NCBI RefSeq assembly: GCF_900167125.1
Contig: NZ_FUYC01000002.1
Coordinates: 1 to 64,000, forward strand
Source of the DNA: Paucidesulfovibrio gracilis DSM 16080
Lineage (GTDB): Bacteria; Desulfobacterota; Desulfovibrionia; Desulfovibrionales; Desulfovibrionaceae
Direction: 5' to 3'
Length of the DNA stretch: 64,000 bases
The translations under genes were made by a program, and so were the position numbers. Numbering within the stretch: the first letter of the stretch is position 1; the number at the start of each line of letters is the position of its first letter. Below are positions 1 through 64,000 of the stretch, one piece after another. The notes under the pieces are model-generated. The model saw nothing but the letters and a program-made list of their open reading frames with translations, had not been told where the DNA came from and searched no databases.

Positions 1-96
1 CTGGACCACCTGGCCGCCGTGGTGCGTGAACACCTGGACATGCCCGCAATATACCGTTCCCTTGGATTCGCCGAACAGGCCAGCCTGCTGCGCTGA
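1..96 (+). CDS. 3' end of a gene entering from the left (partial)
   Basis: Frame 1 is open from the window edge for 31 codons and stops at TGA 94-96. The tail has HLDM near its middle and ends QASLLR. A hydrophobic stretch followed by HLDM and a short C-terminus recalls the end of cobyric acid synthase (CobQ), but this fragment is too short to decide and I do not claim it. It is convergent with nrdD, with hairpins between them. Confidence 0.45.
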   Translation: MDHLAAVVREHLDMPAIYRSLGFAEQASLLR

Positions 97-129
97 AGGC
101 GAGGGAAGAGCAATGCCTTCGGCGACCAA

Positions 130-162
130 GGGGAAAACCTTTCTGAAGAAAGGTTCTTCCCC
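130..162. repeat. Hairpin downstream of the partial left gene
   Basis: Arms 130-143 and 148-162 pair around a TGAA loop, with one extra base in the right arm. There is no clean T-run. It may be a terminator or a REP-like repeat lying between two convergent genes. Confidence 0.5.
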
Positions 163-257
163 CTGGACCCCCTTTCCAAAGACTTTCCCTTGCTCCAGGC
201 CTGCGGCCTGTCGCGGGTATCGGTTTTTTGTTTTGTTTCATCCCCCCATTTCCCCCT

Positions 258-303
258 CCCCAAAAGCAAAGGAACGGCTCCGGCCGTTCCTTTGCTTTTG
301 GGG
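258..303. repeat. Perfect 21-bp inverted repeat (long hairpin)
   Basis: Arms 258-278 and 283-303 are perfectly complementary with a 4-base TCCG loop. The outer arm is CCCCAAAAGC against GCTTTTGGGG. A stem this long with no mismatch is unusual for a plain terminator. It sits between the left gene and the 3' end of nrdD, beside a second inverted repeat. Confidence 0.75.
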
Positions 304-310
304 GCGCACC

Positions 311-359
311 GTTGCCGCGAGTTTCGGGAGGGCGGAGCCATCCCGGAAATCGCGGCAAC
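311..359. repeat. Second long inverted repeat, 19-bp arms
   Basis: GTTGCCGCGA (311-320) returns as TCGCGGCAAC (350-359). Inner arms extend the pairing to 19 bases with two mismatches around an 11-base loop (330-340). With the 258-303 hairpin it forms a compact two-hairpin block, like a composite REP/BIME unit. The remaining 360-499 is GC-rich, holds a small CGCGC-GAAA-GCGCG hairpin (428-441) and shows no gene I can support. Confidence 0.65.
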
Positions 360-499
360 ATGAGATCGCGCTGCCGCACGACTCCGCCTGCCCACGCCCA
401 GACGTCCTCCCGCCGCCTGCCCCCGGCCGCGCGAAAGCGCGAGACCGGTAAATGGGGGTCCAGGGGGCCGCGGGCCTCCTGGCCGCCGGAGGCATGCTT

Positions 500-2557
500 T
501 TACGCTTGCGGTTCGTAGCCGGAGAACACGACGCGGTCGGTGTACTCGGCCTGTTTTCCTTTGTTCCAGCGTGACACGGGCCGATAGTATCCCACGATGC
601 GGGTATAGACTTCGGCTTCCTTGCCACAGGTGGGGCATTCAAAGTGTTCGCCCTGGATGTATCCATGTTCTTTGCACACCGAGAAGGTGGGCGTGATGGA
701 GAGGTAGGGCAGTTTGGTTTTGGAAAACGCCGTGATGATGAAGCTTTTAAGCGCCTGGGTATCGGCCACGGCCTCGCCCAGGAAGGTGTGGAACACGGAG
801 CCGCCGGTGTAGAGCGGCTGGAGCTGGTCCTGGTGTTCCAGGGCGAAGAGCACATCATCGGAGATGCCCACGGGCAGGGCGGTGGAGTTGGTGTAGTACG
901 GTGTGCCGTTGCCCTGGGTGATGATGTCGGCGTAGAGTTTACGGTCGATTTTTGCGAGCCGGTAGCTGGTGCCTTCGGCCGGGGTGGCTTCCAGGTTGTA
1001 GAGGTGGCCGGTTTCTTCCTGAAAGTCCGAGGTGACGCGCTGCAGGTGTTCGAGAACGCGTCGCATGAGGCGCACGCCGGATTCGGTTTCAATACCTTTG
1101 CCGATGAGGTTCAGGCAGGCTTCGTTTCCCCCGAGCAGTCCGATGGTGGAGAAATGGCCGTTGTAGCCATTTTTCAGGTAGCGGTGGGACCAGGGGAACA
1201 TGCCGTTTTTCAGGTTGTCCTCGATGAATTTGCGTTTGTATTCGAGGCTGTCCTTGGCGAGGCTGGCGTATTCGGTGATCAGGTCGAGGAATTCGTCTTC
1301 GCTTTGCGAGAGGTAGGCCAGTTTCGGCAGGTTGAGGGTGACCACGCCGATGGAGCCGGTGAGGTCGCCCGCGCCGAAGAGGCCGCCGGTTTTTTTACGC
1401 AGCTCGCGGATGTCCATTTTGAGTCGGCAGCACATGGAGCGCACGTCTTCGGGGTTGAGGTCGGAATTGATGAAGTTCTGGAAGTACGGCACGCCGTACT
1501 TGGCGGTGAGCTTGAGCAGCAGTTCGCCGATTTCCGATTCCCAGGGGAAGTCGTCCGTGATGTTGTAGGTGGGGATAGGGAAGGAGAAGATGCGCCCGTG
1601 GTGGTCGCCGTCGAGCATGACTTCCAGGAAGGCCCGGTTGATCCACTCCATTTCCTCGAGGTAATCGCCATAGGTTGCGTCTTGCAGTTTGCCGCCGATG
1701 ATCACGGCTTCCTTGGCGATGTGTTTGGGGGGTACCAGGTCGAAGGTCAGGTTGGTAAAGGGGCTTTGTCCTCCCCATCGGGAGGTGGTGTTCAGGTTGA
1801 ACACGAATTTCTGCATGGCCTGCCGGACTTGTTCGTAGGTCAGTCCGTCCTCGCGGATGAAGGGGGCGAGGTAGGTGTCCACGTTATTGAAGGCCTGTGC
1901 GCCGGCCCACTCATTTTGGAGCGTGCCGAGAAAGTTGACCATTTGTCCGAGAACGGAGTCGAAATGCTTGGCGGGTCCGGCCGAGGAGCGGCCTTCGAGG
2001 TTGAAGCCTTCCAGGAGCAGGTCACGCAGGCTCCATCCCGCACAATATCCGGCCAATCCAAAGGAAAGGTCATGGATGTGGAAGTAGCCGTGCTCGTGGG
2101 CGAGGCGTACTTCCTCGGGGTATTTTTCCAGGGCGTAGCGGGCCTGCACCGTACCGGAGAGGTGGAGCATGAGTCCCTGAAAGGAGTGGGTCATGTTGGC
2201 GTTTTCACTCACGCGCCAATCGGCTTTTCCAAGATATTCGTCGATGGTTTCGCGAATATCAAGGTAGGCCTGTTTTTGCTCGCGCAGTTGCCGCCGTTTT
2301 TCACGGTAGAGCACGTACCGCCGGGCCACGTCGTATTGGCGCGACTCCATGAGTACGCGTTCGACCATGTCCTGCACATGTTCCTGTTCGGGAATGGTCA
2401 CGCCGTGAAGCTTGGTCTCGACTTTTCGGGCGAGGCGTTTGGAGAGAATGGGATCCTTGATTCCGCTGGCGCTCAGCGCCTTGAAGATGGCGTGGGCGAT
2501 GCGGTCAGTTGACCACGTTTCCAACCGTCCGTCTCTCTTCATTATCTGCGACGGCAT
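500..2557 (-). CDS. nrdD: Anaerobic ribonucleoside-triphosphate reductase (class III), 685 aa
   Basis: Reduces ribonucleoside triphosphates to deoxynucleotides without oxygen, using a glycyl radical installed by NrdG. The N-terminus is an ATP-cone (MPSQIMKRDGRLETW, about residues 1-95), which senses dATP/ATP. The C-terminus carries a zinc-binding CPTC (641-644) and the glycyl radical loop RIVGYYR, with the radical Gly at about 656. The start at 2557 is fixed by AGGAGG four bases upstream; earlier in-frame ATG codons lie inside nrdG. The 5' end overlaps the nrdG 3' end by 53 bases, so the genes are co-transcribed as nrdG-nrdD. Length is normal for the family. Confidence 0.95.
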   Translation of the reverse strand: MPSQIMKRDGRLETWSTDRIAHAIFKALSASGIKDPILSKRLARKVETKLHGVTIPEQEHVQDMVERVLMESRQYDVARRYVLYREKRRQLREQKQAYLDIRETIDEYLGKADWRVSENANMTHSFQGLMLHLSGTVQARYALEKYPEEVRLAHEHGYFHIHDLSFGLAGYCAGWSLRDLLLEGFNLEGRSSAGPAKHFDSVLGQMVNFLGTLQNEWAGAQAFNNVDTYLAPFIREDGLTYEQVRQAMQKFVFNLNTTSRWGGQSPFTNLTFDLVPPKHIAKEAVIIGGKLQDATYGDYLEEMEWINRAFLEVMLDGDHHGRIFSFPIPTYNITDDFPWESEIGELLLKLTAKYGVPYFQNFINSDLNPEDVRSMCCRLKMDIRELRKKTGGLFGAGDLTGSIGVVTLNLPKLAYLSQSEDEFLDLITEYASLAKDSLEYKRKFIEDNLKNGMFPWSHRYLKNGYNGHFSTIGLLGGNEACLNLIGKGIETESGVRLMRRVLEHLQRVTSDFQEETGHLYNLEATPAEGTSYRLAKIDRKLYADIITQGNGTPYYTNSTALPVGISDDVLFALEHQDQLQPLYTGGSVFHTFLGEAVADTQALKSFIITAFSKTKLPYLSITPTFSVCKEHGYIQGEHFECPTCGKEAEVYTRIVGYYRPVSRWNKGKQAEYTDRVVFSGYEPQA

Positions 2558-3191
2558 GCTTCCTCCTGGGGGGCACGAATTCTTGCACTTTGAGTTCGAA
2601 GCCGCGCGGCAGGAGCGTGCGGACTTCATCCATGTCCATGTTGTTGAGGGCGGGCACGCGGGTAGTGCGGAAGTAGAAGGCTTCCGGATTTTGCGCGGCC
2701 AGTTGGAAGATGGATTCCACGTTGTTCTGGGCCGTCTCCGCGTCCACGGCGTTGCCGGTGAGTTGCGGATATTTGGCGTACGGGCCTTTCACGTCCACGG
2801 CGAACACGTCCACCAGGTCTTCGTGGAGCAGGTCGCGGACCACGTCGGGGCGCATGGCGTTGGTATCGAGCTTGACGCGCATGCCGCGTTGCTTGATTTC
2901 CAGGAGCAGTTCGGCCAGCCCGGGTACGTGGGTGGGTTCGCCGCCGGTGACGGTGACGCCGTCGAGCCATTTTTTCCGCTGGTCGAGATAGGCGCGTATC
3001 GCCCATTGGGGAATGAGGGGGACGCGCTCCATGTTCCAGGCCAGTTCAAAGTTGTGGCAGGTGGGACAGAGCAGGTTGCATCCGCCCAGGAAGATCACGC
3101 AACAAGGCACGCCGGGCCAGTCGCATAGGCTGAAGCGTTCCAGGCCGCGAACGTGATTCCAAACTCCGGTAGGTTTTTGCATGTCTCTCAT
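2505..3191 (-). CDS. nrdG: Anaerobic ribonucleotide reductase activating protein, radical SAM
   Basis: Cleaves S-adenosylmethionine with a [4Fe-4S] cluster to generate the glycyl radical on NrdD. The cluster motif C38-N-L-L-C-P-T-C45 (CxxxCxxC) and the following TVTGGEPT segment are clear radical-SAM marks. At 228 aa it is longer than the shortest NrdG proteins and resembles the NrdG2/pyruvate-formate-lyase-activase type. The start is ambiguous: ATG 3191 or ATG 3182, neither with a strong ribosome site. The last 53 bases overlap nrdD. Transcription should begin in the repeat-bearing region at 3438-3540. Confidence 0.92.
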   Translation of the reverse strand: MRDMQKPTGVWNHVRGLERFSLCDWPGVPCCVIFLGGCNLLCPTCHNFELAWNMERVPLIPQWAIRAYLDQRKKWLDGVTVTGGEPTHVPGLAELLLEIKQRGMRVKLDTNAMRPDVVRDLLHEDLVDVFAVDVKGPYAKYPQLTGNAVDAETAQNNVESIFQLAAQNPEAFYFRTTRVPALNNMDMDEVRTLLPRGFELKVQEFVPPRRKHAVADNEERRTVGNVVN

Positions 3192-3437
3192 TGGTCTTTG
3201 GGTTTGATTCGGTTTGCCGATGGTTGTTCCGCGCCTGGCGCGAAGTCGTTGTGCCGTGTTTCCGGAATGGTTCCGGTCGGTGCCGAATTCGTGTTCGACA
3301 GCGGAAAAATCAAGCGCGGCAAACGTGCTGTGCGGCGTGTGCGCCGCTCGGAAGAGTCATAGCGCAACGTCGATTTTCTGTACAGGGGGGCGGGTTGATT
3401 TTTTGGAATACTTTGTCGCGTATACCCGTTTTAAGAT

Positions 3438-3540
3438 GATTATACGCTGTTAGAAAAAGTCTAGAAAAGTTTTCCACAATACTGTGATCAATTCGGATGT
3501 GAAAATACAGCATCTTTTCTAGAAAGAGTTTAGAAGTTTT
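3438..3540 (-). promoter_or_regulatory. nrdGD promoter region with paired 11-bp direct repeats
   Basis: On the minus strand a TATAAT hexamer lies at 3439-3444. TAGAA (plus-strand reading) recurs at 3451 and 3462 and again at 3520 and 3531, each pair 11 bp apart and the pairs 69 bp apart. A perfect 10-bp inverted repeat TCTAGAAAAG/CTTTTCTAGA (3460-3469, 3514-3523) falls within the same element. Direct repeats one helical turn apart, just upstream of a -10 and with no good -35, are the usual layout for OmpR/PhoB-type activators; the regulator is not identified. The rest of 3192-3875 is AT-rich, with a TATAAT at 3673-3678 suiting the rightward genes, and holds no gene I can support. Confidence 0.6.
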
Positions 3541-3875
3541 TTTTCACATTGAAAAAGGGGCGCCCGGCAGGCTGGGTGGGGAGCGGAAGGAACCGGCGAA
3601 TGCCGGAATCCCGATGATATCAAAGGTGTTTTTGAAACGCGAGAACTGTTTTCCCATACGTGCTGTTTTTGTTTATAATATATTTATATAGTTAGTTTTT
3701 GTTGTTTGGCTGGCTGTGGACATCTGCCTCGGATAGATGTTGAAAAAAAATTCCTACTGAACAGATTGTACATAACCGCGTGTTCCCCCCGATCCCCTTT
3801 GCAAATCCGCCAAAAGCAGGTATTTCGGAGCTGGAGCGCGTTTTTGCCGAAAAGACGTGCGCAGGAGGTTTGATT

Positions 3876-4076
3876 TTGACTGAAGAGGAACTCAAGGAAA
3901 AAGGGTACACCCGGTTTCTGGGTACGGTCCACGCCGTGGTGTACGACTATTTTCAATGCGCGACCCCGCGCAAGGCCCGCTGGTATCACAAGGACGGCGT
4001 TTATGTGTGCCGTGGGTGCTCCCTGGGCTGTGAAACCGATGACCCCGAAGGCTTTCAGGCCTTTCTCCTTTCATGA
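3876..4076 (+). CDS. Small Cys-containing protein, 66 aa, TTG start
   Basis: I do not recognise this family. A textbook AGGAGG (3863-3868) lies seven bases before TTG 3876, which decides the start; the upstream ATG at 3780 has no ribosome site. The protein has C at about residue 26 and a C-terminal CRGCSLGC, which could bind zinc or an Fe-S cluster. It overlaps the next gene by ATGA (4073-4076), so the two are translationally coupled. Context suggests a cytosolic partner to the secreted Cys-rich protein downstream. Confidence 0.65.
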   Translation: MTEEELKEKGYTRFLGTVHAVVYDYFQCATPRKARWYHKDGVYVCRGCSLGCETDDPEGFQAFLLS

Positions 4077-4654
4077 TTATGAAGCCGATGCCCCTGGTTC
4101 CCCCTGCTGTTGTTGCCTGGCCGCTGCTCGGCGTGCTGGTTTTGGTGTTTGCCTTTTTCCAGCCTGCGCCGGCCCTGGCCCAGGATCGTCAGACACGCGA
4201 CATCTGTCTTTGTCGCCAGGTCATCGCCCGCACCCTGTGCAAGCGGCCCGACGAGGTGGAGTTCATCGACCGGTACATGGATGATGCCACCTACTCCTTT
4301 ACCGTGTTTTACGCCAAAAAACCGGAACGCTTCATCTGCAACGTGTCCGGTAACGAAGTGCGCATCAAGGGCAAGGCCTGGTCGCCGCTGTTGCGGACCG
4401 TGCGGGTCACCCCGTCCACACAGGGGGAAGGGGACTGCATGGATCTTGATTATTTTGTGCCGGAATGCCCCAGAGGACCGGTGCGCTGCTGCGAACCGCG
4501 TCGGGCTGAGGATGTGGAGCGCGAAAAGGAACTGGATTTCTGGAATCGGCCCATACCGGATTTGCTGGAGGACGAGTTGAGCGAAGGCATTGCCGCGGAG
4601 GAAGACGAAGCCGCACCCCAGGAGGGGGAACCGGAAGCCACGCAACAACCGTGA
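4073..4654 (+). CDS. Exported Cys-rich protein of unknown function, 193 aa
   Basis: Residues about 1-36 form a signal peptide: charged start, a long Leu/Val/Phe core and a PALAQD cleavage-like site, so the protein is probably periplasmic. The mature part has about eight cysteines, including CLC, C(x)4 and a CC pair (RCCEPR), then an acidic Glu/Pro tail of about 40 residues. There is no known domain that I can name. The start is ATG 4073 or ATG 4079. It is coupled to the preceding 66-aa gene by a 4-base overlap. Paired cysteines suggest disulfides or metal binding. Confidence 0.6.
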   Translation: MIMKPMPLVPPAVVAWPLLGVLVLVFAFFQPAPALAQDRQTRDICLCRQVIARTLCKRPDEVEFIDRYMDDATYSFTVFYAKKPERFICNVSGNEVRIKGKAWSPLLRTVRVTPSTQGEGDCMDLDYFVPECPRGPVRCCEPRRAEDVEREKELDFWNRPIPDLLEDELSEGIAAEEDEAAPQEGEPEATQQP

Positions 4655-4675
4655 CCCTTTGGGCCGGGGAAAAAT

Positions 4676-4713
4676 GCCGACTTCCGCTTTGGGCAGGGGG
4701 GCGGCTTTTTTTT
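4676..4713 (+). terminator. Possible terminator after the exported Cys-rich gene
   Basis: GCCG (4676-4679) can pair with CGGC (4702-4705), with weak inner pairing, and eight T residues follow (4706-4713). The stem is poor, so the call rests mostly on the T-run. Confidence 0.4.
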
Positions 4714-4737
4714 GTGCTGTATCCCGGGCAACGCGGC

Positions 4738-5064
4738 TCAGCCGCGCCAGCGTAGCCAGGCTGCGCCCAGGGCCAGCGCTCCCACCCCGATCCACCAGGA
4801 GGTTTGCCCCGGCTCTGCGGGAAGACCCCAAAAGGACAGCCCCGCCACAAGAGCGGCCACGGTCCAGACCTCGGCGCACCGCGCCAGCAGAGTACGGAAT
4901 TCTGTTCCTCCGGCCGAGGGCTGCATGGGCCGCAGGCGTTGGGAACGTCGTGTCGGCCCGGCTTCGACCCCGGCCCGACGCAGGGACTGAAGCTTGCGGT
5001 TGCAGTGGATGCAGAAAGGAGCATCATCAAGGTTTTCCGTCCCGCAACGGGTACAGATGATCAT
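4738..5064 (-). CDS. Zinc-ribbon membrane protein, 108 aa
   Basis: The N-terminus is a zinc ribbon with paired CxxC motifs (CTRCGTEN, then CIHC). A linker follows, then two hydrophobic stretches (about residues 62-78 and 86-100), likely a helical hairpin in the membrane. The start at ATG 5064 is set by AAGGA six bases upstream. Function is unknown; proteins of this plan are common and poorly characterised. It is convergent with the exported Cys-rich gene. Confidence 0.6.
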   Translation of the reverse strand: MIICTRCGTENLDDAPFCIHCNRKLQSLRRAGVEAGPTRRSQRLRPMQPSAGGTEFRTLLARCAEVWTVAALVAGLSFWGLPAEPGQTSWWIGVGALALGAAWLRWRG

Positions 5065-5191
5065 GTTGTTTCCTTGGCCTTTGCCGGGCGTCATGTCAAC
5101 GGGCCGGGGATTTTTTCATGTTTTTTCCCTCCAGCTTTGACACCGGGCGTTATTTTTGCATAATGGAACGTCAGGGATCCCCGGAGGAATC

Positions 5192-6976
5192 ATGAGCGAA
5201 TCCGAAACAACGCCGAAGCTGGATAAAGATCAGCGTCTCAAAGCCTACCTGGACGTTCTGGAGCGGTTGCGACAGGAACGAACCAGCCTGCGCGAGGTGC
5301 TGGAGCGGGAGATATTGCTGTCCTTCATTCGCATCAACAGGGCAAATCTCAACGAATTTCCCTTGTTGGAAACCCAGCAGCGTACGGTCATCAACCTGCT
5401 CTGCCAGCGGTCCGACCATCCAGCCTATGACTATATCCATAAATTGACCGGCAATTTTCTTGTGTTGCTGAACCGGCTCTCCAAGGCCGGACCGGGCGAA
5501 GAGGATGAAAAAGGCCAGTCCACGCGTTCCAGGCTGCTGAACACCGAAACCCTGCTGATCAAGTGCATGCAGGGGATTATCTACGCCAACGGGTTGATAA
5601 CGGACAACTTTGAGGAACTGGTGCTGCGCAATTTCGGCGAAGCCGCCCTGCCGGAATACAACCAGATGCTCAAGGAACATGAACTGGACCGCAATTTTTG
5701 GCAGACGTTCCTGGAACGTTTTGTGGGCGGTCCCGTGGGGCAGGCCCACCAGGAAATTCTTGCCAACAACCGCTTTCATATGAACAAGGAAGGCAATTCG
5801 CTGGTGGTGCGTTTTTCCATGGACGACGTGCTCCGGCATCTTTCGCCTTCGGAAAAGGACATCGACAAGACACGCATCCAGACCGCGTTTGAACAGCGCA
5901 GTCGGGGGTATGAGGGGCGGCGGACCTTGCGGTTGGTGACCAACTGTCTTGCCCGCGGCCTTTCGTTCATTCCGCGGGAGGCCATCACGAGTTCGGACGT
6001 GGAAAGCCTGGCGCGCATCGCCTGTGTGGACGACGTGAGCCAGCAGTTCCGCATCGCCTATCAGGAGCGGATGCAGCGCCGGGAACAAGCGGATCTGGAT
6101 CCTGATGATGAGACCGAGCATAAGCTGAACTTTAATTTTTTGATGGAACAGGTGGTGGCCACGGGCGTGGGCGCGCTCATCGGTGTGTCCCAGACCCGGT
6201 CGGAATTTTCCGCCGCGCTCACCAATTTTATCCATGAACAGGCCGGCACCATGCAGCTGCTGGGCAAGGATCTGAGCCTGACGAATCTACAGCGGGTGCT
6301 TTCCGGCGTGTTGGAGGATCACTTTCTGCAACGGGTTCGCCTCCAGGTGGAGAACGAAGGGGGCATCCAGGTACTCAAGTCCAGGGTGCGCCGCTCTTCC
6401 CTGACCCAGGTCCGGGCCTTGAAGGACAAGGGACTTACCCGCATCCGAAAAAACAAGCTCTGGCGAAAGGATCCGGCCAATCCGGAGATGCTGCTCTTCC
6501 GGGTGCGCAACGCCGCGGAACTGGCCAAGCTCTGCCGCATGTTGCAATTGGAACCCGAGCTGCTCGCCGACGTAACCCGGCTTTGGCAGGCCGAGTCTTT
6601 CAAGGTGGGCATCATGTTGGTGGTGGACCTGGCGGCCATGTCCCGGCGGACCACCAATCTGGCTTTGCGGCTCAAGGAATTGCTGACCCGGCTTGGATTG
6701 GTCAAGCCGGAACCGGTCCGCAAGGAGGGTGAGGAAACCCCTGAAGCGGACGGGACGGCGGAAAACGAGGATGCGCCGTCTCCAGCGCCGACCACGGAGC
6801 AGGACGAAGCTGCCGGGGGCGCAGAAGAAAATTCAAAGAGCGCGCCGCAGGAAGGGAACACGGAATCCGAGGAACCTTCGGATGCCGCTCTGGAGGAAGG
6901 CGCGGCCTGGCCCGCATCCCCAGATGCGGACCCCGGGGGCGCGGAAGCTGCCGAACCCGAGAAATCAACGGGTTGA
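5192..6976 (+). CDS. Unrecognised 594-aa cytosolic protein with an acidic tail
   Basis: No family is recognised. The protein is helical in character, with no signal peptide or membrane span. The N-terminal half has regular Leu/Arg/Glu heptad-like stretches (KAYLDVLERLRQERTSL). The last 90 or so residues are Glu/Pro/Ala-rich and probably disordered. The start ATG 5192 follows GGAGG by five bases. It stands alone and ends at a strong shared terminator facing purU. It could be a structural, chaperone-like or regulatory protein; the sequence does not decide. Confidence 0.7.
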   Translation: MSESETTPKLDKDQRLKAYLDVLERLRQERTSLREVLEREILLSFIRINRANLNEFPLLETQQRTVINLLCQRSDHPAYDYIHKLTGNFLVLLNRLSKAGPGEEDEKGQSTRSRLLNTETLLIKCMQGIIYANGLITDNFEELVLRNFGEAALPEYNQMLKEHELDRNFWQTFLERFVGGPVGQAHQEILANNRFHMNKEGNSLVVRFSMDDVLRHLSPSEKDIDKTRIQTAFEQRSRGYEGRRTLRLVTNCLARGLSFIPREAITSSDVESLARIACVDDVSQQFRIAYQERMQRREQADLDPDDETEHKLNFNFLMEQVVATGVGALIGVSQTRSEFSAALTNFIHEQAGTMQLLGKDLSLTNLQRVLSGVLEDHFLQRVRLQVENEGGIQVLKSRVRRSSLTQVRALKDKGLTRIRKNKLWRKDPANPEMLLFRVRNAAELAKLCRMLQLEPELLADVTRLWQAESFKVGIMLVVDLAAMSRRTTNLALRLKELLTRLGLVKPEPVRKEGEETPEADGTAENEDAPSPAPTTEQDEAAGGAEENSKSAPQEGNTESEEPSDAALEEGAAWPASPDADPGGAEAAEPEKSTG

Positions 6977-6982
6977 TGGGCC

Positions 6983-7028
6983 AAAAAAAACCGCCTCTGT
7001 CGCCAATACGGACAGGGGCGGTTTTTTT
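6983..7028. terminator. Bidirectional terminator between convergent genes
   Basis: Stem 6991-7001 with 7011-7021 (CCGCCTCTGTC against GACAGGGGCGG, one G-T pair), flanked by an A-run (6983-6990) and a T-run (7022-7028). It works for the 594-aa gene and for purU. Confidence 0.88.
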
Positions 7029-7041
7029 GCGTCAGCGCGGA

Positions 7042-7911
7042 TCAGACAAAAACAATGGTTTTATTTCCATCCACGAGCACGCGGTCTTCCAGGTGCCATT
7101 TGACGGCGCGGGACAAGACCTGCCGTTCAATATCCTGACCGAGTACCTTGAGTTCCTCAAGGTTTTGGCGGTGGGAAACCCGGATCACGTCCTGTTCGAT
7201 GATCGGACCCTGGTCCAGTTCTTCCGTAACGTAGTGCGCCGTGGCGCCGATGAGCTTGACGCCGCGTTCCGCGGCCCGGCGGTACGGATCCGCGCCCACG
7301 AACGCAGGCAGGAACGAATGGTGGATGTTGATGACGCGGTTGGGGTAGCGCTGCACGAATTCCGGTTGGAGAATTTGCATGTAGCGGGCCAGCACCACCA
7401 GGTCGGCGTTGCCGTCCAACAGTTCCAGCATCCGCGCCGTGGCGTCCTCGCGGTGGTCCTTGTCCACGGGGACATGGAAAAACGGCACGCCAAAGGTGCG
7501 TACCGCATTGCCCAGGTCCGTGTGGTTGGAGATGACCATGGTCACGTTCATGGGCAGTTCGCCCCGTTGGGCGCGCCAGAGCAGGTCCATGAGACCATGG
7601 TCCAGGCGGGAAACCAGCATGGCCACCTGTTTTTTGATCCAGGCGGGTTGCAGGGTCCATTCCATGCCGAACGGTTCGGCCACTTCATGGGCGAATTCCT
7701 TGGCCAGTTCGTCCAGTTTTCCTTCCAGTCCCTGCATGTAGAATTCCTGGCGCAGGAAAAAACGGCCCCCTTCCGGGTCCGTGGAGTGCTGGTCCGAGTG
7801 GATGATATTGGCGCCGCGGTCGAACAAAAATCTGGAGGTGCGGGCCACGATGCCCGGCTGGTCGTCGCAGGTGGCGAGGAGCCGGGCCGTGCTGCGGGCT
7901 ATGGCAGGCAT
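7042..7911 (-). CDS. purU: Formyltetrahydrofolate deformylase, 289 aa
   Basis: Hydrolyses 10-formyltetrahydrofolate to tetrahydrofolate and formate, balancing one-carbon pools and supplying formate for purine synthesis. An N-terminal ACT domain (about 1-80) precedes a formyltransferase fold with HHSFLPAF and GATAHYVTEELDQGPII; this His and Asp lie in the catalytic segment of the family. The start at ATG 7911 gives the usual 280-290 aa and has GGAA upstream. Formate release is notable in an organism with formate dehydrogenase maturation genes nearby. Confidence 0.93.
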   Translation of the reverse strand: MPAIARSTARLLATCDDQPGIVARTSRFLFDRGANIIHSDQHSTDPEGGRFFLRQEFYMQGLEGKLDELAKEFAHEVAEPFGMEWTLQPAWIKKQVAMLVSRLDHGLMDLLWRAQRGELPMNVTMVISNHTDLGNAVRTFGVPFFHVPVDKDHREDATARMLELLDGNADLVVLARYMQILQPEFVQRYPNRVINIHHSFLPAFVGADPYRRAAERGVKLIGATAHYVTEELDQGPIIEQDVIRVSHRQNLEELKVLGQDIERQVLSRAVKWHLEDRVLVDGNKTIVFV

Positions 7912-8146
7912 GGCTATTTCCAAAATAACAGCGTCCCGCGCGGGGAACGCCGGTTGCAGGTAGGGAACATGGGCGCTGGGCGCCGCCTCAAACCGAGCCG
8001 ACATACAAGCACAAGCCGTCAACGCCGTCCAGTGTTATGCTGGCCGGCGTTTCGGGCGGATGAGCCTGGCCTTGTGCGGGCAGTGCGATGCGCTCCTATG
8101 CTTCGTGTCCGTGGGGCCGCGAAACCGGATATCCCCGAGGATCGGG

Positions 8147-9277
8147 CTATTCTTCCCGCTTGCGCGAGGTGTAGTCCTTGCGGTTGCGTCCCCATTTTTG
8201 GTAGCGACCCACGGCGTCGTTATGCTCGCGCAACGTCTTGGAAAAATGGTGCGTGCCGTCGCCTTTGGCCACGAAGAAGAGATAGTCGTGGTCCTGCGGG
8301 TCGGCAGCGGCCTGGAGCGCGGCCTTGCCGGGCGAACAGATGGGACCGGGCGGCAGCCCGTCGTGCTGGTAGGTGTTGTACGGGTTTTCGCCGTCCAATA
8401 GATGCTTTTGCCGTAGATTGCCGTTAAAGGACGGTCCCAGCCCGTAGATGATGGTGGGGTCGGCCTGCAGGCGCATGGGGCGGCGCAACCGGTTGGCGTA
8501 GACCCCGGCGATGGCGGGGCGTTCCGAGGGATCGCCGGTTTCCTTTTCCACAATGGAAGCCAGGGTGACCAGTTCGTGGAGTTTGTCGGGTTCCGGTAGT
8601 TCGCCCAGGGCTTGCTTGGCGTTTTTGAAGAATTCGCGGATCATCATTTCCACAACGCTGCGGGCCGAGCTTTCCCTGGCACGGGTGAGCATGTAGGTTT
8701 CGGGAAAGAGATAGCCCTCGGCGGAGTCCGCGGGGATGTGGAACCGGGCCAGCAGCTCGGGATCGTGGACGGCTTCGTCGAATTCCGCATAGGAACCCAG
8801 TTCGGCCTGTTCCACCAGCTTGGCCACCTGCCACCAGGGCAGGCCTTCGCGCACGGTGAAGCGGTGCAGGATGCCCGGGGTGGAGGTGATGGTGGTGAGA
8901 ATTTTTTCCGGGAGCCAGCCGGTATGGAGCAGGAATTCTCCGGCCTTGGCCGATCCTGTGAGTCCGCGATCCTCGGCCAGAGCCAGGAATTGTTTGACGT
9001 CGGTGATGAGGTTTTCCTTGCGCAGGTCGCGGGCAATACCCAGGAAGCCGCTGCCCGGTTCGATGACGAAGCGTACTTCCTGTCCCGGATCCTCGGGCGG
9101 GATGTTCAGAAAGGTCCACGCCCTGTAGAGAAACCAGGAGCCGACGGCCATCATGCCCAAACAGAGCACGATGCCCGCGAAGCCTATGTAGCGCAGGGCC
9201 GGTTTGTTGCCAGCCACGTCTCCAGGATGATCACCGCCGCCTGGCTGTCCAGCCGGGCCTTTCGTTTCTTGCCGCAC
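8147..9277 (-). CDS. mltG: Endolytic murein transglycosylase MltG, 376 aa
   Basis: Membrane-anchored lytic transglycosylase that cuts nascent glycan strands. One membrane span lies at about residues 30-52. The catalytic region reads LASIVEKETG with the likely catalytic Glu at 244, followed by ADPTIIYGLG and YNTYQHDGLPPGPI, typical of the YceG/MltG fold. Translation starts at GTG 9277, seven bases after AAGGAGG. This makes the 5' end overlap the ruvX 3' end by 94 bases, an unusually long but well-supported overlap. It is probably co-transcribed with ruvX. Confidence 0.92.
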   Translation of the reverse strand: MRQETKGPAGQPGGGDHPGDVAGNKPALRYIGFAGIVLCLGMMAVGSWFLYRAWTFLNIPPEDPGQEVRFVIEPGSGFLGIARDLRKENLITDVKQFLALAEDRGLTGSAKAGEFLLHTGWLPEKILTTITSTPGILHRFTVREGLPWWQVAKLVEQAELGSYAEFDEAVHDPELLARFHIPADSAEGYLFPETYMLTRARESSARSVVEMMIREFFKNAKQALGELPEPDKLHELVTLASIVEKETGDPSERPAIAGVYANRLRRPMRLQADPTIIYGLGPSFNGNLRQKHLLDGENPYNTYQHDGLPPGPICSPGKAALQAAADPQDHDYLFFVAKGDGTHHFSKTLREHNDAVGRYQKWGRNRKDYTSRKREE

Positions 9278-9606
9278 AGTCCGGCCTCCTTGAGTCGCTC
9301 CTCGGCTTCGGCCGAGGTCAGGCGTTCGTCCACGAGTTCAATGGGCAGGGGGGTCCGTCGCCCCAATCGCTGGGCAAAGTTGCGCGCCTGTCGCGTTGTT
9401 TCCGTATCCGACCCGTCCAGCGCCAGGGGCAGCCCCACCACGATGTGCTCCACGCCTTCGCCGTCGATGACGTCGAGAAGTTCCTTGAAAAACTTGTCTT
9501 TCGTTGTGCGGACAATGGCGGATCGGGGAAAGGCCATGGTTCCTTCCGGGTTGCTTATGGCCAGGCCCACCCGTTTCAGCCCGAAGTCGATGCCCAATGC
9601 GCGCAT
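9184..9606 (-). CDS. ruvX: Holliday junction resolvase-like protein RuvX/YqgF, 140 aa
   Basis: RNase H-like nuclease implicated in 16S rRNA 5' maturation and possibly junction resolution. The N-terminal RALGIDFGLKRVGLA carries the first catalytic Asp (D7), and VDERLTSAEAEERL near the C-terminus holds the further acidic residues. Length is normal. The start at ATG 9606 has AAGGAG five to six bases upstream. It overlaps mltG. Confidence 0.9.
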   Translation of the reverse strand: MRALGIDFGLKRVGLAISNPEGTMAFPRSAIVRTTKDKFFKELLDVIDGEGVEHIVVGLPLALDGSDTETTRQARNFAQRLGRRTPLPIELVDERLTSAEAEERLKEAGLCGKKRKARLDSQAAVIILETWLATNRPCAT

Positions 9607-9656
9607 GCTGCTCCTTATTTGGATTTTCCCGTGAAATCGGTCCGTTGTCAAGTCGG

Positions 9657-12600
9657 TCAGGGACGAACCGTCAGGCTGCGGCCTTTTGTGGAACCTTGTT
9701 CCAGCAGGGTTTTGAGTTCTCGCTTCCAGCGAGGACCGCCCGCAAGCAGGGCCAGATATTCCACAGTGTGCAGCACGGGATTGGACCGGCCCATGAGCAG
9801 AAGCGAACGCTTGATGCCGCTTCGGCAGGAGGGGCAGCCCACGACCACGGGCCGTTCCCGGTCGCTCTGCATCAGATCCTGTTCCAATCGTTGCGTCTTG
9901 CGGTGACGCACGCGGTTGAAGATTTCCGGGCTGGTCACTGCGCCGGTGCCGGACTCGCCGCAACAACCCGGCGAGAGGTCGGGCTTGGTGCCGATCATTT
10001 CGGCCAGTGCCGAGCGGTAGACCTCGGGTGCCTTGTTTTTGACCTGTCCCACCCATTCGGCGTGGCAGGCCGCGTGGTAGAGCGGGGATTGGGGCGCGGG
10101 CGAAAGATCCTCCATGCCCAGCTCATGCAGATATTGCATGGCATCCAGGTGGCGGAGCGGATCCACCAGTTCTGCGGACAGGTCGTAGCTTTCCAGGGAT
10201 TCCCGGCAGGTTCCGCAGGCCGTGAGCAGCGTCGTGGCCTTGAGTCCGGCGCGTCCCGTGGTGATCAGCGTGTCGATGAGCGCCTGCCGGGTGCGGTGCC
10301 TGTTGGTCTTGAAGGCTTCGGCGGCCCCAGCCGCGAGCAAGGGATAGCCGCAGCACAGATGCTGCTCGGGCAGCACCACGTTGACCTTGGCGCGCAGCAG
10401 CAGATACAGGGTCGCCAGACCAATGGAACGGGAAAAAAGACCGCCGCCGCAGCCCGGGAAATAGATCACGGTGCGGTCTGTGGGCGCGTCTTCGCATTTG
10501 AACACGTTGCGCCGTTCCAGGGAAAGCTCCTGGGCCAGACTGGTGAAGTCCAGGGCCGGTCCTGGTCCCTGGAGCACCGGAGAAGTCATGCGCCGCCGCC
10601 AGATGCCCGGAACCAGGCCGATGGTCCGGTTGGCGAGGGACTGGCCCAGGGAAAAGGTCTTGGCCGCCATGGGCAGCCGTTTGGCCGGATCCTTGGCCAG
10701 GTAGTGCAGCACCTTTTCCTTGACCGCGTGACCGCCCATGCCCTTGTAATCCAGGAAGGCGCGCACGCTCAGGGCGGCTCCGGCGGAGTCGATCTTCACC
10801 GGGCAGACCGCGGTGCACTTGCCGCAGGCCGTGCAATGTTCCATCAGCTCGCGCAGCTGGGCGAGGAGTTCGGGCGCGGGTTGGCCCAGTTGGAGCTGGG
10901 AATAGTAGACCGCCTCAATGAGTGCGCCCAGGGCGATGTTTTTATTGCGCGGATGCGCTTCCAGCCCCTGTTGCGGGTAGTACATGGGGCAGACCTGTTT
11001 GCATTTGCCGCAGCGGGTGCAGGTTTGCACGTTTTTCAGCAGTTCCGTGAGGTGCTCGCGGTCCTTGAGTGCGGTCTGGTCCAGATCCTGAATAAGCCTG
11101 TTGAAGGAGAAGGTGTAGGGTTTGCCCGGCAGTTCCCGGCGGGTGAGTTTGCCCGGATTGAGCACGCCCTTGGGGTCCACCTGTTCCTTGTAATGGCGCA
11201 GGGCATCGATCTTTTCCCGGCTCTGGAAGGCGATCTTGGTGATGCCGATGCCGTGTTCGCCGCTGACTTCCCCGCCGATCTTGAGCACATAGCCAAAGAC
11301 CTCTTCGGCGGCCTGATGCGCTTCGGCCAGCATGTCCGCGTCGTTGGAGTTCACCGGGATGTTCACATGGCAGTTGCCGTCCCCGGCATGCATGTGGTTG
11401 GCGATGACGATGCGCGTTGCCAGCAGGTTTTGAAAGATGTCCTTCAGGGCGCGGTCCTGTTTGGGGTAGGCCTCGCGCAGTGCCTGGAACAGATAACGGG
11501 TCTGGGCCTCCTGCTCCACATCGGAGATATCCGCGGCGGTGATGCGTTCGTTGAGAATGCCCTGAACGCGCTGTTTGGCCTCCACAATGCGCGGATCCTC
11601 GTATTGTACGCCGTGCAGGGTTGTGGCCTTGGACAGGGCGCGGCGGTAGGCCCGGGCCAGATACTGAAGGTTCAGGTTTTCCAGAAAATCGGAAAAATCC
11701 GGGATGGCCTGCAACGGGATGACCACGTCCTCGTTGACTTTGAATCCCGACGTGCGTTTGGCGATGGCCGAGAGTTTGTGCCGGTCTTCCCAAAAGAGTT
11801 CGGCTTCGCGGTCGTCCCGGGCCGCAAAGATGTCCACCCCGTCATAGGGCTGGGCCAGGGAGACCACCGTGTCCACGGCCTCGTCCAGGGCTTGCTTGTG
11901 ATCCGAATCCAGTTGCAGCAGGATCACGCTGATGGGGTCGCCTTCGTATTGCTCGGATTTGTTGGCGTATTCGATGGCCTGCACGTATTTGGAGTCGAAG
12001 TGTTCCAGGGCGGAAACCTTGACCAGGTCGCCCTGCTCCCGGATGCGGTTGCGCAGGCCCACCACGTCGTTGATCACCAGCACGGCGTTGCGCATGGACC
12101 GGCCGTAGAACTCCAAGCAGAGCGTGCGGGAATAGGCGGGCTTGGGATAGAGCACAAAGCAGGCTTCAGTGATAACGCCGTCCACCCCTTCCTTTTGTAC
12201 GCCGGGCAGACCGCCCAGGAACTTATTGGAAACGTCCTTGCCCAGTCCGGGTTTGCGCAGTTCGTCCCCGCGCAGGGAAACGGTGTGCAGCAGGGCGCCG
12301 GTTGCATCGTGGATTTCAAAAACAGCCCGGCCGTCCTCGAAGATTTTGTGTCGGGGGTGGTCCTTGCGGGAAACCTGGATGATTTCGCCCGTGGGCGTGA
12401 CCATACGGTAGGAGAACAGGTTGTCGATGGTGGTGCCGTATTCAAAGGCAAAGGGACCGCCCGCGTTTTCCGCCACGTTGCCGCCCAGGCTGGACGCGGC
12501 TTTGGAGGCGGGGTCCACGGTGAGGATCAGACCGTGCTCAGCCACGGCGCGGATGGCGTCCAGGGTGATGACCCCGGTCTGGGCGCACAGCAGCCGGTTT

Positions 12601-13205
12601 TCGGTGTCGATGTCCAGAATGCGTTTCATGCGGGAAAGGGAGAGGATGGCGGTGCGTCCGTGCAGGGGGACGGCCCCGCCCGTGAGTCCTGTACCGCCGC
12701 CGCGGGGAATCAGGGAAAAGCCCATTTCCCCGGCCAGCCGCACGATGCCCTGGACTTCCTTTTCCGAGGAAGGGAAGAGCACCAGCATGGGCAGCTCCAG
12801 CCGCAGGTCCGTGGCGTCCGTGGCCGAGGCCACCAGCTGATGGGGCGAGGAACCAACGGCCTCCTTGGGCAGCACCGTGTGCAGTTTCTGGATCACGTCC
12901 TCGCGGAAGCGCTGGTCCGCCTTGTAGCGGTTCCAGAATTCCTGGACCGCTGCCTCAAGAATTTTGGGGTATTCGCCCGAGAGCATGGGGCGGGACATGT
13001 CCAAACGGCGGGACACGCTTTTTTTGACCTGGTCGGAATCCACAAACGGATTGTAGCGCACCAGGAACAGTTCGGCCGCCAGATTGGCGGCCAGTTGACG
13101 CACGGCTTCGGGCCAGTGGGCCACCTGTTCCAGGTCGGTGACGCCGAGAATCTTGGTGAGCAGATCCTCGTCGGGAATGGAAATATGGGGTCCAAGTTCG
13201 GGCAT
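9657..13205 (-). CDS. Large FAD/Fe-S oxidoreductase (D-lactate dehydrogenase/GlcD-GlpC fusion type), 1182 aa
   Basis: A GlcD-like flavoprotein fused to a GlpC-like Fe-S module. About residues 130-365 form the FAD_binding_4 domain (SLIPRGGGTGLTGGAV, SSLGGNVAENAGG). The FAD-oxidase C-terminal domain follows, with NHMHAGDGNCHVN and GEVSGEHGIG. Two 4Fe-4S motifs come next (CTRCGKCKQVCP and CTACGKCTAVCP), then two Cys-rich CCG modules (FPGCGGG...CCGYP...CGTC and CHAEW...CCGESG...CPSC). Desulfovibrio relatives are annotated as probable lactate or 2-hydroxyacid dehydrogenases feeding electrons to the membrane pool. The substrate is not proven. No other organic-acid genes adjoin it. Confidence 0.85.
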   Translation of the reverse strand: MPELGPHISIPDEDLLTKILGVTDLEQVAHWPEAVRQLAANLAAELFLVRYNPFVDSDQVKKSVSRRLDMSRPMLSGEYPKILEAAVQEFWNRYKADQRFREDVIQKLHTVLPKEAVGSSPHQLVASATDATDLRLELPMLVLFPSSEKEVQGIVRLAGEMGFSLIPRGGGTGLTGGAVPLHGRTAILSLSRMKRILDIDTENRLLCAQTGVITLDAIRAVAEHGLILTVDPASKAASSLGGNVAENAGGPFAFEYGTTIDNLFSYRMVTPTGEIIQVSRKDHPRHKIFEDGRAVFEIHDATGALLHTVSLRGDELRKPGLGKDVSNKFLGGLPGVQKEGVDGVITEACFVLYPKPAYSRTLCLEFYGRSMRNAVLVINDVVGLRNRIREQGDLVKVSALEHFDSKYVQAIEYANKSEQYEGDPISVILLQLDSDHKQALDEAVDTVVSLAQPYDGVDIFAARDDREAELFWEDRHKLSAIAKRTSGFKVNEDVVIPLQAIPDFSDFLENLNLQYLARAYRRALSKATTLHGVQYEDPRIVEAKQRVQGILNERITAADISDVEQEAQTRYLFQALREAYPKQDRALKDIFQNLLATRIVIANHMHAGDGNCHVNIPVNSNDADMLAEAHQAAEEVFGYVLKIGGEVSGEHGIGITKIAFQSREKIDALRHYKEQVDPKGVLNPGKLTRRELPGKPYTFSFNRLIQDLDQTALKDREHLTELLKNVQTCTRCGKCKQVCPMYYPQQGLEAHPRNKNIALGALIEAVYYSQLQLGQPAPELLAQLRELMEHCTACGKCTAVCPVKIDSAGAALSVRAFLDYKGMGGHAVKEKVLHYLAKDPAKRLPMAAKTFSLGQSLANRTIGLVPGIWRRRMTSPVLQGPGPALDFTSLAQELSLERRNVFKCEDAPTDRTVIYFPGCGGGLFSRSIGLATLYLLLRAKVNVVLPEQHLCCGYPLLAAGAAEAFKTNRHRTRQALIDTLITTGRAGLKATTLLTACGTCRESLESYDLSAELVDPLRHLDAMQYLHELGMEDLSPAPQSPLYHAACHAEWVGQVKNKAPEVYRSALAEMIGTKPDLSPGCCGESGTGAVTSPEIFNRVRHRKTQRLEQDLMQSDRERPVVVGCPSCRSGIKRSLLLMGRSNPVLHTVEYLALLAGGPRWKRELKTLLEQGSTKGRSLTVRP

Positions 13206-13531
13206 GGTTCGTTATCCTCCGGGGCGGGAATGCGTCGGCGCAAGGCGGGCCGAAACGGCCGGGAAAGGGTGTTTGAAAAAAGGAGCCGACGGCAAAGGAG
13301 GAATATAGGGACCGCGGGGGCGATTGGCAAGGCCGGAAAAAACCATGTTTACGGCGGGGGCTTGGAGCAGGCCGGACGAATCGGGGCATAGCTGTGCTTC
13401 TGGACAGCCGGGAACGCAGGCGCTACAAGGAAAGGCTTCACGGCTTCGGAGCGAGCGGAGCCGGTTTGTTCGTCAATCATGGCGTCCCGGGAACAGGGAC
13501 GCTTCCGTCAACATGGCCGAGGTTTTGACCC
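13206..13531. other. Divergent intergenic region, no gene seen
   Basis: This 326-base stretch separates the minus-strand FAD/Fe-S gene from the plus-strand aminotransferase and should hold both promoters. I see GA-rich segments near 13280-13310 and short GC-rich inverted pieces near 13440-13465, but no convincing -35/-10 pair and no supported gene. Confidence 0.4.
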
Positions 13532-14668
13532 ATGAGCACCCAGGATTTTGCCGCGCTAAAGTTGTTCATCACCGGTCCCACGTTGCTGCGTCCGGAGGTT
13601 CGTCAGGCCGGGACGTTGCCCGAGTTCGGGCATCGGGATTCGGAAAACCTCAAGCGTCTGGAACCGGCCATGCACTGGCTGGCCGAGCTGGCCGACGCCG
13701 GGGACCAATATACGCCGGTTCTTTTTTTGGGATCCGGTTCCACGGGGTTGGAAGCGGCGGTGCGTTCCCTGGTGGCCGAGGACGAGACCGTGCTCAATGT
13801 CTCCGTGGGCGCGTTCGGTGATTTGTTCCATTCCATGGCCGTCGCCAACGGCAAACGGGCGGTCCAGCTGAAATTCGACATGGGCCGGGCCATTGACCTG
13901 GACGAGCTGGACCGCGCCCTGACCGAGCACCGGCCCGGGGTGGTCACCTTCACGCACAATGAAACGTCCACGGGCGTGATCAACGACATCCACGCCGTGA
14001 CCGAATTGGTGCGGCGACGCGGCGCGTTGTCCGTGGTGGACGGGGTATCCATCTTCGGCGGCACGGAACTGGGGCTGAAGGATTCGGGCATTGCCATGTA
14101 TTGTTCGGCCACGCAGAAAAGCCTGGCCCTGCCTGCGGGGTTCGGCATCGGTTTGATCCATGCCGAGGCCGCGGAAAAGGCTGCCCGTGTAACCAATAAA
14201 GGCCACGGATCCGACATTCTCAAGCATTTGGACAAGGCCCGCAAATTCCAGACGCTCAGCACGCCCAATACCACGCTGGCCAACCAGCTGTATGTACAAT
14301 TGCGGTACATCATGGAGGAAGAGGGCATGGCCCGGCGGTTTGCCCGGCATCGGGCCATGCGGGAAATGGTGGCCCGATGGGTGGACGGCCTGGAAGGGTT
14401 CCGGCTTTTTGCCCAGGAGGGCTTCCGCTCTCCGGCCCTGACCACGGTGCAGGTGCCGGACGGCGTGAGCGTGCAACAGCTCAAACAAGTGAAGGAAACC
14501 ATGCGTGCTCGGGGCTACCTCTTTGATCCCGGGTACGGCAAGTTGAACACCGAGCTGGAAGCCTCGGGCCGCGCCCCGATTTTTCGCGTGGGACACATGG
14601 GCGACATTACTCCTGCCATGCTGGAAGAATACCTTGGGGAACTGGGCGAGGTGCTTGCCGCGCTGTAA
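13532..14668 (+). CDS. Class V PLP aminotransferase (alanine-glyoxylate/serine type), 378 aa
   Basis: Fold-type I pyridoxal-phosphate enzyme of the serine-glyoxylate/alanine-glyoxylate/PucG branch. The N-terminus has the expected FITGPT and FGHRD motifs. FLGSGSTGLEAAVRSL binds the cofactor phosphate, and SATQKSLALPAGFG carries the Schiff-base Lys. The amino donor cannot be read directly. Serine-pyruvate, alanine-glyoxylate or 2-aminoethylphosphonate-like transamination are all possible. The ribosome site is weak (GAGG about nine bases before ATG). It ends at a good terminator. Confidence 0.85.
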   Translation: MSTQDFAALKLFITGPTLLRPEVRQAGTLPEFGHRDSENLKRLEPAMHWLAELADAGDQYTPVLFLGSGSTGLEAAVRSLVAEDETVLNVSVGAFGDLFHSMAVANGKRAVQLKFDMGRAIDLDELDRALTEHRPGVVTFTHNETSTGVINDIHAVTELVRRRGALSVVDGVSIFGGTELGLKDSGIAMYCSATQKSLALPAGFGIGLIHAEAAEKAARVTNKGHGSDILKHLDKARKFQTLSTPNTTLANQLYVQLRYIMEEEGMARRFARHRAMREMVARWVDGLEGFRLFAQEGFRSPALTTVQVPDGVSVQQLKQVKETMRARGYLFDPGYGKLNTELEASGRAPIFRVGHMGDITPAMLEEYLGELGEVLAAL

Positions 14669-14695
14669 TCCGGCCGCACGCCGCAGCATGCATGC

Positions 14696-14727
14696 AAACC
14701 CCGGGCAAACGGATGCTCGGGGTTTTT
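14696..14727. terminator. Bidirectional terminator between convergent genes
   Basis: Arms 14696-14706 and 14715-14725 (AAACCCCGGGC against GCTCGGGGTTT) with a T-run to 14727. It is shared by the aminotransferase and the minus-strand 131-aa gene. Confidence 0.87.
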
Positions 14728-14761
14728 GTTTTGCCGCGTGTCCGTTTTCCGGCTGGGAGCG

Positions 14762-15157
14762 TTAGTCCGCGTCCAATTCGTCCAAAATGGCGGTGAGCGC
14801 TTTCTCCACCCCGGTGGCCTGTTCATAGGCGTGGTCGTACAGCTCGGCGATAACGTCCTTTTGCCGGGCCAGGGGGGAGACCCCGGAGATAACGGCCTTA
14901 TCCACCATCTCTCCGGTGGATTCAGAGCTGATGACCAGATGGTAGTTGGCCTGAGGTGCTGGAATGGACCCGTCGGCCTCGGGCAGGGGCGGGGTTTCCT
15001 GACAGCGGAGCTTGACGACATAGCCCGCCAGGGAAGTGCGCACATCGCTCCGATCCGGTCCGGTCGTCCAGGTCAGACGGTCGGCAAGAGTTCTGCGGTG
15101 CAGTTTGCCGATCAATTCCCCCATCATCATGCTGCGACGTTCCAACTTGGTGGACAT
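14762..15157 (-). CDS. Hypothetical protein, 131 aa
   Basis: Not recognised. It is a soluble alpha/beta protein with an LTWTTG segment in the first third, a YHLVISSESTGEMVDKAVI strand-turn-strand and an acidic helical C-terminus. A good GGAGGAAACGA ribosome site precedes ATG 15157. It lies just downstream of hypF on the same strand, so it may be the last gene of that unit. No domain supports a role in hydrogenase maturation. Confidence 0.65.
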   Translation of the reverse strand: MSTKLERRSMMMGELIGKLHRRTLADRLTWTTGPDRSDVRTSLAGYVVKLRCQETPPLPEADGSIPAPQANYHLVISSESTGEMVDKAVISGVSPLARQKDVIAELYDHAYEQATGVEKALTAILDELDAD

Positions 15158-15214
15158 TCGTTTCCTCCAGGATCAACGGTTCGATATCGATGTAGCCTTG
15201 GGCGCGTGTGACCG

Positions 15215-17698
15215 TCAACCACGCTCAGGCCCGGTGTGGCCTTCGTCGGCTTTGGTCCCAGTGAGTGCGTTGTCGCGGCGTTGCAGCAGCCTTCGGCCCC
15301 AGGCCGCCTGTCCCAGTGATATGCAGGCGTCACCGGGCGGCACAAGTCGGTGGGTCAGGGGGGAAAGTCCGCGTTTCTTTAAGGCGTGGGGCAGTTCCCG
15401 TGCCAGGGTCAGGTTTTGCATCACCCCGCCGGAAAGGGCCACATGGTCCAGGCCTTCGGTGGTTGCGAAGTGAGAGGCCATGTCCGCCAGGCCCGTGATC
15501 AGCCCCAGGTGGAAGCGGCGGGCCACCACGCCGGGGGAGGCTCCGTTGCGCAGGTCGTCCCGGCAGGCGCGGAACAGACGCAGGGTATCCAACACAGTGG
15601 GCGCGTCCGGTTTCAGCGCGGGGAGCAGGGGGCAGGCGTACCCCGTGGACTCGCGCATGTCCTGGGCCGCTTCCAGCAGGATGGCTGCCTGTCCTTCGTA
15701 GGTGATGGCGTGGGTCAGCCCCAGCAGGGCGGCCACAGCGTCGAACAGCCGTCCACAGCTGGTTGTCTGGGGACAATTCAGGCCGCGTTCCAGCATTTGA
15801 GGGAGAAAGCGGCAGGCTTGGGCGTGGTCCGCATACCAGGACCACTGCTCGGGGAGCGGTTCCCGTTCATCCAGGTTCCAAAGCATGGCCTGGGCCACGC
15901 GCCAAGGCTCGCGCACGGCAGCCTCGCCCCCGGGCAGGGCGCAGGGCGAAAAATGGGCCAGCCGCCGCGACTCCAGGGTATCGGAATCCACGAACAGGCA
16001 TTCCCCGCCCCAGATGGTGCCGTCCTCGCCGTAGCCCGTGCCGTCCAGGGCCAGACCGATGACCGGACCCTGGTGGCGGTGTTCGGCCAGTACCGCGTGG
16101 ATGTGGGCCATGTGGTGTTGCAGGCCGCGGAGCGGCAACGGATCTCGTCCCTGCTCGCGTCCCAGGGATTCAGCCAGTTCCCTGGCTTCCCGGGTGGTCA
16201 TGTAGTCCGGGTGCAGGTCGTGCACGATGAGTTCGGGATCCACCTGTAACACGCCCCGCAGGTGGACCGCGATTTCCCGGTAAAATTCCAGTACGGAAAG
16301 GTGGTTCATGTTGCCGATGTGCTGGGACGGGAAGGCTTGGTCGCCCTTGGTGAGGCAGAGGGTGGCCTTGAGTTCCGGCCCGGTCCCCAACACGCAGGGC
16401 GCTGCGTTGCCTCGTGCGGGCGGCAGGAACACCGGGGAGGGGGTGAAGCCCCTGGCCCGGCGCATGAACAGCAGGCCGCGTTCCTCCAACGGACTGTTCT
16501 GATCCGGGAGACGTTCTTCCGAGGCAAGCGGCGCGGGTCGCAGCACGGAGTCATCCGTGCGGATGAGGATGTCGCGGTCGTGCAGCAGAAAGCGGTCCGC
16601 CACGCCCGCAAGCCGTTTAACGGCCTCGCGGTTGCCCAGGCAGATGGGGTCGCCGCCATGATTGCCCGAGGTCATGACCAGGGCCGGGGTGCCGCCCTGT
16701 TCGGCAAAGAGTTCCAGAAGCACGTGATGCAGCGGGGTGTAGGGCAGCATCAGGCCCACATAGGGCGTGTCCGGGGAAATGTTCGGGACCAGGGGGGTGT
16801 CTGGGCGTGCGCGCACCAAAGTGATGGGACGTTCCCGGCATTGCAGCAGCGCGGCCGCGTGCTCGTCGATTTCGGCCAGGGCGCGGGCGGTGTTGAGGTC
16901 TGGAACCATGACCGCCAGAGGCTTGTGGGGCCGGTTTTTGCGTTCGCGGAGCAGGGCAACGGCTTGGGCGGATGTGGCGTCGCAGACCAGATGAAAGCCA
17001 CCCAATCCCTTGACCGCTGCGATGATGCCGGATCCGTGGGCCAGTTCTTTGGCCAGGACGTCCAGGGCTGCCGGGCCTTCTTCCAGGGTGTTGCCCTGGG
17101 CGTCGGTGAACCAGACCTTGGGTCCGCAGACCGGGCAGGCGTTGGGCTGGGCATGGAAGCGCCGGTCCAGGGGGTCGTCGTATTCGGCCTGGCAGTCCGG
17201 ACACATGGGAAAACAGGCCATGGAGGTGACGGGCCGGTCGTAGGGGATGGAACGGGTGATGGTCCAGCGGGGACCGCAATTGGTGCAATTGGTGAAGGGA
17301 TAGCGGTAGCGCCGGTTGGCGGGATCGCGCATTTCCGCGAGGCAGTCGTCGCAGGTCGCCATGTCTGGGCTGATCAGCACGCTGTGGCCTTTGCCGGCGC
17401 TGCTGGCGCGGATGCGGAATTCGCTTTCGCCGTTTTCTTCGGGCAGCTCGCGCACGTCCAGGTCCACAATGCGGGCCAGTGGCGGTAGGGTGTGCACCAG
17501 ATCGTTACCAAAGCCGTCCACGGCCGCGGCCGGTCCTTGCACTTCGATGATCACGCCTTCGGAACCGTTGCGTACCGAGCCGGTGAGCGCGTTGTTCAGG
17601 GCGGTGCGGTAGACGAAGGGGCGAAAGCCCACGCCCTGGACCTGGCCGTTGACCACGTAGCGGCGGCGAATGATTGTGTTGGGCATGGACCTGGTCAT
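15215..17698 (-). CDS. hypF: Carbamoyltransferase HypF, [NiFe]-hydrogenase maturation, 827 aa
   Basis: Makes thiocarboxamide on HypE from carbamoyl phosphate for the CN ligands of [NiFe]-hydrogenase. The domain order is complete. It runs acylphosphatase (VQGVGFRPFVYR), two zinc-finger pairs (CDDC...CTNC and CPDC...CPVC), a YrdC-like adenylation domain, and a Kae1-like C-terminal domain with HHMAHIHAVLAEH and ALDGTGYGEDG. The start is ATG 17698 or ATG 17686; neither has a strong ribosome site. It shares strand and neighbourhood with fdhE, fdhD and moeA, a maturation block for metal redox enzymes. Confidence 0.96.
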   Translation of the reverse strand: MTRSMPNTIIRRRYVVNGQVQGVGFRPFVYRTALNNALTGSVRNGSEGVIIEVQGPAAAVDGFGNDLVHTLPPLARIVDLDVRELPEENGESEFRIRASSAGKGHSVLISPDMATCDDCLAEMRDPANRRYRYPFTNCTNCGPRWTITRSIPYDRPVTSMACFPMCPDCQAEYDDPLDRRFHAQPNACPVCGPKVWFTDAQGNTLEEGPAALDVLAKELAHGSGIIAAVKGLGGFHLVCDATSAQAVALLRERKNRPHKPLAVMVPDLNTARALAEIDEHAAALLQCRERPITLVRARPDTPLVPNISPDTPYVGLMLPYTPLHHVLLELFAEQGGTPALVMTSGNHGGDPICLGNREAVKRLAGVADRFLLHDRDILIRTDDSVLRPAPLASEERLPDQNSPLEERGLLFMRRARGFTPSPVFLPPARGNAAPCVLGTGPELKATLCLTKGDQAFPSQHIGNMNHLSVLEFYREIAVHLRGVLQVDPELIVHDLHPDYMTTREARELAESLGREQGRDPLPLRGLQHHMAHIHAVLAEHRHQGPVIGLALDGTGYGEDGTIWGGECLFVDSDTLESRRLAHFSPCALPGGEAAVREPWRVAQAMLWNLDEREPLPEQWSWYADHAQACRFLPQMLERGLNCPQTTSCGRLFDAVAALLGLTHAITYEGQAAILLEAAQDMRESTGYACPLLPALKPDAPTVLDTLRLFRACRDDLRNGASPGVVARRFHLGLITGLADMASHFATTEGLDHVALSGGVMQNLTLARELPHALKKRGLSPLTHRLVPPGDACISLGQAAWGRRLLQRRDNALTGTKADEGHTGPERG

Positions 17699-17737
17699 AA
17701 ACCCGCGTCAGCGCGGTGACAAGGGGGCGGATGCACC

Positions 17738-18646
17738 TTAGCCGGAGCCGGGGGCGTCCAGTGCGGGTACCACGGCACAGAGACCGGCCAGCACCGGCTC
17801 GAAAATGGAGCGGTGTTGATTGTTGAAGCGGAATTCCAACTCCTTGAGATATAGAGCAAAGCGTTGACAAGAGATGCCTCGGAAGCTGCGCAGGCGGTCC
17901 TTGGCCATGAGCCAGAAGTCATCCTTGATCTCGTCGATGTGTGGCGGGGAGTCGGAGCGCCGAATCACGCCATAGGGCAGGGTGTCGTTGCCGCAAAAAA
18001 TCAAGGCAGCATAGTCCCGGTATTTGTCGGTATACACCAGATTGCCGGAACGCTGGAGCTTGAGGTGGAAGTTCAGATGAAAATGGAACACGGTTTCGGC
18101 TTGAAAACCGGGCATGAGGTCCACAAAGGCCAGATCGCCCTGCCGGAGCAGGCCGAATACGGGAATGGTATCCTGGCGCATGCGTTTGGGACCGCCTGTG
18201 AGCCGATTGCCCTTGAGATAGTGGCTCAGGCCGGTTTCCGGTCCCAGGAGTTGGGGCGCGTCCGCGGAGTGGGCCAGAATGGCGAAGCGGATGGCCGTGA
18301 GTGCTTTGTAGACCGTGTTGTAGGACAGGTTCAGGGCGTCCTTGATGCGGTGGGGGGAATCCTCGCGCACGAACATGGCCGTGAGTTGCAGCCATTGCAC
18401 GGCGGTGAGGGCACCGTTGTTGATCCAGCGCCCGCTGAAGGGCTGAAAGGTGTACTTGCATCCGGAACAGCGCAGCCGTCCCCCGGAAAGGGTGTAGATG
18501 CGGTCTTCCCCGCAGCGGGGGCAGACCGGGTATCCGTCGGGCTGGCAAAAGCGCAGCAGATATTCTCTGGCCGCGTCTTCGTCGTTAAGGAGCCGTTCCA
18601 AATCGGACGGTGCATCGGCGGTCGTGTCGCGATCCTGCCGGAGCAT
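17738..18646 (-). CDS. IS1595/ISXO2-like transposase relative, 302 aa
   Basis: The N-terminal zinc ribbon (CPRC...CSGC, about residues 40-65) and the C-terminal ISXO2-like domain (YTDKYRDY, then FALYLKELEFRFNNQ) mark the IS1595 family. The acidic triad looks damaged: FVDLMPG keeps an Asp and YTDKYRDY a second, but where active relatives have HxNTxEGFW this has HIDEIKDDFW. The start ATG 18646 is set by GGAGG six bases upstream. No flanking terminal inverted repeats or target duplication are visible, and the gene sits in line between fdhE and hypF. It may be domesticated rather than mobile. Confidence 0.75.
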   Translation of the reverse strand: MLRQDRDTTADAPSDLERLLNDEDAAREYLLRFCQPDGYPVCPRCGEDRIYTLSGGRLRCSGCKYTFQPFSGRWINNGALTAVQWLQLTAMFVREDSPHRIKDALNLSYNTVYKALTAIRFAILAHSADAPQLLGPETGLSHYLKGNRLTGGPKRMRQDTIPVFGLLRQGDLAFVDLMPGFQAETVFHFHLNFHLKLQRSGNLVYTDKYRDYAALIFCGNDTLPYGVIRRSDSPPHIDEIKDDFWLMAKDRLRSFRGISCQRFALYLKELEFRFNNQHRSIFEPVLAGLCAVVPALDAPGSG

Positions 18647-18663
18647 GGGAGTCCTCCCGGTGA

Positions 18664-18686
18664 GGGCGTGGCCCGCAGCCACGCCC
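18664..18686. promoter_or_regulatory. Hairpin between fdhE and the transposase-like gene
   Basis: GGGCGTGGC (18664-18672) pairs perfectly with GCCACGCCC (18678-18686) around CCGCA. There is no T-run on either side, so it is not a classic terminator. It lies just upstream of the transposase-like gene's ribosome site and could affect its translation or mark an mRNA processing site. Confidence 0.45.
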
Positions 18687-18750
18687 GTCATTGTGTTTCC
18701 GTACATGGCGGCAAAGGACATGCCGTTTTTGGGGTTGTCGCCATGGAGCA

Positions 18751-19647
18751 CTAAAACCCCCAGGCACAATACGTGGGACGGGAATAGCCCTGCTCCCGGG
18801 CCAGGTAGTCCAGCACCAGGGAGCCGAGATCATCGTATTCCGGCACGGGAACACGGTCCAGTTCCCGAAAGTCCAATGTCTTGGTGTAGTGGTTGCAGTC
18901 CGTACACACGTCCACGCGCACGCCGGAAACTTCCGGGGCAGTGAAGAACTTGAGCCGTTCCTGTTCGTCGGTTCCGCAGACCGGGCAGGCCAGACGGCGG
19001 ATGCGGAATTCATGACGGCAGAAGGAGCACAGCGCGTGCCGGAAGCCTTGCTTTTCTCGCAGGACGGAAACCAGGGGCAGGCCGCCGCAGATGGGGCAGG
19101 TGCCGTTGGTCCAGGTCTTGACGTCGGGCAGCCGCTGGGCCAGGGCGCGGGAGGCCGCACGAATGCCTGGCAGCAGGGCGTTGTAGGCCACGAAGTAGGC
19201 GGTTCGGGGCGATTCGGGCCACTGCTCGGCCCAGTGTTGGAAAAAGGCGTTGTCCTCGAACACGTACCCGAGCAGTTCGGCGGGGGAAGGGGCGTTGTTG
19301 TCCAGGCTTTGGCGCAAGGCCCGGGCTGACTCTCCCAGGGGATCCTTGGCGCGGCAGGCCAGATCCAGCACCTTGGGCAGCAGGGCCAGGGCATGGTCCA
19401 TGTTCAGGGGAAATTGGGAGCGCTCCAGCAGGGGGCGGCCTTTGAGTACTTCCTCTGCGGAGGCGAGTTGTTCCGCCGTGGGCAGGAGGATTTCCGGGCC
19501 GTCGTGGGCCTCGGCCTGGAGGGCGTCGACGTTGGTGAGCAGTTCCAGCAGGTCTTCGGGGATGTAGCCCTGTTGCCGGATGCGACGGACCGCGGATTCA
19601 CGGTGTGGACCGGAAGAAGGCGTGGATTGCGTGGAAATGCCGTTCAT
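18751..19647 (-). CDS. fdhE: Formate dehydrogenase accessory protein FdhE, 298 aa
   Basis: Rubredoxin-like iron-binding factor needed for formate dehydrogenase assembly. The zinc-ribbon-like CxxC series CPICGG, CSFCRHEF, CPVCGTDE and CTDCNHYTKT lies in the C-terminal half, spaced as in FdhE. The C-terminal VPVPEYDDLGSLVLDYLARE is also typical. GAGG precedes ATG 19647. It lies downstream of moeA and fdhD with a 237-base gap and upstream of the transposase-like gene. Confidence 0.93.
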   Translation of the reverse strand: MNGISTQSTPSSGPHRESAVRRIRQQGYIPEDLLELLTNVDALQAEAHDGPEILLPTAEQLASAEEVLKGRPLLERSQFPLNMDHALALLPKVLDLACRAKDPLGESARALRQSLDNNAPSPAELLGYVFEDNAFFQHWAEQWPESPRTAYFVAYNALLPGIRAASRALAQRLPDVKTWTNGTCPICGGLPLVSVLREKQGFRHALCSFCRHEFRIRRLACPVCGTDEQERLKFFTAPEVSGVRVDVCTDCNHYTKTLDFRELDRVPVPEYDDLGSLVLDYLAREQGYSRPTYCAWGF

Positions 19648-19852
19648 GTTGCCTCGCTTGGCCGCCCTGATGGACGGCGCTTGGCTTGGGCGTCCCGGCA
19701 GGTCGCGACCGGATCAAAGAGTTTGATCGGGTGCTTTAGGAACGCAAGGATGGTGTAAAACTATGGGGAAGAAAGCTGTCTGCCCATTATTATACCATTG
19801 CTCAAGGTTTGACACCAATGGAATCAAAAGAAAAGGATTATGGGCGCTTATT

Positions 19853-19868
19853 ATGTCTAAATGGACAT
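19853..19868. promoter_or_regulatory. 16-bp palindrome upstream of fdhE
   Basis: ATGTC (19853-19857) and GACAT (19864-19868) form a symmetric site with a 6-base centre in AT-rich DNA (about 19790-19875). It lies between the moeA-like stop and the fdhE start. It could be an operator for fdhE; no regulator can be assigned. Confidence 0.35.
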
Positions 19869-19884
19869 GATTTAGCCGTGGGGG

Positions 19885-21183
19885 CTAGCCTTGGAATATC
19901 TCCACTTCGGTTCCGGCGGGCAGGTGCGCGTCGGGGGGCAGGGCGAGTACCGCATCGGCCCGGGCCAGGGCGAGATAGGAAGGCATCCGCGGACCGAGGA
20001 GTGGATGGGCCACGCGTACGGCTCCTTCATGCCTGAGTGTGCAAGGGACCAGCCATTCGGGACCGGGCCGGGTGGTGATTTCCCGGTCCAGGGCGGCGTA
20101 TCGGCCGGACGGCGCAAGCCCGCAAAGGGCGTGGATCAGGGGCAGGGCCAGGGCGTGCAGCAGGGCGAATACTGCGGGGGGCGGACCGGGCAGTCCCAAA
20201 AGGGTCAAGTCGTGTCCGTCCTGACGGGAGAGACGGGCCGCGAACGCGCTTTTGCCCGGCCGGGCGTTCAGCCCGTGGAACAGGAAGGTGAATCCGGCAT
20301 CCCGGGCAGCCTGCCGGATGTGGTCCCGTTCGCTTTTTCCTGTGCCGCCTGTGGAGACGACCAAGCGAAGTTGGCTGTTCTGATGTGCCAGCATTGCAAG
20401 GTGTTTTGTGATGGCTGGAAGGGAGTCTTTGAAAATCCCTTGAGATTCAATAGGCATGCCCCAGGAGCGCAGCAAATGCGGCACCAGCACGGTATTGTCC
20501 GCGGGGATGCCGTCCGGTTGGGGCTGGTCGGAGTGTAATCCGTCAAACCGTTCAGGCGGTTGGAGTTCGTCACCCAGGGCAAACATGGCACCAAGGGGCT
20601 GGTCATGGATGGATACCTCGGGGACTTTGGCCCGGGTAAGCAGAGCGGCGCAGGCCGGTGTAATCGTTTCTCCGAATCGGCCTGCCCGGGAATCAACGGG
20701 CAGGTCCGCGCCCGGAGGCAGGACGTGGAGGCCGGGAACCACGGGATCCGTGATATGAATGGCTTTGCAGGCGTCGTTGCCCGGCGGCAGGTCGACCCGG
20801 TGTACGTTTTCTTCGGGAATGACCGCGTCCGCCCCCGGGGGCAGGGGCGCGCCCGTGAGCACGCGTATGGTCCGGTGCTCGCCCAGTGGGGCATGGGCCT
20901 GGGCATCTGCGGTGAGCCGTCCCTGGATGGGGAGCGTCACGGGATGATCCGCCGAGGCGGATTGCGTATCCCGGGCAAGCACGGCATAGCCGTCGCGCAG
21001 GGAAACCGCGTGTTCGGGCAATGGTGTCCGGGTGACCACCTCGTGGGCCAGAACACCTCCCACGGCCATTCGGGGCAGGCGATCCACAGACCGGGCAGGA
21101 GCGAGATCGTGCAGGAGACGACGCACGGCCTCGGCGCGGTCGGGTCGGGAGAGCCGTTGGGACGGACTGGAGGGGTGGGGCAT
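19885..21183 (-). CDS. MoeA-like molybdopterin molybdenumtransferase, 432 aa
   Basis: Inserts molybdate (or tungstate) into adenylylated molybdopterin. MoeA domains are visible: SLRDGYAVLA near residue 62 (the family's DGYA), VLTGAPLPPGADAVIPEE (TGAPLPxGAD), and a MogA-like domain with STGGTGKSERDHI. The usual S/TGDEL and GLPGNP segments are altered (ALGDELQPP and GLPGPPPAV). This suggests a divergent paralog, perhaps for a specific formate dehydrogenase cofactor. The start at ATG 21183 lies five bases after the fdhD stop codon. Confidence 0.82.
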   Translation of the reverse strand: MPHPSSPSQRLSRPDRAEAVRRLLHDLAPARSVDRLPRMAVGGVLAHEVVTRTPLPEHAVSLRDGYAVLARDTQSASADHPVTLPIQGRLTADAQAHAPLGEHRTIRVLTGAPLPPGADAVIPEENVHRVDLPPGNDACKAIHITDPVVPGLHVLPPGADLPVDSRAGRFGETITPACAALLTRAKVPEVSIHDQPLGAMFALGDELQPPERFDGLHSDQPQPDGIPADNTVLVPHLLRSWGMPIESQGIFKDSLPAITKHLAMLAHQNSQLRLVVSTGGTGKSERDHIRQAARDAGFTFLFHGLNARPGKSAFAARLSRQDGHDLTLLGLPGPPPAVFALLHALALPLIHALCGLAPSGRYAALDREITTRPGPEWLVPCTLRHEGAVRVAHPLLGPRMPSYLALARADAVLALPPDAHLPAGTEVEIFQG

Positions 21184-21188
21184 GATGG

Positions 21189-21971
21189 TCAGGAATCTAC
21201 AATGCGGCCTGCGTCGTTGTAAACCCAGAATCGGCCGTGCCGCACGTTGCCCACCAGGGTGATGCCGATTTGCCGGGCCAACTGCACGGTGAAGCTGGTG
21301 GCCACGGCCGTGGAAATCAGCACCGGCACGCCGATGCGCGCCACCTTGAGCAGGATTTCCGAGGCCACGCGGCCCGTGGTGACGATGAGCTTGTCGTCCA
21401 CGGACACGTCGTTGAGGAAGCATTCGCCGCAGAGCATGTCGATGGCGTTGTGTCGGCCGATGTCTTCCCGAAAGAGCAGCATTTCCCCGGGGGTGCAGAG
21501 CGAGGAGTTGTGGCAGCCGCGTGTGGCGTCGTAGAGGCGGGAACGCTGGTGCAGCTCGTCCACCAAGGTGAGAATCTGGTCCGGGCCGATACGCACCTCG
21601 CCGTTGAGCCGCCGCTTGGAGATGGTGCGGACATTGCGGCCGAAGTTGGTCCCCTTACCGCATCCCGAGGTGATGGACCGTTCCATGAGCCGGTTTTCCC
21701 AGGGGTCGTGGCAGGTGCGTACGTCCACGACGATGCGTTCCGGGGCGTGGCGTACTTCCAGCTCCACGATTTGCTCCGGGCTGGTGAGGAATGCGTCGGA
21801 CTTGAGGAATCCCACGGCCAGTTGTTCCGGGTATTTTCCCGTGCAAAGCAGGGTGACCACTTCCCGTTCGTTCAGACGGATGGTCAGGGGCGTTTCACGG
21901 ATGGATTCCACGGGAGCGTTTTGGAATTTGCCGTGGGCGTATTCCTTGATCCGGTGCTGTTGGGATTCCAT
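21189..21971 (-). CDS. fdhD: Formate dehydrogenase sulfurtransferase FdhD, 260 aa
   Basis: Transfers sulfur from a cysteine desulfurase to the Mo/W-bisPGD cofactor, needed for formate dehydrogenase activity. The family core is clear: TPLTIRLNE near the N-terminus, REDIGRHNAIDML and TTGRVASEILLK. The sulfur-carrier loop reads TSGCGKGTNFG, so only the first Cys of the E. coli CxxC pair is present. ATG 21971 is chosen because AGGAGG lies five bases upstream; an earlier ATG at 22001 is unsupported. The moeA-like gene follows immediately. Confidence 0.93.
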   Translation of the reverse strand: MESQQHRIKEYAHGKFQNAPVESIRETPLTIRLNEREVVTLLCTGKYPEQLAVGFLKSDAFLTSPEQIVELEVRHAPERIVVDVRTCHDPWENRLMERSITSGCGKGTNFGRNVRTISKRRLNGEVRIGPDQILTLVDELHQRSRLYDATRGCHNSSLCTPGEMLLFREDIGRHNAIDMLCGECFLNDVSVDDKLIVTTGRVASEILLKVARIGVPVLISTAVATSFTVQLARQIGITLVGNVRHGRFWVYNDAGRIVDS

Positions 21972-22090
21972 GATCGCCTCCTGGGTATGAGGATGGATCA
22001 ACGATGCTGTTTCCTATATATGGGATTTTTGCGGGGCGTGACAATGCGGACGCATATGCCCCTGGTTTCACACCAACGCGCGGGAGAACC
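21972..22090. promoter_or_regulatory. Divergent promoter region fdhD/mobB
   Basis: This 119-base spacer separates minus-strand fdhD from plus-strand mobB. It contains an AT-rich TTCCTATATATGG segment near 22010-22023 that could serve promoters in either direction. No clear -35 element was found. Confidence 0.4.
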
Positions 22091-22600
22091 ATGCACACCA
22101 AGATTGTTTGCATTGTGGGCAAGAAGAAGTCCGGCAAGACCACGTTTCTGGAAAAACTGGTTCCGGCCTTGACCGGAATGGGGTTGTCCGTGGGGACGGT
22201 CAAGCACGATGCCCACGAATTCGATATGGATCACGAGGGCAAGGATTCCTGGCGGCATGCCCGGGCCGGAGCCGCGAGTGTGGTGGTTTCCTCCCCCTCC
22301 CGGCTGGCGCTGATCAAGCGGGTGGAGCGGGAGACGCCGTTGACCGAGATCGTGTCCCAGTTCATGAAGGATCGGCAGATCATTCTGGCCGAGGGGTACT
22401 ATCGTTCCGATCTTCCCAAGCTGGAGGTCCACCGTTCCGAAGCCCATGAGCAACCGCTGACCACGCCGGAAAATGCGGCGGATAAGCGGGTGTTGGCCGT
22501 GGTCACGGAAGATCCGTTGGATTTGGGGGTGCCGATTTTGGGACTGGACGACGCCGAGGACGCGGCGCGTCTGATCATGACCCGGGTGTTGGGATTGTAG
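22091..22600 (+). CDS. mobB: Molybdopterin-guanine dinucleotide biosynthesis adaptor MobB, 169 aa
   Basis: GTP-binding adaptor that assists MobA in making the bis-MGD cofactor used by formate dehydrogenases and related enzymes. The P-loop GKKKSGKTTF lies at about residues 10-19, and the VKHDAHEFDMDHEGKDSWRHARAGA segment is diagnostic. The start ATG 22091 follows GGGAG. It converges on mobA with a 26-base overlap of the 3' ends. Confidence 0.93.
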   Translation: MHTKIVCIVGKKKSGKTTFLEKLVPALTGMGLSVGTVKHDAHEFDMDHEGKDSWRHARAGAASVVVSSPSRLALIKRVERETPLTEIVSQFMKDRQIILAEGYYRSDLPKLEVHRSEAHEQPLTTPENAADKRVLAVVTEDPLDLGVPILGLDDAEDAARLIMTRVLGL

Positions 22601-23195
22601 CGGCCCGCTGCCGGGCCAGCTCCAGCTCTTCGGGAGTGTTCAGATTGCGGAAGGAGAGCAGCCCGGGATCGTGCCGTTGCAGCCGCGCCACAGGGACGTC
22701 GTGGACGCGGACCTTGGGAAAGAAGCTGATGATTTTATATTCCTTCCGCTCCAGCTGGGCCGCGATGTGCGGCAGGCAGCGCCGGGAATACACCGCACAG
22801 AGCGGCTCATGGTAGCCGTCCTGCTTGCGGGGCAGAACCACGTCCGAGTCGGGCCGTACATGGGCCAGCAGCTCGCGCACCAGTCCGGGGTGCAGAAACG
22901 GGACGTCGCAGGCCGTGAAAAAGGCATGGTCCGCACGGATCGCCGCAAGCCCGGCGTGGATGCCCGTGAGGGAACTGCGCGCCTCCATTTTGTCGAGTAC
23001 GACCCGCTCACCGAACGCCGCGTACGGTTCAATCTCGCGGGCCGCGATCACGATTTCCCCAAAGATTTGACGATACACGTCTAGAAGCCGTTCCAGCAGG
23101 GATACGCCCCCCACCTGGAGCAGGGCTTTGCGTGTGCCGCCCATGCGTTTTCCCTGGCCTCCGGCAAGGATGACTCCGGCGATGTGTTGCTGCAT
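22575..23195 (-). CDS. mobA: Molybdenum cofactor guanylyltransferase MobA, 206 aa
   Basis: Transfers GMP to molybdopterin. The N-terminal VILAGGQGKRMGG is the nucleotidyltransferase signature, LDKMEARSSLTGIHAGL and FFTACDVPFLHP are characteristic, and the length is normal. ATG 23195 with upstream CTGGAA is taken as the start. It may be co-transcribed from the sigma-54 regulator upstream (125-base gap). Its 3' end overlaps mobB. Confidence 0.92.
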   Translation of the reverse strand: MQQHIAGVILAGGQGKRMGGTRKALLQVGGVSLLERLLDVYRQIFGEIVIAAREIEPYAAFGERVVLDKMEARSSLTGIHAGLAAIRADHAFFTACDVPFLHPGLVRELLAHVRPDSDVVLPRKQDGYHEPLCAVYSRRCLPHIAAQLERKEYKIISFFPKVRVHDVPVARLQRHDPGLLSFRNLNTPEELELARQRAATIPTPGS

Positions 23196-23320
23196 GGCAT
23201 TCCAGAATAGTCTGTGGGTTTTGCGAATCTGTCGGTTTGCAGCATAGCCCGGCCAGGCGGGAATGAAAAGGCGTTCTCCCGACCGGACGTGTGCGCAGCG
23301 GGTTTTTTCGTGGCGGGTGA

Positions 23321-24712
23321 TTACCGCTGCACGTCCCGCTCCTTGAGCAGGGCGTAGAGCCGTGCGCGGGACAGGCCGGAAACGCGGCAGGCCTGGCGGA
23401 TGTCCCCGTCGGTTTGCAGCAACAGGGCGCGCAGATAGCCGCGTTCGAAGTCGTAAATGGCTTTGGCCCGGGCATCGCGCAGGGGCGGAAGTTTTTCCTG
23501 GCTTATGGCGGTGGGCGGGTCCGTGGTTTTTTGATCCGGTCCCATGTCCTGGCCGGCCATCTGGGCACGGATGTGCATGGGCAGGTGGCGTGGATAGAGC
23601 AGCGGTTCGCGTCCGGCCATGGAAACGGAGCGTTCCAGAGCATGGAATAGCTCCCGGATATTGCCGGGCCAGTCGTAGTTCATGAGCGTGTCCAGAAAAT
23701 CCGCGGAAAAGCCCTTGCGCGAGAGGTCCAGCCGCTTGCACACGCGGCTGACGTGGTGGCAGGACAGTTCGTTGATGTCCTCGGCAATCTGGCGCAGGGG
23801 CGGCAGTTCAATGCCCATGCCCTGGAGTCGGAAGAGCAGGTCGCTCCGGAAATCTTCGCTGCGGGCCATGGTTTGCAGGTTGCGGTTGGTGGCGGCCACG
23901 AGCCGGAAATCCGAGGATTCTTCGCGGGTGGCACCCACGGGTCGGAAACGGCGGGTTTCCAGAACCCGGAGAAAGACTTTTTGCACGGACAGGGGCAGTT
24001 CGCCCACCTCATCCAAAAACAGCGTGCCGCCGTGGGCCTGCTTGACCAGCCCGGGGGCGCGCATGTCCGCACTGGTGAACGCGCCGCGTTCGTGGCCGAA
24101 CAAAACGGATTCGGCCAGGGTGGAGGGCAGTGCCGCGCAATCCACCACAATGAAGGCCTGGGCAGCTCGGCGGCTGTTTTCATGCACGGCCCGGGCGAAC
24201 AATTCCTTTCCCGTGCCGGTTTCTCCGGTGATGAGGACGTTTACCTCGCTGGCCGAGGCTTGGGCTACCTGGTCCAGGGCGGAGAGCAGCGGTGGGGCAT
24301 TGCCGAGAATCTCCCGGCGTTTGAGGGCCATGGCCGTGCCGCGGCGGGACCGGCGAAAGCCTGTGATGCGGTTGGCCACCACGAGCAGGCGTTCCAGGCT
24401 GGGCGGTTTGGCAAAGACGTTCCACGCGCCGGAGCGGATGGCTTCCTGGGCGATGTCGTGGTCGCGGTTGCCCGCCAGGATGACCACCTCGGGGGCGTCT
24501 TCGCTTCGGCGCAGCAGGGAAAGCGTGGAGAGCACTTCGGCATCGGGCAGATTGTCGGCCAGGAACACGGCGTCATACTCGTTGAGCTGCACCAGGCGGA
24601 GTCCCTCGGTGCGGCTGGTGGCGTGGTCCACCCGCATTCCGCCGTGCCGAAGCGACGCGGCAATGCGTTGAACGCAGGCCGTATCCGTGTCCATGATCAA
24701 AATATTGGCCAA
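23321..24712 (-). CDS. Sigma-54 dependent response regulator, 463 aa, degenerate receiver
   Basis: NtrC-type activator: receiver (1-120), AAA+ sigma-54 interaction domain (about 135-365) and a C-terminal Fis-type helix-turn-helix. Walker A is GETGTGKE (163-170), and Walker B is LFLDEVGELP. The sigma-54 contact loop is GAFTSA (210-215) rather than GAFTGA. In the receiver, D8/D10 and K102 are kept, but the phosphoacceptor position is Ala52 (FLADNLP), with an Asp one residue later. The start is TTG 24712, five bases after GGAGG. It is divergent from the Hdr operon, whose candidate sigma-54 promoter lies at 25152, so it is the likely activator. Confidence 0.92.
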   Translation of the reverse strand: MANILIMDTDTACVQRIAASLRHGGMRVDHATSRTEGLRLVQLNEYDAVFLADNLPDAEVLSTLSLLRRSEDAPEVVILAGNRDHDIAQEAIRSGAWNVFAKPPSLERLLVVANRITGFRRSRRGTAMALKRREILGNAPPLLSALDQVAQASASEVNVLITGETGTGKELFARAVHENSRRAAQAFIVVDCAALPSTLAESVLFGHERGAFTSADMRAPGLVKQAHGGTLFLDEVGELPLSVQKVFLRVLETRRFRPVGATREESSDFRLVAATNRNLQTMARSEDFRSDLLFRLQGMGIELPPLRQIAEDINELSCHHVSRVCKRLDLSRKGFSADFLDTLMNYDWPGNIRELFHALERSVSMAGREPLLYPRHLPMHIRAQMAGQDMGPDQKTTDPPTAISQEKLPPLRDARAKAIYDFERGYLRALLLQTDGDIRQACRVSGLSRARLYALLKERDVQR

Positions 24713-25151
24713 GGCTGCCTCCCCCCGGCGTGGCAAGCCGACCTGTTGCGCGGGAAATCCGTTGCGGAGCGTCTCTCCCTGGCGGCAAGTCCCGTGCAAA
24801 AGGAATAGAGCGTATTATATGCGCACAACGTGCGGAAATGTCAATGTGTCTTTCGAACAAACCGATATGGTGCTTGGGAGGCCCGGTTAGTGAAGCCGTG
24901 GTGAGGGTCTTATGGGGCAAGACAGGGGGCGCTCGCTCGCCGGGAGGCTGCGAAGTGATGTTGCCGATGATCCTTGCCTTGCTGGCCGGACCTCTCCCGG
25001 TGGCGCATTCTCCTGGTTTTCCCCTGGTGTCTCGTACAACTGGACAAGTCTCCCTCCACAAGATGAATCTACCGTAAAATAGCCCTTTTCCTACCAAGAG
25101 AGGTCTGGTTTTTCAACAGCCATACCCCTGTCTCGCCGGTGTTTTTTCCAC
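24713..25151. promoter_or_regulatory. Intergenic region upstream of the Hdr operon; possible enhancer site
   Basis: No supported gene in this spacer. CGCAC-AAC-GTGCG (24822-24834) is a short perfect palindrome about 330 bases before the sigma-54 promoter, a plausible distance for an activator-binding enhancer. The surrounding AT-rich DNA (24806-24880) may also hold the regulator's own promoter. Confidence 0.45.
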
Positions 25152-25168
25152 AAGGCACGCTTCTTGTC
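25152..25168 (+). promoter_or_regulatory. Candidate sigma-54 promoter of the Hdr-like operon
   Basis: AAGGCACG, four bases, then TTGT matches the -24/-12 consensus TGGCACG-N4-TTGC except at the first and next-to-last positions. The GG is at 25154-25155 and the TTG at 25164-25166. Expected transcription start is near 25179, giving a leader of about 190 bases. It faces the Hdr operon and lies 440 bases from the start of a divergent sigma-54 activator gene. Confidence 0.65.
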
Positions 25169-25365
25169 TAAGAGAGTTGGAGAGCGACATGGAACCATGG
25201 GGTGGTTGGGTAGCTTTCCCCTGGTCTGGACAAAGCGCGGCGTATCGAAGGGATACGCCCGGAATTTCCGAAAACGGAAGGTCCGAGTTGCCGCGGGAGG
25301 TCGTTCTCCATGTCACTATCGGGGCTTTCGGCAGGATGGTGACCAGCCAAGGGGGAGGCGGAGCC

Positions 25366-25635
25366 GTGAAACGCAGGAAATGGGATTCCGAGACCAAGGC
25401 CAGGGTGGTGCTGGACGGCTTGCTCAACGGCCAGGTCAGCGACGTGTGTCGTCAGTACGACATTCGGCCCGGGCAGTATTACAAGTGGCGGGATTATTTT
25501 CTGAAGCATAGTGCCCGGGTGTTTGAGGGACCGCCGCGCAGCCCGGACATGGCCGCATTGGCGGCGGAAAATGAAAAACTCAAACGGCTGGTGGGGGAGC
25601 TGACCCTGGAACTCAATCAAAAGGGCAACACATAG
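25366..25635 (+). CDS. Orphan IS3-type OrfA-like HTH protein, 89 aa
   Basis: Helix-turn-helix protein of the IS3/IS911 OrfA class: KRRKWDSETKARVVLDGLLN, then VSDVCRQYDIRPGQYYKWR, then a C-terminal Leu-rich coiled coil (LAAENEKLKRLVGELTLEL). GTG 25366 with a GGAGG/GGAG site is the best start; an in-frame ATG at 25177 would add an implausible leader. No OrfB transposase follows and no terminal inverted repeats are seen. It is the first gene after the sigma-54 promoter and lies 50 bases before hdrA, so it may be a remnant or an adopted DNA-binding protein. Confidence 0.72.
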   Translation: MKRRKWDSETKARVVLDGLLNGQVSDVCRQYDIRPGQYYKWRDYFLKHSARVFEGPPRSPDMAALAAENEKLKRLVGELTLELNQKGNT

Positions 25636-25685
25636 GCCGGAGCCGTTCGCGGTCGATCCGGCAACACGTCAGGAGGATGTGGAAC

Positions 25686-27728
25686 ATGTCCAATCGAATC
25701 GGGGTGTATGTCTGCCATTGCGGGACGAATATCGCCAAAAAGGTGGATTGCGCGGCCGTTGCCCAATTCGCCGGGGGGCTGCGCGATGTGGTGGTGGCGC
25801 GGGATTATCAATTCATGTGTTCGGACCCGGGGCAGGATTTGATCATCAACGACATCCGCAACATGGGGTTGAACCGGGTGGTGGTGGCGTCCTGTTCGCC
25901 CAGGCTCCATGAAAAAACATTCCAAAAGGCGTTGGCGCGGGCCGGGCTGAATCCCTACCTTTTGCAGCATACCTGCATCCGTGAGCATTGTTCGTGGGTC
26001 ACCAAGGATGGAGCCGAGGCCACGGCCAAGGCCAAGATGCTGGTGGCTGCGGCCGTGGACCGGGTGGGGCGGCACGGGGAGCTGTTTTCCCGCGAGGTGG
26101 ACGTGCTGCCGGACGTCATGGTCGTGGGGGCGGGCATTGCCGGAATCCAGGCCGCCCTGGACATCGCCAAGTCCGGCCACCGGGTGCATCTGGTGGAAAA
26201 GGGACCGTCCATCGGCGGACACATGGCCCAGTTCGACAAGACCTTCCCCACCCTGGACTGTGCGGCCTGCATTTCCACGCCAAAAATGGTGGCCGTGGCT
26301 CAGGAACCCAACATCAACCTGATGACCTGCGCCGAAGTGACGGAGGTTTCCGGGTTTGTGGGCAACTATCAGGTGCGCGTGCGTTTGAACCCGCGTTACG
26401 TGGATACGGACAAGTGCACGGGTTGCGGCACCTGCCTGGAAAAGTGTCCCACCAAGGTGTCCAGCGAATTTGAGGAAGGATTGGGAACGCGCAAGGCCAT
26501 CTACCGCAATTCGCCCCAGGCCGTGCCCAATACCCCGGTCATCGACCCGCTGCACTGTAAGAAGATCACCAAGGGCAAGTGCGGCGCCTGCGAGAAGTTC
26601 TGCCCCACCGGGGCCATCGATTACAACCAGGTGGAGCGGTACGCGGATTTGGAAGTGGGCAGCATCGTGCTGGCCACCGGATACGACACGCTGGATCCGG
26701 CTCCGCTCACGGAATACGGATTCGGCAGGTATCCCGAGGTATACACCGCGCTGCAGTTCGAGCGGCTGAACAACGCCACCGGTCCCACCCAGGGAAGTAT
26801 TGTCATGAAGGACGGGCGCGCTCCCGAATCCGTGGCTGTGATCCATTGCGTGGGATCGCGGGACAAGAATTATCACGAATACTGCTCCCGTACCTGCTGC
26901 ATGTATGCCCTCAAGTATGACCATTTGCTCAAGGACAAGGTGGGTCACCATGTGCGGGTGACCAATTTCTACATTGACATGCGCTGCTTCGGAAAGGGGT
27001 ACGAGGAGTTTTACGAGCGCGTGCAAAAGGAAGGCGTGACCTTTATTCGCGGCCGCCCGGCCGAGGTCACGGATCGTGCCGAAACCCCGGAGGAGCAGGG
27101 CAAGCTCATCGTTGTGGCCGAGGACACGCTTTCCGGACTGCCCGTGCGCGTACCCGTGGATATGGTCATCCTCTGCACCGCCATGGAGGCGCGCAAGGAC
27201 GCGCCCGAGGTGGCCCGGGTGTTCGGCATCGCCCAGGGGCAGGACGGCTTTTTCCTGGAAGAGCATCCCAAGCTCGGGCCGGTTTCCACGGCCACGGACG
27301 GGGTGTTTCTCGCCGGAACCTGCCAGGGACCAAAAGATATTCCCGACGCCGTGGCCCATGCCTCGGGCGGGGCGGCCCAGGCGTTGGCTCTGGCGGCGCG
27401 GGGCCGGGTGTCCATTTCTCCCACCACGAGCTGGATCAATCCGGAAATCTGCGTGGGCTGCCGCGTGTGCGTGGGGCTGTGCGCCTACTCGGCCATCGAG
27501 TTCGACGAGCGGCGCAAGGTTGCCGTGGTCAACGAGGCCATGTGCAAGGGGTGCGGCTCCTGCGCGGGCTACTGCCCGTCCGGTGCGGCACAGATCAAGC
27601 ATTTCAATGAACCACAAGTGTTTGCGGAGCTGGAGGGGCTGCTCTTCGATGTGGCCGATCCGCAGAGGGCGGCGGTGCGCGTGGATGTCGAGGACGGGGA
27701 CGCGGCCCGGGAGACCATGACCAACTGA
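25686..27728 (+). CDS. hdrA: HdrA-like FAD/Fe-S electron-bifurcating subunit, 680 aa
   Basis: Homolog of heterodisulfide reductase subunit A, the flavin subunit where electron bifurcation takes place. The N-terminal HdrA domain (1-135) has CHCGTN. The FAD Rossmann motif GAGIAG is at 148-153 and is followed by FPTLDCAACISTPKM (C192, C195). Ferredoxin motifs CTGCGTCLEKCP (from C244) and CGACEKFCP, then C-terminal CVGCRVCVGLC and CKGCGSCAGYCP complete the canonical set. The start at ATG 25686 lies nine bases after AGGAGG. mvhD follows at 16 bases, the usual pairing for passing electrons to and from the flavin. Confidence 0.95.
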   Translation: MSNRIGVYVCHCGTNIAKKVDCAAVAQFAGGLRDVVVARDYQFMCSDPGQDLIINDIRNMGLNRVVVASCSPRLHEKTFQKALARAGLNPYLLQHTCIREHCSWVTKDGAEATAKAKMLVAAAVDRVGRHGELFSREVDVLPDVMVVGAGIAGIQAALDIAKSGHRVHLVEKGPSIGGHMAQFDKTFPTLDCAACISTPKMVAVAQEPNINLMTCAEVTEVSGFVGNYQVRVRLNPRYVDTDKCTGCGTCLEKCPTKVSSEFEEGLGTRKAIYRNSPQAVPNTPVIDPLHCKKITKGKCGACEKFCPTGAIDYNQVERYADLEVGSIVLATGYDTLDPAPLTEYGFGRYPEVYTALQFERLNNATGPTQGSIVMKDGRAPESVAVIHCVGSRDKNYHEYCSRTCCMYALKYDHLLKDKVGHHVRVTNFYIDMRCFGKGYEEFYERVQKEGVTFIRGRPAEVTDRAETPEEQGKLIVVAEDTLSGLPVRVPVDMVILCTAMEARKDAPEVARVFGIAQGQDGFFLEEHPKLGPVSTATDGVFLAGTCQGPKDIPDAVAHASGGAAQALALAARGRVSISPTTSWINPEICVGCRVCVGLCAYSAIEFDERRKVAVVNEAMCKGCGSCAGYCPSGAAQIKHFNEPQVFAELEGLLFDVADPQRAAVRVDVEDGDAARETMTN

Positions 27729-27744
27729 TCAACGGGAGGAAGAT

Positions 27745-28227
27745 ATGGAAGCTCAAGCGGCGCAGGCCGAAACAAAGATCGCCCGGGAGGCGCAGACCGC
27801 CCCTTCCGGAGAGTTCGAACCCACCATCGTGGCGTTTGTCTGCAACTGGTGCACCTACACGGCCGCGGACCTGGCCGGAACTTCGCGCATGATCCAAAAG
27901 CCCAATCTCCGGCTGGTGCGCATGATGTGTACGGGCATGGTGGATCCCAAGTACGTGATCAAGGCCTTGCTTTCCGGTGCGGACGGCGTGCTCATCAGCG
28001 GCTGTCACCCCGGGGACTGCCACTACATCAACGGCAACTACAAGGCCCGGCGGCGGGTCAAGTTGCTCAAGGATATTCTGCCCCTCTTCGGGGTGGATAC
28101 ACGCCGTGTCCGGCTGACCTGGGTGGGCGCCAGCGAAGGCAATGAATTCGCGGCCACAGTGAACGCCCTGGTGGAGGAGATCCGGGAACTCGGTCCCATT
28201 GAAACCCGCAACCTCAAGGCCATCTGA
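27745..28227 (+). CDS. mvhD: MvhD/FlpD-family electron transfer subunit, 160 aa
   Basis: Small [2Fe-2S] protein that links HdrA to an electron-donating enzyme such as a hydrogenase or formate dehydrogenase. Family marks are FVCNWCTYTAADLAG, RMMCTGMVDPKYV, ISGCHPGDCHYINGN and LTWVGASEGNEF. About 30 Ala/Glu-rich residues precede the core. It sits between hdrA and a FrhB/FdhB-like gene, suggesting the order donor, MvhD, HdrA. No hydrogenase or formate dehydrogenase catalytic subunit is encoded in this operon. Confidence 0.94.
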   Translation: MEAQAAQAETKIAREAQTAPSGEFEPTIVAFVCNWCTYTAADLAGTSRMIQKPNLRLVRMMCTGMVDPKYVIKALLSGADGVLISGCHPGDCHYINGNYKARRRVKLLKDILPLFGVDTRRVRLTWVGASEGNEFAATVNALVEEIRELGPIETRNLKAI

Positions 28228-28243
28228 GGGGGAGGAAGGCATC

Positions 28244-29389
28244 ATGACCACCACGGCAAAGCTGGATGTACCGGATAAGAATCCCGTGGCCGCGTTGCAG
28301 GAGCTGATGCGGCGTATTTTGGAGCGGGGCGATGTGGGCGGCGTGCTCACCCCCTTGCACCTGGGCGGTGGAACGCCCATGCCTACGCTGGTGACCGACC
28401 CGGGCGAACTGGGCAGGGCCGATCCGCTGGCTCCGGCATTCCCCATGAACGGAGCCAAGATGCTGGCACGGCTCACCAAGGGACACAGCGGTGAACGCAT
28501 TGCCGCGGTGATGCGCCCCTGCGAGATCCGGGCTTTTGTGGAATTGGCCAAGCTGAATCAGGGCAGTCTGGACGACGTGTTGCTGGTGTCGGTGGATTGC
28601 CTCGGCGCCTATGACAACACCCATTATCTGCGTTTCAAGGGGCAGGATGATCCCATTCAGACCACGCTCGGTTTTTTGGGCAAGACCGGCGGCGCCAAGG
28701 ACACGGCCCGGGACGGATACGACCTGGCCGGTGCGTGTCTGGCGTGTGAATACCCGGTGGCCGTTGCCGCGGACGTGAGCGTGGGCCTGGTGGGGCTGGA
28801 CTTGACCAATGCCCTGCCCGTCATGGCCGAGACAGCCAAGGGCGAGGCGCTGCTTGCCTCGTTGGGGCTGGAGGACTGGGAACCGCAGGCCGCACGCGAC
28901 GAAGCGCTCAAGACATTGGTGGAACGGCGCACCCAGGAGCGGGACGCCATGTTTGAACGCACGGCCCAGGCCACGGGCAGTCTGGAATCGTTGGCCGAAT
29001 ACCTTTCCGGCTGTGTGAACTGTCTGAACTGCCGGGTGGCCTGCCCGGTCTGTTATTGCCGGGAGTGCGTGTTTTCCACGGACGTATTTGACCATAAGCC
29101 CTGGCAATATCTGAGCTGGGCGCGGCAAAAGGGCATGCTCAAGATGCCCACGGATACGGTGTTTTACCACCTTACGCGCATGGCCCATATGAGTACGGCC
29201 TGCGTGGGGTGCGGCCAGTGTTCCAACGCCTGTCCCAACGACGTGCCCGTGATGGAGCTGTTCCGCACGGTGGCGGCGCGGACCCAGGAGGGCTTTTCCT
29301 ACGAGCCGGGCCGGAGCATGGACGATCCGCCGCCGCTGTCCGTGTTCAAGGAAAAGGAATTCGAGGACGTGGTCTCGCACATTGCCTAG
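28244..29389 (+). CDS. FrhB/FdhB-like flavin and Fe-S subunit, 381 aa
   Basis: Related to the beta subunits of F420-reducing hydrogenase and formate dehydrogenase. The N-terminal half has the FrhB fold with MRPCEIRAFVELAKL and a CLACEYP motif (near residue 164). The C-terminal half holds Cys-rich CVNCLNCRVACPVCYC (near 257) and a 4Fe-4S motif CVGCGQCSNACP (near 319). Such proteins bind FAD and pass electrons from F420, NAD(P)H or ferredoxin into an Hdr complex. Desulfovibrio is not known for F420 metabolism, so the donor is open. The start ATG 28244 has GGAGGAAGG upstream. Confidence 0.85.
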   Translation: MTTTAKLDVPDKNPVAALQELMRRILERGDVGGVLTPLHLGGGTPMPTLVTDPGELGRADPLAPAFPMNGAKMLARLTKGHSGERIAAVMRPCEIRAFVELAKLNQGSLDDVLLVSVDCLGAYDNTHYLRFKGQDDPIQTTLGFLGKTGGAKDTARDGYDLAGACLACEYPVAVAADVSVGLVGLDLTNALPVMAETAKGEALLASLGLEDWEPQAARDEALKTLVERRTQERDAMFERTAQATGSLESLAEYLSGCVNCLNCRVACPVCYCRECVFSTDVFDHKPWQYLSWARQKGMLKMPTDTVFYHLTRMAHMSTACVGCGQCSNACPNDVPVMELFRTVAARTQEGFSYEPGRSMDDPPPLSVFKEKEFEDVVSHIA

Positions 29390-29455
29390 CAGTCCGCTTC
29401 GGGACCGGAACCGGACCGCAGGGTCCGTGGACGGTTTCAGGCAAGGGAGGACAAG

Positions 29456-32400
29456 ATGCGGAAGGAATATGGAGCATTGGTGGTCGGAGCCGGAATCGCC
29501 GGCATTCGGGCGGCCCTGGATCTGGCCGTGACCGGCCACAAGGTCGCCCTGGTGGATCGACGGCCCCACCATGGCGGACTGCTGACCCAGCTGGACCATC
29601 AGTTCCCGAGCGATAATTGCGGCATGTGCAAGATGCTGCCGCTCATGGCCCGGGATTCGTCCAGCCAGTACTGTCTGCGCAAGGGGCTGTACCATGACAA
29701 CATCGACATTTGGCTGAACACGGAGCTGACCGGATTGGAAGGCGATCCCGGGCAGTTTCAGGCGTCTTTGACGCGGCGGTCATCCCTGGTGGATCCGTCC
29801 AAGTGCATCAGCTGCGGCGAGTGTGCCGCGGTCTGCCCGGTGCGGGTTCCCAATGAATTCAACGCGGGGCTTTCCGAGCGCGGGGCCGTGTACCTGCCCG
29901 TGCCGCACGCCATACCGAATCATTATGTCGTGGACCTGGAAAACTGCGCCCGCTGCTGGAAGTGTTTTGAGGCCTGCCCCACCGGAGCCATCGACTTCAA
30001 GCTGGATCAGCGTGGGGAGTTCCGGGTGCTCTGCGTGGTGCCGGACGCCACGGAGTCCCAGGAATTGATGGGGCTGTTGGACACGGCTGGATTCCCGGCC
30101 ATGTTTGCCCAGGATCAGGAAAAGGCCTTGGATCTGCTGGCCGACGGCGAACCTGCCGGGTTGCTGCTGCTGGATATGGCCATGGGCGCGAGCGGGGTGG
30201 AGCGGATCGTCAACCGGGCCGGGGAGCTTCGGCCCGAGCTGCCCGTGGTGCTTCTGGCCGGTCCGGACGAGGCGGAAGCCGCGGAAGAATTGGTCGCGCA
30301 GCAAGAGGAGCAGACCGGGAGCGGTGCGCCGCGGGGTGTGCGGGAATGGATCGCCAAGCCGTTGCAGGAGACCGCATTTATTCCCTGGCTGGATAAGCTC
30401 TATGTGCGGCTGGCATCGGACGAGCATCTCACCTTTGATGTGGGGGCCGTGGTTCTGGCGGGCGGTTTTGACTGCTTTGATCCCGGACCAGTGGACGACG
30501 TGCTTGGATACGGACGGTATCCCGGCGTGGTCACGGCCGTGGAATTTGAACGCATGCTCTCCTCCTCCGGGCCGACGGCCGGAAAGCTGACCCGTGCCGA
30601 CGGCAAGCCTGTACGACGCATCGCCTGGATCCAATGCGTTGGATCCCGCGACCTGCAAAAGGGGGCCAACTATTGCAGCTCCATCTGCTGCATGTTTTCG
30701 GTCAAGGAAGCGCTTCTGGCCAAGAAGCAGCTGGGAGACAAGGTGGAAGGCACCATCTTCTTTATGGACATGCGTACCTTTGGCAAGGATTTTCAGCGGT
30801 ATCGGGATCGGGCCGAAAACGAGGAGGGCGTCCGATTCATCCGCAGCCGTCCCCATTCCGTGATCACGGATTGGAAGGGCGGACTGAACGTGGGCTGGTT
30901 CGGCGACGACGGCCGCCAGCACGAAGAGTCCTTTGACATGGTGGTGCTGGCCGTGGGTGCGCGGCCACCCAAGGGGGTGGACAAGCTGGCCCGGGCCGCC
31001 GGGGTGGAATTGAACGAACATGGATTCGTGGCCACCCGGCCCCTGGCTCCGGCGCGCACCACTCGGCACGGCGTGTTTGCGGCAGGAGCGTTTGCAGCTC
31101 CACGGGACATTGCCGAATCCGTGATCATGGCCGGGGCCGCGGCCCAAGGCGCGGCCAGGCTGATCAAAATTCATGACGTGCTCGCGGGCATGAGCCGGGA
31201 GGAGGAGCCGGAATATCCGGATGTATCGCGGGAGGAACCGCGCATCCTGGTGGCGGTGTGCTCCTCATGTCCCACCCTGGAACAGCGCCTGGACCTGGAA
31301 GAGGTCTTCGGCAGACTGGAGCAGCTGCATTCCGTGGTCAGCGTGGCCCGCGTGGGGTCGGCCTGCACCTCGGAAGGGTGGGGCGAAGTGGAACGCCTGG
31401 CCCAGGAAATGAAGCCCAACCGCATCCTCATCGGGGCATGCATGCCCTATGCCTACGTTCCCCGGCTCAAGGAGCTGGGGCGGGCCGTGGGCCTGAATCC
31501 CGCGCTCATGGACGTGGTGGACGTCTACACGCCCACCTTCCCTGGCGGGGAAGAACTGGACAAGGAACAGCTGGAACGGGACGTGTACGCTTCTCTGGCC
31601 ACGGCTGTGGCGCGTCTGGAAGGGGCGGACCCGGTACCGCCGCCCGTGACCGTGAATGTGGCCAAGGCCGCGTTGGTGGTCGGCGGCGGGGTGGCGGGCA
31701 TGACCGCGGCTACGGCCATAGCGGATCATGGCTACGAAGTCTGCCTTGTGGAAAAGGAAGAGGAACTGGGCGGCATGTCCATGCGGCTGTACTCCACTCT
31801 GGAGGGCGCGGATCCGCGCAAGCACATGGAAGACCTGATCACCCAGGTGGAAAAGCATCCCAACATCACGGTGTTCAAGGATTCGCGGGTGGTGCTTTCC
31901 GAGGGTACGGCCGGGCGGTTCCGCACAGCCATGTATACGCCCAAGGGAGCCATCCGCTACGAGCACGGGGTTACGATCCTGGCGTCGGGCGGCAAGGAAT
32001 CCAAGGTCTACGACTATGGATTCAAGGTGCATAAGTCGGTCATGACCCAGCTGCGGCTGGAAGAAGCCTTGGCCACCGGAACCCTGGACGTCTCGGAGCT
32101 GGAGCGCGTGGTCATGATCCAGTGCTGGCGTTCGCGCAACGAGGAACGCAACTATTGCAGCCGGGTCTGCTGCTCCCAGGCGCTGAAGAACATCCTGGCG
32201 CTCAAGGCTCGTAATCCCAAGCTGGAGGTCGTGGTCTTTTACCGCGACATCATGGCCTACGGGTTTAAGGAGGCGTTTTATACCGAGGCGCGCAAGGCCG
32301 GAGCGCTGTTCGTCCGCTACGAGCCGGAACGCAAGCCCCAGGTAGGGTTTGACGGCGGCAAGCCCGTGGTTACGGGACGGGATCCGGTGCTGGGCCGGGA

Positions 32401-32944
32401 CGTGCAGGTGCGTGCTGATCTGCTGGTGCTCTCCAGCGGAGTGGAACCCGAAGAAACCGACGAACTGGTGGAAATCTTCGGCGTGGAGACCAACCAGGAC
32501 GGATTCTTCCAGGAGGCGGAATCCAAGTGGCGACCCGTGGATTTCCTCAAGCAGGGCATCTACCTCTGCGGGCTGGCCCATTCTCCCATGGACATGGGCG
32601 AGGCTGTCGCCTCGGCACAGGCCGCGGCCCAACGCGCCCTTCGGATTCTCAGCGCCGAAACCATTGCCCGGGAAACCGTGGTGGCCCAGGTGCGCCACTC
32701 CCTGTGCTCCCTTTGCCAGAAGTGCGTGGCGGCCTGCCCCTACGGGGCGCGCCAAGTGGATATGGAGCAGGGGCGCATCGTGGTGGATGAGATCCTCTGC
32801 CAGGGCTGCGGCTCCTGCGCCGCGGTCTGCCCCAACTCCGCCACCGTGCTCAGCGGATATCACGACGGGCCGGTCATGGCGCTCATCGACGCGGCATTGG
32901 AAGAACCCATGCCCCGGCAAACGCCAAAGGAGCGTGAGCAATGA
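29456..32944 (+). CDS. Double HdrA-like protein with inserted receiver-like domain, 1162 aa
   Basis: Two HdrA-like halves in one chain. The first half has FAD motif GAGIAG (11-16), DNCGMCKM, and ferredoxin motifs CISCGECAAVCP (from C117) and CARCWKCFEACP (from C164). Residues about 188-320 then read as a CheY-like receiver before the flavoprotein resumes (AVVLAGGFDCFDPG). The second half begins with an HdrA N-terminal domain near 600, has a second Rossmann motif GGGVAG near 740, and ends with CSLCQKCVAACP (near 1083) and CQGCGSCAAVCP. It lacks the CAACISTPKM site in its second half. Probably a second flavin hub of the complex. The start is supported by GGGAGG; the 3' end overlaps hdrC by ATGA. 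Confidence 0.88.
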   Translation: MRKEYGALVVGAGIAGIRAALDLAVTGHKVALVDRRPHHGGLLTQLDHQFPSDNCGMCKMLPLMARDSSSQYCLRKGLYHDNIDIWLNTELTGLEGDPGQFQASLTRRSSLVDPSKCISCGECAAVCPVRVPNEFNAGLSERGAVYLPVPHAIPNHYVVDLENCARCWKCFEACPTGAIDFKLDQRGEFRVLCVVPDATESQELMGLLDTAGFPAMFAQDQEKALDLLADGEPAGLLLLDMAMGASGVERIVNRAGELRPELPVVLLAGPDEAEAAEELVAQQEEQTGSGAPRGVREWIAKPLQETAFIPWLDKLYVRLASDEHLTFDVGAVVLAGGFDCFDPGPVDDVLGYGRYPGVVTAVEFERMLSSSGPTAGKLTRADGKPVRRIAWIQCVGSRDLQKGANYCSSICCMFSVKEALLAKKQLGDKVEGTIFFMDMRTFGKDFQRYRDRAENEEGVRFIRSRPHSVITDWKGGLNVGWFGDDGRQHEESFDMVVLAVGARPPKGVDKLARAAGVELNEHGFVATRPLAPARTTRHGVFAAGAFAAPRDIAESVIMAGAAAQGAARLIKIHDVLAGMSREEEPEYPDVSREEPRILVAVCSSCPTLEQRLDLEEVFGRLEQLHSVVSVARVGSACTSEGWGEVERLAQEMKPNRILIGACMPYAYVPRLKELGRAVGLNPALMDVVDVYTPTFPGGEELDKEQLERDVYASLATAVARLEGADPVPPPVTVNVAKAALVVGGGVAGMTAATAIADHGYEVCLVEKEEELGGMSMRLYSTLEGADPRKHMEDLITQVEKHPNITVFKDSRVVLSEGTAGRFRTAMYTPKGAIRYEHGVTILASGGKESKVYDYGFKVHKSVMTQLRLEEALATGTLDVSELERVVMIQCWRSRNEERNYCSRVCCSQALKNILALKARNPKLEVVVFYRDIMAYGFKEAFYTEARKAGALFVRYEPERKPQVGFDGGKPVVTGRDPVLGRDVQVRADLLVLSSGVEPEETDELVEIFGVETNQDGFFQEAESKWRPVDFLKQGIYLCGLAHSPMDMGEAVASAQAAAQRALRILSAETIARETVVAQVRHSLCSLCQKCVAACPYGARQVDMEQGRIVVDEILCQGCGSCAAVCPNSATVLSGYHDGPVMALIDAALEEPMPRQTPKEREQ
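30017..30415 (+). other. Receiver-like domain inside the double HdrA
   Basis: Residues about 188-320 of the 1162-aa protein. Strand 1 is RVLCVVPDATES (Asp197), then GLLLLDMAM with the phosphoacceptor-like Asp240, PVVLLAGPDEA in place of the Thr/Ser strand (Ala268), and WIAKP with the conserved Lys301. A Gln/Glu-rich insert (about 281-293) lengthens the gap before the Lys. The Asp and Lys favour a real receiver fold; loss of the Thr/Ser makes classic phosphorylation switching uncertain. Confidence 0.7.
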
Positions 32945-33480
32945 ACGGGACACTCAAGGATCCAGCGGCGGAGATCCGCGAGCATATGGCCGCCTGCATG
33001 CAGTGCGGCACCTGCTCCGCCTCCTGCCCCAACGCGGCGTTTATGGACATCAGCCCGCGCAAGCTCTGGCGGTTGGCCCAGCTGGACCGCATGGACGACG
33101 TGGTGGCCAGCCGGACGTTCTGGATGTGCAGCTCCTGCTACAATTGCATGCTGCGTTGCCCGCGGGGGCTGCCCACCACCAGAATCATGCAGGCGCTCAA
33201 GCGGTTGGCTGCGGAGCGGGGCGCTCCCGGTTCGCGGCGGCGGCAGGCCTTTTACCGCGCCTTTACCGAAAATGTGGAACGCTATGGCCGGGTGCAGGAA
33301 AGCGCGCTCATGAACACCTATCTGCGTCGCCGGGCCAATCCTGTGTTGGCGCTGAGCTACGCGCCGTTAGGGTGGAAACTGTTGCGGCGGGGCAAGCTGC
33401 ATCTGCTTCCGGAATCCGGCCATAAGGGACGGCTCGCACCACTCGTGAACAAGGTGCGTGAAATGGAGGGCCGGTCATGA
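32941..33480 (+). CDS. hdrC: HdrC-like 4Fe-4S subunit, 179 aa
   Basis: Carries electrons between HdrA and HdrB. Two 4Fe-4S motifs, CMQCGTCSASCP (from about residue 19) and CSSCYNCMLRCP (from about 61), match HdrC, followed by a basic C-terminal half. It overlaps the double-HdrA gene upstream and hdrB downstream by four bases each (ATGA), so translation is tightly coupled and the proteins probably form one complex. Confidence 0.93.
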   Translation: MNGTLKDPAAEIREHMAACMQCGTCSASCPNAAFMDISPRKLWRLAQLDRMDDVVASRTFWMCSSCYNCMLRCPRGLPTTRIMQALKRLAAERGAPGSRRRQAFYRAFTENVERYGRVQESALMNTYLRRRANPVLALSYAPLGWKLLRRGKLHLLPESGHKGRLAPLVNKVREMEGRS

Positions 33481-34433
33481 AGTATGCCTATTATCCCGGT
33501 TGTTCTCTGACCAGCAGCGCCGTGGAATACGATGTGAGCACCAGGGCCATGCTTTCGGCTCTGGGGGCAAAGGTGCATGAGATACCGGACTGGACCTGTT
33601 GCGGCGCCAGCTCCGTGGAGAATGTGGGCGAACTGCTCTCCCTGGCCTTGCCTGCGCGTAACCTGGCCCTGGCCGAGCGCGATTTACCGGGCATGGACGT
33701 GCTTGCGCCGTGCAGCGCCTGTTACCTGAACCTGCGCCATGCCAGAGAGGAGGCCCGCGCCGACAGGGACGTGGCCGCCCGTCTGGGCGAAGCGCTGGAC
33801 GCGGAAGGGTTGACCCTGGCGGCCGAAGCCCCGGTACGGCACCTGCTGGACGTGCTGGTGAACGACATCGGACCCCAGCGGATCCAGGAGGCCTGCGTTC
33901 GTGACCTCACGGGACTGGCCATTGCTCCGTATTACGGTTGTCAGGCGCTACGGCCCTATACCGACTTCGACGATCCCAACCGGCCCCGCAGTATGGACGC
34001 CCTGATTCGGGCCGTGGGTGCGGAGCCGGTGGACTGGGACATGGGGGCGAGGTGCTGCGGCGCGTCGCTCATGGTGACGCACAAGGAGGCGGCCCTGGAC
34101 GCGGTGAGCACCATACTTGGTGCGGTGCGCGGCGCCCATGCCGTGGTCACGGTCTGCCCCATGTGCCAGATGAATCTGGAAGCCTATCAAGGCGAGGCCT
34201 TGGCCCGGATGGGCGGCGGGGAGCGTGTGAGCGTGCTCTACCTGCCCCAGCTTCTCGGACTGGGCCTGGGTCTCGATCAAAAGGATGTGGGACTGCATCG
34301 GAACATGACCGTGACGAACCGGCTGCGCGCCAAATTGCGGCGCATCGACATGCCAATAGCGCGGCCCATGGCGGATGCGGACCAAGGGGAAGGGAACGAG
34401 GAAACGACCCAACCACCCGGAACAGGAGGGTGA
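33477..34433 (+). CDS. hdrB: HdrB-like CCG-domain subunit, 318 aa
   Basis: Catalytic-type Hdr subunit whose CCG domains bind noncubane Fe-S clusters and reduce a disulfide-like or other substrate. Motifs: YYPGCSLTSSA at the N-terminus, CCGASSVEN with CSACYLN, and a second set YYGCQAL, CCGASL and CPMCQMN. This is the full two-domain HdrB pattern. A short Gly/Glu/Thr tail follows. Sulfate reducers lack methanogen CoM-S-S-CoB, so its substrate is unknown. Confidence 0.93.
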   Translation: MKYAYYPGCSLTSSAVEYDVSTRAMLSALGAKVHEIPDWTCCGASSVENVGELLSLALPARNLALAERDLPGMDVLAPCSACYLNLRHAREEARADRDVAARLGEALDAEGLTLAAEAPVRHLLDVLVNDIGPQRIQEACVRDLTGLAIAPYYGCQALRPYTDFDDPNRPRSMDALIRAVGAEPVDWDMGARCCGASLMVTHKEAALDAVSTILGAVRGAHAVVTVCPMCQMNLEAYQGEALARMGGGERVSVLYLPQLLGLGLGLDQKDVGLHRNMTVTNRLRAKLRRIDMPIARPMADADQGEGNEETTQPPGTGG

Positions 34434-34437
34434 GAGT

Positions 34438-35382
34438 ATGTTTAAGGACATCGTTGTCGGCGTGACCCCGAGCGGGTTGGATGAGTGCGCGGTGGATGCG
34501 GCCATCGGTTTTGCCCAGCGTTTTGAGGCCAAGCTGTACATGGTCCATGTGGCGGGCATGGGACACAGCTGGGGCGACATGCGCCACCTGGAGCCTTCGG
34601 GCGAAACGGATCAGATTAAGGAGCAGATCCTTGAGCGCTACGAGGAAAAGGTCAAGGGCGTGGAACAATTGCAGGTGCACGTAGTGCCCGGCATTCCGCA
34701 TGCCGAGGTGTTGCGCCTGGCACGCAAGGTCAATTCCGACCTGATCATCATGGGACCGCATACCAAGGAGTACGCGGAAAAGCGTTCCTCCATGTGGGGC
34801 ATGGCGGGCAGCACGTTGGAACGCGTGAGCCAGAAGGCCCGATGCCCGGTCATGATCGTGACCCAGGCCACGCCCTACGGCGAGCACAAGTTTGAGAACA
34901 TTCTCGTGGCCACGGACTTTTCCGAGCAGGCCGAGTGCGCCGTGAACTACGGCGGTCAGCTTGTGCGGCAATACAAGGCGGCCATGACCCTGCTGCATGT
35001 GGTGGATACGGACGGCCTGGCCGGACAGATGAACGACGACGAACTCAAGCGGTTGTTGGCCCAGAATCGTGAGCGCATGGAAGAGGAATACGCGGCCCGA
35101 CTCAAGGGCGTGGAACCCTGCACCTTTGAATGCGTGGCCGGAAAGCCTGCCATGGATATCCTCAAGACGGCGCGTCTGGTGAATGCCGACCTGATTCTCA
35201 TGGCGCACCATTCCAAGGAAATTGATCCGGAAAAGGCCTTCCTCGGCTCCACCGTGACCCAGGTGGCCCTGAACGCGAAGTGTCCCACCATGAGCGTGAA
35301 CCGGCACTTCGATCTGCGCTGCGGCCTGATGTACGACCAGGACGGCTCCGTGACCGAGGAAAAGGCCTCGGCTCCGGTCTAG
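34438..35382 (+). CDS. Tandem universal stress protein, 314 aa
   Basis: Two UspA domains in one chain: DIVVGVTPSGLDECAVDAA (from about 4) to the MWGMAGSTLERVSQ-type G-x-G-x(9)-S loop, then NILVATDFSEQAECAV (from about 154) to GSTVTQVALNAKCP. Such loops can bind ATP. A strong AGGAGG precedes ATG 34438, four bases after the hdrB stop. Placement inside a redox operon suggests it senses energy state or protects the complex; that is inference. Confidence 0.88.
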   Translation: MFKDIVVGVTPSGLDECAVDAAIGFAQRFEAKLYMVHVAGMGHSWGDMRHLEPSGETDQIKEQILERYEEKVKGVEQLQVHVVPGIPHAEVLRLARKVNSDLIIMGPHTKEYAEKRSSMWGMAGSTLERVSQKARCPVMIVTQATPYGEHKFENILVATDFSEQAECAVNYGGQLVRQYKAAMTLLHVVDTDGLAGQMNDDELKRLLAQNRERMEEEYAARLKGVEPCTFECVAGKPAMDILKTARLVNADLILMAHHSKEIDPEKAFLGSTVTQVALNAKCPTMSVNRHFDLRCGLMYDQDGSVTEEKASAPV

Positions 35383-35467
35383 CCGGGAGTGAAGAGCGTG
35401 CGCCGTCGGGGTCGTTGCGACTCCGGCGGACGCACGCAACACGGGCGGACCACGAACGGGGAGAGGA

Positions 35468-36811
35468 ATGATGATGGAAACCGTGACGGAAACCGCGCGG
35501 CATGCCGTGCCGCTGCTGCCCGGCGGGACAACGTTTTTGGACCGCGTCCAGGAGGCGTTGCCCGAGGGAGCGAATCTGTCCATGTGTCTGACCTGCGGGC
35601 TGTGCTCCTCGGGCTGTCCGGCGTCCGGGCTGCATGACATGGACCCGCGCAAATTCCTACGGCTGTGCGCCTGGGGGCAGGAGGAGGAAGTCACCTCCAC
35701 GCCCTGGGTCTGGATGTGTACCATGTGTTTTCGCTGCAAGGTCGTTTGTCCGATGGATGTGAATATCCCTATGCTTGTGTACGAGGCCAGGGCTTCCTGG
35801 GCCAGGGATGCCAAGCCAAAGGGAATCATTGGATCCTGCGACCAGGGATTGCGGACCATGGGTGCCAGCGCCGTGGGCATTTCCAGTGAGGACTTCCGAT
35901 TTGTGGTGGAGGATGTCCTGGAGGAAGTGCATGAAACGCAGCCCGGCTGGGAGGAGTTGCGTGCTCCCATCGACAGGAAGGGAGCGACCTTCTGCGTGAA
36001 CCAGAATTCGCGGGAACCCGTGCAGGAACCTGAGGAGATGGTGCCGCTTTGGAAGATACTGCATCTTGCCGGGGTGGACTGGACGTATGGAAGCCATGGT
36101 TGGGGAGCCGAAAATTACTGCATGTTTGCCGCCGAGGACGAGCATTGGCGCGCCGTGCTCCAAAAGCAGGTGGACGGCGTCCGCGAGTTGGATTGCACCT
36201 CCTGGGTAAACATCGAATGCGGCCATTCGTTTTATTCCATTTGGGCCGGGCTGCAACGCTTCGGCATCAATCCCGGCGTGGATTTCGATCACATCGTGCG
36301 TTGGTACGCCCGTTGGATTCGTTCCGGGCGGCTTGCTCCCTCAAGTGATTGGAATCGTGATCTCGGGGTGAAGTTTACGGTGCAGGATCCCTGCATGGCG
36401 GTTCGTAAATCCCAGGGGACGGCCTTTGCCGACGACTTGCGCTACGTAGTGCGCCGGTGCGTGGGAGACGACAACTTTGTGGATATGGTCCCCAACGGGG
36501 TGAACAATTATTGCTGTGGCGGAGGAGGTGGGTTCCTGCAATCCGGGTACAAAGATGCCCGCCGGAAATATGGCGAGTTCAAGGCCCGCCAGATACTGGG
36601 AACCGGAGCCGACTACGTGATTACGCCCTGCCATAATTGCCATGCCCAGATTGAGGATTTGTCCGCCGAACGGAACCATGCCTGGAACACCGTGCATCTG
36701 TGGACCATTCTTTGCCTCAGTCTCGGGGTGCTGGCGGCGTCGGAACGAACCTATCTCGGACCGGATTTGGCAGAGGTCGCTCTGCCGGGAAGCAACGGAG
36801 GAGAATCATGA
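35468..36811 (+). CDS. HdrD-like (Fe-S)-binding protein, Cys form, about 447 aa
   Basis: Two N-terminal 4Fe-4S motifs (CLTCGLCSSGCP from about residue 39 and CTMCFRCKVVCP) precede an HdrD/DsrK/GlpC-like module. The C-terminal CCG domain is intact (VQDPC, NNYCCGGGGGF, CHNCH). The first Cys module is unusual, with YCMF and a conserved NIECGHSF (Cys251), the residue replaced by TGA in the next gene. Three ATG codons lie in a row at 35468, 35471 and 35474; spacing from GAGAGG favours the third. It overlaps the next gene by ATGA. The role is probably cytosolic disulfide or thiol redox linked to HdrABC. Confidence 0.88.
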   Translation: MMMETVTETARHAVPLLPGGTTFLDRVQEALPEGANLSMCLTCGLCSSGCPASGLHDMDPRKFLRLCAWGQEEEVTSTPWVWMCTMCFRCKVVCPMDVNIPMLVYEARASWARDAKPKGIIGSCDQGLRTMGASAVGISSEDFRFVVEDVLEEVHETQPGWEELRAPIDRKGATFCVNQNSREPVQEPEEMVPLWKILHLAGVDWTYGSHGWGAENYCMFAAEDEHWRAVLQKQVDGVRELDCTSWVNIECGHSFYSIWAGLQRFGINPGVDFDHIVRWYARWIRSGRLAPSSDWNRDLGVKFTVQDPCMAVRKSQGTAFADDLRYVVRRCVGDDNFVDMVPNGVNNYCCGGGGGFLQSGYKDARRKYGEFKARQILGTGADYVITPCHNCHAQIEDLSAERNHAWNTVHLWTILCLSLGVLAASERTYLGPDLAEVALPGSNGGES

Positions 36812-38124
36812 CGGAAACCATGACGGAAACCACGCGGGATGCCGCGCCGCTGCTGCCCGGCGGGGGCGCGTTTCTGGATCGTGTGGAGGGGGTGCTGCCC
36901 GAGGGGGCGAATCTGTCCATGTGCCTGACCTGCGGGTTGTGCGCTTCGGGTTGCCCGGCATCCGGGCTGCATGACATGGACCCGCGCAAATTCCTGCGGC
37001 TGTGCGCCTGGGGGCAGGAGGAGGAAGTCACCTCCACGCCCTGGGTATGGATGTGCACGATGTGTCAGCGCTGTGTGTACGCCTGTCCCATGCATATCGA
37101 CATCCCGAGGCTGATTTACGAGGTGCGGTCCACATGGCCGCGTGATACCCGGCCCAAGGGGATTCTCGGCTCCTGCGAACAGGCTTTGAGCACGGAGGGT
37201 AACTCCGCCATGGGTGCGCGGAGCGAGGATTTCAAGTTCGTGGTGGAGGATATCCTGGAGGAAGTGCATGAAGACCAGCCGGACTGGAAGGATCTGGCGG
37301 TGTACTTCAATCGCGAGGGGGCGAAATATTGCCTGAACCAAAACTCCCGCGAACCCGTGACCGAGCCGGACGAAATGGTGCCGCTTTGGAAGATTCTGCA
37401 CACCGTGGGCGCGGACTGGACCTATTCCACCAAGGGCTGGGCCGCTGAGAACTATTGCATGTTCCTGGCGGACGACGAAGCCTGGGAAACCGTGGTGCGT
37501 AACAAGGTGGCCGCTGTGGAGGCGCTGGGCTGCCAATACTGGCTGAACACGGAGTGAGGACACGAAATGTACGCGGTCCGGGCCGGACTGCAAAAATTCG
37601 GGATCACTCCCAAGTTCGAGATCGAGAGCATCATTCGGCTGTATGCCCGCTGGATTCGCGAGGGTCGGCTGCCGGTCAGTTCGGATTGGAACAAGGATCT
37701 GGGCGTGACCTTCACGGTCCAGGATCCCTGCCAGTTGGTGCGTAAGTCCTTCCTGGACCCCGTGGCCGAGGACTTGCGGTTCGTGGTTCGCTCCGTGGTG
37801 GGCGAGGAACATTTCATCGACATGGTGCCGAACCGTTCCAACAATTATTGTTGCGGTGGCGGCGGCGGGTACCTCCAGTCCGGATACACGGACGAGCGGC
37901 GCAAGTATGGGGATCGCAAGTTGCGGCAGATTCTGGAAACCGGAGCAGACTACTGCATCGCGCCTTGCCACAACTGTCATTCCCAGATTCATGACCTTTC
38001 CGAAACATCTGGCCGCCATTTTCCGGTGGTGCATCTGTGGACCCTGATTTGTTTGTCCATGGGCTGCCTGGGCGAAAATGAGCGAGGATATCTCGGGGAG
38101 GATTTGGCGGAACTTGGGTTATAG
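36808..38124 (+). CDS. HdrD-like Fe-S protein, probable selenoprotein (in-frame TGA at 37555-37557), 438 aa
   Basis: A tandem paralog of the preceding gene, read through a single TGA at codon 250. Before the TGA the frame has CLTCGLCASGCP, CTMCQRCVYACP and ends YWLNTE. After it the same frame continues GHEMYAVRAGLQKFG, then the full CCG domain (VQDPC, NNYCCGGGGGY, CHNCH). The paralog reads NIE-C-GHSFYSIWAGLQRFG, so the TGA falls exactly on the conserved Cys. Both sides stay aligned with no frameshift, and a SECIS-like hairpin follows at 37573-37591. Selenocysteine is the simplest reading. Standard tools would call 36808-37557 and 37567-38124 as separate genes. The start ATG 36808 has GGAGGA upstream. 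A nonsense mutation with GAGG-driven restart at 37567 is the alternative. Confidence 0.85.
37573..37591 (+). promoter_or_regulatory. SECIS-like hairpin after the in-frame TGA
   Basis: GCGGTCCG (37573-37580) pairs with CGGACTGC (37584-37591), eight pairs including one G-U, closing a GGC loop (37581-37583). The loop begins 23 bases after the TGA, and its first base is G. Bacterial SECIS models, as I recall them, ask for an apical loop about 16-37 bases downstream with a G in the first two loop positions, so this fits. Confidence 0.7.
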
Positions 38125-38155
38125 CTCCGGATTGTCGGGGCATGGAACATCTATC

Positions 38156-38190
38156 GGGCCGGTCCTGCGGGATCGGCCCGCGTTGTTGTT
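38156..38190 (+). terminator. Probable terminator of the Hdr-like operon
   Basis: GGGCCG (38156-38161) pairs with CGGCCC (38174-38179), with further partial pairing inside, followed by a T-rich GCGTTGTTGTTT. The rest of 38125-38414 is AT-rich, should contain the promoter of the solute-binding protein gene, and shows no other gene. Confidence 0.6.
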
Positions 38191-38414
38191 TGATGCGTGG
38201 GGGGATGTGCGTCAATATCGAATCTTGTGTTTTCGTGCCAAGACAGGTGGCACACCGTGCCGAGCTTGCCGCACGCTGCTATCTTGTTTGAATCGGTTGC
38301 ATTATGCGTAAAAATACAGCAAACTGTTCTTTCTTGTGGATAGTTGTTGTACACCTTCTCGCCGTCTGGTTCGCTTTTTGAAATGGAGTTGGAGCACTCG
38401 GTATCGGAGCAGCA

Positions 38415-39311
38415 TTGAAGCGCCTTGTCGTCATACTCTGCGTGTTGTTGTTGCAGTTTGCCCTGGGGGGATCCGGGCAATGCCGCGGCACGTTGCGTGT
38501 GGCAGCGAGCGAGTTTCCACCGTCGGTTATTTTTGACGATGACGGCACGGTCCGCGGGTACGATGCTCTGTTTCTTGGGCGGTTGGCCGAGGGGTTGAAC
38601 CTTCGGTTGAAAATTGAACATTATCCTTTTCAGCGCGCCCTGCGTCTGCTCCAGACCGGGGAGGTGGACGCCATGCTCGGCGTACAATACCGTCCCGAAC
38701 GCGAACAGTTCGCCTACTATCTCGACCCTCCGTATGTGACCGAAGCGACCACCGCCTTCTATGTGCTCACCGGTAAGGAAAATTTGATCCGAAAATATGA
38801 GGATCTGTACGGACTTACCGTGGGAACGAGTATCGGTGTCAAATATTTTCCCCGGTTCGATAATGACCCGCGCCTGCGCAAGGAGCCGGTGCGCGGCGGA
38901 AAGATGAACTTCCTGCGGCTGCTGGCCGGGCGTGTGGACGCCGTGGCCATGGACGATGTGGGCGGGGATTACCGGGTCTGGGAGTTCGGGTTGACCGACA
39001 AGGTCTGCAAGGCCAAATATATGTCCAGTGAACCGCAGAATGTATATTTGGTGCTTTCGCGCCGGTCCCGGTTCATGCCGCAGAGAGAGGAAATCCAAGA
39101 GGTGCTGGCGCAATTGTTGCGAACAGGCGTTCGCGAGCAGTGCATGCTTGAACACATCGACCAGGAAGCCGCCCTGGCGGGGAGAATGCCCCCGAATTTA
39201 ATCAGGGCGGGCAATCGGCACCTCAAGACCGGCATTGTTCCGCCACCGGATGAGCCGGAAGGCCGCGGCCACAAGGCTCCGCCCCTTTCCCTGCCGCCCG
39301 TGTGTCCCTAA
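38415..39311 (+). CDS. Periplasmic amino-acid-type solute-binding protein (SBP_bac_3), 298 aa
   Basis: The N-terminal signal peptide (MKRLVVILCVLLLQFALGG, about 1-24) is followed by LRVAASEFPPSVIFDDDGTVRGYDALF and LLQTGEVDAMLG, hallmarks of family 3 binding proteins. The C-terminal 40 residues are Pro/Gly-rich and atypical. The start is TTG 38415, five bases after GGAG. No ABC permease or ATPase adjoins it, so it may be an orphan receptor or sensor component rather than part of a transporter. Confidence 0.85.
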   Translation: MKRLVVILCVLLLQFALGGSGQCRGTLRVAASEFPPSVIFDDDGTVRGYDALFLGRLAEGLNLRLKIEHYPFQRALRLLQTGEVDAMLGVQYRPEREQFAYYLDPPYVTEATTAFYVLTGKENLIRKYEDLYGLTVGTSIGVKYFPRFDNDPRLRKEPVRGGKMNFLRLLAGRVDAVAMDDVGGDYRVWEFGLTDKVCKAKYMSSEPQNVYLVLSRRSRFMPQREEIQEVLAQLLRTGVREQCMLEHIDQEAALAGRMPPNLIRAGNRHLKTGIVPPPDEPEGRGHKAPPLSLPPVCP

Positions 39312-39643
39312 TCCCGGGCGCAGAGTCTTTGTTTTTTTGCCGCAATAACAAATCCTGAAAATGATTGCGTTCGTTGGCGCACAGCGGAATATCCCGAGCC
39401 GATATTTTCTTTTGGCACGCGCACGGGCCAAAATGGTTGGCTTTGGGTGACGATATCGTTTTTCGAAACGGATTGTCGGGCTATTTATGGAACCGGGTGT
39501 TCCGATTGTTTCTTCACGTTTGGTATGAACGAGAGAATCCCCTCCTTGAAGGCACGAGGGCGCCAATACCTTTGGCTGTGGAAGAGGGGCAAAGTGCAAT
39601 GTGTTGGTGATGGTATTCCCCCTTGTCAAAAGACATTCAATTC
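39312..39643. other. Intergenic region upstream of metE, no gene seen
   Basis: An AT-rich 330-base spacer. A T-run at 39329-39338 follows the binding-protein gene and may terminate it, though the stem is weak. A run of open codons on the plus strand near 39365-39610 has no homology I recognise and no ribosome site, so I do not call it. Confidence 0.4.
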
Positions 39644-39667
39644 TATATTCTTAAATCTTGATATACT
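39644..39667 (+). promoter_or_regulatory. Probable SahR operator overlapping the metE -10 element
   Basis: TATAT (39644-39648), nine bases, then TTGATA (39658-39663). The same TATAT-N9-TTGATA arrangement occurs in the operator just before the SahR-like gene (44351-44370). A -10-like TATACT at 39662-39667 overlaps the right half. Binding here would block metE transcription before the riboswitch is made. Confidence 0.6.
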
Positions 39668-39671
39668 AATG

Positions 39672-39802
39672 TTGGCAAGAAACGGAAAGCGGTGAAAAGC
39701 CGCTGCGGACGCGCCGCTGTAACCGGCACAACCCGTTGATGACCACCGAAAGGGAAGGGAATCAACATCTTGGGGCCGGGAGCCAGAAGACGTCTTGCCG
39801 GA
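39672..39802 (+). ncRNA. Cobalamin riboswitch upstream of metE
   Basis: Conserved elements in order: GCGGTGAAAAGCCGCTGCGG, CGCCGCTGTAACCGG, GATGACCACC, AAGGGAAGG, and the B12 box AGCCAGAAGACGTCTTGCC (39781-39799). P1 is GGCAAGA (39674-39680) with TCTTGCC (39793-39799). Downstream, GCAAAAC and GTTTTGC (about 39804-39831) form a further hairpin that may be the expression platform. Cobalamin binding should lower MetE synthesis, since the B12-dependent MetH can replace it. Confidence 0.93.
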
Positions 39803-39917
39803 GTGCAAAACCCCCGGGCACTGTTTTGCGGTGGTTGCTTTGGGGCAACGCAGGGTTCTCCTCTGTTGTCTTTGGGGTTTTGCTCTTTGTCGTCAACCCA
39901 TGAAACATGGAGCAGAC

Positions 39918-42188
39918 ATGAACGCGCACGTACTGGGATTCCCGAGGATCGGACTCGGGCGGGAACTCAAATGGACTCTTGAATCCTATTGGCGGGGAGA
40001 GGCTTCCCTTGAAGAGCTTTTGTCAACGGCCGAGAGACTCAAGAGGCGGCATTGGCAAGTGCAGATGCAGGCCGGGCTTGACCTTCTCCCGGTGGGAGAT
40101 TTCTCGCTGTATGACCATGTGTTGGATACCGTTGCCATGGTCGGGGCGGTGCCGGAACGGTTTTGCCGAAACTCCGCCGAGACGGGATGCGCTGCGTATT
40201 TCGCCATGGCGCGTGGAGAGGCCCGTTCTTCGATTCCGGCCATGGAGATGACCAAATGGTTCGACACCAATTATCATTATATTGTCCCGGAATTCACCAA
40301 TGACCTGAGGTTTCGCAAGGACGCATCGAGACTCCTCCAGGACGTGCGGACCGTTAAGGAACTCGGTGGCACGGCAAAGCCCGTGCTGGTTGGTCCGATT
40401 ACCTTCCTGCTGTTGGGAAAGTCCATGGATGGAAGCAGTCCCTGGATCCATTTGGAACGCTTGGTGGACGTATATTCCGATATCCTGAAGGACATCTCCG
40501 GGGAGTGTCCGTGGATTCAAATCGACGAGCCGGTTCTGTGCAGTGATTTGTCTCCAAAGGCGCACCAGGAATTTCGATACGCCTACGAAAGCTTTGCCGG
40601 TGCCAAGGGCCATGCCCGTATCCTGCTCACCTCGTATTTCGGTCCGCTGGGGGACAATTTGCCGCTTGCAGCGAGTCTGCCCGTTGACGGGCTGCATCTG
40701 GACCTTGTCAGGGGGGCGGAGCAGCTGCCTGCCGCGCTTGAAGCCATGCCTTCCGAACAGGTTGTGTCGCTTGGTCTGGTGGACGGCAGGAACATCTGGC
40801 GCGCCGATCTTGATGCGGCCGCTGAATGCATCAATGCCGCTAAGCAGCGGGGCAGTGAATCGAAGATCATGCTAGGGACGAGTTGTTCCCTGCTGCATTG
40901 CCCGGTGGATGTGGCTCTGGAAACGGATATGGACCCCTCCATACGCGAGTGGATGGCCTTTGCGGTGCAAAAATGCGACGAGGTGGCGGCATTGGCGCAT
41001 TTTGCGGAAACGGGCGAACGCAATTCTCTTTTTGCGAAAAATCGTAAGGCATTGCAGGCACGAGCGGCAAATCCATGCGCCGTTGATAAGAGCGTTCGTG
41101 CTCGTGTCGATTCACTCACTCCAAAGCACTACGAACGCGGGTCCGTTTTTGCGGAGCGAACGAAAGTGCAATCCGTCCGCCGGCAATTGCCGCTCTTCCC
41201 CACAACAACGATCGGGTCGTTCCCCCAAACCCCGGAAATCCGATCCATCAGGCTTGGCCATAAAAAAGGGGAATGGACAACAGAAGAGTATGTCGCGGCC
41301 ATGAAGAATCAGATTGCCGAAGCCGTGGCCAGGCAGGAGGAACTGGGGCTGGATGTGCTTGTGCATGGCGAACCGGAGCGCAACGATATGGTGGAATACT
41401 TCGGACAACAACTGAATGGCTTTTGCTTTACGTCCCAGGGATGGGTGCAAAGCTATGGCAGTCGCTGCGTAAAGCCGCCGGTGATTTTTGGCGACGTGTC
41501 CCGCCCTCAGGCCATGACCGTGGATTGGGCGCGGTATGCCCAAAGCCTGACCCCAAAACCCATGAAAGGCATGCTGACAGGGCCGGTGACCATTCTGTGC
41601 TGGAGTTTCGTTCGCAACGATATTCCGCGAAGCGAGGTGTGCCGACAGATCGCCCTTGCGATTCGTGATGAGGTGTTGGATCTTGAATCCGCTGGATTGT
41701 CCATTATCCAGATCGACGAGGCCGCCTTGCGTGAGGGGCTGCCGTTGCGAGCGGCAGACCATGAGGCGTATCTGCGTTGGGCTGTGGATTGTTTCCGGCT
41801 GACGGCGGCCGGTGTTCGGGATGAGACGCAGATTCATTCCCATATGTGCTACAGCGAGTTCAACGCCATTATGGAATGGATCGCCCAAATGGATGCGGAC
41901 GTGATCAGCATTGAAGCCAGCCGGAGCGGAATGGCCCTCTTGGAGGCGTTTCGGGCGGTTTCGTATCCCGCGGACGTTGGCCCTGGTGTGTACGACATTC
42001 ACAGCCCACGGGTGCCAAGTGAGGAGGAGATCCACGGGCTGCTGAAAAAGGCGTTGGAGGTTGTGGCTCCCGAGCGGCTTTGGGTCAATCCGGATTGCGG
42101 TCTGAAAACGAGAGGGTGGCCGGAAACAATCGCATCATTGAAGAATCTGGTGGCTGCCGCAAAGCGGTTGCGCCGGGAATACACCTAG
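39918..42188 (+). CDS. metE: Cobalamin-independent methionine synthase, 756 aa
   Basis: Transfers the methyl group of 5-methyltetrahydropteroyl-triglutamate to homocysteine. Both (beta/alpha)8 halves are present. Zinc ligands are in IHSHMCYSEF (His and Cys) and VNPDCGLKTR (Cys727, matching E. coli Cys726). FPRIGLGRELKW at the N-terminus is typical. ATG 39918 is chosen by GGAG five bases upstream and the family start. It is controlled by the B12 riboswitch and the probable SahR site upstream. It links with sahR-ahcY at 44-47 kb in the methionine cycle. Confidence 0.97.
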   Translation: MNAHVLGFPRIGLGRELKWTLESYWRGEASLEELLSTAERLKRRHWQVQMQAGLDLLPVGDFSLYDHVLDTVAMVGAVPERFCRNSAETGCAAYFAMARGEARSSIPAMEMTKWFDTNYHYIVPEFTNDLRFRKDASRLLQDVRTVKELGGTAKPVLVGPITFLLLGKSMDGSSPWIHLERLVDVYSDILKDISGECPWIQIDEPVLCSDLSPKAHQEFRYAYESFAGAKGHARILLTSYFGPLGDNLPLAASLPVDGLHLDLVRGAEQLPAALEAMPSEQVVSLGLVDGRNIWRADLDAAAECINAAKQRGSESKIMLGTSCSLLHCPVDVALETDMDPSIREWMAFAVQKCDEVAALAHFAETGERNSLFAKNRKALQARAANPCAVDKSVRARVDSLTPKHYERGSVFAERTKVQSVRRQLPLFPTTTIGSFPQTPEIRSIRLGHKKGEWTTEEYVAAMKNQIAEAVARQEELGLDVLVHGEPERNDMVEYFGQQLNGFCFTSQGWVQSYGSRCVKPPVIFGDVSRPQAMTVDWARYAQSLTPKPMKGMLTGPVTILCWSFVRNDIPRSEVCRQIALAIRDEVLDLESAGLSIIQIDEAALREGLPLRAADHEAYLRWAVDCFRLTAAGVRDETQIHSHMCYSEFNAIMEWIAQMDADVISIEASRSGMALLEAFRAVSYPADVGPGVYDIHSPRVPSEEEIHGLLKKALEVVAPERLWVNPDCGLKTRGWPETIASLKNLVAAAKRLRREYT

Positions 42189-42197
42189 AAAGACGAA

Positions 42198-42222
42198 GGG
42201 CGGTCCCAATTGGGGACCGCCC
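42198..42222 (+). terminator. Strong hairpin after metE
   Basis: GGGCGGTCCC (42198-42207) and GGGACCGCCC (42213-42222) are perfect arms ten bases after the metE stop. There is no T-run, so termination may be weak or the hairpin may protect the mRNA 3' end. Confidence 0.6.
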
Positions 42223-42305
42223 GTTGCGTACGACATGTTTTGAGCCGGAGGCTTCCGGAAGGTCCGGGGTGGGCGGGTCGTTTTTTTGAGGAAGGCCCAT
42301 AGAAT

Positions 42306-42548
42306 CTGGAATCGGTATGGGAAACGATATTCCGAAACCCGGTCAGCCCATCCATTGCTTGGGTGGACATTGAGGCGTTGCTTGTGGCGGTTGGTGCCGT
42401 CAGGTCCGAAGGCTGCGGTTCCCGTGTCCGGTTCAAGCTCAACGGGGTGAAGGCCATTTTTTACCGGCCGCATCCGGCACCGACTACGGACAAAGGCGCG
42501 GTGAAATCCGTGAGGCGTTTTCTGGAAGAAGCAGGAGTGAAACCATGA
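42306..42548 (+). CDS. hicA: HicA-family toxin, start uncertain (CTG or GTG)
   Basis: The translated segment ETIFRNPVSPSIAW, then VDIEALLVAVGA, GCGSRVRF and FYRPHP, and a GAVKSVRRFLEEAGV end match HicA mRNA interferases with the catalytic His in PHP. Homology runs upstream to about 42306, but there is no ATG, and TAG lies in frame at 42300. A CTG at 42306 has AGGAAGG eight to nine bases before it and would give 80 aa, the normal size. GTG 42363 would give a truncated 61-aa protein. The 3' end overlaps hicB by ATGA. A weakened toxin or a rare start are both possible. Confidence 0.72.
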   Translation: MESVWETIFRNPVSPSIAWVDIEALLVAVGAVRSEGCGSRVRFKLNGVKAIFYRPHPAPTTDKGAVKSVRRFLEEAGVKP

Positions 42549-42883
42549 ACACCATTCAGTACAAGAGCTACCTGGGAACGTTCGAGTATGACCAGGATGC
42601 CGACATTTTCCATGGAGAGGTAATAAACCTCAAGGACGTGGTGACGTTCCAGGGTCGGAGCATCGACGAGTTGAAGAAGGCGCTGGCCGACTCCGTGGAG
42701 GACTACCTTGATTTTTGCCGGGAGGAAGGCGAGGAACCGGAGAAGCCGTATTCCGGCAAGTTGCACCTGCGCTTGCGGCCGGAGCTTCACAGGGAGGCCG
42801 CAGCGGTTGCGGCGCTTTCCGGCAAGAGCCTGAATGCCTGGATTGCCGACACGCTGACCGAGAGAGTGAAAGATGCTCGATAG
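42545..42883 (+). CDS. hicB: HicB-family antitoxin, 112 aa
   Basis: The N-terminal HicB fold (FEYDQDADIFHGEVINLKDVVTFQG, a degenerate RNase H-like domain) is joined to a C-terminal ribbon-helix-helix (GKLHLRLRPELHREAAAVAA, LSGKSLNAWIADTL). It neutralises HicA and autoregulates through the RHH domain. It overlaps hicA by four bases, the standard toxin-antitoxin layout. Confidence 0.92.
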   Translation: MNTIQYKSYLGTFEYDQDADIFHGEVINLKDVVTFQGRSIDELKKALADSVEDYLDFCREEGEEPEKPYSGKLHLRLRPELHREAAAVAALSGKSLNAWIADTLTERVKDAR

Positions 42884-42938
42884 TGCAACCTCGCCGTAGA
42901 GAAGACCACCCATGCAACCTCTTGGAAAGGAGTGAGAT

Positions 42939-43091
42939 ATGCCGGAAAAGGCAACCGTCATGGTCTGTTTGGCAAGGCTGCTGGAAGTTGACGTGGGTCT
43001 GAAGACACAGAGGGGAGACATGAAGGCACGAAAAAAGCCTTTCGCAAAAGCGAAAGGCTTTGATTTCTTTGGCGTCCCCAAGGGGATTTGA
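42939..43091 (+). CDS. Possible 50-aa peptide running into the tRNA-Glu gene
   Basis: ATG 42939 has a good GGAAAGGAG site. The frame reads MPEKATVMVCLARLLEVDVG and stops at 43091, inside tRNA-Glu (opposite strand) and through the 43034-43061 hairpin. I recognise no family. The ribosome site argues for translation; the overlap with terminator and tRNA argues for a degraded gene end. Confidence 0.25.
   Translation: MPEKATVMVCLARLLEVDVGLKTQRGDMKARKKPFAKAKGFDFFGVPKGI
43034..43061 (-). terminator. Terminator of the tRNA-Gln/tRNA-Glu transcript
   Basis: AAAGCCTTTCGC (43034-43045) and GCGAAAGGCTTT (43050-43061) form a perfect 12-bp stem with an AAAA loop. On the minus strand it is followed by a run of T (A-run 43031-43036), as expected for the leftward tRNA transcript. 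Confidence 0.88.
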
Positions 43092-43147
43092 ACCCCTGTT
43101 ACCGGCGTGAAAGGCCGACGTCCTGGACCAGGCTAGACGATGGGGAC
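43070..43147 (-). tRNA. tRNA-Glu (anticodon TTC)
   Basis: The minus strand folds as a tRNA: acceptor GTCCCCA with TGGGGAC, anticodon loop CTTTCAC giving TTC, and T-loop GGGTTCAAATCCC. The 3' CCA is encoded (43070-43072). It is transcribed after tRNA-Gln. Confidence 0.95.
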
Positions 43148-43159
43148 GCATTATATATT

Positions 43160-43234
43160 TGGCTGGGCTGCAAGGACTCGAACCTTGATTAACGGAGCCA
43201 GAACCCGTCGTCCTGCCAATTGAACGACAGCCCA
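43160..43234 (-). tRNA. tRNA-Gln (anticodon CTG)
   Basis: The minus strand folds as a tRNA: acceptor TGGGCTG with CAGCCCA, anticodon loop TTCTGGC giving CTG, and T-loop AAGGTTCGAGTCCTT. CCA is encoded (43160-43162). It is 12 bases upstream of tRNA-Glu in one transcript. Confidence 0.95.
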
Positions 43235-43247
43235 GCAGCGAGAAGAG

Positions 43248-43276
43248 GTCTTATTGTTTCGTGAGCTTCCTGTCAA
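43248..43276 (-). promoter_or_regulatory. Sigma-70 promoter of the tRNA pair
   Basis: On the minus strand a perfect -35 TTGACA (43271-43276), a 17-base spacer and -10 TAAGAC (43248-43253). The start would be about seven bases before tRNA-Gln. Confidence 0.78.
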
Positions 43277-43310
43277 CAAAAAAAAGACCTGATCTCCAAA
43301 AAAAGTTTAT

Positions 43311-43682
43311 TTACACGGCACGGGCCAGACGACGGGTGCGCTTCTTCAGCTTGTTGATGCGGCGGCGCAGGATGTCGCGCTGCTTGCGATCTTCGGTCTG
43401 CTTCTTGGCGATGCGCATTTCGCGGATCTCACGCTTGATGCGCAGGATCTGCTCCTTGTAGGGGGAAACGCCGCCCTCTTCGTCGGAGATGCCGAAGATT
43501 TCCTTGATGCGGGCAATCAGGTCTTCCTTGCTCATGCCGGAAGCGCCCACGATGGAGGGAATCTTCTCCACAGCCAGAGCACGCAGCTCCTTGGCGGTCA
43601 TTTTGTCCAGAGGCTTGGTCAGACCCAGATCCTCAAAGGACATTTCATACGATCTGTCGTTGGTTTTGGTTTCTTCGCTCAT
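43311..43682 (-). CDS. Rho_N-domain protein, 123 aa
   Basis: Residues about 27-65 form a Rho N-terminal (SAP-like) domain: LDKMTAKELRALAVEKI then GASGMSKEDLIARI. A Lys/Arg-rich helical C-terminus follows (KREIREMRIAKKQ to KKRTRRLARA). This suggests nucleic acid binding, perhaps RNA or ribosome associated. GGAGG precedes ATG 43682. It lies downstream of the DUF721 gene on the same strand and upstream of the tRNA pair. Confidence 0.82.
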   Translation of the reverse strand: MSEETKTNDRSYEMSFEDLGLTKPLDKMTAKELRALAVEKIPSIVGASGMSKEDLIARIKEIFGISDEEGGVSPYKEQILRIKREIREMRIAKKQTEDRKQRDILRRRINKLKKRTRRLARAV

Positions 43683-43723
43683 CCTGTCCTCCTCGCCGCG
43701 CCCAGGCGGCCGTGGTGATATTT

Positions 43724-44194
43724 TTATCGCGGCCGGAACAGGCCGATGTAGGCGCGGTAGCATCTGCCGACCGGGGAATCCTCGTCCATCTGATCAAGAA
43801 TCTCACCGAGATTCTTGGGCTTTTTGGGCGAGGACTGGCTCCGGGGCGCGCTATCGGGCCGGTATCCGTCCAAAGGAACCCTGCCGTTTAGCAGCTCGAA
43901 CCGCACTTTGTCAAAGTATTCTTCACCGAGAAAATCGTTGGCGCGACGGATAATCTGCGGAGCGAAAAATGTCAGCTCCTGGGCCACTGCCGGGTCGTCC
44001 GCCGTGAGCAGCAGGGTGGGACCGCGCCGCCCCAGGGGGCGGGCCATGCGGGAAACCTCCCGGCCCATGACATTTTCCCAATTGTTCCAAAGCCGCACCA
44101 ATTGCATGGACCCTTTGCCGTCCAGGCGGTCCAGAACCGGTTCCAGCGCGTCTCCGGCCCGGGCGATGTTGTATTTGCGGCGGAACAGGGCCAT
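43724..44194 (-). CDS. DUF721/DciA-like protein, 156 aa
   Basis: Contains the DUF721 core VRLWNNWENVMGREVSRMARPLG and LLLTADDPAVAQELTFFAPQIIRRAN. DciA in this family is a loader or operator of the replicative helicase in bacteria lacking DnaC, so a role in replication initiation is likely but inferred. The C-terminal tail is Pro/Ser/Lys-rich. The start at ATG 44194 has AAGGAG six bases upstream. It is divergent from sahR. Confidence 0.82.
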   Translation of the reverse strand: MALFRRKYNIARAGDALEPVLDRLDGKGSMQLVRLWNNWENVMGREVSRMARPLGRRGPTLLLTADDPAVAQELTFFAPQIIRRANDFLGEEYFDKVRFELLNGRVPLDGYRPDSAPRSQSSPKKPKNLGEILDQMDEDSPVGRCYRAYIGLFRPR

Positions 44195-44346
44195 GGTCGC
44201 TCCTTTTGGTGTCGGCGGAGTATAAAAAACGTCGGAATAATCCGACTGCGCCGCACCAACCAAAAAAATATGATACCCTGACCGGTAGCGGTCTGCAAGC
44301 GAAAGCATGGGACTTGACGTGTCCGGGGTCTTGCCGTAAAACGCGA

Positions 44347-44374
44347 TTCGTATATCAGCATATATTGATACGAA
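44347..44374. promoter_or_regulatory. Palindromic operator before sahR-ahcY
   Basis: TTCGTAT (44347-44353) and ATACGAA (44368-44374) are perfect arms of a 28-base inverted repeat, with inner TATCA/TGATA symmetry. It lies 17 bases before the SahR-like start and contains the TATAT-N9-TTGATA core also found before metE. Likely autoregulation and control of ahcY. Confidence 0.78.
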
Positions 44375-44391
44375 CCCTGGGAGTCACACCG

Positions 44392-46804
<2,413 letters not shown>

Positions 46805-46841
46805 ACTCTTGTTCCGCGCGTTCGCCGCGGGATGATTTCTT

Positions 46842-46880
46842 CAAGGCCGCCTTTCCTGGAAGGGCGGCCTTGTTGTTTTT
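46842..46880 (+). terminator. Terminator of sahR-ahcY
   Basis: CAAGGCCGCC (46842-46851) and GGCGGCCTTG (46863-46872) form a perfect stem followed by TTGTTTTT. Confidence 0.9.
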
Positions 46881-46939
46881 ATGGAACGAATCAGGATTTG
46901 CCGTTGCTCCCAATGGAAAACATCAGTATACGATGGGGC

Positions 46940-48223
46940 ATGAAACGCTATGCCCTGTCCGCCGTATTGTTGTTGGGAGTCTTTTCCATGGGCCTTTGGA
47001 GTGCCCCAACGGTTCACGCCCTGGAAATGACGGTTTCCTCTTCTTCCACGGCCCTGAATCTGCTTGAGGATTTCGGGCCGGAAAATCTTGTGGACAATGA
47101 TCCGGCCACGGCCTGGGCCGAAGGCGTGACCGGGGACGGCCGGGGCGAATGGGTGCTGTTCGAGTTCGGGCGCGCTGTGCGTCTGGAGCGCCTGGGCATT
47201 CGCAATGGCTGGCAGGACGAAGGCGAATACGGAGACAATTCCCGGCCCGGGGAATTGGAGCTGGAATTTTCCGATGGCTCCACCATGCGGATGCCTCTGG
47301 CGGACGAGTCCGGCTGGCAGTACCTGGAAATGGATCGGCCTACACGCTGGGTCCGGCTTACCCTGGCGTCCGTGGTCGCCGGCAGAACCCGGCCCGATCG
47401 GACCTGCCTTTCGGATGTTTCTTTTGAATTGACCCTGCTGGATGACGAAGCCGTCCCCGATGGTTCGGCCGTGGCTCCGGCATCCGGGCCGGATACCGGG
47501 CAACAGGCTGACGAAGCGCCGACATCCGATGACGAAGCAGTGGCCGGAAGCGATGAAGCTGTTTCCAGTACCGGGAATCCTTCTGGAGCGTCCGTTCATG
47601 ATGCGGCAAAGGCTGGTTCCGGGGCGGCGCAGGATGCGGCTGGTTCGGCTGAAGGTGCGCAGGCAGCATCGGAGGATGCGGCTGTCCTTGCCGAAGAGCC
47701 TTCCGGCAGCGAAGAGACCGTCCAGGCCCAACTGCCTCCTGATCAAGAAGCCTGGGAGGAATTGCCCGAGGTCGATGTGCAGGCCATGGCCGGAGAACGC
47801 GAGGCCAAGGGCGGCAAGGTGGCTGGCCCTGAAGACCAGCAAGCCGTGCGCGAGGCCATTCGCGCCTACTATACCAAGCTCGTGACCTTGGATGACGAGT
47901 ATCTGGAGTTGTATTCCGAGAAGGTCCGCGAAGAAGAGGCCTTCATGTTCGAATATTTCAAGGAGTTGCAGCGTCAGCGCCGCGTCTATCATCTTTTCCG
48001 CAAGGCATTGGTGGATACCGAGGAGTTGCGGTTCGGCCCCGCGTTGCTGGACGGCACGCGCCTGCGGCTGGAGGTGCAGGGCCGTTGTACGCTGTACGTC
48101 GCCGACACCTACGAGGACATGTCCGTCCATACCCGGTTCACCTTTGTCAAGGAACAGGATCGCTGGCGGATTCTGGAAGCGGAGGAACTGGAAACCCCGG
48201 AGGAGGAAGCCGCGGGTTCCTAG
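46940..48223 (+). CDS. Exported protein with NADase-type/discoidin-like glycan-binding domain, 427 aa
   Basis: A signal peptide (about 1-28, ending VHALEM) is followed by a discoidin-like domain (about 30-165) with LVDNDPATAWAEGV and GEWVLFEFG, the pattern annotated as NADase-type glycan-binding. A low-complexity Ala/Ser/Glu-rich linker (about 170-260) and a helical domain (about 290-420, EAIRAYYTKLVTLDDEYLEL) follow. Start ATG 46940 is chosen by the signal peptide; the ribosome site is weak (GGGG). Probably periplasmic or cell-surface, perhaps binding peptidoglycan or another glycan. Confidence 0.72.
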   Translation: MKRYALSAVLLLGVFSMGLWSAPTVHALEMTVSSSSTALNLLEDFGPENLVDNDPATAWAEGVTGDGRGEWVLFEFGRAVRLERLGIRNGWQDEGEYGDNSRPGELELEFSDGSTMRMPLADESGWQYLEMDRPTRWVRLTLASVVAGRTRPDRTCLSDVSFELTLLDDEAVPDGSAVAPASGPDTGQQADEAPTSDDEAVAGSDEAVSSTGNPSGASVHDAAKAGSGAAQDAAGSAEGAQAASEDAAVLAEEPSGSEETVQAQLPPDQEAWEELPEVDVQAMAGEREAKGGKVAGPEDQQAVREAIRAYYTKLVTLDDEYLELYSEKVREEEAFMFEYFKELQRQRRVYHLFRKALVDTEELRFGPALLDGTRLRLEVQGRCTLYVADTYEDMSVHTRFTFVKEQDRWRILEAEELETPEEEAAGS

Positions 48224-48306
48224 GTTGGAAATGCCGCTTGTCCGGGTGCCATGATCGATGAAGGGAAAAGCCTCGAGACAAGCAAGGACGGCATTTTTCA
48301 GTATGC

Positions 48307-48341
48307 AAAACGCCCCGACCTGGTCGAAGTCGGGGCGTTTT
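48307..48341. terminator. Bidirectional terminator between convergent genes
   Basis: Perfect 13-bp arms AAAACGCCCCGAC (48307-48319) and GTCGGGGCGTTTT (48329-48341). Serves the exported protein gene and the argB-linked gene. Confidence 0.92.
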
Positions 48342-48366
48342 GTGTGGCGTACTGCCGACGCAGGGT

Positions 48367-50111
<1,745 letters not shown>

Positions 50112-50241
50112 TCAATGGCGGGGCAGCAAGGAAATCGGGTGCATGATACTGGATAGGGCGTTCCGTGGGGTGGCGGCACTGGCACGCACCGCTGATTTTT
50201 TGTCCGCTTCTCATTGACCGAAAGGGTGTGAATACGGAACT

Positions 50242-51468
50242 ATGCAGGTCATGAAAAAGGAAAAATGGCGGTTTGGACGGCAGGAGGTAGCCGGAAGTCT
50301 GGGGGATCTGGGAACCTTGCTGCCCCTGGCTGTGGGCATGGTCGTGATTAACGGCCTGGATCCGGTGGGGTTGTTTTTCAGCGTGGGCCTGCTCTACGTC
50401 CTGGGCGGTATTTACTACGACGCGCCCATTGCTGTGCAGCCCATGAAGGTGGTGGGAGCCTATGCAGTGGCCACGGCCGCCACGGCCGGGCAGATCACGG
50501 CCACCGGGTGGATCATGGCGGTTTTGCTGTTGTTCTTAGGCGTCACGGGGTTGGTCAACGCGGTGGCGCGCATGGTGCCTCGTCCCGTGGTGCGCGGGGT
50601 GCAGCTTTCCACGGGGCTGTTGCTCATGTCCAAGGCTGTATCGTTTTTGGCCGGTTCCTCACCGTTCCAGGTCGGGGAAGGCCTGAACGAGCCTTGGCTT
50701 ACCGTGCAGAGCATTCCGGTACCCGGCCTGGGCGACGTACCCATCGGACTGATTATCGGCCCGTTGCTGCTGCTGTTGACGCTGTTTTTTTTGGACAGCA
50801 AACGTTTTCCCGCGGGCATTCTGGTGGTGGCCGGTGGATTGGTCCTGGGTCTGGCCTTGGGAGGCTGGCACGGCCTTGGGAGCATTACGGCCGGACTCCA
50901 TCTGCCGGAATTCCTGCCCTTTGGCCCGCCGAAGGTCACGGATCTGCTGTGGGCGTTGCCTGCCCTGGCCCTGCCGCAACTGCCCATGACCGTGGGCAAT
51001 GCCGTCATTGCCAACCGCGATTTGTCCCATGAATTGTTTCCCCACACACGCACCCGGGTCACGGACCGGGCCTTGTGCATCAGCATGGGGCTGGCCAATG
51101 CCGTGGCCGCAGTGCTCGGGGGCATGCCCTTGTGTCACGGAGCGGGCGGATTGGCCGCGCATTACCGGTTTGGGGCGCGCACCAACGGCTCCAATCTGAT
51201 GATCGGATCGCTTTTTGTGCTGCTTGCCGTGCTGTTTGGGGCGGGCATGCTCTCGCTGGTGCGGCTGTTGCCCTTTTTTGCGCTGGGCGTGCTGCTGTTT
51301 TTTGCCGGAGGACAACTGGCCCTCACTGTGGCGGATGTGGAGCGGAGCGAGGATTTGTTCACGGTCCTGACCGTGGCGGCCGTGGCGTTGGGGTCGAATC
51401 TGGCTTGGGGATTCGCCGTCGGCGTGCTTGTGGGCTGGCTGGTGCGGCGGTGGAACATCCGCATGTGA
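50242..51468 (+). CDS. MOT1-type molybdate/sulfate transporter, 408 aa
   Basis: About ten to twelve hydrophobic segments. The MOT1 signatures are GSLGDLGTLLPLAVGM near residue 20 and LPQLPMTVGNAV near 250. The family imports molybdate or sulfate; either would suit an organism with sulfate respiration and Mo/W enzymes. ATG 50242 or ATG 50251 could be the start. No regulator adjoins it. Confidence 0.85.
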   Translation: MQVMKKEKWRFGRQEVAGSLGDLGTLLPLAVGMVVINGLDPVGLFFSVGLLYVLGGIYYDAPIAVQPMKVVGAYAVATAATAGQITATGWIMAVLLLFLGVTGLVNAVARMVPRPVVRGVQLSTGLLLMSKAVSFLAGSSPFQVGEGLNEPWLTVQSIPVPGLGDVPIGLIIGPLLLLLTLFFLDSKRFPAGILVVAGGLVLGLALGGWHGLGSITAGLHLPEFLPFGPPKVTDLLWALPALALPQLPMTVGNAVIANRDLSHELFPHTRTRVTDRALCISMGLANAVAAVLGGMPLCHGAGGLAAHYRFGARTNGSNLMIGSLFVLLAVLFGAGMLSLVRLLPFFALGVLLFFAGGQLALTVADVERSEDLFTVLTVAAVALGSNLAWGFAVGVLVGWLVRRWNIRM

Positions 51469-51478
51469 GCGCCGTGAA

Positions 51479-52471
51479 TCAGTCGGCCGGATCCGCGCAC
51501 GGCCAGACGGCAAACGGTTCCGGGCCGGGTTTGTAGCCCACGCCCACCGCGCCTTTGTGCAGATAAAGGCACATGGCCCAATCCGTTTCAAAGGCCGAGG
51601 TGGTGGAGGACCAATAGGCCTCCTGCCATTGCTCAAAGGGATGGTCCGGCGGCAGGGCCGGGTCATGATGTCCGGCATGGGTCAGGGACTCCAGTTCCCG
51701 GATGCTGGGCAGGCGCCAGCGGTCCACTCCCAGGTGGCGATCGTGGTTCAGTGTTTCGATTCGTTGCAAGGCCTCGCTCCAGAGGCAGGGGGATCCCAGG
51801 TTCGCACGCGGCGTCCAGAGCAGGCCGGTACCTAGATCCTGCACCGGGCCGTTTTCCGCTACTGCAAAGCGCGGCTCAGGCCACTGAACGCCGGTGAGCG
51901 GCGCTTCCGCAGCCCCCGTGACAGGGAGAACCCCGCTGTTGCCGCGAACCGGCCAGACCATGGCAAAACTGTCCCGGCGGTGGAAAAACATGCGTCCGCC
52001 CGAGAGCTGCACATACCAGAAATAGTCCGGATCGCGCGCCCAGGGGGTGGAGGTCCAGAAGGCCAGGGACGCAACGTTTTCAAAGGGGTGGTCCGGTGCA
52101 AGCGCGGGATTGGCGGTGTCGAAGTGGAGCAGGCTGAACAGTTCGTGCCGGTTGGGCAGTCTCCAGGCGCGTTCCGGGGCCGTGCCGGGCGGATTCAAAC
52201 CGGCGCACACTTCACGGGCTTCATCCAGATTCAGCGGGAAGGTGAACGGCGCGGCGTTGCGCGTCCACTCCAGCCCTGTGAGCTGATCCAAGACACCGGG
52301 AAATTTTTGGTCGTTGTCCGGCGAGGAAAGGATAAACCGGGGGTCGGGTCGGCTTTGCCCGGTGACGAACTCCGCATCCTGGCCCGACCCGGCGCAGGGC
52401 AGGGGATCACCGTGAACATCGTAGCAATGTTGTTGGCCCGTGGCCAATGGTTTGATGCGGGAAGCTGTCAC
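51479..52471 (-). CDS. DUF1566/Lcl-C domain protein, 330 aa
   Basis: Two Lcl_C (DUF1566) repeats, each with a LTGLEWTRNAA- or LGTGLLWTPRA-like start, WRLPNRHELFSLL or WRLPSIRELESLT, and FWTSTPWARD or YWSSTTSAFE. These domains resemble C-type-lectin-like or surface-adhesion modules. No signal peptide is seen from GTG 52471. The GTG follows AAGGAGG and overlaps the MFS stop as GTGA, so the genes are coupled. Function unknown. Confidence 0.78.
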   Translation of the reverse strand: MTASRIKPLATGQQHCYDVHGDPLPCAGSGQDAEFVTGQSRPDPRFILSSPDNDQKFPGVLDQLTGLEWTRNAAPFTFPLNLDEAREVCAGLNPPGTAPERAWRLPNRHELFSLLHFDTANPALAPDHPFENVASLAFWTSTPWARDPDYFWYVQLSGGRMFFHRRDSFAMVWPVRGNSGVLPVTGAAEAPLTGVQWPEPRFAVAENGPVQDLGTGLLWTPRANLGSPCLWSEALQRIETLNHDRHLGVDRWRLPSIRELESLTHAGHHDPALPPDHPFEQWQEAYWSSTTSAFETDWAMCLYLHKGAVGVGYKPGPEPFAVWPCADPAD

Positions 52472-53631
52472 GCGTCCTCCTTGAGAAAGGGCAGCAGCAG
52501 GAACATGGCTAGCCCGCAAAGCGCACCGGTCCAGAAGACGGCCTTGATGCCGAATCCCGCATACACCGCGCCCATGAGTATGGGAGCCAGGGTCTGACTG
52601 AGCCGCAGAACCATGCCGTTGGCGGCCATGTAGGCGGCGCGTTGGTTGTCCGGGGCCAGTCCGCTGAGGGTGGCCATGAGTGTGGGCACGTTCAATCCCT
52701 GGGCCAGGCCGAAACCCAGCACCGGCAGAATCATCCACCATTCCCCGGGCATGAACGGTACGCCGAGCATGGACAGGATATAAAAGCCAAAAGCCGTACC
52801 CATGAGGGTGCGTGGCTGGAATCGCGCGGCCAGATGTCCCAGCTTCCAGGAGGCCGTGGCCGTAACCAGGGAGGCGAAGGATACGATAATGCCGATGCGC
52901 GGGGCCGGGGTCTGAAACCAATGGTCCAGCAACAGCGGCAGATAGGTGATGATGGGACCATAGAGCACGATGAAGGTGAGCAATGTCACGGCAAACAGGG
53001 CCAAGACCCTGGTGCGGCGCATGCCGTGGGCGGCCTGACGAAGGTACTCCCCGAATCCCTGGGAGGATTTGGGTTCCGGGGTGCGGAGTCGGAGAACCAC
53101 CAGAACGCCCAGGGGCAGGGCCAGGGCCGGGAGCAAAAAAGGCCAGTTCCAGCCCAGCAGAGCGAGCATGCCGCCAACGGCGGGAAATGCGGCCGTTCCG
53201 GAGGCCAGCACACTGCCGTTGTACCCCATGGCCGCGAGGCGTTCGCGGTCGGCGTAGAGATCGCCGATAATGGTCAGGTTGATCATGCCGAGCGGTCCGG
53301 CCCCCAGTCCCTGCAGGAACCGCAGCAGCAGCAGGGTGGAGAGATCGCGGGCGAAAAAACAGGCCATGCCGAAAATTCCAAAGACAAATAGAGACGGCAC
53401 GAGCACGGCCTTACGGCCCAGACGGTCGCCGAGAATCCCCGTTACCGGCGCCATGAGCACGCCCGGCAGGGTAAAGGCCGTGATTACCAGCCCCACATTG
53501 GCCGGACCGAGTCCATGGATGTGTCGGACCATGTCCGGCAGCACGGGAACAATGCTGGAAACGCTGACAATGGCCATGAGCGTGACGCCGAAAACGATTT
53601 GTAGATTGGTATCCAGATAGAGCTTGCGCAC
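52468..53631 (-). CDS. MFS transporter, 12 TM, 387 aa
   Basis: Major facilitator of the drug/metabolite exporter (Bcr/CflA- or TetA-like) type: IVPVLPDMVRHIH near the start and GILGDRLGRKAVL, the loop 2-3 motif. About twelve hydrophobic segments are present. The start is GTG 53631 with AAGG upstream. Substrate unknown. The coupled DUF1566 gene is an unusual partner. The 53632-53913 spacer shows no gene. Confidence 0.87.
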   Translation of the reverse strand: MRKLYLDTNLQIVFGVTLMAIVSVSSIVPVLPDMVRHIHGLGPANVGLVITAFTLPGVLMAPVTGILGDRLGRKAVLVPSLFVFGIFGMACFFARDLSTLLLLRFLQGLGAGPLGMINLTIIGDLYADRERLAAMGYNGSVLASGTAAFPAVGGMLALLGWNWPFLLPALALPLGVLVVLRLRTPEPKSSQGFGEYLRQAAHGMRRTRVLALFAVTLLTFIVLYGPIITYLPLLLDHWFQTPAPRIGIIVSFASLVTATASWKLGHLAARFQPRTLMGTAFGFYILSMLGVPFMPGEWWMILPVLGFGLAQGLNVPTLMATLSGLAPDNQRAAYMAANGMVLRLSQTLAPILMGAVYAGFGIKAVFWTGALCGLAMFLLLPFLKEDA

Positions 53632-53913
53632 GTTGCCGCCTTACAATGCGATAGGGTTGGAACCGGGGTGGGGGGAATGAGTCACCACGTGAGACTAGCT
53701 GAATGCCAATGAATTGCAAACGGGAAACAGGGGCGTCTTGTCCGGCGGAGTCAAAAAAGGAAATGTTGTTTTGAAAGGCCGCTTGCGTGGCATGGCGTGG
53801 CGAAACAGCTGGCTTTTCGCGGAGGGAGCGTGCGCTTTGGATCAGACGTGTTGCCGCGTTCGGCATGATGCGACGTTGGAGCGGGTTACGGTTTCGACTG
53901 TTCCAGCAGTCCG

Positions 53914-56085
53914 CTATGAGCCTTTGCCGGTGAGCCGCAGAAGCGTTTGCAGCAGAAGGTGCATGTTCAGGGGCTTGGCCAGGTGTTCGTTCATGCCGGC
54001 ACGGAGGAAGCGTTCCCGGTCGCCGCTGAGGGCGTGCGCGGTAAGCGCCACGATGGGTACGTCGGGATCCGGGGCGGTCCGGGACGAACGAATGGTCCGG
54101 GTGGCTTCCACACCATCCATTTCCGGCATTTGAATATCCATGAGTATGGCGTCGTATCGCTGGGCGCACGCAGCGGCCACGGCTTGTTTGCCGTTGATGG
54201 CGATGTCCACGATATGCCCGTGGCGCTCGAGAAAATGTTGCACTGTAAGCCGGTTGACCCGCTCATCCTCGGCCAGCAACAGGTGCAGCTGTCTGGACTC
54301 GTGCCTTTGGTGTGGCATACCGAGCACATCGCCGGAAAATTCCTGGGCTGGAGCAAAACGCAAACAGACGTGCGCCCTGGTGCCTTGTTCGAGTACGCTT
54401 TCCACGCAGGCGGATCCGCCCATGGCCAACACCAAGCGGCGGACCAGATGCAACCCCAGTCCGGTCCCTTCATGCCGTCGGGTGCTGGAGCCATCCACCT
54501 GGGTGAAGACATCCCAAATTTTGTCAAGGTGGTCTTCCGGGATGCCCAGCCCCGTATCCTCCACCACGAAAAGGATTTGTTGGCGGCCCAGGACGTCCGG
54601 TTTGCCCACGGGGTCCACATTGATGCGGACGTGTCCCGAGGTCGTGAATTTTACGGCATTGCCCACGAGATTGAAAAGAATCTGCCGCAACCGTCCCGGA
54701 TCGCCCAACAGCGCCGGAGGGTGTTTGGCGTTGTTCGTCAACTCAAGGCTGATGCCCTTGGCCTGGGCCTGGGGGCGGAACATCTGCACCATGGCGTCGA
54801 GCAGGTCCGGCAGGCTGAAGGGTTGCTCGCGGATGGTCAGGCGTCCGGCTTCGATGGCCGAAAGGCTGAGCAGGTCGTCCAGCAGAGCCAGAAGTCCGTT
54901 TCCCGAGCGCAAGGCTATGTTCACATAGCCCATGTTCTCCTCGTCCAGCTCGTTGTCCTTAAGAATTTGGAGCATGCCGAGCACGCCATTGAGCGGGGTG
55001 CGGATTTCATGGCTCATGTTGGCGAGAAATTCACTTTTAGCCCGGCTGGCGGTTTCCGCGGCTTCCTTGGCGGTCAGCAGATCCTGTTCGGATTGGCGGC
55101 GGTGAACGGCCAGGGCAAAGAGGACGGCGAGCCGTTCAACAGCCTTGCGGTCCTGCTCGGTGTAGTCCCTTTCGGCATTGGCCAGGCCGATCATGCCGAT
55201 GACCTGCTGGTCGGAAAGCGCGGGTACGGCCAGGAATCGACGAATGGGCAGGTGCCATTCCGGAACGCCGCTGCTCCGTGCATCCCGGGCCACATCGTTG
55301 CTCAAAAGGGGGGTGCCTTGTTTGATGACCCATCCCCAGAGGCCACTGAATTGGTCAAAAGCCACAGGGTTAGCTGTCTCGGGCCACATCTCCCGGGTGC
55401 CGGTGATGGCCTTCATCTCCAGCCTGGCGCCTCCCTGGGTGAGCGTTCCCACAAAGCCCATGGGACTATCCGTGACGCGGGTGGCCGCATCCAGCACGTA
55501 GCCGGCAATGGCGTTGAGGCTGATGGGGTGCAGGAGCCGTTCGGAGAGTTCCGCCAGGGTGGCGTCCAGTTCGCGTTGGCGCTGGAGTTCCCGTTCGGCC
55601 TTACGCCGTTCCGTGATGTCGCGGGCCACGACCACGGCGTATTTCACGCCGCCGAAACGTACGCCCCGGGCGGAAATTTCCACAGGGGTAACGGTTCCGC
55701 GGGTAGAATGCACCTCGGTTTCCGTGATGCGGGCCTGGTCATCATCCTGTCCGGTCAGTCCCTTGATCAGGGATTTGATTTTTGGGTCGGGAAAGATCTC
55801 AAAGAATGGCTTGTCCGGAACGTGGTCTTCATCACACCCGGCCAGATCGCAAACCATCCGGTTGAAATCCACGATGAAGCCTTCGGCAAGATCCAGGAGA
55901 AAAATTGCGTCATTGCTTTGGTCCAGAATGGCTCGAAAGCGTTGCAGCTGCTGAACACGTGCCTGAAGTTCCGGATAGTAGCTCTTGCGGACCGAGCTTT
56001 CGCCCAGGCCGATGAGCTTTTCCCGTAGGGAGGAGGATTTTTTTCGGCTCTTCCTGTCCGGGGGCGTGTCAGAGCGCCTGCGCAT
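53914..56085 (-). CDS. Hybrid sensor histidine kinase, PAS-GAF-HisKA-HATPase-REC, 723 aa
   Basis: No membrane span: a cytosolic sensor. PAS at about 45-165 ([19 protein letters not shown]), GAF at about 180-335, then HisKA with [10 protein letters not shown] (His359). HATPase with [12 protein letters not shown] and [10 protein letters not shown] follows, then a C-terminal receiver with [11 protein letters not shown] and phosphoacceptor Asp650 ([11 protein letters not shown]). GGAG precedes ATG 56085. The first 17 bases overlap the ADH 3' end, suggesting co-transcription. No separate output regulator is adjacent. Confidence 0.93.
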
Positions 56086-57238
56086 AAATCTCCGTGACCT
56101 CTTGTTCGGTCAAAGATTTGGGGTTGGTGGCCATGCAGGGGTCGTCCAGGGCAAATCGTGCCAGACCGGGCAGGTCGTCCCTGGCAACGCCCAGGCTGGA
56201 GAGGGTTTGGTCCACGCCCACGCGGTGTTTGAGTTGGCGAATTGTTTCGGTGATGGTTTCGCATTGTTCGTCCTGCCCCATCTCGGAATCGAGCGAAGCG
56301 CCTAGCGCTGCGCCGATTCGGGCATAGCGCTCCGGTGCGGCCGAAAAGTTATGGGCGATGACGTGTTCTAGGAGAATGGCGTTGCATTGGCCGTGGGGCA
56401 GGTCCATCAGCCCGCCCAGGCTGTGCGCCAGGGCATGGACGGCACCGAGGATGGCGTTGGAAAACGCGAGTCCGGCGTAGAGGCTGCCGAGCTGCATTCC
56501 GGCCCGGGCTTCCAGGTCTGCAGGGTGCTCCATGCACCGGGGAAGATAGCTGCGGATGGCGCGGACCGCTTCCAGGGCGAAGATGTCCGTGATCGGCGAG
56601 GAAGCGTTGGACACATAGGCTTCGATGGCATGGGTGAGCGCGTCCAGCCCGGTGTGGGCGGTGAGGTCCGGGGGCATGGTGCTGGTGAGCTGTGGGTCCA
56701 GCAGCGAGGCGTCCGGCACAACGGCCTTGCTCACAATGGCGATTTTGACTTTGCGCACGGAGTCCAGAATGATGGCGAATTGGGAAACGTCCGCGGAACT
56801 GCCCGAGGTGGTGGGCAGGCAGATCAGGGGCGGGCCGGGCCGCGGCACATTGTCCACTCCTTCGAATTCAAGCACGTGGCGGTCGTTCGTGACCACAATG
56901 CCGATCCCCTTGGCCGCGTCCATGGGGCTGCCGCCGCCCACGGCGACAATGGCGTTGCAGTCATTTTGCCTATAAATGTCGGCACCTTGCATACACTCTG
57001 TGTCGCGTGGATTGGGAGAGATGTCCGAAAAGAGGGTGACCTTGTGACCGTACTCACGCAAAGAAGCGGCCGTAGCATCGGCCCAGCCGGATTCGATGAC
57101 CCCTGCATCCGTGACCAGGAGTACCCGTTCGCCGCCGAGGTTGCGGGCGTAGCGGCCTGCGAGGGTAGCCGAATCCTTTCCCGTGATAAATTCCGGTGCG
57201 ACGAATTTTCGTAAATCCAACGGGTTGGTAAAGTTCAT
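56069..57238 (-). CDS. Iron-containing alcohol dehydrogenase, 389 aa
   Basis: Group III Fe-[21 protein letters not shown] binds NAD(P), and [34 protein letters not shown] carry metal ligands. The substrate could be ethanol, 1,3-propanediol or another primary alcohol. GGAGG precedes ATG 57238. The downstream hybrid kinase overlaps it, possibly linking alcohol oxidation to sensing. Confidence 0.93.
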
Positions 57239-57455
57239 GGTCCCCCCTCCCCCCTGTTTCGAATGTAAGGCTTATCGCGACATAATAACTACCATAGGCA
57301 ACGGATGATGTCTAACGAGTCGTTGAACATTCGGTGATATCGGAAGGTTCGGAGATACGGGGGATGTGGTGAGCGTGTTGAACGGCGGGGCGGAGTTTTC
57401 CCCGAACCGCGCCGCAGCCGTTGGAATGGGGCGAGGCTGCGGCGGGCGGGGAGGG

Positions 57456-57830
57456 TCAGAGTGCCTCGGGGGTGTAGCCCTCGGGCAGATGCGCCGTGCC
57501 CTTGACGCAGGGCAGGCCCGTGCTTTGGCCTGCTTGCTCCATGAGGCGCTGCATGTCCGGACAAAAGCCGTCGCCCAGTTCCCAACCGTCTTTGCGCTTG
57601 TGCGCAAAGGTGCAGGTCGGGAAGTGAATGGCTTCGGCTCCCTTGGCCTTGAGGATGCGGGCCAGTTCGGCCACGTTGTCCCCGGGGCAGCGGCAGGTGA
57701 AGACCCCTGCCAATTCGCAGTCTTCGTACCCTGCAAAGCCTTGTTTGGTCCCGGTCAGGCACTTGAAGCAGTTGGTGAGCGGGCAGGCGTGTTCGTTCTT
57801 TTCGCAGCGGATGATGCCGATTTTGGTCAC
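57456..57830 (-). CDS. CGGC-domain (DUF1847-type) metal-binding protein, 124 aa
   Basis: A small protein with many Cys/His: IRCEKNEHACPLTNCFKC, CELAGVFTCRCPGDN, FPTCTFAHKRKDG and FCPDM, the CGGC-domain pattern. Likely binds metal or Fe-S. GTG 57830 follows GGGAGG. It is next to the DUF5320 gene, a frequent pairing in anaerobes. Confidence 0.85.
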   Translation of the reverse strand: MTKIGIIRCEKNEHACPLTNCFKCLTGTKQGFAGYEDCELAGVFTCRCPGDNVAELARILKAKGAEAIHFPTCTFAHKRKDGWELGDGFCPDMQRLMEQAGQSTGLPCVKGTAHLPEGYTPEAL

Positions 57831-57845
57831 GGTGCCTCCCCTTGG

Positions 57846-58142
57846 TCAGTCGGCCTGTTCGTTCAGGCGGGTGCGGATGACCTCGGCCTCGCGTTCCAGC
57901 ATGTCCAGACGCTGCCGCAGGATGTTCTGCTCGTCTTCAGGGGACAGGGGGGCGTTCCAGCCTGCGTTGCCCACCTGGGCATAGCGTCCGCCGAATCCGC
58001 GGCCGCGCCAGCCGCCGCCCATGCCGCGTCCCATGCCGCGTCCCATGCCGACATTACCATAGCCACCTGCGCCGCAGCGACCAAAGCCGCCGCCCGTCAT
58101 TGGACCTTGTCCTTGCGGTCCGGTTCCGTCGAATCCAGGCAT
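57846..58142 (-). CDS. DUF5320 Gly-rich protein, 98 aa
   Basis: MPGFDGTGPQGQGPMTGGGF and RCGAGGYG are the family signature, followed by Gly/Arg/Met repeats and a C-terminal coiled coil (LSPEDEQNILRQRLDMLERE). Genes of this type often sit near Mrp/NifX-type metallocluster genes, but their role is not defined. AAGGAG precedes ATG 58142; a 14-bp inverted repeat lies in its leader. Confidence 0.85.
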   Translation of the reverse strand: MPGFDGTGPQGQGPMTGGGFGRCGAGGYGNVGMGRGMGRGMGGGWRGRGFGGRYAQVGNAGWNAPLSPEDEQNILRQRLDMLEREAEVIRTRLNEQAD

Positions 58143-58177
58143 ATTGCTTCTCCTTTGCTGTTGCGGTTTGTTTTCAG

Positions 58178-58252
58178 GGAAGCACGGTCCGACCAATGGA
58201 GGAAAGGGGTCGCCCCCCGGCGGTGCAAACGACAAGGGCGGACCGTGCTTCC
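58178..58252. repeat. 14-bp perfect inverted repeat in the DUF5320 leader
   Basis: GGAAGCACGGTCCG (58178-58191) and CGGACCGTGCTTCC (58239-58252) are perfect arms around a 47-base loop that itself contains a GGGGT/ACCCC-like core. It is 36 bases upstream of the DUF5320 start. It could be an RNA switch, an operator or a short mobile remnant. The rest of 58143-58547 shows no gene. Confidence 0.65.
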
Positions 58253-58478
58253 GGCCTCTGTATTCGAAGATAGCAGGAAGCGTGCCTGGCATGTTGCTGC
58301 AATGGGCTGGCCGCGGGGAAAAGCTGTTGATGGCGGTTTGCGGGATGCGTTTCGTATTTGATTTTCGTATTATTTGGGAAAGATATCGATATCCCGTGAT
58401 TCCCGAAACAACGCGGAAGAAGCGGGATTGTTGAGGTGGCGGCAGGTTTGCACGCTGAATATGTTGGTTTTGGGCGTG

Positions 58479-58531
58479 AAAAAAGCCCGATCAAGGCATG
58501 AGAATCCGCCCGATCTTGTGTTGTAGGGCTT
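58479..58531 (-). terminator. Possible terminator after the CDF gene
   Basis: AAGCCC (58483-58488) can pair with GGGCTT (58526-58531), and on the minus strand the stem is followed by TTTTTT. The loop is long, so the call is moderate. Confidence 0.45.
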
Positions 58532-58547
58532 ATTTTGCGTCTATTGG

Positions 58548-59495
58548 TTACTGGTCCGGCGTGGAAGAGGGTGCTAGAGATGAAACAGGAGCATCGGGGC
58601 TTTGGGCCTCAATAAAAACGCGGCGAACCCGTGGAAATGCGGTTTTAATGTCGCGGTCCAGTTCCGAGGTGACCTGCTCCACGCCGTTGGAGCGCACATG
58701 GTCCGCAAAGTCCACGGAAAGCGTTACCAAAATGTAGTCCGGTCCCATGTGCAGGGTGGCCAGTTCATTGATCTGTTCAATACCCGGTTTGGCAAGGGTC
58801 ATGTTGCGGATGGCCTCCTCCACTTCCGGGTGCGCGCTTTCGCCCAGCAGGAGACCGTGGGTCTCCCAGGCGAGCCATGCGGCGGTTCCGGCCAGTACCA
58901 GGCCAATGACGATGGAGGCGGCGCCGTCATAGCGGGGATCGCCCGTGACCTGGCTGAGTAGGACGCCTGCAAAGGCAGCCAACAGTCCGAGCATGGCGGC
59001 CGTGTCTTCAAAAAGTACCACGAACAAGGGGGGATTTTTGCTGCGGGACACGGCACGGAACCAGCCCCGTTCTCCCTTGGTACGTCGAAATTCTCGTAGG
59101 GCCATGCTCCAGGCCGCACCTTCAAACAGCAGGGAAGCCGCGAGCACTGCGTAGTTCAGCCAGGGGGTGTGGGCCGGTTCCGGGTGGCGCAGGTGCAGGA
59201 TGCCTTCATAAATAGAAATGCCTGCGCCGAGGCCGAAGATCAGGATGGCCACCACAAAGCTGTAAAAGTAGATTTCCTTGCCGCGTCCAAAGGGAAAGCG
59301 GGAGCAGGCCGGACGTCCGGCCTGGCGCAGCCCGTGCAGCAAGAGGAGCTGGTTGCCCGTGTCCACTGTGGAGTGGACGCCTTCGGAAAGCATGGCGGAA
59401 CTGCCCGTAAAGGCCGCAGCCGTGAACTTGGTGGCGGCAATGGCCATGTTACCGAGCATGGCTGCAATGATGACGCGTTTTGAGCCGGATGCCAT
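58548..59495 (-). CDS. Cation diffusion facilitator transporter, 315 aa
   Basis: Exports divalent metals (Zn, Fe, Co or Mn) using the proton gradient. Six helices are visible. The metal-site segments are SEGVHSTVDTGNQ (helix 2) and FEDTAAMLGL (helix 5), somewhat altered from the usual Asp/His set, so specificity is uncertain. A C-terminal cytosolic domain follows (GPDYILVTLSVDF). Neighbouring metal-binding CGGC and DUF5320 genes fit a metal-handling locus. Confidence 0.9.
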   Translation of the reverse strand: MASGSKRVIIAAMLGNMAIAATKFTAAAFTGSSAMLSEGVHSTVDTGNQLLLLHGLRQAGRPACSRFPFGRGKEIYFYSFVVAILIFGLGAGISIYEGILHLRHPEPAHTPWLNYAVLAASLLFEGAAWSMALREFRRTKGERGWFRAVSRSKNPPLFVVLFEDTAAMLGLLAAFAGVLLSQVTGDPRYDGAASIVIGLVLAGTAAWLAWETHGLLLGESAHPEVEEAIRNMTLAKPGIEQINELATLHMGPDYILVTLSVDFADHVRSNGVEQVTSELDRDIKTAFPRVRRVFIEAQSPDAPVSSLAPSSTPDQ

Positions 59496-59567
59496 GGGGT
59501 TCCTCTACTGTACTGAGCTGTCGGCCCGTTACTGTTGTATCAACAAATGGCGGGCGGTTTAGCGGCT

Positions 59568-60719
59568 TCAGATAGCCGGATCCAGGAGCATGTTGTCCCG
59601 GTGGATGGCCTCTTCGTAGGCGTGTTCGCCGTATTGCTCTTGGATGTCCGAACTGCGCAGCCCTTTGATATTCTGCAATTGCTCCGAGCTGTAATTGCAC
59701 ATACCCACGCCCAGCACGCGATCGGTTTTGGAGCGAATGGCGGTAAGGGCGCCCTGGCCGAATTCGCCGCGCACCTCCACGATGCCCGCCGGGAGCAGGC
59801 TTTTGCCCAACTCCGTCAGGGCACGGGCCGCGCCGTCGTCCACCACGATGGTTCCGGCGGGTTGGTCATGATAGGCCAACCAGAATTTTTTACTGGAAAC
59901 GCATTGTTCGCAGGGCAATACCAGGGTGCCGCCGGGAGCGCCGTCCAGCACCGCCCCGAGAGAAAAGCCCTTGCGTCCGGACAGGATCAGGGTGGGCGCG
60001 CCGAGTTGGGCCACGCGCCGGGCCGCACGCATTTTGGAATACATGCCGCCTGAGCCGACAGCCGTCTTGCCGTCGCACATGGCCGGAATGTCCAGGGAGC
60101 CGATGTCCTCAATGACATCCAGCCGCTTGGCCTCGGGATGTTGGTCCGGGTTTTTGTCGTACACGCCGTCTGCCGAGGTCAGGTTGATGAACAGGTCGGC
60201 TTCCACCAGCCCCACGGCGAGGCTGGCCAGGGTGTCATTGTCCCCAAACTGCAGTTCTTTGACCGACACGGTGTCGTTTTCATTGATGATCGGCACCGCA
60301 CCCCAATCAAGAAGCCGGTTCAGGGTGTTGCGGGCATTGAGGAAGCGTTCGCGAATGCGCAGTCCCTCACGGGTGAGCAGCACCTGTGCAGCCACCACGC
60401 CCAGTTCGGCCAGGGCGCGGTCGTATTCGTGCATGAGCCGCCCCTGTCCGATGGCCGAGGCCGCCTGTCGTCCTGGAAGGTCCGAAAGGTGGGCCGCGTC
60501 CGGGCGCATGAACTGGATGCGGCGGCGACCTGCGGCAACGGCGCCGGAGGAGACCAGCAATACGTCCAGCCCGCGTTCGCGCAGGGCATTGATTTCCCGG
60601 GCCAGGTGGCGGAGCATGTTCAGATCCAGTCCGTCTTCCATGGTCAGCACGGCGGATCCCACTTTGATGACCACCCGGCGGGCCGAGGCCAGCAATTCGC
60701 GGCGTTGATCGCTATTCAT
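59568..60719 (-). CDS. proB: Glutamate 5-kinase, 383 aa
   Basis: First step of proline synthesis. The amino-acid-kinase domain has VVIKVGSAVLT, LVSSGAVAAGRRR, NENDTVSVKELQFGDND and GTGGMYSKMRAARR-type (VGSGGMYSKMRAA) segments, followed by a C-terminal PUA domain (GTIVVDDGAARAL). The ribosome site at ATG 60719 is weak. It follows obgE by ten bases, a conserved obgE-proB order. Confidence 0.96.
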   Translation of the reverse strand: MNSDQRRELLASARRVVIKVGSAVLTMEDGLDLNMLRHLAREINALRERGLDVLLVSSGAVAAGRRRIQFMRPDAAHLSDLPGRQAASAIGQGRLMHEYDRALAELGVVAAQVLLTREGLRIRERFLNARNTLNRLLDWGAVPIINENDTVSVKELQFGDNDTLASLAVGLVEADLFINLTSADGVYDKNPDQHPEAKRLDVIEDIGSLDIPAMCDGKTAVGSGGMYSKMRAARRVAQLGAPTLILSGRKGFSLGAVLDGAPGGTLVLPCEQCVSSKKFWLAYHDQPAGTIVVDDGAARALTELGKSLLPAGIVEVRGEFGQGALTAIRSKTDRVLGVGMCNYSSEQLQNIKGLRSSDIQEQYGEHAYEEAIHRDNMLLDPAI

Positions 60720-60729
60720 GGCTTTTGGG

Positions 60730-61836
60730 CTACTCGTTTTCCTGTTGTGCGTCCAGGGGTTCGGGGCAGGGCGTCGAACCATCTTCGGCTTGGGTGTTCA
60801 TGGCGTGCAGCCGTTGCCACAAGAGGTCCACAAACGCCTCCAGCCCGTCCCCCCGCAGAGCGGAAAGCAGGTGGATGGTTTGCCCTGTTTCCCGTTCGTA
60901 CTCTTGGGCGCGTGCTTGCAACCGGTCCAGCGCCTCTTCGGCCAGCAAGTCGATTTTGTTGATGACGCGGATTTGCTTTTTTTCCGCCAAACGGGAGTCG
61001 AAGCGGGCCAGTTCTTCGTCCAGCAGACCGAACCCGGCAAAGGGATCGGCTTCTTGGTCGTGCACCAGATCCTCGCAACTGAGGATGTGAACCAGGAACC
61101 GGGTCCGCTCCACATGTTTCAGGAAGGTGTGTCCCAGTCCCAGGCCTTGGCTCGCGCCTTCGATGAGTCCGGGGATGTCCGCAATGATCATGCGGTGGCC
61201 TACGTCGTCCTGAATCACGCCCAGGTTGGGGACCAGGGTGGTGAAGGGATAGGCCGCTATTTTGGGCCGCGCCGCGGACACGGCGGAGATAAACGTGGAT
61301 TTGCCTGCGTTGGGCAGCCCGAGCAGGCCCACGTCCGCCAGCATTTTGAGTTCCAGGCGGAGTTTTTTATCCTCGCCGGGCCAGCCTTCCTCGCAGCGTC
61401 GGGGAGCGCGATTGGTGGGGGATTTGAAATGGATGTTTCCGCGTCCGCCGTCTCCGCCTTTGCAGATGATCACTTCCTGACCGTCCTCCACCAGGTCGGC
61501 CAGAAGGCGTTCACAGGGAGCGCCCTGCTCGTCTTCGGTCACCTCGAACACGAGGGTGCCCACGGGCAGTTCCAGCACCAGAGGATCGGCGGCGCGGCCG
61601 TATTTGTCGCTGCCCATGCCGGGCTGGCCGTTTTTGGCCTCGTAGTGCCGCTTGAGCCGGAAGTCATACAGGGTCACGAGTTTGGTGCTGGCGCGGAAAA
61701 TAACGTCTCCGCCGCGTCCGCCGTCCCCGCCGTCGGGTCCGCCCTTGGGAATGAAACGCTCGCGCCGGAAAGAGGCGCAACCGTTGCCGCCTTTTCCCGA
61801 GCGGGCGGTGATGATGGCTTCGTCCACGAATCGCAT
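60730..61836 (-). CDS. obgE: GTPase Obg/CgtA, 368 aa
   Basis: Ribosome-associated GTPase for 50S assembly and stress. The Obg fold is Gly-rich (GKGGNGCASFRRE, GPDGGDGGRGG). The G domain has GLPNAGKST (G1), DIPGLIEGAS (G3) and NKIDLL (G4). A short acidic C-terminus follows. GGAGGATATGCC fixes the ATG at 61836. It lies in the usual rplU-rpmA-obgE block. Confidence 0.97.
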   Translation of the reverse strand: MRFVDEAIITARSGKGGNGCASFRRERFIPKGGPDGGDGGRGGDVIFRASTKLVTLYDFRLKRHYEAKNGQPGMGSDKYGRAADPLVLELPVGTLVFEVTEDEQGAPCERLLADLVEDGQEVIICKGGDGGRGNIHFKSPTNRAPRRCEEGWPGEDKKLRLELKMLADVGLLGLPNAGKSTFISAVSAARPKIAAYPFTTLVPNLGVIQDDVGHRMIIADIPGLIEGASQGLGLGHTFLKHVERTRFLVHILSCEDLVHDQEADPFAGFGLLDEELARFDSRLAEKKQIRVINKIDLLAEEALDRLQARAQEYERETGQTIHLLSALRGDGLEAFVDLLWQRLHAMNTQAEDGSTPCPEPLDAQQENE

Positions 61837-61903
61837 GGCATATCCTCCGGCGTGTGTGCCGAGATGATGGTGGCTTGGTGCTCCGACGCGTCGAACGTAC
61901 ACC

Positions 61904-61932
61904 AAAAAAAAGGGCAGGAGAAGCTCCTGCCC
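61904..61932 (-). terminator. Terminator between rpmA and obgE
   Basis: On the minus strand GGGCAGGAG and CTCCTGCCC (61912-61920, 61924-61932) form a perfect stem followed by T8 (A-run 61904-61911). It should cut or reduce read-through from the ribosomal genes. Confidence 0.85.
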
Positions 61933-62012
61933 TGAAAACACGTATCTTGTGACGACTAGTTCATCGCGAGATGCGGTGGTCAGCCGTGCTGCTTCAAGGT
62001 TTTCGACTCCGG

Positions 62013-62282
62013 CTAGGCTTCGGAGGCGACGATGTGGACCCGGGTCTTGGTCCGGCGGTTGCGGACGTACTTTTCGTACTTGACCGTACCATCCGTAAGG
62101 GCAAACAGGGTGTAGTCCCTGCCCATGCCGACATTTTCACCGGGATGAATCTTGGTACCGAGCTGGCGCACGAGGATGTTGCCCGCGAGCACTTCCTGGC
62201 CGCCGAAGCGCTTTACGCCCCGCCGCTGGCCTTGGGAGTCGCGACCGTTCCTGGAGCTGCCGCCTGCTTTTTTATGAGCCAT
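62013..62282 (-). CDS. rpmA: 50S ribosomal protein L27, 89 aa
   Basis: Full-length L27 with the basic N-terminus [19 protein letters not shown] near the peptidyl-transferase centre. There is no cleaved N-terminal extension. It follows rplU by 18 bases. Confidence 0.98.
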
Positions 62283-62300
62283 GACGTTCTCCTTGCGGCA

Positions 62301-62612
62301 CTAGGCCGTGATGCTTTTGACCTTCAGGCGCGTGAAGTCCTGACGGTGGCCCTGCTTTTTGCGGGCGTCCTTTTTGGGGAGCTTGTGGAAGACCACGACT
62401 TTCTTACCGCGGCCGTGCTTGACGACTTCGCAATCCACCTTGGCGCCGTCCACATAGGGAGCGCCGATTTGGGTGGCGTCGCCGTTGCCCACCAGCAATA
62501 CCTTATCGATGGAAACAGTGGAACCGGCTTCCGCCTTGAGCAGCTCCACGTCCAGTTCGAGGCCTTCTTCCACGCGGAACTGTTTTCCGCCGGTCTCGAT
62601 GATTGCAAACAT
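62301..62612 (-). CDS. rplU: 50S ribosomal protein L21, 103 aa
   Basis: Full-length L21: MFAIIETGGKQFRVEEG at the N-terminus and KKDARKKQGHRQDFTRLKV at the C-terminus. First gene of the rplU-rpmA unit, driven by the promoter at 62644-62673. Confidence 0.98.
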   Translation of the reverse strand: MFAIIETGGKQFRVEEGLELDVELLKAEAGSTVSIDKVLLVGNGDATQIGAPYVDGAKVDCEVVKHGRGKKVVVFHKLPKKDARKKQGHRQDFTRLKVKSITA

Positions 62613-62643
62613 ACTAATGATACCTCCGTCTCACAAGGAGGGC

Positions 62644-62673
62644 AACCTATCCGCAAGAACCGATAAAAGTCAA
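62644..62673 (-). promoter_or_regulatory. Sigma-70 promoter of rplU-rpmA
   Basis: Minus strand TTGACT (62668-62673), 18-base spacer and TAGGTT (62644-62649). A palindrome TGCCGAAATATCGGCA lies upstream at 62766-62781. The rest of 62613-62954 holds no gene. Confidence 0.65.
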
Positions 62674-62954
62674 GCCTTGAACGTGACCTTTTTCCCGGTG
62701 CGCGAGGTATGCGCGACCCTGGGAATCGGTTTTGTGCGGGGATGCCGCCCGGGTTTGCGAAGCCGTGCCGAAATATCGGCATATGCTTCGTCCAGCTATG
62801 ATTCTGACGATATGCAGCTTATGGCTCCGGGTTGATCAGAGGATTTTTGTTTTCATAACGGTGCCCGGGCGCTGCGTCGAACCAGTGTCCATATCTTTCC
62901 TTGGGGGGAAAGGCAAGTGTTTTTCTGCGGCGCTGTGGGGACGTACGACGAGCT

Positions 62955-63761
62955 TCAGGCCCGGGCCACGACCAGCACATCCACGCGGTCGGCTCCGGCG
63001 TCCTGCAGGGAGCGGGCGCATTCCCGCAGTGTCGCACCGGTGGTGCAGACATCGTCCACCAGCAGGATGCGGCGGCCCTGCACCAGGGGAGAAGCGGTAA
63101 AGGCGTGGCGCAGGTTGGTGCGGCGTTCCGTGGCTTTGAGCGTGGATTGGGGGGGCGTGTTTCGAATGCGCTGCAGGGCCGAATCCGCCAGAGGAACCTT
63201 GCAGATGCGGGCAATGGGCCGGGCCAGGATGCGGCTTTGGTTGAAGCCGCGACCACGCAGTCGGCGCGGATGCAGGGGGACGGGGACCACTAGTTCCGGG
63301 AGCAGCAGTTCGGGAGCGTAGGGCAGGAAACCTGCAAAAGCGCGTTGCCAGGCCGATGCCGCCAGCCGACCGAGCAAATTCGATGTCTGGATGCCGCCGT
63401 GAAATTTGAAATTAACGATCAAATCCCGCAGTGGGCCTTGGTATCGTCCATGCAGGAGAAAGCGGTTCCAGGGGGGCGGATCGGCGCGGCAGGAGCCGCA
63501 GAGCATGGGGGTATCGTGCTCAGAACTGAAAAAAACGCCGCATTGCGGGCAATGGCCCGCGCTACGGGGAGCCAGGGCCGCGTTGCAGTCCGGGCAGAGA
63601 CCAAGGGCCGACACCGAGTCGGTTGGGCGGCCGCACACAGGGCAACGGACCTGCGCAAGGCCGGTCCATTGCCCCATGGCGCGCCAAAGGGAAAAGCCGG
63701 AACGCAGTCCCGGCAGGGCAGTCCCCTGTGGTGCGGCAGGCGGCTTGCCGGGGAGGTGCAT
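62955..63761 (-). CDS. comF: ComF-family phosphoribosyltransferase-like protein, 268 aa
   Basis: An N-terminal zinc-finger region (CPVCGRP, CPDCN, CPQCG, CGSC) is followed by a phosphoribosyltransferase fold with VPVPLHPRRLRGRGFNQS and the PRPP loop ILLVDDVCTTGATL. ComF aids DNA uptake in competent bacteria; elsewhere its role is unclear. The start is ATG 63761 or a later ATG at residue 29. It follows the partial gene at the right edge by six bases. Confidence 0.9.
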   Translation of the reverse strand: MHLPGKPPAAPQGTALPGLRSGFSLWRAMGQWTGLAQVRCPVCGRPTDSVSALGLCPDCNAALAPRSAGHCPQCGVFFSSEHDTPMLCGSCRADPPPWNRFLLHGRYQGPLRDLIVNFKFHGGIQTSNLLGRLAASAWQRAFAGFLPYAPELLLPELVVPVPLHPRRLRGRGFNQSRILARPIARICKVPLADSALQRIRNTPPQSTLKATERRTNLRHAFTASPLVQGRRILLVDDVCTTGATLRECARSLQDAGADRVDVLVVARA

Positions 63762-63767
63762 GCCGGA

Positions 63768-64000
63768 CTATCCGGCGTGGGTCTGCCAGGCTTGCTTGCC
63801 CAGGGCGCGGATGCGTTCCGCGGCCTCGGGGTGGCGTTCCATGTCCGCGATTTTTTCAAAGCCTCGGAATTCCATGGGATCCTGAAGCTCCAGATTGAAG
63901 CTTTGCAGGAAGTATTTCATGGTCAGGCGCGCCCCCTCAAAGAGCTTGTCACCTTCGGAGCGTCCCGCGAACAAGGTCATGTAGGCGGGTCGTACCGGGC
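63768..64000 (-). CDS. C-terminal part of a gene cut by the right edge (possible flavodoxin/FMN-reductase type)
   Basis: The minus-strand frame is open from the window edge; ATG 63980 is probably internal, since the codons before it read PVRPAY. The segment has LTMKYFLQSFNLE and ends LGKQAWQTHAG. A RPAYMTLFAG strand followed by a long helix recalls the end of an NADPH-dependent FMN reductase or flavodoxin-like protein, but the piece is too short to be sure. Confidence 0.5.
   Translation of the reverse strand, partial: PVRPAYMTLFAGRSEGDKLFEGARLTMKYFLQSFNLELQDPMEFRGFEKIADMERHPEAAERIRALGKQAWQTHAG

Follow-up and report, generated by a model that had tools for sequence, protein, structure and literature searches.

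The metE gene of the sulfate-reducer-type bacterium Paucidesulfovibrio gracilis DSM 16080 raises the question of how many signals decide when the B12-independent methionine synthase is made. The preliminary description of this locus had proposed two layers of control, an operator for the repressor SahR and a cobalamin riboswitch, so that metE would be shut by low S-adenosylhomocysteine (SAH), a by-product of methylation, or by sufficient B12. This logic fits SahR being an SAH-responsive regulator (PMC4239095), and sequence comparison supports it overall. Very likely, the two layers act in series and yield the output SAH AND NOT B12.

The analysed window is a stretch of 64,000 nucleotides (64 kb) that contains metE and, about 2 kb beyond its end, the sahR-ahcY operon, with ahcY downstream of sahR (Table 1). 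In the SahR protein, an ArsR-type helix-turn-helix precedes a SAM-methyltransferase-like domain; profile matches find both of these expected domains.

Table 1. Features of the metE and sahR-ahcY loci in the window
Feature	Position	Strand	Basis
Predicted metE -35 element, TTGTCA	39623..39628	+	only promoter-like hit in 39500-39960
Cobalamin riboswitch aptamer	39642..39811	+	RF00174, 55.5 bits (cut-off 31.5)
Predicted SahR operator of metE, ATATTCTTAAATCTTGATAT	39645..39664	+	matrix score 16.8; position conserved in relatives
Predicted metE -10 element, TATTCT, within the operator left half	39646..39651	+	promoter prediction; geometry of relatives
Expression platform	39805..39917	+	predicted folds
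metE, B12-independent methionine synthase	39918..42188	+	TIGR01371, 1060 bits (cut-off 930)
Predicted sahR promoter, TTGACG-17-TAAAAC	44314..44342	+	read from sequence
Predicted SahR operator of sahR-ahcY, ATATCAGCATATATTGATAC	44352..44371	+	matrix score 29.7, best in the window
sahR	44392..45303	+	PF01022 at 12-57, PF08241 at 149-243
ahcY, SAH hydrolase	45371..46804	+	TIGR00936, 637 bits

The pattern TATAT-N9-TTGATA had been noted at metE (39644-39663) and again before sahR (44351-44370), and these are indeed its two exact matches in the window. With up to two mismatches, it occurs seven times in the window against 1.3 expected. The pattern is real and marks a predicted SahR site, but it is imprecise, as it captures only a fragment of a 20-bp palindrome close to ATATCAAGATATCTTGATAT. 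This palindrome was derived solely from the upstream regions of sahR in 30 genomes, with no metE sequence included, and agrees with the SahR motif published as a 20-bp palindrome (PMC4239095). TATAT-N9-TTGATA was dropped as the operator definition because it also catches half-sites. A matrix of the palindrome was applied instead to the 64-kb window, 40 metE leaders, selected loci, and a 135-kb background that is enriched for pattern matches and hence overstates the background.

In the window, the metE site ranks second to the sahR-ahcY site, which is itself one of the 30 sites used in matrix building; the best unrelated site scores 7.8. Of the 20 palindrome positions, the metE site agrees at 15; its right half is intact, whereas its left half is degenerate. 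When the 605-bp leader of metE is subjected to dinucleotide shuffling, a best score this high arises with a probability of 0.0005. The score is not unique in the genome, as an unrelated-looking site at C3:9882-9901 is higher at 20.7. This SahR-like site lies before a hemerythrin-like gene and overlaps the coding end of a leuB-like gene; it was set aside as a probable chance match. Despite its weak left half, the metE site carries the palindrome common to sahR promoters, and the comparison confirms its assignment as a predicted SahR operator.

The operator had been said to overlap the -10 region of metE, and the promoter geometry agrees. TTGTCA-17-TATTCT is the sole sigma-70-like promoter in 39500-39960, and its geometry recurs in relatives. 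When 13 metE leaders that carry a site are compared, agreement with TTGACA is highest 22 bases ahead of the site start (4.2 of 6 positions, compared with a mean of 1.5 elsewhere), and most of the 13 relatives have a -35-like hexamer at that distance. The spacing between the -35 box and the site is thus constant, and the left half of the operator is therefore predicted to be the -10 element, with a spacer of 17 bases. Transcription would start near 39658, inside the operator and shortly ahead of where the aptamer begins to pair. Competing demands of the -10 element and the operator may have caused the degenerate left half at metE.

At sahR, unlike at metE, the -10 element precedes the operator, and blockage would accordingly take a slightly different form at each promoter. 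The upstream regions of sahR in relatives contain promoter-like sequences comparable to that in Table 1, and no -35 element was found at a fixed position relative to the site in these promoters.

The cobalamin riboswitch had been placed directly after the operator, as the RF00174 match bears out. The 5' end of the match covers the operator, and the paired part begins near 39674 in the predicted fold. The conserved core motifs GCCGCUGUAA and GAGCCAGAAGAC are both present. Downstream of the aptamer, two mutually exclusive pairings are predicted in the expression platform. One joins GCAAAACCCC (39805-39814) with GGGGTTTTGC (39874-39883) and would free the Shine-Dalgarno region; the other joins TTTTGCTC (39878-39885) with the Shine-Dalgarno region GGAGCAGA (39909-39916) and would hide it. 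The predicted switch hairpins have weak z-scores and folding energies not clearly better than those of shuffles, so translational control of metE by the riboswitch is a prediction. Transcription termination, a variant of the two-layer reading rather than an alternative to it, is unlikely to be the mode of action. Two weak terminator-like matches (39819-39833 and 39850-39866) would suit it, but the metE leader lacks a strong hairpin with a U-run behind it, and the Shine-Dalgarno region is able to pair.

The distribution of metE is patchy; the gene is present in 42 of 149 genomes, including that of the window. Forty metE leaders were scored, again with the window's own included, 33 from genomes with SahR and seven from genomes without it. 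A site scoring at least 16.8 is found in 16 of the 33 leaders and in none of the seven, which do not exceed 10.5 (Fisher P = 0.019, with related genomes treated as independent). The remaining 17 leaders from SahR genomes have no such site. In 15 of the 16 leaders with a site, a cobalamin aptamer follows, 12 being above the Rfam cut-off and three read by eye. Those 12 leaders, in which the riboswitch comes directly after the site, represent eight genera and two families.

Three leaders from one genus (G039, G066, and G084) were rejected as cases of a site without a riboswitch. On reading, they keep the aptamer core AAGGGAAACGGAAACCGGTGCGAATCCGG ... CAGTCGGAAGACGTC and contain a long GC-rich insertion, and they fall below the Rfam cut-off. 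In G077, the operator lies 56 bases before metE and is accompanied by a few aptamer-like bases (AAACGGAA) with no riboswitch, an apparent loss of the riboswitch with the operator retained. Many other relatives possess a metE riboswitch without an operator. The two modules therefore occur both separately and together. Sequence comparison establishes the operator, promoter geometry, and aptamer at metE, their order, and their conservation, and it indicates conservation of the stacked layout across at least eight genera.

A search for further sites near met genes had been suggested, and the 3.18-Mb genome contains a third and last exact match to TATAT-N9-TTGATA in addition to those at metE and sahR. 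It lies at C17:41850, and the gene directly behind it reads as metH by translation. The metH site has a matrix score of 23.1, and its left half also departs from the palindrome. Among 15 single-mismatch matches in the genome, the only one tied to a met gene is at C14:25191, upstream of a metF copy with a weak site (15.7). No site was found by the matrix at the metF copy on C3 (best 5.1) or at metK (best -9.6). RF00174 matches the genome three times, at metE, before an NrdD-like gene on C5, and at a FecCD-like permease locus on C3 that was read by eye; none is at metH. The C5 riboswitch (C5:77496-77672) precedes an NrdD-like anaerobic ribonucleotide reductase, another B12-independent isozyme. 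The same arrangement, a B12 element before a B12-independent ribonucleotide reductase, has been reported for D. vulgaris (PMC545781).

We infer SahR binding, its release by SAH, the translational mechanism, and the output of the gate as follows. At low SAH, SahR would occupy the metE operator, whose left half is the predicted -10 element, and block initiation. In work by Novichkov et al. from 2014, SAH is said to release SahR from DNA. When SAH rises, SahR would leave, and transcription would begin within the operator, giving a nascent RNA that starts with the cobalamin aptamer. If B12 is plentiful, this RNA would shut metE, most probably by masking its ribosome-binding site, and metE would be expressed only under high SAH combined with low B12. 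The B12 arm agrees with the isozyme switch already known for metE and metH. Because metH would be under the SahR layer alone, with no B12 switch, SahR would set the total homocysteine methylation and the riboswitch would pick the isozyme.

Two other readings would take the operator out of this scheme. It may be that metE in this strain is governed by the riboswitch alone, its SahR site having decayed to a vestige of the conserved operator with an eroded left half. The site does have the lowest score among the 16 metE sites, its left half reads TATTC where the palindrome has TATCA, and riboswitches without an operator are common in relatives. We regard this as quite improbable, since the site scores far above shuffles, has a perfect right half, and retains the promoter geometry; moreover, metH in this genome likewise has a site that departs from the palindrome in its left half, and the metF site scores 15.7. 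The other reading takes the AT-rich stretch as a plain -10 region that resembles the sahR operator by chance. The site does contain a -10 element, but shuffling the surrounding 90 bp of AT-rich sequence yields 16.8 with a probability of only 0.0036, and 16 leaders carry a site at their metE promoter, all of them from SahR genomes. A chance likeness is disfavoured by these comparative data and appears highly improbable.

Regulation of metE by SahR and its regulation by B12 have both been described before, and the two-layer control is not a new type of system. According to Leyn et al. (2014), the SahR regulon occurs in alpha-, delta-, and some gamma-proteobacteria, has sahR, ahcY, metH, and metF as core targets, and extends to metE in 29% of SahR-bearing genomes across four groups (PMC4239095). 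The paper also cites work that showed SahR control of SAM-cycle genes in D. alaskensis. The present regulon shares the 20-bp palindrome, the sahR/ahcY/metH/metF core, and metE as a target. It is set apart by the position of its metE operator, which extends over the -10 element and borders immediately on an aptamer, whereas B12 riboswitches are not mentioned together with SahR in the accessible part of that paper (PMC4239095). Conversely, a cobalamin riboswitch before metE has been reported in Oleidesulfovibrio alaskensis G20 (PMC11124144). An aptamer in the metE leader is common to both cases, but SahR is unmentioned in the report. In an incomplete literature search, no account of the two layers together on a single metE leader was found, which is weak evidence.

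By analogy, the closest functional counterpart is found in Bacillus clausii and others, where SAM-I and AdoCbl riboswitches stand in tandem before metE (PMC9481103). Both arrangements would combine a methyl-cycle signal with a B12 signal, so that metE is made only if it is needed and B12 is short. In the riboswitch tandem, RNA provides both layers, which act as a NOR gate for SAM and B12 (PMC9481103), whereas here the first layer is a predicted DNA-bound repressor, the signal is SAH, and the gate would be SAH AND NOT B12. The metE locus would thus represent a protein-plus-RNA counterpart of the Bacillus tandem that is directly testable, and a clear piece of methyl-cycle wiring in which a demand sensor (SAH) and a cofactor-supply sensor (B12) are joined at one gene. 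On balance, we favour a broader reading, in which a repressor and a riboswitch in one promoter-leader unit, with the operator overlapping the -10 element and abutting the aptamer, form a conserved SAH AND NOT B12 gate in at least eight genera, with modules gained and lost separately.

A separate observation concerns two neighbouring genes elsewhere in the window (35468-36811 and 36808-38124). They encode paralogous iron-sulfur proteins that are HmcF/TmcB/DsrK-like and 67% identical. The second contains an in-frame TGA (37555-37557) exactly where the first has the Cys of ECGH, and the similarity extends on both sides of it. A hairpin after the TGA is not significant compared with shuffles, and selA is present in the genome. 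The second paralogue is either a selenoprotein or the product of a simple nonsense mutation.
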